DNA of 40,062 nucleotides from Candidatus Poribacteria bacterium (GTDB lineage: Bacteria > Poribacteria > WGA-4E > WGA-3G). Position numbers and translations under genes: made by a program. Shown here in pieces: positions 1 through 40,062 of the stretch (its first letter is position 1; each line of letters starts with the position of its first letter). The stretch is taken from positions 1 through 40,062 of the forward strand of contig JAJEAG010000031.1 of NCBI GenBank assembly GCA_022824265.1, read 5' to 3'. The notes under the pieces are model-generated. The model did no database searches. It saw only the letters and a program-made list of their open reading frames with translations, and was not told where the DNA came from.

Positions 1-136
1 GCAAAAGGTAGTCCTTCATCCTGGACAACGGAATATATACCCACTAACTCCCGATCCTGGAAATCTTGGTTCAGATAACATATATGTTGAAGGTTGCTTT
101 GCTCGCTTCGGTTTACAGGACTGTATGTGAGCATGC

Positions 137-155
137 GGGCGGGGAGACCCCGCCC
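137..155. repeat. Perfect GC-rich hairpin
   Basis: GGGCGGGG and CCCCGCCC form a perfect 8-bp stem around the loop AGA. It stands out sharply from the surrounding AT-rich DNA. No T-run follows on either strand, so it is more likely part of an intergenic palindromic repeat than a classic terminator. Confidence 0.7.
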
Positions 156-170
156 CTACGGAATGTCCGA

Positions 171-279
171 GGCGCAATGAATTGCGTGACTACGAACGCG
201 GTTTCTCCTTAAATTGACGCTAATGGTTCAGTTACTAACCGAACCTGTGTAAAGAGTGCGGTTAGGATACCGCATCTAC
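171..279 (-). repeat. Composite palindromic intergenic repeat, copy 1
   Basis: Three palindromic modules lie in a row: one around GGCGCAATGAATTGCG at 171-186, one at 225-245 (GGTTCAGTT/AACCGAACC arms), and one at 256-279 (GCGGT/ACCGC arms). The reverse complement of 171-250 aligns along its length with 37,051-37,130, including the linker TCCTTAAATTGAC. The same module types recur at 24,261 and 36,132. This looks like a short non-autonomous palindromic repeat family. Confidence 0.7.
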
Positions 280-430
280 ACGGAGTGTGCATATATTTTG
301 ATGTTTCACTATAAAAGAAAAATTCAGACCATTGATTAATCTTTATGAGATACACTGAAGTAAAATCTTATAAAAAACACCGATATAATAAACAATTATT
401 AAAAAAAAATGTAATATTCTTGAAAAATAC

Positions 431-458
431 TTGACACGTTTCTCTGAATATGTAAAAT
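431..458 (+). promoter_or_regulatory. Probable sigma-70-type promoter of the nuo locus
   Basis: A perfect -35 hexamer TTGACA (431-436) is followed after 16 bp by TAAAAT (453-458), a 5/6 match to the -10 consensus, with TG directly in front. Transcription would start near 465 and leave a leader of about 145 nt before nuoA. It is the only strong promoter-like pair I see ahead of the operon. Confidence 0.6.
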
Positions 459-610
459 ATTAAGCACGTTTAATAAAATCACTTGAAATTTTGAACGCAA
501 AACATAACAATTAGCTTTATTTATTAGTAACACCAGGAATCCATTTGATAAAAATAAATAGTGGATGGTATTATTTCTGTCTGTTGCTGGAGGCTTAATA
601 GATTAGATAA

Positions 611-985
611 ATGTTAATAGATTATCTTCCGATAGTGTTTTTAGGGGTATTCGCAGTCCTATTCGCGGCTGTAAATCTCTCCCTTACCCACCTTCTTGGA
701 CCTAAAAAACCCACACGTGTCAAACTTTCTGTCTATGAATCTGGTGTACAACCAGTTGGTGATGCCAGACAAAGGTTCTCCATCCGGTTTGACCTTATTG
801 CTATGCTCTTTATCATTTTTGATATTGAAGTGGTCTTTCTGTATCCGTGGGCGGTGGTATTTAAAACATTTGCTGAAAATGAAGGCAGCGGTTTGTTTAT
901 TTTAATTGAGATGCTGGTGTTTATCGGCATTCTCCTTCTGGGCTACATCTACGCTTGGAGAAAAGGAGGCTTAACATGGGATTAG
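611..985 (+). CDS. nuoA: NADH-quinone oxidoreductase subunit A
   Basis: This is a small membrane subunit of respiratory complex I, located at the junction of the membrane arm and the quinone site. The 124-residue product has three hydrophobic segments (about 7-29, 61-83, 94-117). It carries the family's conserved central stretch: YESGVQP near 42-48, then the second helix with [12 protein letters not shown]. Length is normal. The ATG at 611 is the only reasonable start, although the GGAGG at 589-593 lies rather far upstream. The gene opens the locus behind the promoter at 431-458. Its last 10 bases overlap the start of nuoB, which suggests translational coupling. Confidence 0.95.
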
Positions 986-1503
986 CCAATACCGATATAC
1001 AAAGTGGGTCGAGTACCGAACAAACTGATGGTAATATCATCACAACGACAATTGACAAAGTTGTTAATTGGGGACGCAAAAATTCCTTGTGGCCCATGCC
1101 GTTCGGCACTGCCTGCTGTGCAATAGAGATGATGGCAACTTTAGCATCAAAATTTGACCTGTCTCGATTTGGATCTGAGGCGATTCGGTTCTCACCACGT
1201 CAATCCGATCTGCTAATCGTTTCAGGACGGATTTCAATCAAGATGATGCCGGTTTTGAAACGGATTTATGATCAAATGCCCGAACCAAAATGGGTGATTT
1301 CAATGGGGGCATGTGCATCTTGCGGTGGTGTTTTTGATACTTATACCTTAATACAAGGTGTTGACCAATTTCTACCAGTTGATGTCTACATTCCAGGATG
1401 TCCACCTCGACCAGAAGATTTGATTGATGCTGTTATGCAGGTGCAAAGACAAATCCAAAAAGGTGAACTACCCAAAGGTTCTGAGGTCGCATATAATGAA
1501 TGA
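976..1503 (+). CDS. nuoB: NADH-quinone oxidoreductase subunit B
   Basis: NuoB holds the terminal 4Fe-4S cluster N2, which passes electrons to quinone in complex I. The 175-residue product shows the expected ligands: adjacent Cys47-Cys48 in [11 protein letters not shown], Cys113 in GACASCGG, and Cys142 in PGCPPRPE. An additional Cys116 is present. I chose the ATG at 976 because an excellent GGAGG (965-969) lies 6 bases upstream. A start at 955 is possible but would lie inside nuoA and upstream of this site. The gene overlaps nuoA at its start and nuoC at its end. Confidence 0.96.
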
Positions 1504-2041
1504 AGAAAAAGAGGTTTCAGAAGAGGAACAACCACTTGTCCTTCAGAAACTACAAGACAAGTTCGCAGATGCGCTCTTAGCGAGTGCTGAAATCCGTCAG
1601 GGTGTTGCTGTTGTTGTCAATAAAGAAAATATTTATGCCCTGCTGGAATATCTAAAAACAGACCTCGCGTATTCGTTTCTTGTAGATGTCACAGCAGTTG
1701 ACAATTCTAAGTTAGAATCTGAATTGATACAATATGACTATGCCAGATTCATGGTTGTCTATCACCTTTATACTTATGAAGGTGAAACTTCGCGTATTAG
1801 GGTCAAAGTACCGGTGCATGAGAAGGACTTGAAGATTCCCTCGGTTACACAATTGTGGAAGGGGGCTAACTGGTTGGAACGTGAAACTTATGATATGTTC
1901 GGAATTGAATTTGAAGGACACCCAAACCTATCTCGCATTCTAACACCGGATGATTTTGAGGGACATCCACTGCGGAAAGATTATCCACTACGTGGACGTG
2001 GCGAGCGCGAAAGTTTCAACTTTGAAAAGCAAAATGTCTAA
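1496..2041 (+). CDS. nuoC: NADH-quinone oxidoreductase subunit C (30 kDa)
   Basis: NuoC is a peripheral-arm subunit of complex I that packs against NuoD. The product is 181 residues when started at the ATG at 1496, which overlaps the end of nuoB by 8 bases. The family signature is clear in the C-terminal half: the [15 protein letters not shown] region, then [18 protein letters not shown] and a final RGRGER segment. An acidic N-terminal stretch rich in Glu precedes the fold. NuoC and NuoD are separate genes here, unlike the fused enterobacterial form. The next gene begins 47 bases on. Confidence 0.95.
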
Positions 2042-2088
2042 AAAAAATAAAAGCAAAATAGTATAAGACAAGGTAAAAGGAGTTTTCT

Positions 2089-3285
2089 ATGCAAGGTGGG
2101 ATGGAACGCACAACAGGCGAGAAGATGGTTCTCAACTTCGGACCGCAACACCCTGCTACGCACGGCACCCTTCGTATCGTATTAGAACTTGACGGTGAAA
2201 CCGTTTTGAAGGCGACACCTCACGCTGGATATTTGCATACCGGGTTTGAAAAACTGGGTGAACATTTAGATTATAACCAGTTCATCGTTGTAACAGACCG
2301 GATGAATTATCTGTCACCGTTGTCTAATAATTTCGGGTATGTGCTTGCAGTGGAACAATTGCTCGGTATTGAAGTACCAGAACGTTGCCAGTATATTCGC
2401 GTTTTGATGGCAGAACTTTCTCGGCTGGCTGACCATCTACTGTGGCTCGGAACTGCTGCACTTGATTTGGGTGCATTTTCGGTATTCCTTTATAGTTTTA
2501 GAGAACGTGAAAAACTTTACAGCATTTTTGAGAAGACAACTGGTGCAAGGTTGACAACAAGTTATACCCGCGTAGGCGGTGTTTTCCGCGATCTATATGA
2601 TGGATTTGATAATGATGCCCGTGATTTTATCACCAATTTTCCGAAGGCGTTGAAAGAAACACATACTTTGTTAACTCGCAATAGAATTTGGATGGATAGG
2701 ACAAAAGGTGTAGGTGCAATTTCATCTGACGATGCGATTAATTACGGGTTAACCGGTCCCTGTCTGCGAGCAACGGGAGTCGCACATGATATCCGGAAAG
2801 CTGAACCGTACTCGTCTTATGAGAAATTTGACTTTGATGTACCAGTAGGAACAAACGGTGATGCGTATGATCGGTATCTGGTTCGCATGGAGGAGATGAT
2901 CCAAAGTTGCGGTATCATTCGACAAGCACTGGATAACCTGCCAGACGGTCCGTTTAGTCTTGAAGACAACAAAGTGATGATGCCACACAAATCGGATGCT
3001 TATGGACATATAGAAGGTTTAATCCATCACTTCAAAATTGTTATGGATGGACACGGTGTACAGCCACCAAAAGGTGAAGATTATTGTGCTACGGAATCTC
3101 CGAATGGAGAATTAGGTTTCTATATTGTAAGTGATGGTAGCGGTACGGGGTACCGAATTCGGATACGTCCACCGAGTTTCTTTCATTTCCAAGCACTACC
3201 ACACATGTTAGAGGGTGGTATGGTATCGGATACTGTGGCGGTTTTAGGAAGTTTGAACGTGATTGCTGGTGAGTTGGATAGGTAA
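2089..3285 (+). CDS. nuoD: NADH-quinone oxidoreductase subunit D (49 kDa)
   Basis: NuoD forms the quinone-binding cavity of complex I with NuoB and is related to the large subunit of NiFe hydrogenases. The 398-residue product starts near the conserved FGPQHPATHG (about residues 17-26), continues with GYLHTGFEK and NFGYVLAVEQLLG, and ends with the canonical GELDR. Length is typical. The start at 2089 is supported by AAAAGGAG at 2076-2083. A second ATG at 2101 is possible. The downstream neighbour is not nuoE but a VOC-family gene, so the usual order is interrupted here. Confidence 0.96.
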   Translation: MQGGMERTTGEKMVLNFGPQHPATHGTLRIVLELDGETVLKATPHAGYLHTGFEKLGEHLDYNQFIVVTDRMNYLSPLSNNFGYVLAVEQLLGIEVPERCQYIRVLMAELSRLADHLLWLGTAALDLGAFSVFLYSFREREKLYSIFEKTTGARLTTSYTRVGGVFRDLYDGFDNDARDFITNFPKALKETHTLLTRNRIWMDRTKGVGAISSDDAINYGLTGPCLRATGVAHDIRKAEPYSSYEKFDFDVPVGTNGDAYDRYLVRMEEMIQSCGIIRQALDNLPDGPFSLEDNKVMMPHKSDAYGHIEGLIHHFKIVMDGHGVQPPKGEDYCATESPNGELGFYIVSDGSGTGYRIRIRPPSFFHFQALPHMLEGGMVSDTVAVLGSLNVIAGELDR

Positions 3286-3298
3286 TATTGGTGTAGAT

Positions 3299-3655
3299 AT
3301 GTCAGAAATGAAGATTAGTCTTGGCGGCGTCATGCTATTTGTAAAAGATATGAAGAAAGTCATTGCGTTTTATAGAGATGTAATCGGATTGACACCGGAA
3401 GAAGATCAGCCATTTCCAGAACATCGTTTTTACAGGTTTGATACGGGTGAGTGTAAACTGTGTCTCCATAGTGCAAGTAAACCAAATGAGGGTAGACAAA
3501 AGTTAATGCTTCAGGTTGAAAGTGTGAATGCAATGCACCAACATTTAAAGTCAAAAGGGTTACGTTTGAGACCTTTGGAAAATGAGGATGGTTACGGAAT
3601 TTTTGATATCAGAGACCCTGAGAAAAATCGAATTCAGTTTGTAGGGAAATATTAA
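3299..3655 (+). CDS. VOC (glyoxalase/bleomycin resistance/dioxygenase) superfamily protein
   Basis: The 118-residue product has the fold signature of the vicinal-oxygen-chelate superfamily: an opening beta strand GGVMLFVKDMKKVIAFYRDVIGL, a central pairing region, and the closing DGYGIFDIRDPEKNRIQF near the C terminus, where a Glu/Asp usually binds metal. Substrate and reaction cannot be inferred. The ATG at 3299 is preferred over an upstream TTG at 3263 that would overlap nuoD. The spacing to nuoD is 13 bases, so it is probably cotranscribed with complex I. I know of no functional reason for a VOC protein in this operon, so it may be a passenger. Confidence 0.8.
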   Translation: MSEMKISLGGVMLFVKDMKKVIAFYRDVIGLTPEEDQPFPEHRFYRFDTGECKLCLHSASKPNEGRQKLMLQVESVNAMHQHLKSKGLRLRPLENEDGYGIFDIRDPEKNRIQFVGKY

Positions 3656-3673
3656 TTTCAGGATGGAAAACAG

Positions 3674-3892
3674 ATTATAAAAACCCAATTTGCACTTTGC
3701 ATTGAAAACAATGGTTGTGAGGACATAGAGAAACGAAAGTTCTACCAGATTCTGCCTGATAAAAAATCGGCTCGTGAAGGATATTTACGTGTCGTTGATG
3801 AATCTCAGGAAGACTACTTGTATCCGGAATCTTACTTCATTTTTGTTGGACTTCCTCAAAAAGTACAGGAGGCATTCGTATCAGCAAACTAA
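3674..3892 (+). pseudogene. Small conserved-looking ORF lacking an ATG/GTG/TTG start
   Basis: Directly after the VOC stop codon, and in the same frame, the DNA stays open to a TAA at 3890-3892. From 3677 the translation reads (I)KTQFALCIENNGCED..., ending in LPQKVQEAFVSAN, about 71 residues. It looks like a well-formed small protein with charged and aromatic residues, not random DNA. The codon where a Met would be expected is ATA (3677-3679), preceded by ATT. Either the start codon was lost, a rare ATT/ATA start is used, or the sequence is reached by readthrough of the VOC stop. I do not recognise a function. Confidence 0.45.
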
Positions 3893-3945
3893 GTATTGTA
3901 TAACAAAATTTGCTGACCCAGTGATAGCCAATAAAGGAAACATAG

Positions 3946-4470
3946 ATGTCAGAAGAAATTATACAAATTGAAACACCATTTCAGTTTAGCGAAGAAAATA
4001 AACGAGAATTCGATGAACTGATTGGTCGATATCCTGTTAAAGAAGCAGCAATGCTGCCAACGCTTCACCTTGCACAAAGACAGGAAGGTTATATTACCCC
4101 TGCTGTCATGAAGTATGTAGCGGAGCTGTTAGAACTTTCCGTGATGAAGGTAAAAGACGTGGTGACCTTCTATCCGATGTTCTTTGAGGAACCTGTGGGT
4201 AAGTATGTGATCCGTATCTGTCATACGTTACCTTGTGCCCTGCGAGACTGTAAGGTGGTTCTGGATCATCTCAAGGAAAAGCTTGGTACCGATGTGGCTT
4301 CTGAAACAAATCTTGCAAAAGGAACAACTGATGATGGTAAGTTCACACTGATGAAAGTGGAGTGTCTTGCATCATGTGATGTTGCCCCCGTTATAATGGT
4401 GAATGACGATTTATATAAGAATTTGACTCCTGAAAAGGTAGATGAAATATTAGAACAACTTCCTAATTAG
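3946..4470 (+). CDS. nuoE: NADH-quinone oxidoreductase subunit E (24 kDa)
   Basis: NuoE is a thioredoxin-like subunit of the NADH-oxidising module and carries the 2Fe-2S cluster N1a. The 174-residue product has all four ligands in the usual pattern, Cys92 and Cys97 in CHTLPC and Cys140 and Cys144 in CLASC. The N-terminal helical part includes the family's LPTLHLAQRQEGYI. The start at 3946 has AAAGGA (3933-3938) at good distance. A 53-base gap and the start-less ORF separate it from the VOC gene. nuoF follows after 87 bases. Confidence 0.95.
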   Translation: MSEEIIQIETPFQFSEENKREFDELIGRYPVKEAAMLPTLHLAQRQEGYITPAVMKYVAELLELSVMKVKDVVTFYPMFFEEPVGKYVIRICHTLPCALRDCKVVLDHLKEKLGTDVASETNLAKGTTDDGKFTLMKVECLASCDVAPVIMVNDDLYKNLTPEKVDEILEQLPN

Positions 4471-4557
4471 AGGACATATCGTAAATCAGAAATTGTTGGG
4501 TTTCACGCGTTCTACCTAACCTACAAAAACTATAAGAGACAATATGTAGAGGAAAAT

Positions 4558-6036
4558 ATGGTTCAAGAAAAACGGATTCTCTACGAGCATCTGGATGTAC
4601 CGAATATAAACACGTTTGATGTTTTTCGACAACATGACGGTTACACCCGTTTTGAAAAGGCTATTGCCGAATATCAACCTGAAGAAATTGCTGATATGGT
4701 AAAGGAAGCAGGGTTGAAAGGTAGAGGCGGTGCAGGTTTTTCAACTGGGGAAAAATGGAGTTTTGTTCCAAGGGATATTGAGCCGCGTTACCTATGTTGC
4801 AACGCTGATGAGAGCGAACCAGGGACATTCAGTAATCGTTATGTCTTGGAGAAAAATCCACACCTGTTAATAGAAGGCATCCTTATCTGTTGCTACGCGA
4901 TGGGAATTGAGACCACCTATATCTATATTCGTGGTGAATTCACGCTTGGTAAAAAGATGTTAGATGCTGCTATTAAAGAGGCTTATGAACAAGGGTACCT
5001 TGGAGAAAATGTTCGTGACACAGGACTAAACATTAACATTTATTCACATCCGGGGGCTGGTGCCTATATTTGTGGTGAAGAAACGGGATTGATTGAATCG
5101 CTTGAGGGAAAACGTGGACAACCCCGTAACAAGCCTCCCTTCCCCGCTGTTCAAGGTGTATTCATGAAGCCTACCGTCGTTCAAAATGTGGAAACCTTGT
5201 GCAACTTACCTTTTATTGTTGGTAATGGTGTTGAATGGTATACTCAGATGGGACCGACTTATGGTGATGCGCGGTTTGACCCTCCAAAAGCAGATCCAAA
5301 TACAGGTACGAAACTCTACTGTATCAGTGGTGATGTCAACGAACCGGGTGTGTATGAATTAGAACTCGGTTTGACATGCACAGAACTTATAGAGGTGGCA
5401 GGTGGTTTACGCGGTGAAGAGGTGAAAGCCGTCATCCCTGGCGGTAGTTCCGCACCGATCTTGACACAGTATGAATTAGATACACGTCTTGATTTTACGT
5501 CACTTACACTTGCAAAGTCGATGTTAGGTTCGGGCGGTATCATTGTGATGAATGAGACCCGTAATATTGTTGATTGTTTGCTTAATATCATGAAATTCTA
5601 CGCGCATGAATCGTGTGGTCAGTGCACACCGTGTCGTTGGGGAACGCCGTGGGTGCGTGATATTGTCCAACGGATTGCCGATGGAGAGGGTAGACAGACC
5701 ACTATCACACGACCGAAGTTCGGTATCACAGAAAGCGGTAGATGGGGTGATACTGGGGAAACAGAGGAAATCTACGAAGACCTTGACTTGTTAGAAAACG
5801 TTGCGAACAACATTGCGAATGTAGATACGATGACTTGGAATACTATTTGCGTTTTTGGTATTGCTGTCTCTTGGCCCGCTGTAAGTTATATGCGGAAGTT
5901 CAGACCTGAATTTGAAGCTGCTATAAGAGAAAGTAAATTGGTCACCTTGCCTGTTGCTGAAGCGACGGTGCCACCAGAGGAAAATTACGCATATCAACAA
6001 AGAATTATCCCAAAAGAGATGGTTGACCTTGAATAG
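4558..6036 (+). CDS. nuoF: NADH-quinone oxidoreductase subunit F (51 kDa, NADH/FMN binding)
   Basis: NuoF oxidises NADH, passing electrons through FMN to the 4Fe-4S cluster N3. In the 492-residue product the NADH-binding glycine motif GRGGAGF is at 55-61 and the FMN-site segment CNADESEPGTFSNR at 81-94. The cluster ligands are Cys353, Cys356 and Cys359 in CGQCTPCR, plus Cys431. It is longer than the usual 430-450 residues, mainly because of an insertion of about 30 residues (roughly 378-410, Gly- and Glu-rich) between the third and fourth ligands, and because of a C-terminal tail. The start at 4558 follows GAGGAAAAT. Confidence 0.95.
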   Translation: MVQEKRILYEHLDVPNINTFDVFRQHDGYTRFEKAIAEYQPEEIADMVKEAGLKGRGGAGFSTGEKWSFVPRDIEPRYLCCNADESEPGTFSNRYVLEKNPHLLIEGILICCYAMGIETTYIYIRGEFTLGKKMLDAAIKEAYEQGYLGENVRDTGLNINIYSHPGAGAYICGEETGLIESLEGKRGQPRNKPPFPAVQGVFMKPTVVQNVETLCNLPFIVGNGVEWYTQMGPTYGDARFDPPKADPNTGTKLYCISGDVNEPGVYELELGLTCTELIEVAGGLRGEEVKAVIPGGSSAPILTQYELDTRLDFTSLTLAKSMLGSGGIIVMNETRNIVDCLLNIMKFYAHESCGQCTPCRWGTPWVRDIVQRIADGEGRQTTITRPKFGITESGRWGDTGETEEIYEDLDLLENVANNIANVDTMTWNTICVFGIAVSWPAVSYMRKFRPEFEAAIRESKLVTLPVAEATVPPEENYAYQQRIIPKEMVDLE

Positions 6037-6072
6037 AGACACTACGGTAAAATAAACCTTGGAGTAATATTT

Positions 6073-7728
6073 ATGGCATTTATTAAACTAAATGACCTTG
6101 AAATAGAGGTTGAAGATGGAACGAATATAGTTGAGGCAGCACGGGAACACGATATTGAAGTGCCTCACTATTGTTACCATCCTGGATTGAGTCGTCCCGC
6201 AAACTGTAGGATGTGTCTCGTTGAACCTTACGGACCCATACCAGGTGCCCCTCCAGGCACAATTGGTCCTGCTCGACAATTAGCAACGGGTTGTACACTT
6301 ACTGTTCGATCCGCACCACCTGAAAGAAAATTAGAGGAAAAATTTGATGCTATCATCCGAACAGATAGCGACCGTGTTATAAAAGCTCGGGAAGATATTC
6401 TTGAATTTTTGCTTGTGCATCATCCTCTTGACTGTCCTGTCTGTGACCAAGCAGGTGAGTGCGACTTGCAAGACTTCAGTTACCGGCATGGACACGATAA
6501 GAGTCGTTATCTGGAAGTCAAAAATGTACCCCCGAAGAAGGACTTAGGACCGGATGTTTTACTCTATTCCACACGGTGTATCGTATGCACACGGTGTATC
6601 CGATTCTGTGATGAGGTATCAGGTAGTGGAGAACTCGGATTGATTAATCGCGGTTCACACGATGAGATTGACATTCCCCGAAGTCATGAGGGAACACCTA
6701 TCCAACTGCTTGATAACAAACTTGCAGGTAATGTTGTTGATATATGTCCTGTCGGTGCGCTCATTAGCAAAGATTTCCTCTTCAAATCTCGTCCGTGGTT
6801 TATGGAAAAGGCAAACAGCATTTGTACTGGGTGTAGTGTCGGTTGTAATGTTACAGTCGAGTATAAAACAGATGGTTTATACCGCATCAAACCCCGCTTC
6901 CATGGAGATATTAACCAACACTGGATGTGTGACGATGGTCGTCTTGGTTACCACTATGTTAACAGTGATGATCGTCTACAACTCCCACAAAAACGGGTTG
7001 AGGAAGAACTTGTTACAACACAGTGGGCAGATGCACTGACATTAATTTCCGATAATTTATCGGAAGTTGAAGCAGATGATATTGTGGTAATCGGTTCAGC
7101 ACAGGGCACAAATGAAGATAATTATGTCCTACAACAATTCGCACACGATGTGCTAAAGACAACACAATTAGGACTCTTTGGACAGGTGCCGGGTGAAGAG
7201 CACAAATTCCCACAATTTACCATTGAAGCTGACAAGAACCCAAACACCGCAGGTGCGAGAACAATACTCGGTTCTGCAAACGGGAATGTTGTCTTAGAAG
7301 ACGATGCACTCTGGGAAAAGGTCGCAGGTGCAAAGGTCGTTTATCTCGTTAGTGGATGTCCAGAACGACCACTCAAAGATACTGAAAAAGATGCATTAGA
7401 GAAGGTCGAATTCCTCATTGTTCAAGACGTTTTACCATCAGAGGTTACACAGTTGGCTGATGTGGTATTACCGGGTACAACTTTTGCTGAAAAAGATGGC
7501 ACTTTTACTAATTCATCGGGATGGGTGCAACGGATTCGCAAGGCAATTGATCCCCCTGGTGAAGCACAAGCGGATTGGGAAATTACACAGCAGCTTGCAA
7601 AGCGACTTGGCGGTGAGATTGACTACCACTTCGCGGGTGAGATTGCCATTGCAATTGCAGAGAATGTAGAGGGCTACGGTGACGCAACACATCAAAATAT
7701 TGGAGATGCGGGTATTAAGTTAACGTAA
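6073..7728 (+). CDS. nuoG: NADH-quinone oxidoreductase subunit G (75 kDa), short form
   Basis: NuoG carries a chain of clusters in the peripheral arm. The 551-residue product begins with a 2Fe-2S ferredoxin domain (Cys34, Cys45, Cys48, Cys74). A His-Cys3 site follows (His117, Cys121, Cys124, Cys130), then a 4Fe-4S domain (Cys169, Cys172, Cys175, Cys225). Next come Cys251, Cys254, Cys258 and Cys286, which match the ligands of the off-path N7 cluster kept by only some bacteria. The molybdopterin-oxidoreductase-like C-terminal part is reduced to about 250 residues, so the protein is shorter than the common 650-900. The start at 6073 follows TTGGAGT. Confidence 0.93.
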   Translation: MAFIKLNDLEIEVEDGTNIVEAAREHDIEVPHYCYHPGLSRPANCRMCLVEPYGPIPGAPPGTIGPARQLATGCTLTVRSAPPERKLEEKFDAIIRTDSDRVIKAREDILEFLLVHHPLDCPVCDQAGECDLQDFSYRHGHDKSRYLEVKNVPPKKDLGPDVLLYSTRCIVCTRCIRFCDEVSGSGELGLINRGSHDEIDIPRSHEGTPIQLLDNKLAGNVVDICPVGALISKDFLFKSRPWFMEKANSICTGCSVGCNVTVEYKTDGLYRIKPRFHGDINQHWMCDDGRLGYHYVNSDDRLQLPQKRVEEELVTTQWADALTLISDNLSEVEADDIVVIGSAQGTNEDNYVLQQFAHDVLKTTQLGLFGQVPGEEHKFPQFTIEADKNPNTAGARTILGSANGNVVLEDDALWEKVAGAKVVYLVSGCPERPLKDTEKDALEKVEFLIVQDVLPSEVTQLADVVLPGTTFAEKDGTFTNSSGWVQRIRKAIDPPGEAQADWEITQQLAKRLGGEIDYHFAGEIAIAIAENVEGYGDATHQNIGDAGIKLT

Positions 7729-7762
7729 CTTCTATGAAGCGCGTCATCAAGAAGGAGAATTC

Positions 7763-8968
7763 ATGGAGATAAATTTATTAGAACAGATAGTTATTCCAAT
7801 CATAAAAATACTCTTCATTGCCCACCTACTGATTATTGGGGTGATGGCGATGATTTGGTCTGAACGTAGAGTAAGTGGATGGATGCAGGATCGACTTGGA
7901 CCGAATCGCGTTGGTCCACAAGGACTACTCCAACCTATCGCAGATGGGATAAAGTTCTTGTTTAAGGAAGACCTCATACCGAATCACGTTGATAAACCAC
8001 TTTATGTGCTTGCTCCCGCCATGCTATTAGTTCCTGCAATGATCACTATTGCTGTTGTCCCTTTTGGAAATTCAATTACAATTTCGGGATTGGAGGCACC
8101 TATACTTCTCCAGATTGCAGATATAAACATCGGTATTCTGTTTATCTTGGCAATCACCTCACTCGGTGTGTACGGCGTTGTTATCGGCGCGTGGGCATCA
8201 AATAATAAATACTCACTATTAGGTGGTCTACGTTCATCAGCACAAATGATCAGTTACGAATTGACACTCGGATTGGCAATAATCGGTGTGTTGATGCTTT
8301 CCTCGTCGCTTAGTCTACGCACAATTGCTGTGGAACAGGGAGCGTATCCTTGGAAATGGAACTTTCTCATACACTTCCCCGCATTTCTTGCCTTTACGAC
8401 AGCAATGTTTGCTGAAACGAATCGATTACCGTTTGACCTTGCTGAGGCAGAACAGGAACTTGTCGCTGGGTACCATACCGAATACAGCAGCATGAAATTC
8501 GCTCTTTTCTTCATGGCTGAATATATGAACATGATCGTCGGTTCTGCAGTTGTTGTAACGCTTTTCTTGGGTGGTTGGCACTTCTTCGGATTGGAAAACT
8601 TAGGTGGTGAAGGATCAATACTTGCAGGACTAATTTCGTTTGCTATCTTCTTTATCAAAACAGGGATTTTCCTGTTTGTTTTCATCTGGGTCCGCTGGAC
8701 ACTTCCGCGATTCCGTTACGATCAACTGATGAATTTCGGTTGGAAATTCCTATTACCTGTTACGTTAACATCAATTGTTGTTACCGGCACTTTATGGGTA
8801 GTAGTAAAAGAAAATAAACAACTTTGGATAGGTATAGGCAATGCGGTAGCAGCGTTCATTGTCGTTGCAATCGTAGCAGGCATGCTTGCCATGGACAATA
8901 ACAGTAAATCTGCAGTACAAAGCACACCCGCTGCAGCACCACTGCGTGGGTTAGACGCTGTAGAATAG
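7763..8968 (+). CDS. nuoH: NADH-quinone oxidoreductase subunit H
   Basis: NuoH links the peripheral and membrane arms of complex I and lines the entrance of the quinone chamber. The 401-residue product has the hallmark RLGPNRVGPQGLLQPIADG around residues 43-61 and the acidic cytoplasmic loop FAETNRLPFDLAEAEQELV. About eight membrane helices are visible. It is longer than most NuoH (320-350) because of an extra hydrophobic helix near 355-380 and a polar tail. AAGGAGAA directly precedes the ATG at 7763. Its stop codon overlaps the AGGAG used by the next gene, which is nuoJ and not the expected nuoI. Confidence 0.95.
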   Translation: MEINLLEQIVIPIIKILFIAHLLIIGVMAMIWSERRVSGWMQDRLGPNRVGPQGLLQPIADGIKFLFKEDLIPNHVDKPLYVLAPAMLLVPAMITIAVVPFGNSITISGLEAPILLQIADINIGILFILAITSLGVYGVVIGAWASNNKYSLLGGLRSSAQMISYELTLGLAIIGVLMLSSSLSLRTIAVEQGAYPWKWNFLIHFPAFLAFTTAMFAETNRLPFDLAEAEQELVAGYHTEYSSMKFALFFMAEYMNMIVGSAVVVTLFLGGWHFFGLENLGGEGSILAGLISFAIFFIKTGIFLFVFIWVRWTLPRFRYDQLMNFGWKFLLPVTLTSIVVTGTLWVVVKENKQLWIGIGNAVAAFIVVAIVAGMLAMDNNSKSAVQSTPAAAPLRGLDAVE

Positions 8969-8979
8969 GAGACGTGTAA

Positions 8980-9522
8980 ATGACTGCAGATCAAATTCTA
9001 TTTTTCATTTTTGGTGGAGTTTCGCTAATAGGTGCCATCGCTGTCATCTCATTTCGGCACCCGATTTATAGTGCGCTTTCTCTCATTGTAACGTTCTTCT
9101 CACAAGCGGGATTGTTCGTGCTTTTAGGCGCGCACTTCGTTGCTGCTGTTCAGGTAATTGTATATGCTGGAGCAATTATGGTGCTGTTCCTATTTGTGAT
9201 CATGCTATTGAACCTCGGAACACTTTCTGCAAAAGGCGTTCTCACTGGAAAGTTGAAAGGTATTGCGATAGTTTTGGGTATCCTTTTTGCTGCACAAGGC
9301 ATTTATATTGCCGTTAACGCGCTCACAGATACTGAGGTCGGATCTCCAGAAGCAATAGAAAGGGCAGCAGACCTCGCTACAAACCCAATTGAAACTTATG
9401 ATATTGGCATACTTCTATTCCGAGATTACCTCTTACCGTTTGAGGTTACCTCACTTATTTTGTTGGCAGCATTGATAGGTGTTATAGTCTTAGTAAAACG
9501 AGAAAACCGAGTCGAAAACTAA
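8980..9522 (+). CDS. nuoJ: NADH-quinone oxidoreductase subunit J
   Basis: NuoJ is a membrane-arm subunit; its third helix contains a pi-bulge involved in coupling. The 180-residue product has five hydrophobic segments and the conserved YAGAIMVLFLFVIMLLN around residues 63-79. A periplasmic loop (about 113-140) and a final helix ending in LVKREN complete it. Length is in the usual range. The start is 12 bases after the nuoH stop with TAGGAGA upstream. The lack of any room for nuoI between nuoH and nuoJ is notable. Confidence 0.95.
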   Translation: MTADQILFFIFGGVSLIGAIAVISFRHPIYSALSLIVTFFSQAGLFVLLGAHFVAAVQVIVYAGAIMVLFLFVIMLLNLGTLSAKGVLTGKLKGIAIVLGILFAAQGIYIAVNALTDTEVGSPEAIERAADLATNPIETYDIGILLFRDYLLPFEVTSLILLAALIGVIVLVKRENRVEN

Positions 9523-9570
9523 CATACAAATTCAGTAGCACGTAAAATATACTTAGAATAAAGGGTTTAT

Positions 9571-9870
9571 ATGTCATTAGAATATTATCTCATATTAAGC
9601 GCACTCCTGTTTACTATAGGTGTAATCGGTGTTCTCGTCCGTAGAAACGCTATTATCATCTTTATGTGTATTGAGTTGATGCTAAATGCAGCGAACCTTG
9701 CTTTTGTAGCAATAAGCCGCAACCTTGGAACTGCAGAAGGACAGTTGTTCGTCTTTTTCGTGATGGCTGTCGCTGCTGCTGAAGTTGCAATCGGATTAGC
9801 AATCATTGTGAGTGTTTTCAAGCATCGCGAAACAATTAATGTGGATGAAGTTAATTCGCTGAAAGGGTAA
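9571..9870 (+). CDS. nuoK: NADH-quinone oxidoreductase subunit K
   Basis: NuoK is a three-helix, MrpC-like proton channel subunit of complex I. The 99-residue product is of standard length and carries two conserved membrane glutamates, one in [13 protein letters not shown] in helix 2 and one in [11 protein letters not shown] in helix 3. The ATG at 9571 is preceded by AAAGGG. nuoL begins two bases after its stop codon, so the two are almost certainly coupled. Confidence 0.95.
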
Positions 9871-9872
9871 AC

Positions 9873-11801
9873 ATGTCATCTGATCTAATACTAATACTTG
9901 TCCTGTTAATTTCACCGCTTGTTGGGTTTCTGATTAACGGGTTATTCGGCAAATGGTTAAAAGGTAACGAAAAACTAAGCGGCGGTATTGGTGCGCTTGC
10001 TGTGCTTGTCTCCTTAATTTGTTCTATTGCTGCCTTTATCAGTGTCAAAAACGGAGACCTACTTGAAGGAGATGCAGGACACTTATACAGTTGGATTGCG
10101 GGTGAATCATTCAAAATTGCGGGTGAATCATTCAAAGTTAACATCGGTTTCCACGTTGATGCCTTGACGACTGTGATGTTGTTAGTTATCACAGGTGTTG
10201 GGTTTCTCATCCATGTTTATTCTATTGGATACATGCACGGTGATGAAGGTTATACCCGTTATTTTGCGTATCTAAACCTATTCGTCTTTGCAATGCTAAT
10301 TCTCGTCCTCGGTAATAACTACCTGATGATGTTTGTTGGATGGGAAGGTGTCGGGCTTTGTTCTTATCTGTTGATAGGATTCTGGTATGAGAAGCAGACT
10401 GCTACAGATGCAGGTAAAAAGGCATTTATCGTCAATAGGATTGGTGATTTCGGTTTCCTACTTGGAATGTTCACCCTATTTGCAGCCTTTGGTAGTCTTG
10501 ATTTTGTATCCATATTTGATAAAGCAGAAGCGGGTACTATTGAAATAGTTTTTGGAGAAACCACTAAAGCCACTCTCATGGTTGCAACTTTACTTCTCTT
10601 TGTTGGAGCAATTGGAAAATCTGCACAACTCCCGCTTTATGTTTGGTTACCGGACGCAATGGAAGGTCCAACTCCTGTGAGTGCGTTAATACACGCCGCA
10701 ACAATGGTTACCGCGGGTGTGTATATGATTGCACGTTCCGCTATACTGTATAACCTGGCGGGAACAGGATGGGTCGTTGCATGGATTGGTGTGTTAACCG
10801 CGTTATTCGCCGCAATAATTGCCCTCAAACAAAATGACATCAAACGAATTCTCGCCTATTCAACTGTGAGCCAACTCGGATATATGTTTGTCGGTGTTGG
10901 TGTCGGTGCGTATGCTTCCGGTATTTTCCATCTGGTAACACATGCATTCTTTAAAGGACTGATGTTCCTGACTGCTGGCAGTGTAATGCACGCAATGGCA
11001 AACGAATTGGACATACGAAAAATGGGAGGGTTACGGAACAAACTACCGATAACACATGCAACATTTTTGGTTGGTGCGTTGGCTATTGCAGGTGCTCCGT
11101 TCCTAAGCGGATTCTGGAGTAAAGACGAGATCCTGCACAGTGCGTGGGGTAGTTTTCCCTTTATATACATTATAGGATTAGTAACAGCATTTCTAACAGC
11201 GTTCTATATGTTCCGCTTAATCTTTGTAACATTTTACGGAGAATCTCGTGTTGAACCAGAGGTCGCCTCGCATTTACATGAATCACCAGCAGTAATGTGG
11301 CTTCCATTGGCAATTCTTGCTGTACCCTCTGCATTGATCGGTCTGTTGTTAGGTGTCGGAGGACATAGTAGTTGGTTCCACCACTTCACAGAAGATGTAT
11401 TCCCGAAAGCACATGAAGCATCGGGCAGTGTTTTACTGTTTATGGCAATTTCATCGGTTGTCGGTATAGCAGGGATAGCGTATGCATGGAAACGATACAA
11501 AGACCGTGCGCCTTCTGCAGAACCTACAAACACATTACAGAAAGTTGTTGCAAACAAGTTCTATGTAGATGAAGTCTACAATACTTTCATCGTACAGCCT
11601 ATAAAAGGTGCTTCCCACTTCCTATTGTGGAAACTTTTTGATAGTGGAATTATTGATGGAATTGTCAATGGAGTCGCTGCACTGATACGAGTAATTGGAG
11701 GTATGTTACGGCGACTGCAAACTGGAATCGTCCAAGCATATATTGTGTCAATGGTAATAGGAATCGTGTTGTTCTTGGCTTACTATCTGTTTTTTACTTA
11801 G
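9873..11801 (+). CDS. nuoL: NADH-quinone oxidoreductase subunit L
   Basis: NuoL is the distal antiporter-like subunit, with the long lateral helix that runs along the membrane arm. The 642-residue product has the antiporter core: GWEGVGLCSYLLIGFWY near 153-169 and LPLYVWLPDAMEGPTPVSAL near 252-271, with the Lys/His proton path residues. Its C-terminal lateral helix and final anchor helix end at the stop. A perfect tandem duplication of 21 bases (10,095-10,136) inserts a second IAGESFK in the loop near residues 75-88. The next nuo gene, nuoM, is about 1.8 kb away, beyond two unrelated genes. Confidence 0.96.
   Translation: MSSDLILILVLLISPLVGFLINGLFGKWLKGNEKLSGGIGALAVLVSLICSIAAFISVKNGDLLEGDAGHLYSWIAGESFKIAGESFKVNIGFHVDALTTVMLLVITGVGFLIHVYSIGYMHGDEGYTRYFAYLNLFVFAMLILVLGNNYLMMFVGWEGVGLCSYLLIGFWYEKQTATDAGKKAFIVNRIGDFGFLLGMFTLFAAFGSLDFVSIFDKAEAGTIEIVFGETTKATLMVATLLLFVGAIGKSAQLPLYVWLPDAMEGPTPVSALIHAATMVTAGVYMIARSAILYNLAGTGWVVAWIGVLTALFAAIIALKQNDIKRILAYSTVSQLGYMFVGVGVGAYASGIFHLVTHAFFKGLMFLTAGSVMHAMANELDIRKMGGLRNKLPITHATFLVGALAIAGAPFLSGFWSKDEILHSAWGSFPFIYIIGLVTAFLTAFYMFRLIFVTFYGESRVEPEVASHLHESPAVMWLPLAILAVPSALIGLLLGVGGHSSWFHHFTEDVFPKAHEASGSVLLFMAISSVVGIAGIAYAWKRYKDRAPSAEPTNTLQKVVANKFYVDEVYNTFIVQPIKGASHFLLWKLFDSGIIDGIVNGVAALIRVIGGMLRRLQTGIVQAYIVSMVIGIVLFLAYYLFFT
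10095..10136 (+). repeat. Perfect 21-bp in-frame tandem duplication inside nuoL
   Basis: The 21-base unit beginning ATTGCGGGTGAATC occurs twice without a mismatch (10,095-10,115 and 10,116-10,136). It duplicates seven residues (IAGESFK) in a loop of NuoL. The lack of any difference suggests a recent slippage event. Being in frame, it does not break the gene. Confidence 0.95.
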
Positions 11802-11845
11802 GTGATTGTTAGGACTAACGCAATTTAAGGATTCAATTGCAGAAA

Positions 11846-12979
11846 ATGAGTCAAACACATTTAGGATATGAGGATAGGGTCAACTTAGGAAGTTACTATA
11901 CGCCATCTAAATTTGTGAAGTTGGCATGGGAATTAATCGAACCTTACATAGATTCAAAAACGACTATAATTGACACTGCTTGTGGATATGGAGACTTTCT
12001 AAAGAATCGTGGACAACTAAATACAATTGGGTGTGATATAGACGAAGACGCAATAAATAAAGCGAAAAAGAACACGGATAAAGTCCAATTCTTTCAAACA
12101 AATTCTTTACATAACGTTTCAAGGGGGAAATTTGGGATTCCGCTACAGTCAACAAAACTGATTGTCGTAGGAAACCCACCCTATAACGATAGAACATCAC
12201 TTATTCGTCACAAGATAAAAAATGTCGATTTTGATGTTGATGCAGATATAAAAAGTCGAGACTTGGGAATATCGTTTCTCCGTTCCTATAATAAACTTGA
12301 AGCAGACTTTATCTGTGTTTTACATCCATTGTCGTACTTGATAAAACAAACAAATTTCAAACATTTGAAGGAGTTCACTGCACATTATAAACTGATAGAT
12401 GGCATACTAATTAGTAGTGGGAAATTCCCGGAATCCGCAAAGCATACCCCATTTCCGATTATCATTGCCTTGTATCAACGTGATAATTCAGGAATGGAGT
12501 ACAGTGATATACGTTCCTTTGCATTTAGGACAGTAGATGGGAATCGTTTCTGTCTTAGTGATTTTGATTTTATCCCAAACTATATCAGAAAATATCCGAG
12601 TAAACAGCAGCAACCGATCCCTGATGATTCGTTATTTTTCTGGACAATGCGGGATATTAACGCATTAAAAAGGAATCGCACTTTTGTCAAAAACTATAGC
12701 ACTAACACGATTGTCCTTGACAAAAGCAAACTGGATTATTACGCTTATGTAGATGTTTTCAAAAGGAACCTTCATAGACTCCCGTTTTATTTTGGGAACT
12801 GTGATGTTCCGATAGATGATAAACTTTTCCAACAGTCCAAACCTTGTTTCATCAGTGATACTATTAGACATCATCCTTATTTAGAGAAGCATTTTCAAAT
12901 TGAACCGATAGAAAAGGAGCATGTGGAGACTGAAATAGATAGGTATTTCAAGCAGCTATTAGGCAATTATCAAGTTTGA
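11846..12979 (+). CDS. DNA methyltransferase, N6-adenine type (NPPY)
   Basis: The 377-residue product (from the ATG at 11,846) has a SAM-binding motif I, IDTACGYGDFL (about 42-52), and motif IV NPPY at 110-113, the order and type seen in N6-adenine DNA methyltransferases of the TaqI/Eco57I kind. An N-terminal GSYYTPSKFVKLA segment matches motif X. The C-terminal part is probably the target-recognition region. No nuclease gene lies beside it, so it is an orphan here. It is more AT-rich than the flanking nuo genes and splits nuoL from nuoM, both signs of insertion. A TTG at 11,837 with better-placed TAAGGA is an alternative start. Confidence 0.8.
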   Translation: MSQTHLGYEDRVNLGSYYTPSKFVKLAWELIEPYIDSKTTIIDTACGYGDFLKNRGQLNTIGCDIDEDAINKAKKNTDKVQFFQTNSLHNVSRGKFGIPLQSTKLIVVGNPPYNDRTSLIRHKIKNVDFDVDADIKSRDLGISFLRSYNKLEADFICVLHPLSYLIKQTNFKHLKEFTAHYKLIDGILISSGKFPESAKHTPFPIIIALYQRDNSGMEYSDIRSFAFRTVDGNRFCLSDFDFIPNYIRKYPSKQQQPIPDDSLFFWTMRDINALKRNRTFVKNYSTNTIVLDKSKLDYYAYVDVFKRNLHRLPFYFGNCDVPIDDKLFQQSKPCFISDTIRHHPYLEKHFQIEPIEKEHVETEIDRYFKQLLGNYQV

Positions 12980-13012
12980 TAATACATATTGTTCTCATAA
13001 TGGAGGCAACAG

Positions 13013-13447
13013 ATGAACCAGAACAAATTTCGCCCACGAGGCGTACTTAACCAAGATGTTGCTGGTATCTGCGGTGTTGCAAGAATGACAGATAAAGCAC
13101 GCGCTGCACATAATGGAAAAATTGGGAACTATTATAGATACGGTGCTGACTCTAAGCAAGATACAGAAATATTATCCTTTCTCGGTTTCTCGGCAGATGA
13201 ATTTCAGGAAATTGCTGTGAAAATTGACGATGATGTTAAACTGGGCGCGTGGATTTTGGGCAAATGCGAAAAATCATCTGAGGAAGTATCCGAATTTAAT
13301 AATAAATTGAAATCTCAGGTCAAACAAATAACACCTCGAAGCACCTTTTCTAATCGTCGTCGTCAATTAGCAGGTGATGATGAACCTCCTTTTCCTTGGT
13401 GGATGGCACCCGGATGGTGGACGCTTTGGAAAATTTTCAAGAGATAA
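13013..13447 (+). CDS. DUF5069-like small protein
   Basis: The 144-residue product has the segment GVARMTDKARAAHNGKIGNYYRYG, then LSFLGFSADEFQEIAVKIDDDVKLGAWI. This resembles the DUF5069 family, in which a 'MIDKARA...G' motif is followed by a 'FLGI-AEEF' motif. The function of that family is unknown to me. A Trp/Pro-rich tail (PPFPWWMAPGWWTLWKIF) could associate with a membrane or a partner. A strong GGAGG at 13,002-13,006 supports the start. It sits between the methyltransferase and nuoM; the 138 bases before nuoM hold nothing convincing. Confidence 0.65.
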   Translation: MNQNKFRPRGVLNQDVAGICGVARMTDKARAAHNGKIGNYYRYGADSKQDTEILSFLGFSADEFQEIAVKIDDDVKLGAWILGKCEKSSEEVSEFNNKLKSQVKQITPRSTFSNRRRQLAGDDEPPFPWWMAPGWWTLWKIFKR

Positions 13448-13585
13448 AAATGTCGTTGTTTTTACAACATCAAACTAAAGATTGGAATATATTCGTAATA
13501 TCAACAGATAGGTTAGTTGAACTTACACAAGACACAGAATAAAATACAAACATCCTAAAGTTACGTTTATATAAAGGAGATTTTA

Positions 13586-15166
13586 TTGCTACTCTCAATC
13601 GTTATTTTTTTACCACTACTTGGTGTGATAGCCATTGCGTTGCTCAGAGGATTGGGCGCGAATGCTGTTAAATGGATCGCACTCGGTATTGGACTACTCA
13701 CCTTTGTCATATCAATAAGACTTTACACTGAGTTTGATACTGCTAACGTTGGATTCCAAACTAACTCAGAAGTATACCAGAAACTGGATTGGATTCCCGG
13801 TATAGGTGCAAGTTATCACATCGGCATTGACGGTATTTCGTTGTGGTTAGTGCTACTAACAACATTCCTAACACCGATATGTATTATCGCCGCGTGGAAT
13901 TCAGTAGAAAAAGGTTTGAGCGGGTTTATGATGTCCCTCCTCGCTTTGGAAACAGGGATGTTAGGTGTATTTTGCGCTTTAGATCTATTTCTATTCTTCG
14001 TATTCTGGGAGTCGATGTTGATTCCGATGTATTTCCTTATCGGAATATGGGGTGGTGAACGTCGAATTTATGCCACTATCAAGTTCGTCCTCTATACAAT
14101 GGCGGGTAGTGCGCTAATGTTAGTTGGCATTTTAGCACTATACTTCCAAAACAATAACAGTTTTGATATTACAACATTACAAGGACAATTTGAGCCATCT
14201 AATCTCCTATTCCTTGCCTTTTTCATTGCCTTTGCAATCAAAGTTCCTCTATTTCCTTTCCATACTTGGCTACCCGATGCACACGTTGAAGCACCTACTG
14301 TAGGAAGTGTAATCCTTGCAGGTGTCCTGCTAAAAATGGGTACCTATGGAATAGTCCGTTTTTGCCTACCCCTTTTTCCAGAAGCAGCAGCACACTACAC
14401 ACCGCTAATAGTTACATTAGCAGTTATCGGCATAATCTACGGTGCATTAGTAGCAATGGTGCAACCGGACCTGAAAAAGTTGGTAGCGTATTCCAGTGTG
14501 AGTCACCTCGGTTTTGTTGTCTTGGGTCTTTTTTCACAAAATGGCACCGCTATACAAGGTAGCGTTCTGCAGATGGTTAATCACGGCTTAAGCACTGGTG
14601 CGTTGTTCCTGTTGGTCGGTATGATTTATGAACGACGACACAGTCGTATGATAGTTGATTTCGGTGGGCTTGCAAAGAAAATGCCTATCTTCGCGACCAT
14701 CTTTCTGATTGTAACGTTATCGTCCATAGGTTTGCCCGGACTCAACGGATTTGTTGGGGAATTCATGATTCTACTCGGCAGTTATGTTGGCGGAGCATTC
14801 TCAAAATGGTACGTAGTCTTAGCAACAACAGGCGTGATTTTAGCAGCAGTCTACATGTTATGGATGTTCCAACGCGTTATGTTCGGAACACCGAACGACA
14901 TAAACGCAAGTCTACCTGACCTAAAACCGCGCGAAATCGCTGTCCTACTACCGATACTTCTGTTTATCTTCTGGATTGGCGTTGGACCGAATACCTTCTT
15001 AAAACCGATGGAAGCATCTGTAAAAGAGATAGAAGCAAAGGTTAGAGTTATCCCTGAAACTCCCGCAGTTGGACAAGTTAATCATCAAACGGACACCGAT
15101 GACGCTGTTGTGGATGTTAAAACCGCAACCCTAAAGATAAATGAAGAGGAGGCACTGTCAAAGTAG
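13586..15166 (+). CDS. nuoM: NADH-quinone oxidoreductase subunit M (TTG start)
   Basis: NuoM is the second antiporter-like membrane subunit of complex I. The 526-residue product has the catalytic Glu in FVFWESMLIPMYFLIG, and the PLFPFHTWLPDAHVEAPTVG region with a following Lys (LLKMGTYG). I take TTG at 13,586 as the start: AAGGAG lies at 13,574-13,579 with ideal spacing, and there is no in-frame ATG before the first helices. The C terminus has a soluble tail of about 50 residues rich in Val, Asp and Glu. The stop codon TAG shares its G with the GTG start of the antiporter gene. Confidence 0.94.
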   Translation: MLLSIVIFLPLLGVIAIALLRGLGANAVKWIALGIGLLTFVISIRLYTEFDTANVGFQTNSEVYQKLDWIPGIGASYHIGIDGISLWLVLLTTFLTPICIIAAWNSVEKGLSGFMMSLLALETGMLGVFCALDLFLFFVFWESMLIPMYFLIGIWGGERRIYATIKFVLYTMAGSALMLVGILALYFQNNNSFDITTLQGQFEPSNLLFLAFFIAFAIKVPLFPFHTWLPDAHVEAPTVGSVILAGVLLKMGTYGIVRFCLPLFPEAAAHYTPLIVTLAVIGIIYGALVAMVQPDLKKLVAYSSVSHLGFVVLGLFSQNGTAIQGSVLQMVNHGLSTGALFLLVGMIYERRHSRMIVDFGGLAKKMPIFATIFLIVTLSSIGLPGLNGFVGEFMILLGSYVGGAFSKWYVVLATTGVILAAVYMLWMFQRVMFGTPNDINASLPDLKPREIAVLLPILLFIFWIGVGPNTFLKPMEASVKEIEAKVRVIPETPAVGQVNHQTDTDDAVVDVKTATLKINEEEALSK

Positions 15167-16659
15167 TGAAGTCAAAAATCGTATTTTGTCTAATTCTTTG
15201 TGTCATTTTAGCACTTACAGTATCATTTTCAATAGAAACCTTCGCAGCGGATGAGCCACACGGTGACGAAGCTGCTCACCATAGCGGAGGTGTAGATGGC
15301 GCAAAGTTACCGCTTTGGAGTATTATTCCTTTTATCGGAATCCTGCTATCAATCGCAATTTTCCCACTCGTGTTTGACTCCCATTTTCTTGTTCACCACG
15401 GTGGAAAAATGTCTCTGATATGGGGATTAGTCTTCGCAATCCCATATCTCATTGCTTTCAGAGGTGAGGCTTTTTATGATATCCTGCACATCTATTTATT
15501 AGACTACATCCCGTTCATCATTCTTTTATGGGGATTATTCACCGTAGCAGGTGGTATCCTTGTGCGTGGTACACTCCGAGGAACCCCAATAGTCAATACT
15601 GTGTTATTGTTAATCGGAACTATCATTGCCTCCTGGGTAGGAACTACTGGCGCATCAATGCTGCTTATCCGTCCCTTAATCAAAGCAAATGCATACCGCA
15701 AGAAAAAGGTTCATCTTGTCGTCTTTTTCATTTTTCTCGTAAGTAACATCGGTGGTTCCTTAACGCCATTAGGTGACCCGCCTCTTTTCCTCGGATTTCT
15801 CCGAGGAGTGCCATTTTTCTGGACAACTACCGCGTTATTACCACACATGCTTTTTATAAGTACGATCTTAATTGTTCTATTCTTTATATTTGATACTGTG
15901 ATGTTTAAACGGGAAGGCGGCGTTGTACCGGATGATGGAACTAAGGAACCGATTCGCGTTGAAGGTCTCTTTAACCTCGTCTTCTTACTCGGAATCGTTG
16001 GCGCAGTCTTAATGAGTGGTTCGTTCAAATGGGGTGAGGTGAATATTCTCGGTGTGCATGTATACTGGCAGAATATAACTCGTGAACTATTGATTGTTGC
16101 AATGGGGGTGTTGTCCCTCTTATTTACGCCATTTAGTGGAGAATTACGTCAAACCAACGAATTTTCATGGGAACCAATTGAGGAAGTAGCAAAAGTCTTC
16201 GCAGGAATATTTATAACAATAATTCCTGCACTTGCAATTCTGAAAGCAGGAGAAGCAGGAGCATTAAGGGGTTTGATTGCTTCAATACAAGAACCTTTTC
16301 ACTATTTCTGGATTACTGGTATACTATCCAGTTTCTTGGACAATGCCCCAACGTATTTGACGTTCTTTAATACTGCTCTTGGAAAATTACATCTTTCAGA
16401 AGCAGTCGTGCCACAAATTCTTGCAGGACAATTGACTGAACCGCAGCACCTTGAGTTCGTCAGATTACTAACGGGTATCTCTGTTGGAGCAGTGTTCATG
16501 GGGGCAAATACATATATCGGTAATGCACCGAATTTCATGGTAAAATCAATCGCTGAACAGAGTGGTATTCGTATGCCAAGTTTCTTTGGTTTCATGTTAT
16601 GGTCCGTCGCTATTTTATTCCCACTGTTTGTGATTGTTACATTCGTGTTTCTCCGATAA
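15166..16659 (+). CDS. NhaD/ArsB-type ion transporter (putative Na+/H+ antiporter) inside the nuo locus
   Basis: The 497-residue membrane protein belongs to the ion transporter superfamily that includes NhaD antiporters, ArsB and citrate permeases. Features are about eleven hydrophobic helices, the NIGGSLTPLGDPPLFLGFL discontinuous-helix motif (about 192-210), a matching FLDNAPTYLTFFN in the second half, and a late GANTYIGNAPNFMV. A cleavable-looking signal precedes a His-rich stretch (EPHGDEAAHH, about residues 30-39). It starts with GTG overlapping the nuoM stop by one base, with GAGGAGG at 15,146-15,152. Sandwiched between nuoM and nuoN, it could link sodium transport to complex I, but ion specificity cannot be read from sequence alone. 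Confidence 0.85.
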   Translation: MKSKIVFCLILCVILALTVSFSIETFAADEPHGDEAAHHSGGVDGAKLPLWSIIPFIGILLSIAIFPLVFDSHFLVHHGGKMSLIWGLVFAIPYLIAFRGEAFYDILHIYLLDYIPFIILLWGLFTVAGGILVRGTLRGTPIVNTVLLLIGTIIASWVGTTGASMLLIRPLIKANAYRKKKVHLVVFFIFLVSNIGGSLTPLGDPPLFLGFLRGVPFFWTTTALLPHMLFISTILIVLFFIFDTVMFKREGGVVPDDGTKEPIRVEGLFNLVFLLGIVGAVLMSGSFKWGEVNILGVHVYWQNITRELLIVAMGVLSLLFTPFSGELRQTNEFSWEPIEEVAKVFAGIFITIIPALAILKAGEAGALRGLIASIQEPFHYFWITGILSSFLDNAPTYLTFFNTALGKLHLSEAVVPQILAGQLTEPQHLEFVRLLTGISVGAVFMGANTYIGNAPNFMVKSIAEQSGIRMPSFFGFMLWSVAILFPLFVIVTFVFLR

Positions 16660-16740
16660 GAGAATATATTACATAACAATGTTTATAAAGCTTAATACTA
16701 CAGCCTTTTTGCTACTCGGAGTCTAAAACGGAGGTTTTGA

Positions 16741-18201
16741 ATGCCATTAGAAATACCAGATATTAATTGGTCACTTTTAATGCCGCAACTTGTTATCGTT
16801 TCAACGTTGCTGATTGTCCTTGTCTTTGACATGTTTGATGCAATCTCAAAAAAGACATTGGGATGGATGACAATCGTTGGTGCGGGGATTGCCTTGTGGT
16901 CATCTATTGATTTATTGCAAGCAGGAATAGATCAAACCCAATTCAACGAAATGTTTCGGATAGATAGTTATTCCTTATTCTTTAACATCATCTTCCTCGT
17001 ATCAACTATTTTGGTCGCTTTGGTCTCAATTAGTTATTTAGGAAGTGGAGATAAAAAGCAGGGACCTTACTATTTACTTATCCTACTTGCAACTCTCGGC
17101 ATGATGCTAATGGCTGCTGGTAATGAGTTGATTATTGTTTTCCTCGGCTTAGAACTAATGTCATTGTCGTTATATGTATTAGCAAGTTATTTCCGAGAAA
17201 GTCCAGCTTCAAGCGAAGCGGGGATGAAATACCTCCTGCTTGGTGCATTTGCGAGTGCATTTTTCCTATATGGAATCGCTTTAGTTTATGGTGCAGCAGG
17301 CACTACAAATATTCCAGAAATTATATCAAAACTTTCCGTTGATGATCAATCTTCCCTACTTTCAGCATCACCTCTATTTTTAGCGGGTATATTCTTGCTA
17401 ATCGTCGGATTTGGATTTAAGGTTGCAATTGTTCCGTTCCATCAATGGGCACCAGATGTTTATGAAGGAGCACCCACTACGATCGCTGCCTTCATTTCAG
17501 CTGGACCAAAAGCAGCGGGATTTGCAGCATTTCTAACTATTTTCGTTGACGCACTACCGAAACTACCAACCCAAGCAACTGGTGTTATCGTGTTATTGGC
17601 AATGTTGACGATGACTGTCGGAAACGTGATCGCTATCGCACAAACAAACATCAAACGCATGCTGGCATATTCAAGTATCGCACATGCTGGCTACGTGATG
17701 ATAGGTTTAGCAGCAGCGAATCCAGATGGTAAATCAAGTGCGATGCTATACCTGTTTATTTACTGCGTTATGAATATCGGTGCATTCGGTGTAGTTATCA
17801 TGGCAAGAACTACTGACGGTGAAAACTTGATGATTTCTGATTACGCAGGACTTGGTTTCCGCAAACCGTTGCTTGCCATGTTTATGACGTTAATGCTCTT
17901 ATCTCTCGCTGGTTTTCCCCCTACTGCAGGTTTTGTTGGAAAATTATATGTTTTTAAATCCGCAGTTCAGGCAGGACATTATTGGCTCGTTATTTTTGGC
18001 GCAATAAACACCGCGATTTCTGCGTTCTACTATCTGCGTGTTGTTGTAACCATGTATATGCGTGAACCAGAAGAGGAATTGGAGTTCAAACCATATCCTC
18101 CAACCTTAGTCATCGGATTGGTGCTTGCAGCAATAGGCATTTTGCTCCTCGGGATTTTACCCTCGCTTCTGCTCAATCCTGCACAAAACGCAGTGCTATA
18201 A
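16741..18201 (+). CDS. nuoN: NADH-quinone oxidoreductase subunit N
   Basis: NuoN is the third antiporter-like subunit, closest to NuoK in the membrane arm. The 486-residue product shows LIIVFLGLELMSLSLYVLA with the key Glu, a Lys in FKVAIVPFHQWAPDVYEGAPT, and KRMLAYSSIAHAGYVMIG. About fourteen helices are apparent and length is typical. GGAGG is placed just before the ATG at 16,741. It is the last gene of the complex I locus; a hairpin with a T-run lies 40 bases after the stop. Confidence 0.96.
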   Translation: MPLEIPDINWSLLMPQLVIVSTLLIVLVFDMFDAISKKTLGWMTIVGAGIALWSSIDLLQAGIDQTQFNEMFRIDSYSLFFNIIFLVSTILVALVSISYLGSGDKKQGPYYLLILLATLGMMLMAAGNELIIVFLGLELMSLSLYVLASYFRESPASSEAGMKYLLLGAFASAFFLYGIALVYGAAGTTNIPEIISKLSVDDQSSLLSASPLFLAGIFLLIVGFGFKVAIVPFHQWAPDVYEGAPTTIAAFISAGPKAAGFAAFLTIFVDALPKLPTQATGVIVLLAMLTMTVGNVIAIAQTNIKRMLAYSSIAHAGYVMIGLAAANPDGKSSAMLYLFIYCVMNIGAFGVVIMARTTDGENLMISDYAGLGFRKPLLAMFMTLMLLSLAGFPPTAGFVGKLYVFKSAVQAGHYWLVIFGAINTAISAFYYLRVVVTMYMREPEEELEFKPYPPTLVIGLVLAAIGILLLGILPSLLLNPAQNAVL

Positions 18202-18240
18202 TTAAGATCAGTCATTCGTAGAAAATACATTTTATAACAA

Positions 18241-18300
18241 CCTCAATATTGATTTGTGAAGATTTTAGATTTCGCAGATTAATACTGAGGTTTTCTTTTT
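18241..18300 (+). terminator. Probable Rho-independent terminator of the nuo locus
   Basis: CCTCAATATTGAT (18,241-18,253) pairs with ATTAATACTGAGG (18,278-18,290), a 13-bp stem with one mismatch and one G-U pair, around a 24-nt loop. It is followed at once by TTTTCTTTTT. The stem is AT-rich and the loop long, so efficiency may be modest, but the position right after nuoN fits. Confidence 0.6.
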
Positions 18301-18463
18301 GTAACACTTGTAGTAGTACAGACCATTACGACTCTTACTTTTTTATAGTGAAACATCAAAATAATACCAATTCTAATAAAATTTTCAGGAAATACGAAAA
18401 AGATGCAACTTTCTTCAAACTTATTTGTAGTAGGGATAACTTCAATGCTCTCGGAGTTACGAT

Positions 18464-19021
18464 ATGACAGAAAAAATATTCCTTGAACTTGTCCGCAAAT
18501 ATCAAGATAAAATATTTCGGCATGCCTTTTACCTTCTCAAAAACAGTGAAGACGCAAAAGATATGACGCAAGAAACCTTTAGTAGGGCATGGCAACATCG
18601 AAATACGATAAGACAAGAAACCGCTCACTCATGGATGCTGAAATGTGTCCAAAATCTCTGCTACAACCAACTAAAACGAAGAAAATTTCAAGTGCATTTA
18701 TCCAGAAAAATCCAAGGACATTTAGCCGATGAAGAAGGCGATACACTTGAAATGCTATTACATAAACACTCACATCAGTCGAATCCATCCCCAGACGAGA
18801 TTACAATTAAACAAGAACTCAAGCAGTTAGTGCACCAAGCTATCAAAGAATTACCGGATTCTATGCAATCAATTGTAATCATGCGAGAAATAGATGAAAA
18901 AAGCTATAAGGAGATAGCAGAGGAATTAGATCAACCTGAAAACACCGTAAAATCAACCGTATTTCGTGCGCGTAAGAAATTACGCGAAATATTAAATCGC
19001 TTATTGGAGATGCAGATATGA
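18464..19021 (+). CDS. ECF-type RNA polymerase sigma factor
   Basis: The 185-residue product has the two domains of a sigma-70 group IV factor. Region 2 lies near residues 8-70 (KYQDKIFRHAFYLLKN, then DAKDMTQETFSRAW, which binds core polymerase and the -10 element). Region 4 lies near 125-175 (LPDSMQSIVIMREIDEKSYKEIAEE, then the helix-turn-helix recognition helix ENTVKSTVFRARKKL). The linker is charged. It starts at 18,464 behind CGGAG and overlaps the next gene through ATGA, so it is coupled to three DUF5694 genes. No anti-sigma factor gene is next to it, so how its activity is controlled is unclear. Confidence 0.9.
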   Translation: MTEKIFLELVRKYQDKIFRHAFYLLKNSEDAKDMTQETFSRAWQHRNTIRQETAHSWMLKCVQNLCYNQLKRRKFQVHLSRKIQGHLADEEGDTLEMLLHKHSHQSNPSPDEITIKQELKQLVHQAIKELPDSMQSIVIMREIDEKSYKEIAEELDQPENTVKSTVFRARKKLREILNRLLEMQI

Positions 19022-19827
19022 AACCGACAATTATGATTCTCAGCAGTACACACTTGGATAATCCAGGACTTGACGCATTTAATCTCAAAATGGATGATGT
19101 ACTCACTCCCAAACGCCAAAGTGAAATTGAATACCTTGTTAAACAACTCATACCGTTCAACCCTACTAAGATAGCCGTTGAACAAGACCCTTCGCGAAAT
19201 GCTGAGATTAACAATAACTACCAAAGTTATCTAAATGGAACGTACAAACTGCAGCGATGGGAAGTTGATCAGCTCGGTTTTCGATTAGCAAAACAGGTGG
19301 GACTTTCACAAGTATACTGTGTGGATCATTTTCGAAGGGATGATCCAATGATTCATTTAGATGAATTAGACGTTAATTTAGTAGATTGTCACAAATTCGC
19401 GAAAGAACATAACCAAGAACATTTCTTACCAAACATTCAGGATTATGTTGATACTGACGCGAAAACACATCAAGGAAAAGACGGTGAAACTTGGATTGAA
19501 CCTACAAAATATGAATCGTTGATAGATATGTATAGAAAACTTAACCAACCCGAAGGCAGACGTGCCGATCATCAAATATACTTACAAATGTCAAAAATCG
19601 GCATAAGTGACCAATATATTGGTGCGAATTGGGTTGGACATCTTTGGTATGCTCGCAATCTAAAAATATATGTTAATCTAACACGCATTGCAGAAACAGC
19701 AGATGATCGGATACTCCTTATTATCGGTGCTGGACATACCTATTTAATTCAACAGTTTCTTGAGGAATCGGGTGATTATAATGTTGAATGTCCACTAAAA
19801 TATTTAGATACGGAGGATGTCAATTGA
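19018..19827 (+). CDS. DUF5694/TraB-like protein, paralogue 1 (His motifs intact)
   Basis: The 269-residue product is the first of three tandem paralogues. It has the pattern I associate with DUF5694, a group resembling the TraB/Tiki/ChaN-type families: an N-terminal SSTH (His12), KIAVEQDPSR with Glu55, the GANWVGHLWYARNLKI region, and a C-terminal GAGH (His240). In related families GxxH histidines and a glutamate form the presumed metal or catalytic site. There is no signal peptide, so it should be cytoplasmic. GGAG at 19,006-19,009 supports the start. It is coupled to the sigma factor (ATGA) and to paralogue 2 (TGATG). The reaction is unknown. Confidence 0.75.
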   Translation: MKPTIMILSSTHLDNPGLDAFNLKMDDVLTPKRQSEIEYLVKQLIPFNPTKIAVEQDPSRNAEINNNYQSYLNGTYKLQRWEVDQLGFRLAKQVGLSQVYCVDHFRRDDPMIHLDELDVNLVDCHKFAKEHNQEHFLPNIQDYVDTDAKTHQGKDGETWIEPTKYESLIDMYRKLNQPEGRRADHQIYLQMSKIGISDQYIGANWVGHLWYARNLKIYVNLTRIAETADDRILLIIGAGHTYLIQQFLEESGDYNVECPLKYLDTEDVN

Positions 19828-20648
19828 TGAAACAAGAAAAGAAACCAACAATCATGATACTTGGTAGTACGCTCTTGGATAATCCTGGGATGGATGCATT
19901 CAACTACAGATGGGATGATGTCCTTGCACCCAAACGACAACGTGAAATAGAACAATTGGTGTCGCTACTCAAACCATTTCAACCTACCAAAATAGCCATT
20001 CAAGCAGACGAAATGTATGATTCCGAGATCAATGCAAACTATCAAGACTATCTAAATGATACATACAAACTGCAAAGAAGTGAAGTTGATCAGATCGGAT
20101 ATCGGTTAGCTAAGCAAATGGGGCATCAGAAGGTATACTGTGTGGACTATAGCCGAAGAGATGATCCAATCATTCCTTTAGATGAACTTGATATGAATTT
20201 GATAGATGTAGACAAATTCGCAATGGAACACAATCAAGAACATCTTCTACCACGATTAGCTGATTTTGCTGATCCAGACGTAGAAACCCTCGAAGAGGAA
20301 GATGGCAAAGTCTGGATTGAACCTAAAAAATACGAATCTCTCATCAATGTTTTCATAAGGTCTAATGAACCTGAAGGCAGGTATGCTGACCATCGGGTAT
20401 ACTTACGAATCGCAAAAGTTGGTATAGGAGACCAATATCCTGGCGCGAATTGGGTTGGACATCTTTGGTATGCACGCAATCTAAAAATCTTTGTCAACTT
20501 AACCCGCATTACCGAATCTGCAGAAGATCGTATTCTTTTAATTGTCGGTGCAGGGCTTGTCTACCTAATTAGACAATTTGTAGAGGAATCGGGAGATTAC
20601 ATCATTGAAGACCCACTAAAATATCTGAAACCGGAGAATAATAACTAA
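19827..20648 (+). CDS. DUF5694/TraB-like protein, paralogue 2 (signature residues lost)
   Basis: The 273-residue product aligns along its whole length with its two neighbours but differs at the three positions most likely to matter. The N-terminal GxxH is GSTL (Leu16, codon CTC at 19,872). The conserved Glu is Gln59 in KIAIQADEMY. The C-terminal GxGH is GAGL (Leu244, codon CTT at 20,556). Each His to Leu change needs a single A to T substitution. The frame is intact and the rest, such as GANWVGHLWYARNLKIF, is conserved, which suggests a maintained but catalytically silent partner. The start at 19,827 has CGGAGGA 10 bases upstream; the 3' end overlaps the next ATG by one base. Confidence 0.75.
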   Translation: MKQEKKPTIMILGSTLLDNPGMDAFNYRWDDVLAPKRQREIEQLVSLLKPFQPTKIAIQADEMYDSEINANYQDYLNDTYKLQRSEVDQIGYRLAKQMGHQKVYCVDYSRRDDPIIPLDELDMNLIDVDKFAMEHNQEHLLPRLADFADPDVETLEEEDGKVWIEPKKYESLINVFIRSNEPEGRYADHRVYLRIAKVGIGDQYPGANWVGHLWYARNLKIFVNLTRITESAEDRILLIVGAGLVYLIRQFVEESGDYIIEDPLKYLKPENNN

Positions 20649-21448
20649 TGAAACCAACAATCATGATTCTTGGCAGCGGACACCTTGCGAATCCGGGGAT
20701 GGATGCATACAATTACAAAATGGATGATGTGCTTGCACCCAAACGACAACGTGAAATAGAACAATTGGTGTCGCTACTCAAACCGTTTTGTCCTACTAAG
20801 ATTGCCCTTGAATTGGATCCAAGTCGTTGCGAAGCTGAAAACAGAGACTATCAAGGTTATCTGAACGGGACTTATGAACTCAAGCGGTACGAGGGTGATC
20901 AAATTGGTTATAGGTTGGCAAAACAGATGGGACATCCAAAGGTATACTGTGTAGATTATTGGCCAGAACAAAATCCATTTTTTCCAGAAGATCTTGACCC
21001 AGATTTGACGGATAGTGACAAATTCGCAATGGAACACAATCAAGAACACCTACTCTCAAGCGTAGAAGATTTTTATGCTGATTCCGACGTTGAATTTCAC
21101 GAGGAGGAAGATGGCAGAGTTTGGATTGTTCCCAAGAAATATGAATCCCTCATTGACATGTATATCCGTGGTAACGAACCTGAAGGTAGGCGCGCTGAAC
21201 ATCAGCTATACCTACGTAGCGCACGGATTGGCTTAGGAGACCAGTATCCGGGAGCCAATTGGCTCTCCCATCGTTGGTACGATAGGAATCTCAAAATTTT
21301 TGTGAACCTAACGCGCATCACTGAATCTGCTGATGATCGAATTTTGTTGATAATCGGTGGTGGACATGTCTATCTTGTTCAGCAGTTTCTTGAGGATTCA
21401 GGGGATTACATCGTTGAAAGTCCCATAAAATATCTAAAAACGGTATAA
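20648..21448 (+). CDS. DUF5694/TraB-like protein, paralogue 3 (His motifs intact)
   Basis: The 266-residue product has the full set of putative site residues: GSGH (His12), KIALELDPSR (Glu55) and GGGH (His240). It shares a 53-base block with paralogue 2 without any mismatch (20,732-20,784 against 19,923-19,975), so those two genes duplicated or converted recently in that part. Its start overlaps the stop of paralogue 2 (TAATG). It ends the operon; I see no clear terminator, only the IS-like hairpin at 21,490. Cytoplasmic location is likely because no signal or membrane segment is visible. Confidence 0.75.
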   Translation: MKPTIMILGSGHLANPGMDAYNYKMDDVLAPKRQREIEQLVSLLKPFCPTKIALELDPSRCEAENRDYQGYLNGTYELKRYEGDQIGYRLAKQMGHPKVYCVDYWPEQNPFFPEDLDPDLTDSDKFAMEHNQEHLLSSVEDFYADSDVEFHEEEDGRVWIVPKKYESLIDMYIRGNEPEGRRAEHQLYLRSARIGLGDQYPGANWLSHRWYDRNLKIFVNLTRITESADDRILLIIGGGHVYLVQQFLEDSGDYIVESPIKYLKTV

Positions 21449-21480
21449 TATCATTAGATCCAATCTCCATACAGGTTTAT

Positions 21481-21691
21481 CTGACGGCTCCCAAACCTAA
21501 AGGATTGGGGTTCTTTTAGGTCATCTTCTCAATTCGAAATGTTTTTGAAAATGTGGGCATCTTTTATATGCTTATAGCATACTCACTCAGTTTTAAGCCG
21601 AGTTGACCGTTGCAGCAACTGCATGGGTGCCCGCCAAGGCACGACTAACAGGGTCCGTATATTCCCCAAATGCGCGACCCAGATATTTTAT
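21481..21691 (-). mobile_element. Possible IS200/IS605 (tnpB) 3' remnant
   Basis: On the minus strand a 32-codon open stretch (21,691-21,593) reads LGRAFGEYTDPVSRALAGT and ends in AATVNSA with a TAA stop. Downstream on that strand is a hairpin CCCAA-TCCTTTAGGT-TTGGG, then GAGCCGTCAG. A hairpin with an AGCCGTCA-like end after a short 'GE...AGT' tail is what I recall for tnpB-only IS200/IS605 elements. The rest of tnpB is missing or frameshifted. The match rests on memory of family ends, so confidence is low. Confidence 0.35.
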
Positions 21692-21810
21692 CTACGAGGT
21701 TCTATTTTCGCGGTTGTGGAGGGAACACCGCCACAATCTCTATAAAGCGAGTTTAGCCTCTCATCACAAACGACTGGCAAGGATCACAACTTGCGTCGTA
21801 TACAACCGAA

Positions 21811-21927
21811 TGTGGTATTGAATGATTGTATCATTCATCATTCCAACTCAAGCAATTGAGTGGATAGGACACGGACAGAGTGTCCGCGATTGCTTTCCTA
21901 TCCGAATGATGTCCATAGAATACCACA
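21811..21927. other. Multi-stem palindromic element, candidate structured RNA or MITE-like unit
   Basis: An outer 9-bp stem (TGTGGTATT 21,811-21,819 with AATACCACA 21,919-21,927) encloses several perfect stems. These are GAATGAT-TGT-ATCATTC (21,820-21,836); ATCATTC (21,837-21,843) with GAATGAT (21,904-21,910); ACTCAA-GCAA-TTGAGT (21,846-21,861); GGATAGGA (21,862-21,869) with TCCTATCC (21,896-21,903); and inside the last, CGGACA-GAG-TGTCCG. Almost every base is paired, and one loop is a GNRA tetraloop. It could be a folded RNA, an IS end, or a non-autonomous palindrome. The transcribed strand cannot be told. Confidence 0.65.
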
Positions 21928-22045
21928 ATCAAACGAAAAAGTCAAGGATTTTTGGCGGTGTTTCATCCCAAAACTAAAGCAGCGGGCTTTCACACCGCAA
22001 CGTTTGGTAAAAACTAAATGGAAACGTATGGCAAATAGACACCGT

Positions 22046-23434
22046 TTACTTTCCTACACAGAACTGCGAAAAAATACGATCCAGAATATCTTCAGTAGTA
22101 GTTTTCCCTACGATATCACCCAGTGCATCAAGACCAATACGCAGATCCACAGAAACAAGATCGGGTGGCATCTCGTTTTCTAAACTCGTTATAACATTCT
22201 CAAGTGATTCTTGTGCACGACGAAGCGCATCTTGATGGCGAGCATTTGTTATAATCGGTGATTCTGCAATTGTAAATTCGCCACCAAGTAGTTCTTCACA
22301 GATTGCGTTTTTCAACTCATCAATACCCTTTTCTTCTGTAATTGCAGTCTGGATAACATGCACCTTTGGACAATGGTCAGATAACATAGGAGGTTGTGTT
22401 ACCATGGGAAGATCCGTCTTATTCAGAATCAGGATTACTCGATGAGAATTCCCAATTTGTAACAACTCCATATCCGCTTCATCTAACGGTTGGGATGCAT
22501 CAAACATTAGAAGCAGAAATTCCGCTTTATCAAGAACATCTCTACTCCTTTGAACGCCATGTTGTTCAACAACGTCGTCTGTCTGTCGAATCCCTGCTGT
22601 ATCAATAAGATTTATGGGAATACCACCGACATTAATTGCCTCCTCAATCGTATCGCGCGTAGTCCCCGGAATGTCTGTAACAATAGCACGCGCAGTGGTA
22701 ACCAGAGCATTGAACAGACTTGATTTTCCTACATTTGGTTTTCCCAGAATAGCAACTTTGACACCCTCCTTGATAATTCGACCTTCGGAAGCAGTATCTA
22801 AAAATTGCACTAAATCCTTCTGAATAGCACGGACAGTTTGCAACTGCGTGTCAATCTTCATAAAGTCTAAATCTTCATCCGGAAAATCAATAGATGCTTC
22901 AACTTCTGCAAGCAGTGCAGCAAGATTATCACTCAGCCGATTCACATGCTCCGAGAGTTTCCCCGATAGTGCATCAATCGCGATCTTACGACTCAATTCA
23001 GTTTTTGAACTAATGAGTTCTGCTACTGCTTCTGCTTGAGCGAGATCAAGCCTGCCGTTGAGATACGCGCGTTTCGTAAACTCACCCGGTTCAGCAAGCC
23101 TTGCCCCTGACTTCACAACTAACTCTAACACTGTTGTTAGTGGGACAAAGCCTCCATGACAGTTGAATTCAACTATATCTTCGGTAGTATAGGTATTGGG
23201 AGCGCGCATAATACCGAGAAGCACTTCATCAACGACTTCATCGGAATCGGATGTATCTATGACATGTCCGTGGGTAAGTGTATGTGTTGGGAGTTTGTCT
23301 GGTGAAATATCGCGTGAGGGACGAAACAATTGACAAGCAATAGGTATTGCAAGTGAACCACTGACGCGTACTATCCCGATGCCTCCTTCACCTCTCGGTG
23401 TAGCGATGGCAGTGATGGTATCGTCAAATTTCAT
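22046..23434 (-). CDS. mnmE: tRNA modification GTPase MnmE
   Basis: MnmE works with MnmG to modify the wobble uridine of certain tRNAs. The 462-residue product has the tetrahydrofolate-binding N-terminal domain (DTITAIATPRGEGGIGIVRVSG). An inserted G domain carries GKPNVGKSS (231-239), DIPGTTRD (254-261), DTAG (278-281) and NKTD (338-341). It ends in FCVGK, whose Cys459 corresponds to the conserved catalytic cysteine of the usual C(I/L/V)GK terminus. Length is normal. It lies 26 bases downstream of jag on the minus strand, the common pairing in bacteria, so the two are probably cotranscribed. Confidence 0.96.
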   Translation of the reverse strand: MKFDDTITAIATPRGEGGIGIVRVSGSLAIPIACQLFRPSRDISPDKLPTHTLTHGHVIDTSDSDEVVDEVLLGIMRAPNTYTTEDIVEFNCHGGFVPLTTVLELVVKSGARLAEPGEFTKRAYLNGRLDLAQAEAVAELISSKTELSRKIAIDALSGKLSEHVNRLSDNLAALLAEVEASIDFPDEDLDFMKIDTQLQTVRAIQKDLVQFLDTASEGRIIKEGVKVAILGKPNVGKSSLFNALVTTARAIVTDIPGTTRDTIEEAINVGGIPINLIDTAGIRQTDDVVEQHGVQRSRDVLDKAEFLLLMFDASQPLDEADMELLQIGNSHRVILILNKTDLPMVTQPPMLSDHCPKVHVIQTAITEEKGIDELKNAICEELLGGEFTIAESPIITNARHQDALRRAQESLENVITSLENEMPPDLVSVDLRIGLDALGDIVGKTTTEDILDRIFSQFCVGK

Positions 23435-23460
23435 AATGCAATTCCTGCTTTACAATGTGA

Positions 23461-24084
23461 TTAATAGCCATCACTTGCAATAACAACACGCCTCATATCA
23501 CCTTCGCCTTGACTAAAAGTTGAAATGGTATCATCCCCTTGTAAGGCGAGATGAATGATACGACGATCTTTTGCTGACATAGGAGAAAGAACAACATCTT
23601 GTCTTGTCCGTCTAACTTTAGCAGCAACTTGATGTGCAAGGTCAACAAGGGACTGTTCTCTCCGTTCTCGATAACCTTCAGTGTCAACAAACACCTTTTT
23701 CTTTGCAAGCGCACTTTTATTAATGATACAGTTCAGAATACGTTCCATAGCATCAAGTGTCTGTCCATGTTTGCCAATAAGGAGTGCCGGTGAATCAGTT
23801 ACCATATTAAGGTGCAGACTTCCCTCAATAAAGTCAGATTCTATCTCGCCATCAATACCTATCCGTGTGAGTATTTCTTTTAAAACGGTTTCAGGCGAAG
23901 TCGTGATATCTTCCTTAAGAGTAGCACGAACTTTTGCTGGTTTCGCACCAAAACTCAATATGCCCTTTGTCGGTTCGTTTATTATGATGATATTTACGTC
24001 TTCACGTGTCGTTTCAAGTTCTGTGAGGGCAATATCAATTGCCTCTTCAACAGTTTCTGCTTCTACCTCAATATAGTTTTGCAA
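23461..24084 (-). CDS. jag: RNA-binding protein Jag/KhpB (TTG start)
   Basis: The product is 207 residues if started at TTG (minus strand, base 24,084), which has AAGGAG nine bases upstream (24,094-24,099). An ATG at 24,132 would add 16 poorly conserved residues and bury that ribosome binding site. Domains in order: Jag N-terminal domain (IEVEAETVEEAIDIAL, TKGILSFGAKPAKV), a KH domain with LLIGKHGQTLDAMERI, and an R3H domain (REQSLVDLAHQVA to SAKDRRIIHLAL). The family binds RNA and is linked to cell envelope and division control. It stands upstream of mnmE, as in many genomes, but is cut off from yidC by a repeat element. Confidence 0.92.
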   Translation of the reverse strand: MQNYIEVEAETVEEAIDIALTELETTREDVNIIIINEPTKGILSFGAKPAKVRATLKEDITTSPETVLKEILTRIGIDGEIESDFIEGSLHLNMVTDSPALLIGKHGQTLDAMERILNCIINKSALAKKKVFVDTEGYRERREQSLVDLAHQVAAKVRRTRQDVVLSPMSAKDRRIIHLALQGDDTISTFSQGEGDMRRVVIASDGY

Positions 24085-24252
24085 ATGGTAACACTCCTTT
24101 TGTCCTGTGTATATTAACGCATATAAATGCAAATAAAATAATTATTATTGATTATTATGTGGACAAAACTTATATAATTTTATATTGTATATTATTATAT
24201 CACAATATCTGAAATTTCGTATGTTATTATAGTAAAATTCGTAATTACTTGG

Positions 24253-24440
24253 ACACTTTGGTAGGTGCGGTTTCCTAATCGAATCTATGCAAATAGTACG
24301 GTTAGATGAAGATTAATTTATTCTTTCGGTAATATTAATTTTCCAATACCTGTAGGCGCGCTTTGTAAGCGCGCTAGACTTCAATACTGAATTGCCGAAT
24401 TTATTTCTTAATCTTCATGAACCCGAACCTACCAAGGTGT
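24253..24440. repeat. Nested palindromic element, about 190 bp
   Basis: The outer arms ACACTTTGGTAGGTGCGG (24,253-24,270) and, inverted, CCGAACCTACCAAGGTGT (24,423-24,440) match at 16 of 18 positions. Inner arms ATGAAGATTAA (24,306-24,316) and TTAATCTTCAT (24,408-24,418) are perfect. The centre is an 8-bp hairpin GCGCGCTT-TGT-AAGCGCGC (24,356-24,374). The left arm contains the GTAGGTGCGGTTTCCTAA module seen at 37,051. The layout resembles a MITE or other foldback element. Confidence 0.65.
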
Positions 24441-24495
24441 ATGGACATATTTTTTGATTTCACTATAAGATAACGAGAACGTGTAAGTTTTCAGC

Positions 24496-24568
24496 AAAAA
24501 AAAAAACGAAAAATCTGTAGGACAATCTCCAAATCACGACAATTCGGAAATTGGTGTTCCCTCCTACA
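24496..24568 (-). terminator. Possible terminator downstream of yidC
   Basis: On the minus strand TGTAGGA (24,568-24,562) can pair with TCCTACA (24,522-24,516), and a run of eleven T follows (24,506-24,496). The loop is long (39 nt) with some internal pairing. Its position about 80 bases after the yidC stop fits the end of the rnpA-yidD-yidC transcript. Confidence 0.45.
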
Positions 24569-24651
24569 ATGAATGTGATGGTCAATGCCCAAAACTTGGC
24601 ATACTCCGATATAGAATATTAAATGTCTTCGTCATATTCCTGTCAGTAATA

Positions 24652-26493
24652 CTATTTCTGTTTTCGGTTTGGTTTAGTTTCCTGTATCTCGCTCTCACCA
24701 TCATGAAAATACTTTGTTTGTATATATTGTTGAGCTACAGTAAAGACATTATTACATAACCAGTATAACACAAAACCAGATGCCCAATTATAGAAAAGGA
24801 ATACAAAAATAAGTGGCATAAACTGCATGATCTTCGCTTGCATATTCGTTGTAGCGGGTGTAGCAGACATGCCTCCGACAAATTTCTGTTGTAACCAAGT
24901 CGTCAGTCCGTTTAGTAGCGGTAAAAACCTTATGGCATCTATCTCCAAAAAGATCAACGGAATTGTAAATGGAAGTTGGAACAAGACATCTGGTGCCGAT
25001 AGGTCATTTATCCAAAGGAAGAATGGTGCACTTCGGAACTCAACCGCAGTTCCAAGTAAAGCAAAGAGTGCCCAGAAAATAGGCAACTGCGGAAGCCATG
25101 GGATACACCCACTCAAAGGGTTCACTCCATTTTCTTTATAAATCCGCATTGTCGCTCTGTTCAGTTTTTGTGGATCATCCCGAAATTTTTCTTTCAATTC
25201 AACCAATTGCGGCTGAAGTTGCTGCATCTTCTTCATTGAGACATGCGCTTTGCGGGTGAGTGGAAAAGAAATGATCTTTACTAACGCAGTCAAAATGATA
25301 ATTGATAACCCATAGTTCCCAAAGACATTGTATATCAACTTAACCAACCACAACATTCCCCAAGCCACAGGACCGAAAAAACCGAAATCAATGATTTTCG
25401 GTAGATCTATTGATAGTTCAGGATCGTTCGGGGCAGTGATTTCCTTCAACATTGCATCGTCCTTAGGACCTACGTAAAGACGAAAGGAATGGGTTTCTTT
25501 CTGTTGTGATGACAGTTGAAAATTTGGGATAGTCAGGACAGTGGTCTCAGTAGCTGCAGCTACAAATACATCTGAAGGTGCTTTTGTTTCTGGCTTGTCA
25601 AGTTTATAGGTTGCCTGAAGTTCCGGGTCAGGAATCATCACCGCAGTAAAATATTGATTATTAATACCCGCCCATAGCACATTTGCATAAGCCAATTCAT
25701 CTTTAAGCTCTTTCTTTGGTTTTCCTGTGCCAATATAGGTTTTAGAACCCTCCTTTTTCGGGTCAAATCGTCCACGTTTACCGGACTCTTTTTCGTGAAT
25801 TAGAATGTCAGCATTAATGCCTGCTCCCCAACGTAGTTCGTAACCGTTTGAAAGTTCATTTCCTCCAATTTGCACCAGTTGAGAATCATCTGTAATGTTC
25901 TCAAATATCAAATCCAAATCAACTGTATAGCTCTTATTATAAAATGTGAACTTCTTAGCGACCTGTAGTACATCACCAATTGTAGTCGTAAAAGTAAGCG
26001 TCTCTTTATCTTTTGATTCAGACAGTGTAATCGCTGCCTTATCAGCCTCCCATGTTGCGCGCCGCAAATCTAAATCAAGTTGTAGATCTTCATTTCCAAG
26101 TCGTAAGGCAAGACAGTTGAGGGCAGCCTCAGGAATAAGGTTCATTGGCACAATTATATTGGTGTCAGATCTGTCAGGAAAACGTAAATCTCCATTTTCT
26201 TTCTTTTCTGTCAATTCCCAATGTTTGGCTATTGCTAATTTCTCATTAAATTCAATTTCATAAGTATCAGTTGTGACCTGTATCACTGGATCATCAGGAT
26301 TAACCTGAATAACCTGTGATGGTGCGGAATCAGGGGAATCCTCTAAACTATTTTCAGTGGTATTTGTTTGGGGTGTCTGTTCAGGTGTTGTTGGATCGGT
26401 CGGTTCCGGCGCGAAGCGATTACCAAATATCAAAGTCCAAGCAATCATTACAGCAAGCATCAGAACAACCGCAAGTATATAACGTGATCCCAT
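24652..26493 (-). CDS. yidC: Membrane protein insertase YidC
   Basis: YidC inserts and folds inner membrane proteins, alone or with Sec. The 613-residue product has the Gram-negative layout: an N-terminal anchor (about 5-25), then a large periplasmic beta domain (about 60-380). The 60KD_IMP/Oxa1 core follows from about 390, with GLSIIILTALVKIISFPLT, MKKMQQLQPQLVELKEKFRDD, the ENGVNPLSGCIPWLPQLPIF segment and four more helices. The hydrophilic groove Arg of other YidCs probably corresponds to the Lys/Arg near FPLTRKAH. The linker after the first helix is Thr/Pro/Gln-rich. A GAGGAG lies upstream of the ATG at 26,493. Confidence 0.96.
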   Translation of the reverse strand: MGSRYILAVVLMLAVMIAWTLIFGNRFAPEPTDPTTPEQTPQTNTTENSLEDSPDSAPSQVIQVNPDDPVIQVTTDTYEIEFNEKLAIAKHWELTEKKENGDLRFPDRSDTNIIVPMNLIPEAALNCLALRLGNEDLQLDLDLRRATWEADKAAITLSESKDKETLTFTTTIGDVLQVAKKFTFYNKSYTVDLDLIFENITDDSQLVQIGGNELSNGYELRWGAGINADILIHEKESGKRGRFDPKKEGSKTYIGTGKPKKELKDELAYANVLWAGINNQYFTAVMIPDPELQATYKLDKPETKAPSDVFVAAATETTVLTIPNFQLSSQQKETHSFRLYVGPKDDAMLKEITAPNDPELSIDLPKIIDFGFFGPVAWGMLWLVKLIYNVFGNYGLSIIILTALVKIISFPLTRKAHVSMKKMQQLQPQLVELKEKFRDDPQKLNRATMRIYKENGVNPLSGCIPWLPQLPIFWALFALLGTAVEFRSAPFFLWINDLSAPDVLFQLPFTIPLIFLEIDAIRFLPLLNGLTTWLQQKFVGGMSATPATTNMQAKIMQFMPLIFVFLFYNWASGFVLYWLCNNVFTVAQQYIQTKYFHDGESEIQETKPNRKQK

Positions 26494-26585
26494 TTATATT
26501 TAGCAACTCCTCTTTACTATTATTATATTCCTAAAATATTATTATTTATCATACACTCGTTTTAGACATTAGATCAGCGTTATTG

Positions 26586-26795
26586 TTATTGAAGTGGATC
26601 AAAACCCCCAGGATGATAGGGGTGGCATTTCACCAATCGTTTTATAGTTAACCAGATGCCCTTAAATGCACCATACTTCTCAAATGCTTGTTGTGCATAA
26701 TGTGAGCAGGTCGGATGGAAACGACACGATGGTGGAAGAAGTGGAGAGATGAAACGGCGATACCCACGGATAACGTAGAGAATGAATCGACTCAT
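26586..26795 (-). CDS. yidD: Membrane protein insertion efficiency factor YidD
   Basis: The 69-residue product is a typical YidD: an N-terminal amphipathic helix with [21 protein letters not shown], then [12 protein letters not shown] and the C-terminal [12 protein letters not shown]. The three conserved cysteines (in SCRFHPTC and KCHP) are present. It associates with the inner membrane and assists YidC-dependent insertion. It lies between rnpA and yidC as in most bacteria. No clear ribosome binding site is seen, so translation may depend on the upstream gene. Confidence 0.95.
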
Positions 26796-26896
26796 TTTAT
26801 TTTACAAACAGCGTTTTTGAGGACGAATTATTTACCCTAAATTCCCATATCCTCTGTGAGAACGATTCCCAATAGAGATTCAATAAGGAAAGCACT

Positions 26897-27259
26897 CTAT
26901 CTATCCGCCTCTCTGTTCGTCAAGATTGATGCTCGGAGGAATAAATTATGTAAACTGTCACGCACTTCTTGCATTTTTAGTCCACAAGCAGCTGTCCTGC
27001 CAACAACTACAATATCGTAGTGGGGTCGGAGTTTATACTTCAGCACACGAAATGCTTCACGAATGAGGCGTTTGACACGATTCCTCTGAACACTTTTACC
27101 AACTTTTTTACTTACGGTAATTCCTAATCGGGTTTGTTTTAATTGTGTGTGGTAAACATATATAACGAAATACGCATCCCAATACTTTTTACCCTTTTTG
27201 TAGGCTCTCTGAAATTCCCATGACTTCTTCAGTCTTTCCGGATGCAGTTGGTAGGACAT
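26897..27259 (-). CDS. rnpA: Ribonuclease P protein component
   Basis: RnpA is the protein subunit that helps the RNase P RNA process tRNA 5' ends. From the ATG at 27,259 it is 120 residues. It has the N-terminal LKKSWEFQRAYKKGKKYW, the central RLGITVSKKVGKSVQRNRVKR and LIREAFR forming the RNR signature, and the closing helix region LHNLFLRAS. A GTG at 27,274 would add five residues. Unusually, rpmH (ribosomal protein L34), which almost always lies directly upstream, is not there; the upstream gene on this strand encodes an HNH nuclease. Confidence 0.94.
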   Translation of the reverse strand: MSYQLHPERLKKSWEFQRAYKKGKKYWDAYFVIYVYHTQLKQTRLGITVSKKVGKSVQRNRVKRLIREAFRVLKYKLRPHYDIVVVGRTAACGLKMQEVRDSLHNLFLRASILTNREADR

Positions 27260-27372
27260 AACGTCAGGACACACTCATATCGGTCTCACCCTATACTTCG
27301 CAATTTGCAGCGACGAACGCATAGCCATTTCACGTCTTCAACCGTGTATAGGAATGCAGAAATCATTCCGCC

Positions 27373-27885
27373 TCAGTTAATATAGAGGTACTTTTTCCAC
27401 GAGGGATGATACCCTCGAAAATGACGGTTAAGTTGCAAATATGTCAAAATAGAAGGTGTCTTCGGTACACGTTTTAACTTAAACTGCGTCTCATGCAGCA
27501 TTTGACTGCCTTTTTTGTTATTGCATCGTTTGCAGGCAGTCACAACATTTTCCCATGTTGTTTTTCCGCCTTTTGAAATCGGAATAACATGATCAAGTGT
27601 GAGTAGAGATGCAGAAAGTTCACGATGGCAATACTGGCAGATGTGCTGGTCGCGCGCAAGGACATTTTTACGAGAAAACTTGACGACACTACGCGGAACA
27701 TGAACATAGTTTACCAAACGAATAACGTGCGGCACTTTGACTGCAGTTGATGGTGACTGTATTTCTGAATCAGACACTTCTTCTGTCTGAGCTGTTCCCT
27801 TGAATACCATTTTCAAGGCACGTCTGAGATTGCAAACATTGATCGCTTCGTAACTTGCATTTAGTACCAAAACGGTGACATCCAC
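27373..27885 (-). CDS. HNH endonuclease domain protein (GTG start)
   Basis: The 170-residue product has a zinc-finger HNH site in its second half: CQYC (Cys83, Cys86), LDHVIPISKGG with His99, WENVV with Asn113, and CKRC (Cys118, Cys121). The N-terminal part (TVLVLNASYEAINVCNLRRAL) is that of the widespread standalone 'HNH endonuclease' family, whose members occur in many genomes with no proven role. GTG at 27,885 is the start: GGAGGA lies seven bases upstream. It occupies the place of rpmH ahead of rnpA and may be cotranscribed with rnpA, yidD and yidC. Confidence 0.88.
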   Translation of the reverse strand: MDVTVLVLNASYEAINVCNLRRALKMVFKGTAQTEEVSDSEIQSPSTAVKVPHVIRLVNYVHVPRSVVKFSRKNVLARDQHICQYCHRELSASLLTLDHVIPISKGGKTTWENVVTACKRCNNKKGSQMLHETQFKLKRVPKTPSILTYLQLNRHFRGYHPSWKKYLYIN

Positions 27886-27932
27886 TCGCCTGTCCTCCTA
27901 CAAGCAAGTCATTCAGACTTTACTCACACATA

Positions 27933-27961
27933 ATATTAACACATCTAAACACAAATTGCAA
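27933..27961 (-). promoter_or_regulatory. Possible promoter for the HNH-rnpA-yidD-yidC unit
   Basis: On the minus strand TTGCAA (27,961-27,956) and TAATAT (27,938-27,933) are separated by 17 bp, about 50 bases ahead of the HNH start. Both hexamers are 4/6 matches, so this is only a candidate. It diverges from the stronger promoter at 28,017 of the Rieske operon. Confidence 0.35.
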
Positions 27962-28016
27962 CTAAAATCTAAATCTGCTTTCACAGAATCTCTTTCTATA
28001 CAAGACAGAATTGTGG

Positions 28017-28022
28017 TATAAT
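28017..28022 (+). promoter_or_regulatory. Extended -10 promoter of the Rieske/cytochrome b operon
   Basis: A perfect TATAAT is preceded by TGG, giving the TGnTATAAT extended -10 form. No good -35 hexamer is present at the normal distance, which is usual for extended -10 promoters. It lies 60 bases ahead of the Rieske ATG, which has AAGGAG at 28,069-28,074. Confidence 0.6.
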
Positions 28023-28081
28023 AGTCTGCAAAATACACATTTTGGTGATACTTGAATGTTTATTTATGAAGGAGAATTCGA

Positions 28082-28549
28082 ATGTCAAATGAGGGTAGAC
28101 GCTCTTTTTTACAAATCGCAACTGCAGGTATTGGCGGATTACTAAGTTTAGCAGCAGGCATTCCACTAATTGGATTTGCAATATCCCCAGCGTGGAAAAA
28201 AGGCGAATCCCAGTGGGTTGATTTAGGTTTAATAGACCGTCTCAAAAACAGCAAATTCAAAAAGGTAAATTATACATTCACAGCAAAGGACGGTTGGGTG
28301 AAAGCCACGAAAAAACGTTCTGTTTACGTTACAGATGTAGGCAACGGTGAGTGGGATGTCTTTTCCCGAACGTGCTCCCATCTCGGTTGTCTTGTTCGAT
28401 GGAACGAAAGCCAAGAATCATTCTTATGCCCGTGCCACGGTGCGGTTTTTGATAAGAACGGTGCTGTTGTTGCTGGTCCTCCACCAGAACCGTTACAAAA
28501 ACTTGAAGTCAAAGTAGAATCTGGTGTTTTATATGTAAAGGAGACGTAA
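28082..28549 (+). CDS. Rieske 2Fe-2S protein of a cytochrome bc/b6f-type complex
   Basis: The 155-residue product carries electrons from quinol to a cytochrome c-type partner. An N-terminal GRRSFLQIA (Tat-like twin arginine, residues 5-13) leads into a single membrane anchor (about 10-34). The Rieske domain has CSHLGC (Cys98, His100, Cys103) and CPCHG (Cys116, Cys118, His119): cluster ligands Cys98, His100, Cys116 and His119, with a disulfide between Cys103 and Cys118. The closing PPPEPLQKLEVKVE is typical. The cytochrome b gene begins at the base after its stop codon, so the two are coupled. Confidence 0.95.
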   Translation: MSNEGRRSFLQIATAGIGGLLSLAAGIPLIGFAISPAWKKGESQWVDLGLIDRLKNSKFKKVNYTFTAKDGWVKATKKRSVYVTDVGNGEWDVFSRTCSHLGCLVRWNESQESFLCPCHGAVFDKNGAVVAGPPPEPLQKLEVKVESGVLYVKET

Positions 28550-29752
28550 ATGAAGCAATTTCTAAAAGATCGTCTCCCATTAGATGGTATGATGGACCAT
28601 CTGCGGAAACCACTACCGAAACATATCAATCTGCTATTCTCACTCGGTAGTTTAGCAATGTTCCTGCTGATACTTCAAGCGGTAACAGGTGCTTTCTTAG
28701 CATTATCCTATTCTCCTTCACCAGACCACGCCCACAATGCTGTCAAATATATCTCTGAAGAAGTGCCTTTCGGAAGTTTTGTGCGCGGCTTGCACCATTG
28801 GGGCGCAAGTGCAATGGTCATCATCGTTTTTCTGCATATTCTCCGTGTTGTCCTATACGGGTCATACAAGGCACCGCGCGAACTCACATGGGTCGTCGGT
28901 GTTCTCCTGTTTATAGTCACACTCGGTTTCGGATTTACAGGTTATCTGTTGCCCTGGGACGAAAAAGCGTATTGGGCAACGGTTGTCGGCATAGAAATCT
29001 CGAGTACTGCCCCTGTGTTGGGTGATGTAGTTGCAAAAATATTACGTGGCGGTACTGAGGTTGGCGCAGTAACGTTATCTCGGTTTTACGCACTTCATAC
29101 CATCTGGCTACCGTGGTTAGCGTTCGGTTTAGTCGGTGTACACCTGTTCCTCGTCCGATACTACGGTTCTTCAGGATTACCAAAAAACACTGACGAGGAA
29201 ATGAAAACCGGCAAACCTTTCTATCCGGATCAGGTTTTTGAAGATGTTGTCGGTATGCTAATCCTTTTTGTAGTACTTGCCTGTGCCGCACTGTTTGCAC
29301 ACGTTCCCCTTGAAGATGTCGCCGACCCAACAAACGCCAATTACGATCCACGACCAGAGTGGTACTTCCTTTTCCTATTTCAACTCCTCAAATACTTCCA
29401 AGGTCCATTTGAGATACTTGGCACATTTGTCATTCCAACGGTCGGTATGTTGTTACTGCTATTCCTACCCTTCTTAGACAGAAGCGAACGCAAGGTTCTC
29501 TGGAAACGTCCAATTGCACTGACGGTTACGAGTGTCAGTGTTATAGCCATAGTAGGATTGACAATCCTCGGTGCTACTGCACCAAAACTCGAAACCACAG
29601 AGGAAACTTCCCCTACAGAACAGGTGCAACAGGTCGCTCCACCTGACACGCAAACAGAACAAACCGACGAGGAAGAAGATGATGTGTTTGACTTCCAATT
29701 AACTGAGGAAGAAATACAAAATGCAACAGAAGTAGACGAAGAATCCCAATAA
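28550..29752 (+). CDS. Cytochrome b of a bc/b6f-type complex
   Basis: The 400-residue product is a full cytochrome b, N- and C-terminal halves fused. Haem ligands are most likely His82 and His96 in the second helix and His183 and His198 in the fourth; the second pair is 15 apart, the spacing of b6-type proteins. The quinol site motif PEWY is at 269-272. After the last helix comes a strongly acidic tail (about 345-400, rich in Glu, Asp, Thr and Gln), unusual for this family. Neither a cytochrome c1 nor other haem c gene follows, so the electron acceptor must be encoded elsewhere. Confidence 0.95.
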   Translation: MKQFLKDRLPLDGMMDHLRKPLPKHINLLFSLGSLAMFLLILQAVTGAFLALSYSPSPDHAHNAVKYISEEVPFGSFVRGLHHWGASAMVIIVFLHILRVVLYGSYKAPRELTWVVGVLLFIVTLGFGFTGYLLPWDEKAYWATVVGIEISSTAPVLGDVVAKILRGGTEVGAVTLSRFYALHTIWLPWLAFGLVGVHLFLVRYYGSSGLPKNTDEEMKTGKPFYPDQVFEDVVGMLILFVVLACAALFAHVPLEDVADPTNANYDPRPEWYFLFLFQLLKYFQGPFEILGTFVIPTVGMLLLLFLPFLDRSERKVLWKRPIALTVTSVSVIAIVGLTILGATAPKLETTEETSPTEQVQQVAPPDTQTEQTDEEEDDVFDFQLTEEEIQNATEVDEESQ

Positions 29753-29810
29753 ACTATATGATACAGCATTGAAGGACAGAGCGAGCAACGTAACCTACGA
29801 CATGATTGTC

Positions 29811-29842
29811 TGAACCAGGATTTACAGGATTAGCAGGATAAG
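29811..29842 (+). repeat. Dispersed AGGAT-type repeat, copy 1
   Basis: The stretch beginning TGAACCAGGATTTACAGGAT and ending GCAGGATAAG recurs in slightly expanded form at 31,128-31,167, and its first 12 bases are found inverted at 34,155-34,166. Such 'ACAGGATTAGCAGGAT' strings recur between genes in several bacterial groups. No function is evident. Confidence 0.6.
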
Positions 29843-29903
29843 GAGTTGGAGTCTATAGATGCTGTTTATATGATAACAGACTGATGAAATGGAGGTAGAG
29901 ACA

Positions 29904-30135
29904 ATGGCTAAAACTATGGCTGATGTATATTGAACAAGGAAAAGCACAAGGCATTGAACAAGGCGAGATACAAGCAAAACGAGAGATGATCTTGAAATTA
30001 CTTGACATACACGTCGGAAATATACCCGATACTGTTAGTAAAAAGGTTTCAAGGATGCGGAGCCGTTCTCGACTTGACTCGCTATTGGAACAGGTCGCAA
30101 CCGCACAAAAACTTGATGATATTAAGTGGAATTGA
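29904..30135 (+). pseudogene. Frameshifted fragment of an Rpn/PDDEXK-transposase-like protein
   Basis: GGAGG (29,891-29,895) is placed for the ATG at 29,904, which reads MAKTMADVY and then stops. The next frame continues from the same codons as IEQGKAQGIEQGEIQAKREM, then a helical tail SRLDSLLEQVATAQKLDDI, to 30,135. A one-base indel near 29,925-29,931 explains the break. The coiled GxEQG-rich linker and tail match the C-terminal part of the Rpn (recombination-promoting nuclease) type proteins that are abundant in some genomes; the nuclease domain is absent. An ORF starting at 29,923 exists but has no ribosome binding site. Confidence 0.6.
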
Positions 30136-30148
30136 ACGCGTCCATCCC

Positions 30149-30188
30149 TCGTAGGTCGAAGCGATCGATATCGAACTCCGACCTACGA
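30149..30188. repeat. Inverted repeat TCGTAGGTCG...CGACCTACGA
   Basis: Perfect 10-bp arms at 30,149-30,158 and 30,179-30,188 enclose 20 bases. A related unit, TCGTAGGTCGGAG with CTCCGAC, is at 37,140-37,172. It lies between the frameshifted Rpn-like gene and the LamG gene and may also act as a transcriptional barrier, though no T-run follows. Confidence 0.7.
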
Positions 30189-30259
30189 AGCACAAAACAT
30201 AGAAAAATCATTCTATCTTTGGTATCCTGCAACCATACAAAAAATATAGGAACATTGCT

Positions 30260-31120
30260 ATGAAAAACCTAATAATCATTCTAACACTGACAATATTATT
30301 CTCTATATTTACATATAACACGACATCCGCAGAGATTGTCACAGATGGACTCGTAAGCTATTGGACATTTGATAAAAATGATATGATCAATAGAACCTTA
30401 AAAGATGTATGGGGCGAAAACAACGCAACAATCCACGGAAACCCCAAATCCGTTCAAGGTAAAGTTGGAGAAGCATTCAAATTCGATGGCGTAAATGATT
30501 ATATTGACCTCACAACGCTCGGAGACTTTGGAGACCAACTCGGAAAATCTACATTTGAAGCATGGATAAAAACTACCAACAAGAAAGATTGGATGACCTT
30601 AGTAAATACGAACGGACATAAGTGTCCTAATTGGAGTATTCATATAAATGGAGATGTGAAACTGAATGGAGGGGTTGATAGAGGTGAAGGTATGGTCTAT
30701 TTTTCAACAAGTCTTAGAAGGGTAGATGGAAGAGGTTGCGGTGGAGCTACCAGAGGATCTTCTATGAATATATTTGATGGAGAGTGGCATCATCTTGTCT
30801 ATACATTGAATTATGTAATCAAACCTACGGGTGGAAGTGGTGGCAGAATTGTCTATCTTGACGGCATCAAAAGATCAACGGGAACACATGGATTCGGAGG
30901 TAACAGAGCCTTCTTTCCATTCACGGCTCCTGTCCATCTCGGTGCGAGAAAAACGAATGGCGTAACCAGCAGCTTCTTTGAGGGATACATAGATGAAGTC
31001 CGTTTATATAATCGTCCCCTCACAGCAGATCAAGTCCAACAGAACTACGAATCAAGAGATCCTTTCAATGTTGAACCCAAAGGTAAATTAGCAACCCTGT
31101 GGGGCAAACTCAAGCGGTGA
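30260..31120 (+). CDS. Secreted LamG-domain (concanavalin A-like) protein
   Basis: The 286-residue product begins with a clear signal peptide (basic MKNL, hydrophobic core, likely cleavage near TTSA-E at residue 25). The rest is one LamG/jelly-roll domain: VSYWTFDKNDM, GKVGEAFKFDGVNDYID, STFEAWIKT, DGEWHHLVYTLN, GGRIVYLDGIKRSTG and GYIDEVRLYNRPLTADQVQQNY. Such domains bind carbohydrates or other ligands outside the cell. After the domain comes a short tail ending GKLATLWGKLKR. It stands alone between repeat units, with no enzyme gene nearby to suggest a substrate. Confidence 0.85.
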   Translation: MKNLIIILTLTILFSIFTYNTTSAEIVTDGLVSYWTFDKNDMINRTLKDVWGENNATIHGNPKSVQGKVGEAFKFDGVNDYIDLTTLGDFGDQLGKSTFEAWIKTTNKKDWMTLVNTNGHKCPNWSIHINGDVKLNGGVDRGEGMVYFSTSLRRVDGRGCGGATRGSSMNIFDGEWHHLVYTLNYVIKPTGGSGGRIVYLDGIKRSTGTHGFGGNRAFFPFTAPVHLGARKTNGVTSSFFEGYIDEVRLYNRPLTADQVQQNYESRDPFNVEPKGKLATLWGKLKR

Positions 31121-31127
31121 TATTGTT

Positions 31128-31167
31128 TGAACCAGGATGGACAGGATTATAGGATTAGCAGGATAAG
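31128..31167 (+). repeat. Dispersed AGGAT-type repeat, copy 2
   Basis: It begins TGAACCAGGATGGACAGGAT and ends TAGCAGGATAAG, directly after the LamG stop. It differs from the copy at 29,811 by an additional internal TATAGGAT unit. Together with copy 1 it brackets the frameshifted Rpn-like fragment and the LamG gene. Confidence 0.6.
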
Positions 31168-31274
31168 AGAGTACAGCGTACCTCATAAATAGTGAATAAT
31201 TGAAATTAAAACTTTTAAAAAATTATCATCTCTGTTAAACTTTTGAAAAATTTGAAAGTTAGGAGATGGTTTGA

Positions 31275-31607
31275 ATGGAACTCAGCGATAAAGAATGGGA
31301 AATCATTGAACCACTTTTACCTGAAGTGCCATCAGGTAAACAAGGCAGACCTTGGCGTGGTAATAGGGAAGTGTTGGATGCTATACTTTGGGTGTTGCGG
31401 ACAGGAGCACCTTGGCAGGATTTACCAGAAAAGTATCCATCGTATCAAACTTGTCATCGTCGTTTTCAGCAATGGTCATCGGATGGCACGCTTGAAAAAG
31501 TTCAAATGGCACTCACAGAAATGCTTGAAAAACGAAAAAAAATAAATGTGAGTGAGTTAGGTTTTGTACTTCTTGCTTGCATACGTATGTCATTAAAATA
31601 TTTATGA
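31275..31607 (+). pseudogene. Truncated IS5-family transposase (N-terminal part)
   Basis: The first 90 or so of 110 residues are those of the N-terminal domain of IS5-type transposases: LSDKEWEIIEPLLPEV, GRPWRGNREVLDAILWVLRTGAPWQDLPEKY, and CHRRFQQWSSDGTLEKV. The reading then diverges and stops at 31,607. The DDE catalytic part is missing, so it cannot act alone; no downstream ORF supplies it by frameshifting. AGGAG precedes the ATG at 31,275. It sits directly upstream of a restriction-modification pair and may mark how that pair arrived. Confidence 0.85.
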
Positions 31608-31715
31608 GATACGCTGTAGTAACTTACGTACTTTACTAACCTTTTAGCAGTGTTTTGTTACCCCTGTAATAGACTGCGTTAATTTTCTAAGAACAACATA
31701 AAAGAGAATTATTTT

Positions 31716-32846
31716 ATGAAAAGTACATTTCCTGTGAGAAACTTTTTACATCTGATGGACAACTCTACTGAAACACAGTTAATAAAAAAAATCCTTAAAA
31801 GTCCGCTTGGTTTAGCAGCGAAAATTGTTGAATTTCTTTTTCAGGATAAGTTGCATGAATTGAAAGATGATTTGGATGAAATTAAGCAGTTTGTAGCTGG
31901 AATAAAGCGATCCGAAATACTCGCTGATCACTATTCACTCGCCTCCTACTATCCATACATGTTTGCTTTTCATCAATTTGTTCATAGTTCATTTCGGGCT
32001 AGACAAGGAAAGGTCCTTGAACAAGTGATTCAAGGCATACTAACACAGTATTCAAAATGTGATAGTGTCCCAGATAAGAATCCAGAAAGACTTATGATAT
32101 TAAACCAGATTTTCGAGACTGACGAACTTTCAAACCTTGATATTGATGTAATGGCATCGGATTTGAGAAATAAAAAGACACTTGCTATTCAAATTCGATC
32201 ACGAGATGATACAGGTGGTACAACTGCTAAAGCATCTCTTGTAGAATTATTACGTGAACTCTTGAGAACAAATAAAGTTCCTGTAAACAAATTGCTATAT
32301 CTCGTTTGTGTTTGGGATCCTCGTGACGCTCAACAGAAGAATTCCACGGTCAGAAAAATGTATTCTTCTCTAAAAGACTTTGTTGATATAAACTCGGAAG
32401 CTTTCAACGCAATTGTTAATACAAAAGTAAAATTGAAAGAAAATATATTCTTACAGATTGCTTATGGAACTGATGAAATAGCAAATGCTCTCTTTGAATG
32501 GATAGGTGATAAAAATACAGCAGTATTGAATGCAATATCCATCGTTGTTGATTTAGTAAGCGATTGGGATGATTTATGGGTTGCATACACAATCGCAAGT
32601 TTGGAATTGGAAGTCACCGAATTTTATAGGATGTCAAATATAAACTTAATAAACGAAAAATATGAAAAGATTGGAATTGACTTTAATTTTGGATCTTATC
32701 AAGACTTGACAGATTCAATTGATAACATAGTTCAACAGATAATTCCATTTTGGATTGAAGACAGCATTCCACTAAAATCATTATCAGATAAAGCACAATA
32801 CATCAGGGATTTACTATTTTTGAAAGCATATTATGAAAAATTATAA
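31716..32846 (+). CDS. Putative restriction endonuclease of a type II R-M system
   Basis: The 376-residue product overlaps the following DNA methyltransferase gene by 14 bases, and this pairing is the main reason for the call. Around residues 142-170 it reads LDIDVMASDL, then KTLAIQIRSRDDTGGTTAKA. This resembles a PD-(D/E)xK core in which Asp142 or Asp144 is followed by Gln159-x-Arg161 in place of the usual Glu-x-Lys. A Glu102 may be a further site residue. The gene is more AT-rich than the core genes around it, as expected for a transferred element. I cannot name its recognition site. Confidence 0.6.
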   Translation: MKSTFPVRNFLHLMDNSTETQLIKKILKSPLGLAAKIVEFLFQDKLHELKDDLDEIKQFVAGIKRSEILADHYSLASYYPYMFAFHQFVHSSFRARQGKVLEQVIQGILTQYSKCDSVPDKNPERLMILNQIFETDELSNLDIDVMASDLRNKKTLAIQIRSRDDTGGTTAKASLVELLRELLRTNKVPVNKLLYLVCVWDPRDAQQKNSTVRKMYSSLKDFVDINSEAFNAIVNTKVKLKENIFLQIAYGTDEIANALFEWIGDKNTAVLNAISIVVDLVSDWDDLWVAYTIASLELEVTEFYRMSNINLINEKYEKIGIDFNFGSYQDLTDSIDNIVQQIIPFWIEDSIPLKSLSDKAQYIRDLLFLKAYYEKL

Positions 32847-34140
32847 GCATGAAGAACAAATATCACTTTTTGACATTGAAAAGACCTCTAACATATTAAA
32901 AGAAAGTGTTGAATGTGATGAGGTAGATTTTGTCTCCTTTCGAGAGTTAGTCCCTGAAATCACCGACACAGGTTACCTGACCCACGCCATCGTGTCATAC
33001 CCCGCGAAATTCATCCCACAAGTCGTCAGATATGCAATAAACACTTACACAAAAGAAGATGATTGGATTATTGATCCATTCGCAGGTTCAGGAACTGTAG
33101 GCGTGGAAGCATATCTATGCAAACGAAACGCTGTTCTCTTTGACTTAAACCTGCTTTTAAATCACATTATGCCGCTAAAGGTTTATCGCGGAAAAGAACG
33201 GCTGAAGATAGAATCGTTAGGAAATCTATTAGACGGTATGATAGAGAATAATACACACCTTTTTGCACCATCCTGGTCCAATGTCAACTATTGGTACGCA
33301 CCTGAAATCTTAGAACTGCTTTCGCAATATTGGGGGTTTATCCACAACATAGAACAAGATGTCTATACCGGAATTATCAAATCAGCACTACTAAAGGTCA
33401 GCAAACGCTTCTCCTACACCGAACACAGAACACCAAAATTAGCAAGATCCAAACGTAAGTTAGCGGCAATTGAAGAGCTGCTCAAGGAAAATTGGAAGGA
33501 GAAGCTCATTGATGTAGTCTACGACCACTCCTTCAAAACATTAAGTCGCATAAACGACTTTGTAACCCTTACAAAACATCATCAAAATCAGGTAGATTTT
33601 CATGGGGGCGTTGATTCTTCTTATATTGATGTGCCACGCGAATGTGACGCACTTATCACTTCGCCTCCTTATCTACAAGCACAAGAATACATCCGATCCA
33701 CAAAGATGGATCTCTACTGGTTAGGACACACCGATGAAGAAATTCAAGCACTATCACGTCTTGAAATCCCCTATCGCAAAGCAGACCGTATGATACATAC
33801 AAAAACGTTGGACAATATCAGGGACAAACTCACACGTCCAGACCTATGCAACCGCCTTGACTCCTACTTTTGCCACACGATAAACGCACTTGAAAATACC
33901 GTGAACCGATTGAAACCGAATGCAACCGCATGTATTTTTGTAGGCAATCCACGCATTGATGGCATCACCGTCGAACTCTGGCGAATCTTAGCGGAATATT
34001 TTACAGAACGCGGTTACCAATTTGAAAAAGTCTATGAAGATAGGATTAAAACACGCCAACTGTTCGGAGTGCGTAAAAATAAAAATCCCGATGGAATGAA
34101 GTCGGAATATTTACTTATATTGAGAAAGACGACTGTTTGA
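32833..34140 (+). CDS. DNA methyltransferase (SPPY type) of the R-M system
   Basis: The 435-residue product has SAM-binding motif I DPFAGSGTVG (81-90) and catalytic motif IV TSPPY (276-280). SPPY points to an N4-cytosine (or possibly N6-adenine) methyltransferase. About 190 residues lie between the motifs, consistent with a target-recognition region placed between them. The C-terminal GYQFEKVYEDRI and LLILRK strands finish the fold. The start at 32,833 lies within the end of the endonuclease gene. Past its first 100 bases the codon use looks closer to the host genes than that of the endonuclease. Confidence 0.85.
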   Translation: MKNYKHEEQISLFDIEKTSNILKESVECDEVDFVSFRELVPEITDTGYLTHAIVSYPAKFIPQVVRYAINTYTKEDDWIIDPFAGSGTVGVEAYLCKRNAVLFDLNLLLNHIMPLKVYRGKERLKIESLGNLLDGMIENNTHLFAPSWSNVNYWYAPEILELLSQYWGFIHNIEQDVYTGIIKSALLKVSKRFSYTEHRTPKLARSKRKLAAIEELLKENWKEKLIDVVYDHSFKTLSRINDFVTLTKHHQNQVDFHGGVDSSYIDVPRECDALITSPPYLQAQEYIRSTKMDLYWLGHTDEEIQALSRLEIPYRKADRMIHTKTLDNIRDKLTRPDLCNRLDSYFCHTINALENTVNRLKPNATACIFVGNPRIDGITVELWRILAEYFTERGYQFEKVYEDRIKTRQLFGVRKNKNPDGMKSEYLLILRKTTV

Positions 34141-34209
34141 TAGCGTTGCCTTTAAATCCTGGTTCAGCCAATATCAAATACTCTACACTACCCTCTTCCC
34201 ACTTTTTCA

Positions 34210-34237
34210 TTGACACCATTTCCCGTAATATTATAAA
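34210..34237 (+). promoter_or_regulatory. Probable promoter of sppA
   Basis: TTGACA (34,210-34,215) and TATAAA (34,232-34,237) are 16 bp apart. Between it and the sppA ATG lies a small hairpin GGCGG/CCGCC (34,257-34,277) and then AAGGAG (34,281-34,286), so the leader is about 50 nt with a stem just ahead of the ribosome binding site. Confidence 0.6.
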
Positions 34238-34291
34238 ATAAAACAAAAATCGTAGCGGCGGGACCATCAAATCCGCCAGCAAGGAGACGAA

Positions 34292-36112
34292 ATGAAATCT
34301 CTACATACCTTCAAGCAAATAGCAACAGCACTGCTTCTACTACTCCTTATTACCCTACCCCTAACTGCTGAGGAGCAACCCGAAGAAGCACCACCTCCTC
34401 TCAAAAAATACGTTGAGTTCACCCTAAGCGGCACCTATACCGACACAAAAGAGATCAGCTTTTTTGGTACTTCTTCAACAAAAACAATGCGCGGACTTTT
34501 CAAGAAATTGGACGCACTCAAAAATGACGATGAAGTCGCAGGCATCATCTTCAAAATCGGAAACATCGGTGTAGGATGGGCAAACTTACAGGAATTAAGA
34601 GAGAAATTAGATGAAATCCGTGAGACAGACAAAGAGATGATCGCATATCTTGAAGGTGGTGGTAATGCACAATATCTCCTCGCCGCTGCAATGGACAGAA
34701 TTGTTCTGATGCCCGTAGGAACACTTAATCTAATCGGTTTACGTTCCGAAATATTCTTCTTCAAAGGACTATTAGAAAAACTGGATATTGAAGCCGATAT
34801 GCTCGCAATGGGTAAATTCAAATCCGGTGTTGAACCGTTTACACGCGACAGCATGTCTGATGCCTTCCGAGAATCCATGACCGAATTACTTGACGACCTG
34901 TACTCCCAAATGTTGGGTAAGATTGCTGACGGAAGAGACGAAATAACACCTGAACTTACTGCAAAATTGGTTGATAGCGGTCCCTTCACTGCAAAAGAAG
35001 CACAAGAGTTAAATCTCGTTGATGAACTTCAATACTACGATGAACTACTGGATACAATCAATGCAGAAAATAAGGGAGAAGCAGAAGTTGCTCCAAAAGA
35101 CACCGATAAGAAACGAAAAATGCCTAACATGAATAGTTTCGCTGGAATGATGCAGCTGTTCAGTATGTTGAACCCACCACAACGTGCAAAACCACGTCCC
35201 GCAGACAAACAAATCGCACTTATCTACGCAAGCGGTCCCATCTTACCCGACTTTAACTCACCCTTCCCAACAACGTCTATGATTACACCGAAGGGATTAA
35301 AGGATACGTTTAAGAAGGTGCGTTCCGACGATGCTGTTAAAGCAGTAGTTTTCCGCGTTGATAGTCCGGGCGGTTCCGCACTCGCATCCGACCTAATCTG
35401 GCGTGAAGTTATGCTAACACAACGCAAAAAACCTGTCATCGTCTCTATGGCAAACTATGCTGCCTCTGGTGGTTATTACATTTCAATGGCAGCAGGAACA
35501 ATAGTCGCACAACCCGGAACACTCACGGGTTCTATCGGAGTCTACGGCGGCAAACTCAATATGAAAGGTCTCTATAACAAAATCGGTCTGAAAAAAGAGA
35601 TAATCACACACGGGCAAAACGCAACAATCTATTCAGATTACGGCAACTTTTCACCGACAGAACGAGAACGCGTTGAAAAAATGATGAAGACTATCTATGA
35701 CGATTTTGTTAACAAAGCTGCAGCAGGCAGGAAAACAACCTATGACGAGATTCATGCCGTCGCACAAGGTAGAGTCTGGACAGGAAAACAAGCAAAAGAA
35801 CTCGGACTCGTTGATGAAATCGGTGGACTTGAAACTGCACTAACAATCGCAAAAAAACAAGGCGAAATTGCCGATGATGATAAATACGACATCATCGTGC
35901 TACCTGAAGAAAAACCCTTTTTAGAACAATTCTTAGAAAGCATGCTTGAAGTAGAGATGGAAATTTCAGAGTCATTACCTCTACAAATAGCACAACAACA
36001 CCCGCTATTTCCGTTGTTAAAAGGACAATGGCATCAGATAATAACATGGATAACCCTATTTGAAAAGGAACGAGTAATCACAGCACTACCTTTTGATATT
36101 ACAATCCGGTGA
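34292..36112 (+). CDS. sppA: Signal peptide peptidase SppA (long, 67K type)
   Basis: SppA is a membrane-anchored Ser/Lys protease that degrades cleaved signal peptides and membrane protein fragments. The 606-residue product has an N-terminal signal/anchor (about 8-26) and two tandem crotonase-like halves. The catalytic lysine is most likely Lys177 in GKFKSGVEPF of the first half, and the nucleophile Ser391 in NYAASGGYYIS of the second. DSPGGSALASDLIW lies before it, as in E. coli SppA. A charged linker (about 258-300) joins the halves. It has its own promoter and appears monocistronic. Confidence 0.93.
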   Translation: MKSLHTFKQIATALLLLLLITLPLTAEEQPEEAPPPLKKYVEFTLSGTYTDTKEISFFGTSSTKTMRGLFKKLDALKNDDEVAGIIFKIGNIGVGWANLQELREKLDEIRETDKEMIAYLEGGGNAQYLLAAAMDRIVLMPVGTLNLIGLRSEIFFFKGLLEKLDIEADMLAMGKFKSGVEPFTRDSMSDAFRESMTELLDDLYSQMLGKIADGRDEITPELTAKLVDSGPFTAKEAQELNLVDELQYYDELLDTINAENKGEAEVAPKDTDKKRKMPNMNSFAGMMQLFSMLNPPQRAKPRPADKQIALIYASGPILPDFNSPFPTTSMITPKGLKDTFKKVRSDDAVKAVVFRVDSPGGSALASDLIWREVMLTQRKKPVIVSMANYAASGGYYISMAAGTIVAQPGTLTGSIGVYGGKLNMKGLYNKIGLKKEIITHGQNATIYSDYGNFSPTERERVEKMMKTIYDDFVNKAAAGRKTTYDEIHAVAQGRVWTGKQAKELGLVDEIGGLETALTIAKKQGEIADDDKYDIIVLPEEKPFLEQFLESMLEVEMEISESLPLQIAQQHPLFPLLKGQWHQIITWITLFEKERVITALPFDITIR

Positions 36113-36131
36113 TTTTAGCAAAATCTTAAAC

Positions 36132-36165
36132 GCGTTTGTAGTCGCGCAATTCATTGCGCCTCTTA
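36132..36165. repeat. GCGCAAT palindrome module, copy 2
   Basis: A 34-base stretch starting GCGTTTGTAGTCGCGCAATT is repeated exactly at 37,101-37,134. It contains the perfect palindrome GCGCAAT-TC-ATTGCGC. A diverged inverted copy is at 171-199. It lies directly after sppA; the palindrome can form a hairpin in the transcript. Confidence 0.8.
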
Positions 36166-36233
36166 TATTCATTATCTATTTTTGAATTTTCCACTGGGAC
36201 AATACATATCAATAATTGTGGGGTTTACTATAT

Positions 36234-37037
36234 ATGAATAACAACGATTTTCATGTGGATATAACCGACGAACAAGTAACCTTTTTTCAGGAAAACGGAT
36301 ATCTGAGCATACAGCAGATCACAACCGATAAAGAGATAGAATGGCTCAAGGGAATTTACGATGAACTCTTCACGGAACGCACAGGTGAGGAACAGGGACG
36401 TTATTTTGATTTAGCAGGTCCCCGCGCACATAAAGGCAAAGAGACATTACCACAAGTCTTAGGTCCTGAAGCACAATTCCCTGAACTCCGCGAATCTATC
36501 TATTTCCAAAACGCACGCAGACTCGCAGCAAAACTGCTCAGCGTTGAAATGGAAAACGTCGGTGGCGGTGGACACATGATACTAAAGCCTGCAAACTACG
36601 GAAACGAAACCCCGTGGCACCAAGACGAAGCATACTGGAATCCAACCGTCTTACCACATAGTTTGAGCGTTTGGCTTCCACTTGACAAAGCAACAATAGA
36701 GAGTGGATGCCTCCATTTTATCCCAAAATCCCACAAAGGAGACGTGCATTGGCATCGGCATATCAACAACGATCCACTCGTACACGGCTTAGTAACAGAT
36801 GACGTTGATCCATCAGAGGCAGTTGTATGTCCCATACCTGCAGGCGGTGCAACGTTCCATCACTGTCGCACCCTACACTATTCAGCCCCAAACAGCACAG
36901 ACCAAGAACGTAGGGCATATATCCTTGTCTTCAGCGGTCCGTCCCAAAAGTTGGACGAACCCGCACACCGACCATGGATAGAAGAGGAGCAAGAAGCACT
37001 CGCAAAACTAAAATCCTTAGCAGCAGAAAGGGAGTAA
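36234..37037 (+). CDS. Phytanoyl-CoA dioxygenase family protein
   Basis: The 267-residue product belongs to the Fe(II)/2-oxoglutarate-dependent PhyH family. The iron triad is visible as His129 and Asp131 in PWHQDEAYW and His215 in LHYSAPN; Arg227, 12 residues later, probably binds 2-oxoglutarate. The N-terminal TDEQVTFFQENGYL is typical of the family. The substrate cannot be told, since family members hydroxylate many small molecules. The ATG at 36,234 is preferred to a TTG at 36,216. It is flanked on both sides by palindromic repeats. Large numbers of such genes are reported from Poribacteria, which is part of my taxonomic guess. Confidence 0.9.
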   Translation: MNNNDFHVDITDEQVTFFQENGYLSIQQITTDKEIEWLKGIYDELFTERTGEEQGRYFDLAGPRAHKGKETLPQVLGPEAQFPELRESIYFQNARRLAAKLLSVEMENVGGGGHMILKPANYGNETPWHQDEAYWNPTVLPHSLSVWLPLDKATIESGCLHFIPKSHKGDVHWHRHINNDPLVHGLVTDDVDPSEAVVCPIPAGGATFHHCRTLHYSAPNSTDQERRAYILVFSGPSQKLDEPAHRPWIEEEQEALAKLKSLAAERE

Positions 37038-37050
37038 GTACGCCATAACG

Positions 37051-37134
37051 GTAGGTTCGGTTTCCTAACCGAACCATAGGTGTCAATTTAAGGACGAGGT
37101 GCGTTTGTAGTCGCGCAATTCATTGCGCCTCTTA
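37051..37134 (+). repeat. Composite palindromic intergenic repeat, copy 3
   Basis: GGTTCGGTT-TCCT-AACCGAACC (37,054-37,075) is a perfect 9-bp hairpin. It is joined by a linker with GTCAATTTAAGGA to the GCGCAAT module (37,101-37,134). The same two modules and linker occur in opposite orientation at 171-250. The first module also occurs in diverged form at 24,261-24,285. Confidence 0.8.
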
Positions 37135-37180
37135 CATTATCGTAGGTCGGAGCGAGCGAAGCGACCTCCGACATGAATAC

Positions 37181-37262
37181 AAAGCCCCAGAGGGGCGAAA
37201 GGTGTATAGAATACCTATCACGCCAAGTCTAAAGCCCCAGCGGGGCGAAAGGTGTATAGAAT
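37181..37262 (+). repeat. Two 32-bp direct repeats with GCCCC/GGGGC hairpin
   Basis: The unit AAAGCCCCAG(A/C)GGGGCGAAA, then GGTGTATAGAAT, occurs at 37,181-37,212 and 37,231-37,262 with one difference, so the period is 50 bases. Each unit can form a GCCCC-3nt-GGGGC stem. Two copies with an 18-base spacer are too few, and no cas gene is near, so this is not called a CRISPR array. Confidence 0.85.
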
Positions 37263-37358
37263 CACCAATGCTTATACTACAAATAATAGGTTTTCATTCA
37301 CAAACACAGAAATCTGTGTAATCCGAAATTCAGACAATTAAAATACGGTCACCAAACA

Positions 37359-38390
37359 ATGAACATCATCTGCACAGGCATCAGTTGCTCAGGACGCAAA
37401 GAACTCCTAAAAGACTTTGAAGCACTCTGCATCCAGCGACAACTCAACATTGGATTCTTCAACGTCGGCGATTACATGCACCGCGTCGCAGCAGAATCCC
37501 GCGTCCACTTCACAGCCAAGGTCCTCGACTCCGACCCAGCCGTTTTATCTCTTGCACGACGCACCGCATTCTACGAAATAGCAAGAGATGCCCAAGCCTA
37601 TCAACATGCAATCATAGGATTACACGCATGCTTCCGATGGCGAGGCAGCCTGTTGGAAGGCTTCTCATTCAAAGACATTGAAATTCTTCCACCCGATATG
37701 TTCATTAATGTAGTTGACAACATAGCCGACATCTACCAACGCATGGAAAAAAGCACACAATGGTCAGGGACCAGAAAAGCAGCCCTCAACGTCTGGTTAG
37801 ACGAGGAAGAATTCCTAACAAGACAACTTGCACATCTCACAGAAAAACCGCACTACACCGTCGCAAGACAACATAACCTCGTAAATTTCTATGAACTACT
37901 CTTTTCAGAAAAACCGAAATTCTATCTAAGTTATCCGATAACACTCTTAAGAGACACACCCGAAGAAATACAGAGAATACGCAAGTTAGGTGAAAAACTT
38001 TCCAAATCATACATCTGCTTCGACCCGCTTGCCATAAAGGACATGGCACTTGTCACCTTCTCCAAAGCAGAAGCAGATGACGACATGCTGAACGTCCCTG
38101 AAACGATGAGTGAGTTAGATGATGATGTCATTGAGCAAATAAAAACCAGAACTATTTCACGGGATTACCAGTTTGTCCACCAGAGTGATTTTGTCGTAGT
38201 CATCTATCCCACCGACAAATTATCTCCTGGTGTCCTAAGCGAGATGAACTACGCCACTCGTCATAACAAACCTGTATACGCTGTCTACAACGAGACCCGT
38301 AGCATCTTCTTTGAAAACCTATGTGACAAAATATTTGATACCTTTGAAGAATTAGACAAATTTCTTAAAGAAACGTATGATATACAATAA
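37359..38390 (+). CDS. P-loop-like domain fused to a nucleoside deoxyribosyltransferase-like domain
   Basis: The 343-residue product seems to be two domains. Residues 1 to about 180 start with MNIICTGISCSGRKEL, which looks like the first strand and Walker A loop of an adenylate-kinase-like P-loop protein, but the normal GK(S/T) is GRKE. Residues about 186-343 resemble nucleoside 2-deoxyribosyltransferases and DUF4406: FYLSYPIT at the start, then SDFVVVIYP with Asp277, SPGVLSEMNYA with Ser289, Gly291 and Glu295 (the nucleophile position in that family), and NKPVYAVY. A role in nucleotide sensing or salvage is possible but unproven. It stands alone after the repeat block. Confidence 0.6.
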   Translation: MNIICTGISCSGRKELLKDFEALCIQRQLNIGFFNVGDYMHRVAAESRVHFTAKVLDSDPAVLSLARRTAFYEIARDAQAYQHAIIGLHACFRWRGSLLEGFSFKDIEILPPDMFINVVDNIADIYQRMEKSTQWSGTRKAALNVWLDEEEFLTRQLAHLTEKPHYTVARQHNLVNFYELLFSEKPKFYLSYPITLLRDTPEEIQRIRKLGEKLSKSYICFDPLAIKDMALVTFSKAEADDDMLNVPETMSELDDDVIEQIKTRTISRDYQFVHQSDFVVVIYPTDKLSPGVLSEMNYATRHNKPVYAVYNETRSIFFENLCDKIFDTFEELDKFLKETYDIQ

Positions 38391-38508
38391 TCCTTATTCT
38401 GCACTGTTGTTTCTGTATGTAATTTAATTGTCACCTTAGACACAATTTCTTTCGCAGAACACTTAGGGTTATATTTTAAAGTATTGATTCTATTTCCAAG
38501 AAACGAAT

Positions 38509-38537
38509 TTGACAGTTAGGTGTGTAAATCGTATAAT
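38509..38537 (+). promoter_or_regulatory. Perfect consensus sigma-70 promoter
   Basis: TTGACA (38,509-38,514), 17 bp, TATAAT (38,532-38,537): both hexamers and the spacing are exact consensus. It lies 35 bases ahead of the FRG-TPR gene start, with GGAG at 38,561-38,564 between. It is the strongest promoter I see in the window and suggests strong or tightly repressed expression. Confidence 0.8.
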
Positions 38538-38572
38538 ATAAACTAAGGATATCGGTCATCGGAGAAAAGACT

Positions 38573-40062
38573 GTGAATAAGCCAATTCATGCAGAACACC
38601 AGAATAAACTTGAGAAGATATTGGAAATAATCCGATTAATTGATGATAAATCGGTTAATGACGACTACATCTACCGTGGGGAACCTAAACACTATGAAAA
38701 AGTAACTTCGTCCCTCTACCGAGAATATCATGATGTTGAAGCAGAACATTTTGATATAGATGCAGTTGAAAAAGAAATATTATACGAAGCAAAAAAATAC
38801 ACCAATAAAACAGACGATTTTGAAATTCTTACCGAGATTCATTACTACGGAGGTAAAACTAACTTAATAGAGTTTACGTCCGATTATCGTGTAGCACTTT
38901 TTTTTGCGTGTGACAGTTTTCCTAATGATGATGGCAGACTTATCTTACAAAAAACTAATGAATTAGAAGATTGCATTAAGTACCCTCAGAAATCAATTAA
39001 TCAAATGGAATCTCTGAGTATTGTATTTGTAAAACCTTCTATTGGTTTTATTGTACCAAACGATATAATCTATATCCCAGCATCCTTAAAACAGACAATG
39101 CTGAATCATTTACGTGAGGATCACAACATATCTGCTGAAATTTTCTACAATGACCTCTACGGTTTTGTGAGAAACCGAAGTGTTCACCAGAGTGCTTATA
39201 CAGAGTTTTATAGGGGTGTGACACATCAAAATAGAGGGAATTCGGCCAAGAACCGTAAACAGAAACAGGATGAATATAATAAAGCAATTGCACATTATAC
39301 TGAAGCGTTAAAACTAAAACCTGATCTGTTTGGAGCCTATTGCAATCGTGGAGTTGTTCAAAGCGTTAATGGCGAGTTTACTAAAGCCATTGAAGACTTG
39401 AATGAAGCAATAAACTTGAACCCAGAGGACGCTAACATATTTCACAACCGTGGTGCCTTTTACGGTATAATAGGTGAGATTGACAAGGCAATTAAAGATT
39501 TGAACAAATCAATTATCCTGAATCCTGAGAATGCTAATGCATATTACAACCGCGGTATTTCTTACATCCAAAAAAGTAATTTTGATGCTGCTATCAAAGA
39601 TTATAGCAAAGCAATAAACTTAAATCCAGAGGATGCTAGAGTATATTTCTACCGCGCCTACGCTTATAGTATCAAAAGCAATGTCAATAAAGCTATTGAA
39701 GACTATAACAAGGCAATAAAACTCAACCCAGAACTCGCTGAAGCATATCACTATCGAGGAAATGCACACCAAATAAAAGGTGAAGTTGAAAAAGCTATTG
39801 AAGACTATAAACAGGCAATAAAACTCAATCCAAAAGATGTTAAATCTTTCTACAACCGTGGTAACATCTACAGGGAAATTAGCCAAGTTGAAAAAGCTAT
39901 TGAAGATTTCAACAAAGTAATAGAACTTAATCCTGAATTGCCCGAAGCATATTGCAATCGAGGAAGGGCTTACCGTGAAAAAGGTGAGTTTGACAAAGCT
40001 ATTGACGACATAAGCATAGCAATAAATCTCAATCCCAGTTATGCTAGTGCCTATAACAGTCG
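38573..40062 (+). CDS. FRG-domain protein with TPR repeats (3' end outside window)
   Basis: From GTG at 38,573, preceded by GGAG, the frame is open to the edge of the window (496 codons, no stop). Residues about 32-125 form an FRG domain: YIYRGEPKHYEKVTSSLYRE, then HYYGGKTNLIEFTSDYRVAL and FFAC. A middle region follows to about 205. From about 209 come tandem TPR units of 34 residues (AYxNRG...A IEDxNKAIxLNPE), at least seven complete ones plus a partial one at the edge. TPRs bind partner proteins; FRG domains are of unknown activity and occur in mobile or defence-like genes. No signal peptide is seen. Confidence 0.85.
   Translation, partial: MNKPIHAEHQNKLEKILEIIRLIDDKSVNDDYIYRGEPKHYEKVTSSLYREYHDVEAEHFDIDAVEKEILYEAKKYTNKTDDFEILTEIHYYGGKTNLIEFTSDYRVALFFACDSFPNDDGRLILQKTNELEDCIKYPQKSINQMESLSIVFVKPSIGFIVPNDIIYIPASLKQTMLNHLREDHNISAEIFYNDLYGFVRNRSVHQSAYTEFYRGVTHQNRGNSAKNRKQKQDEYNKAIAHYTEALKLKPDLFGAYCNRGVVQSVNGEFTKAIEDLNEAINLNPEDANIFHNRGAFYGIIGEIDKAIKDLNKSIILNPENANAYYNRGISYIQKSNFDAAIKDYSKAINLNPEDARVYFYRAYAYSIKSNVNKAIEDYNKAIKLNPELAEAYHYRGNAHQIKGEVEKAIEDYKQAIKLNPKDVKSFYNRGNIYREISQVEKAIEDFNKVIELNPELPEAYCNRGRAYREKGEFDKAIDDISIAINLNPSYASAYNS

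Follow-up and report, generated by a model that had tools for sequence, protein, structure and literature searches.

Why should an operon headed by a sigma factor retain, next to intact copies of the same gene, one copy that lacks residues otherwise invariant in its family? The operon in question lies in a window of 40,062 nucleotides, the whole stretch of DNA that was analysed, from a sponge-associated Poribacterium whose near relatives, where named, are metagenome assemblies of Candidatus Poribacteria. Four overlapping plus-strand genes at 18464-21448 encode an ECF sigma factor (sigma1) followed by three proteins of the DUF5694 family (P1, P2 and P3; Table 1). An earlier note on this DNA had described P2 as a maintained pseudo-enzyme. 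Overall its observation of the locus is confirmed, with support exceeding what was originally claimed, and its gene coordinates, reading frames and three overlaps were unchanged on rechecking.

Table 1. Features of the sigma1 operon and the region upstream, in window coordinates
Feature	Position	Strand	Detail or basis
Junction where the sigma2 - anti-sigma - DUF4252 - DUF4252/CBM9 block is absent	18195..18380	.	block of about 3.4 kb in G002 and G009
Presumed autoregulated ECF promoter, TGCAAC-N14-TTTGTAGTA	18404..18432	+	conserved box; -35-like TGCAAC, -10-like GTAGTA
ECF sigma factor (sigma1), 185 aa	18464..19021	+	Pfam/NCBIfam profiles
Gene overlap sigma1/P1	19018-19021		ATGA
DUF5694 paralogue 1 (P1), 269 aa	19018..19827	+	His12/Glu55/His240 intact
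Gene overlap P1/P2	19825-19829		TGATG
DUF5694 paralogue 2 (P2), 273 aa	19827..20648	+	presumed pseudoenzyme (Leu16, Gln59, Leu244)
P2 Leu16 codon CTC, in place of invariant His12	19872..19874	+	alignment
53-nt P2 tract identical to P3 20732-20784	19923..19975	+	between the Leu16 and Gln59 codons
P2 Gln59 codon CAA, in place of invariant Glu55	20001..20003	+	alignment
P2 Leu244 codon CTT, in place of invariant His240	20556..20558	+	alignment
Gene overlap P2/P3	20646-20650		TAATG
DUF5694 paralogue 3 (P3), 266 aa	20648..21448	+	His12/Glu55/His240 intact

Gene identities and the residues lost from P2

The first gene had been taken for an ECF sigma factor, and profile matches to sigma region 2 (Sigma70_r2, PF04542, 1.6e-13) and region 4 (Sigma70_r4_2, PF08281, 4e-17), the only domains present, bear this out, as does a match to TIGR02937 above its cut-off. 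The assignment of the three downstream genes to DUF5694 (PF18950) is equally secure, with scores of 169, 155 and 151 bits against a curated cut-off of 27.5; a search of NCBIfam returned no match for these proteins. The paralogues share 64-71% pairwise identity and have no evident signal sequence, and no further similar DUF5694 gene was found in the whole genome. DUF5694 is an uncharacterised family, distributed across bacteria and archaea, for which we know of no biochemical activity, and a literature search found no paper that names it and none on ECF sigma factors of Poribacteria. Four annotated plasmid relatives are single genes with no annotated sigma factor beside them; the genes described here, by contrast, are tandem and sigma-linked, and one of them is degenerate.

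An alignment of 12 diverse DUF5694 proteins from Poribacteria, Acidobacteriota, Bacteroidota, Halobacterium, Shewanella and Halobacillus, with degenerate proteins left out, contains 15 invariant positions, including His12, Glu55, Glu82, Gln85, Asp103, Arg213, Arg231 and His240. P1 and P3 keep all of these named residues, which are invariant even in distant members of the family. P2 lacks exactly His12, Glu55 and His240 while retaining Glu82, Gln85, Asp103, Arg213 and Arg231, and each of its three replacement codons differs from the ancestral-type codon by a single base, in a frame that is otherwise intact. Codons and alignment therefore agree both with the claimed substitutions, P1 and P3 being intact, and with the supposed conservation of the two histidines and the glutamate across the family. 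In a wider table of 116 DUF5694 domains from 51 genomes, Glu55 and His240 are each present in 92 of the 92 domains outside P2 and the fusion lineage described below, and His12 in 90 of them, whereas all seven P2 orthologues have Gln55 and Leu240. This argues that the substitutions in P2 are more than chance.

The order of motifs in DUF5694, with GxxH after strand 1, the glutamate of (V/A)xE after strand 2 and GxGH after the last strand, is common to TraB/PrgY/GumN proteins (PF01963) and the TIKI/EreA/ChaN superfamily. Activity in the TIKI superfamily is reported to require a His-Glu pair together with a second histidine (PMC6254334). Two (G)xxH-type histidines and a glutamate are found at strand ends in P1 and P3 only, P2 being without all three. 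The Pfam TraB profile weakly matches three of 11 DUF5694 proteins (best E 0.0016), and the hhalign alignment of DUF5694 with TraB (E 2.6e-5, probability 75) spans 32 columns in the GxGH region. A fold search of the PDB with the DUF5694 models gave no match below an E of 0.001; the top Foldseek match of both the P2 and the P3 model, at a sub-threshold E of 0.02-0.04, is a chain from the respiratory supercomplex of Tetrahymena that is independently recognised as a TraB family protein by its match to the TraB profile. Matches to histidine-phosphatase-like folds were set aside because of their low scores, and a PDB sequence search with the DUF5694 profile produced chance matches only.

Kinship with the TraB/TIKI hydrolases, as the earlier note had suggested, is thus likely on the strength of the motif order, a weak profile match and a sub-threshold fold match, no one of which settles the matter by itself. 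The TraB proteins compared have a C-terminal membrane part that DUF5694 proteins lack, P2 lacking the motif residues as well. TraB proper was found in none of the 50 genomes of the phylum that were searched (40 + 10), so DUF5694 in these genomes is not a misread TraB gene. His12, Glu55 and His240 are presumably catalytic, and from their conservation and the kinship with TraB/TIKI proteins we infer that P2 is catalytically dead.

Constancy of P2 and a second degenerate lineage

Sigma1 is followed by DUF5694 genes in seven genomes of the genus: G000, which is the genome of the window itself, and G002, G006, G009, G010, G015 and G016. A P2 orthologue is present in every one of these cassettes, always with the changes from Glu55 to Gln and from His240 to Leu; the random loss among relatives that would have told against a maintained paralogue, according to the earlier note, is not seen. 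Leu12 is confined to G000, G002 and G009, the other four P2 orthologues having His12, which indicates that this replacement is a later change rather than an ancestral one. The partners of P2 vary, being P1 and P3 in G000 and G002, P1 in G009 and G015, and P3 in G010 and G016. The P1 adjoining P2 in G006 has lost His12 to Tyr, and ~5 kb downstream there is an intact P3-like copy. P2 is therefore the constant member of the cassette and the sole DUF5694 paralogue kept in all seven. The expectation that the sigma-triplet order would recur holds for a sigma factor, P2 and an intact paralogue, but the three-gene order is seen only here and in G002. Placement of P2 between two active paralogues fails as a rule, as the five other operons have one partner and the P1 of G006 is without His12.

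Nei-Gojobori comparisons of pairs of orthologues gave dN/dS values of about 0.09-0.16 for P2, 0.09-0.20 for P1 and 0.07-0.15 for P3, with dS ranging from 0.1 to more than 1. Purifying selection on P2 is thus as strong as that on its intact paralogues, and a stop codon or frameshift is found in none of the seven P2 orthologues. Together with the identical substitutions in seven genomes, the low dN/dS upholds the view of P2 as a maintained degenerate paralogue and led to the rejection of decay as a pseudogene.

AlphaFold2 models of single chains have a mean pLDDT of 90 and a pTM of 0.89 for P2 and for P3 alike, with strands and helices arranged in a closely similar succession, and P2 is accordingly predicted to retain the fold. 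It resembles known enzyme/pseudoenzyme pairs in its predicted fold, in the loss of presumed catalytic residues, in the purifying selection upon it and in its adjoining intact paralogue; it differs from such pairs generally in that two forms with different substitutions exist and in the link to an ECF sigma operon. To our knowledge no enzyme/pseudoenzyme pair has been reported among DUF5694 or TraB-like proteins. The locus provides a clear bacterial case in which a presumed pseudoenzyme is the component that an operon retains most constantly.

The tree does not recover P2 as one clade, yet a single P2 clade is not rejected (AU test, p-AU 0.36); P1 may have been pulled towards P2 by gene conversion, traces of which are seen. 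The 53-nt tract shared by P2 and P3 occurs in G000 only, and in G002 the two genes share no run of at least 24 nt. It is suggestive of a recent gene conversion that left both flanking degenerate sites in place.

A differently degenerate protein, a DUF4252-DUF5694 fusion, is present in 17 genomes of the sister genus. The DUF5694 part of all 17 has Phe or Leu at position 12, Tyr55, Ala103 and His213, with His240 kept. The typical cluster there consists of a sigma factor, a zinc-finger anti-sigma factor, DUF4252, the fusion and further DUF5694 copies; the fusion has a signal-like N-terminus, as do many of the further copies. The tree sets the P2 and fusion lineages apart, with 100/99 support for a 27-row clade containing P2, but joining them is not formally rejected (AU test, p 0.09). 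A certain independent origin was consequently dropped, and the case for one rests mainly on the different substitutions in the two lineages. The fusion is the only DUF5694 protein found in G044, a single contig of about 95% completeness, and also in G026 and G029, where contigs are short. It may act alone, and its occurrence in G044 implies that a degenerate DUF5694 protein is not always dependent on an intact partner. A large subgroup in the sister genus, with proteins ending in GAGHLGF, has Leu for His185 while keeping His12, Glu55 and His240 (L037, 5030-6001, and similar loci).

The presumed promoter box and the missing anti-sigma gene

Of 34 regions upstream of related sigma genes, nearly all contain the box TGCAAC-N14-TTTGTAGTA, usually ~25-35 nt ahead of the start codon. 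Its arrangement of TGCAAC, 17 nt and GTAGTA agrees with the AAC-type -35 element and 16-17 nt spacer of ECF promoters. In 20 relatives, a scan allowing no mismatches detected 60 sites, as against one for the reversed pattern. The genome of the window contains exactly one exact box, that in front of the sigma1 operon; sites with two mismatches occur as often as with the control pattern and were taken as chance. The idea of a dedicated sigma factor is in effect upheld by this single site. Sigma1 presumably uses this box, and seems to activate no operon but its own.

Two variants of this region were seen among relatives. In G021 the sigma promoter box is in tandem duplicate, with about 80 nt between copies (L091, upstream of 9713, minus strand), and a AGCAAGTTTTGGCTTGCAAGCT-type repeat lies between the promoter box and the sigma start codon at L043, L071, L073 and L077; at L071 no box occurs within 150 nt upstream of the sigma gene.

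Other box sites in relatives precede ABC-2 permease operons, CBM9/DUF5916 genes, DUF5694 genes and a PA14-domain gene that is followed by a DUF4252/Omp85-type gene. The earlier note had conjectured a heteromeric or regulatory stress-response module; the gene content of these putative regulons points to cell-envelope functions. A search for the ABC-2 permease detected none in G000, G002, G009 or G010, whereas four other congeners have it. A wider regulon in the genome of the window was considered and rejected, as its two CBM9-domain genes have no box nearby and it is among those where the permease was not found. By the measure of exact boxes, the regulon here would have shrunk to the cassette itself.

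An adjacent cognate anti-sigma factor is common among ECF sigma factors, though not universal. Modules of ECF sigma factor, zinc-finger anti-sigma factor and DUF4252 adjoin DUF5694 genes in relatives from both genera, with the box before the sigma gene, and in close relatives sigma2, anti-sigma and DUF4252 genes adjoin the sigma1 cassette. In G002 and G009, nuoN is followed in turn by sigma2, anti-sigma, DUF4252, DUF4252/CBM9, sigma1 and the DUF5694 genes, whereas the window passes directly from nuoN to sigma1, having lost the anti-sigma and DUF4252 genes, and sigma1 is followed by DUF5694 genes only. At the junction, blastn matches to the end of nuoN extend to about 18194 and those upstream of sigma1 resume at 18381-18396. 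No anti-sigma gene was detected in the window or the whole assembly, while the same query finds matches in all eight other congeners searched, and sigma1 is the one factor of its group left in this genome, compared to two each in G002 and G009. An assembly gap is unlikely to account for this, since the junction falls within a single contig of an assembly that is 96.7% complete. As congeners keep the gene and sigma2 has gone too, the absence is best read as a derived, lineage-specific loss. The earlier description of the operon as lacking an anti-sigma gene is correct for this genome, but not as an original feature of the cassette. The locus amounts to a natural experiment on an ECF sigma factor that has outlasted its anti-sigma neighbour.

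Possible roles of the degenerate paralogue

In every related operon examined, selection has preserved P2 despite the loss of its presumed catalytic residues, and this suggests a non-catalytic role, as do its constant presence and constraint. The interpretation preferred here, which we hold at about even chances, is a self-activating sigma cassette in which the dead paralogue serves as a non-catalytic partner, sensor or brake. Sigma1 would recognise the box upstream of it and transcribe its own operon, and, the exact box being the only one, the output of the cassette would be sigma1 and three DUF5694 proteins. P1 and P3 would probably be active hydrolase-like proteins of TraB/TIKI type that have a His-Glu pair and one more histidine at strand ends. 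P2, with its fold and its remaining invariant polar residues retained, would be incapable of such His/Glu chemistry, and would most likely be an obligate partner, a ligand sensor or a brake for an active paralogue. It would, we infer, work through its active paralogues.

A different target for P2 is an attractive speculation given the loss of the anti-sigma gene: the DUF5694 proteins, and above all P2, could be a cytosolic anti-sigma-like brake on sigma1 itself, replacing the zinc-finger anti-sigma factor, with release of sigma1 upon ligand binding by P2 or its turnover by P1 or P3. In all seven cassettes a DUF5694 gene, never an anti-sigma gene of its own, directly follows sigma1, and in G010 and G016 that gene is P2; the sole sigma factor of its group, left without the anti-sigma factor and activating itself, would also need restraint. 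However, most of the other cassettes have an anti-sigma factor nearby that might act on the two sigma factors alike, DUF5694 shows no anti-sigma motif, many DUF5694 proteins of the sister genus carry signal-like N-terminal extensions and could not bind a cytosolic sigma factor, and the gene may just have been lost recently in this genome, so that this brake on sigma1 appears rather doubtful. The fuller proposition, that a dead TraB/TIKI-like P2 took over control of the ECF sigma factor after the zinc-finger anti-sigma factor was lost, either holding sigma1 or gating the active paralogues, in a closed loop where sigma1 transcribes only its own regulators, is taken as a whole improbable. If true, it would represent a new type of cytosolic sigma control built from an enzyme/pseudoenzyme pair.

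P2 might instead still be an enzyme of altered chemistry or specificity, with Gln59 and the retained Asp107, Arg217 and Glu86 forming a different site. The identical Gln and Leu in seven genomes, the retention of the remaining invariant polar residues and the His12 of four orthologues are consistent with this, but two of the three invariant His/Glu residues, and here all three, are replaced, two of them by leucine, which can act as neither base nor ligand, making an altered enzyme unlikely. It is quite improbable that His12, Glu55 and His240 bind a structural metal or ligand with which P2 is a variant able to dispense: the metal of EreB and Bcr136 is reported to be structural rather than needed for activity, and VvRRSP is metal-independent (PMC6254334), but invariance across bacteria and archaea and a TraB/TIKI-like position at strand ends fit an active site better. 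Least credible is the view of P2 as a duplicate in decay that has so far been saved by its place in a translationally coupled operon. One branch shows a stepwise loss, with His12 going after Glu55 and His240, and relatives contain some broken copies among many tandem ones; against this, dN/dS is as low as in the intact paralogues over the whole range of dS, all seven reading frames are open, and P2 alone occurs in every cassette, so that the codon comparison largely refutes such decay. The locus gives DUF5694 a probable active site, two natural forms that have lost it and a defined candidate promoter, which makes the function of the family testable.

Other genes in the window also merit description. 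Within the nuo operon upstream, a gene with an NPPY motif, resembling N6-adenine DNA methyltransferases, lies between nuoL and nuoM (11837-12979); directly after the corresponding gene, G002 has about 0.8 kb without a match to the window. Between nuoM and nuoN is a gene resembling an NhaD-type sodium/proton antiporter (15166-16659). Further downstream, at 31716-34140, an adjacent pair of genes resembles a restriction endonuclease and a DNA methyltransferase.
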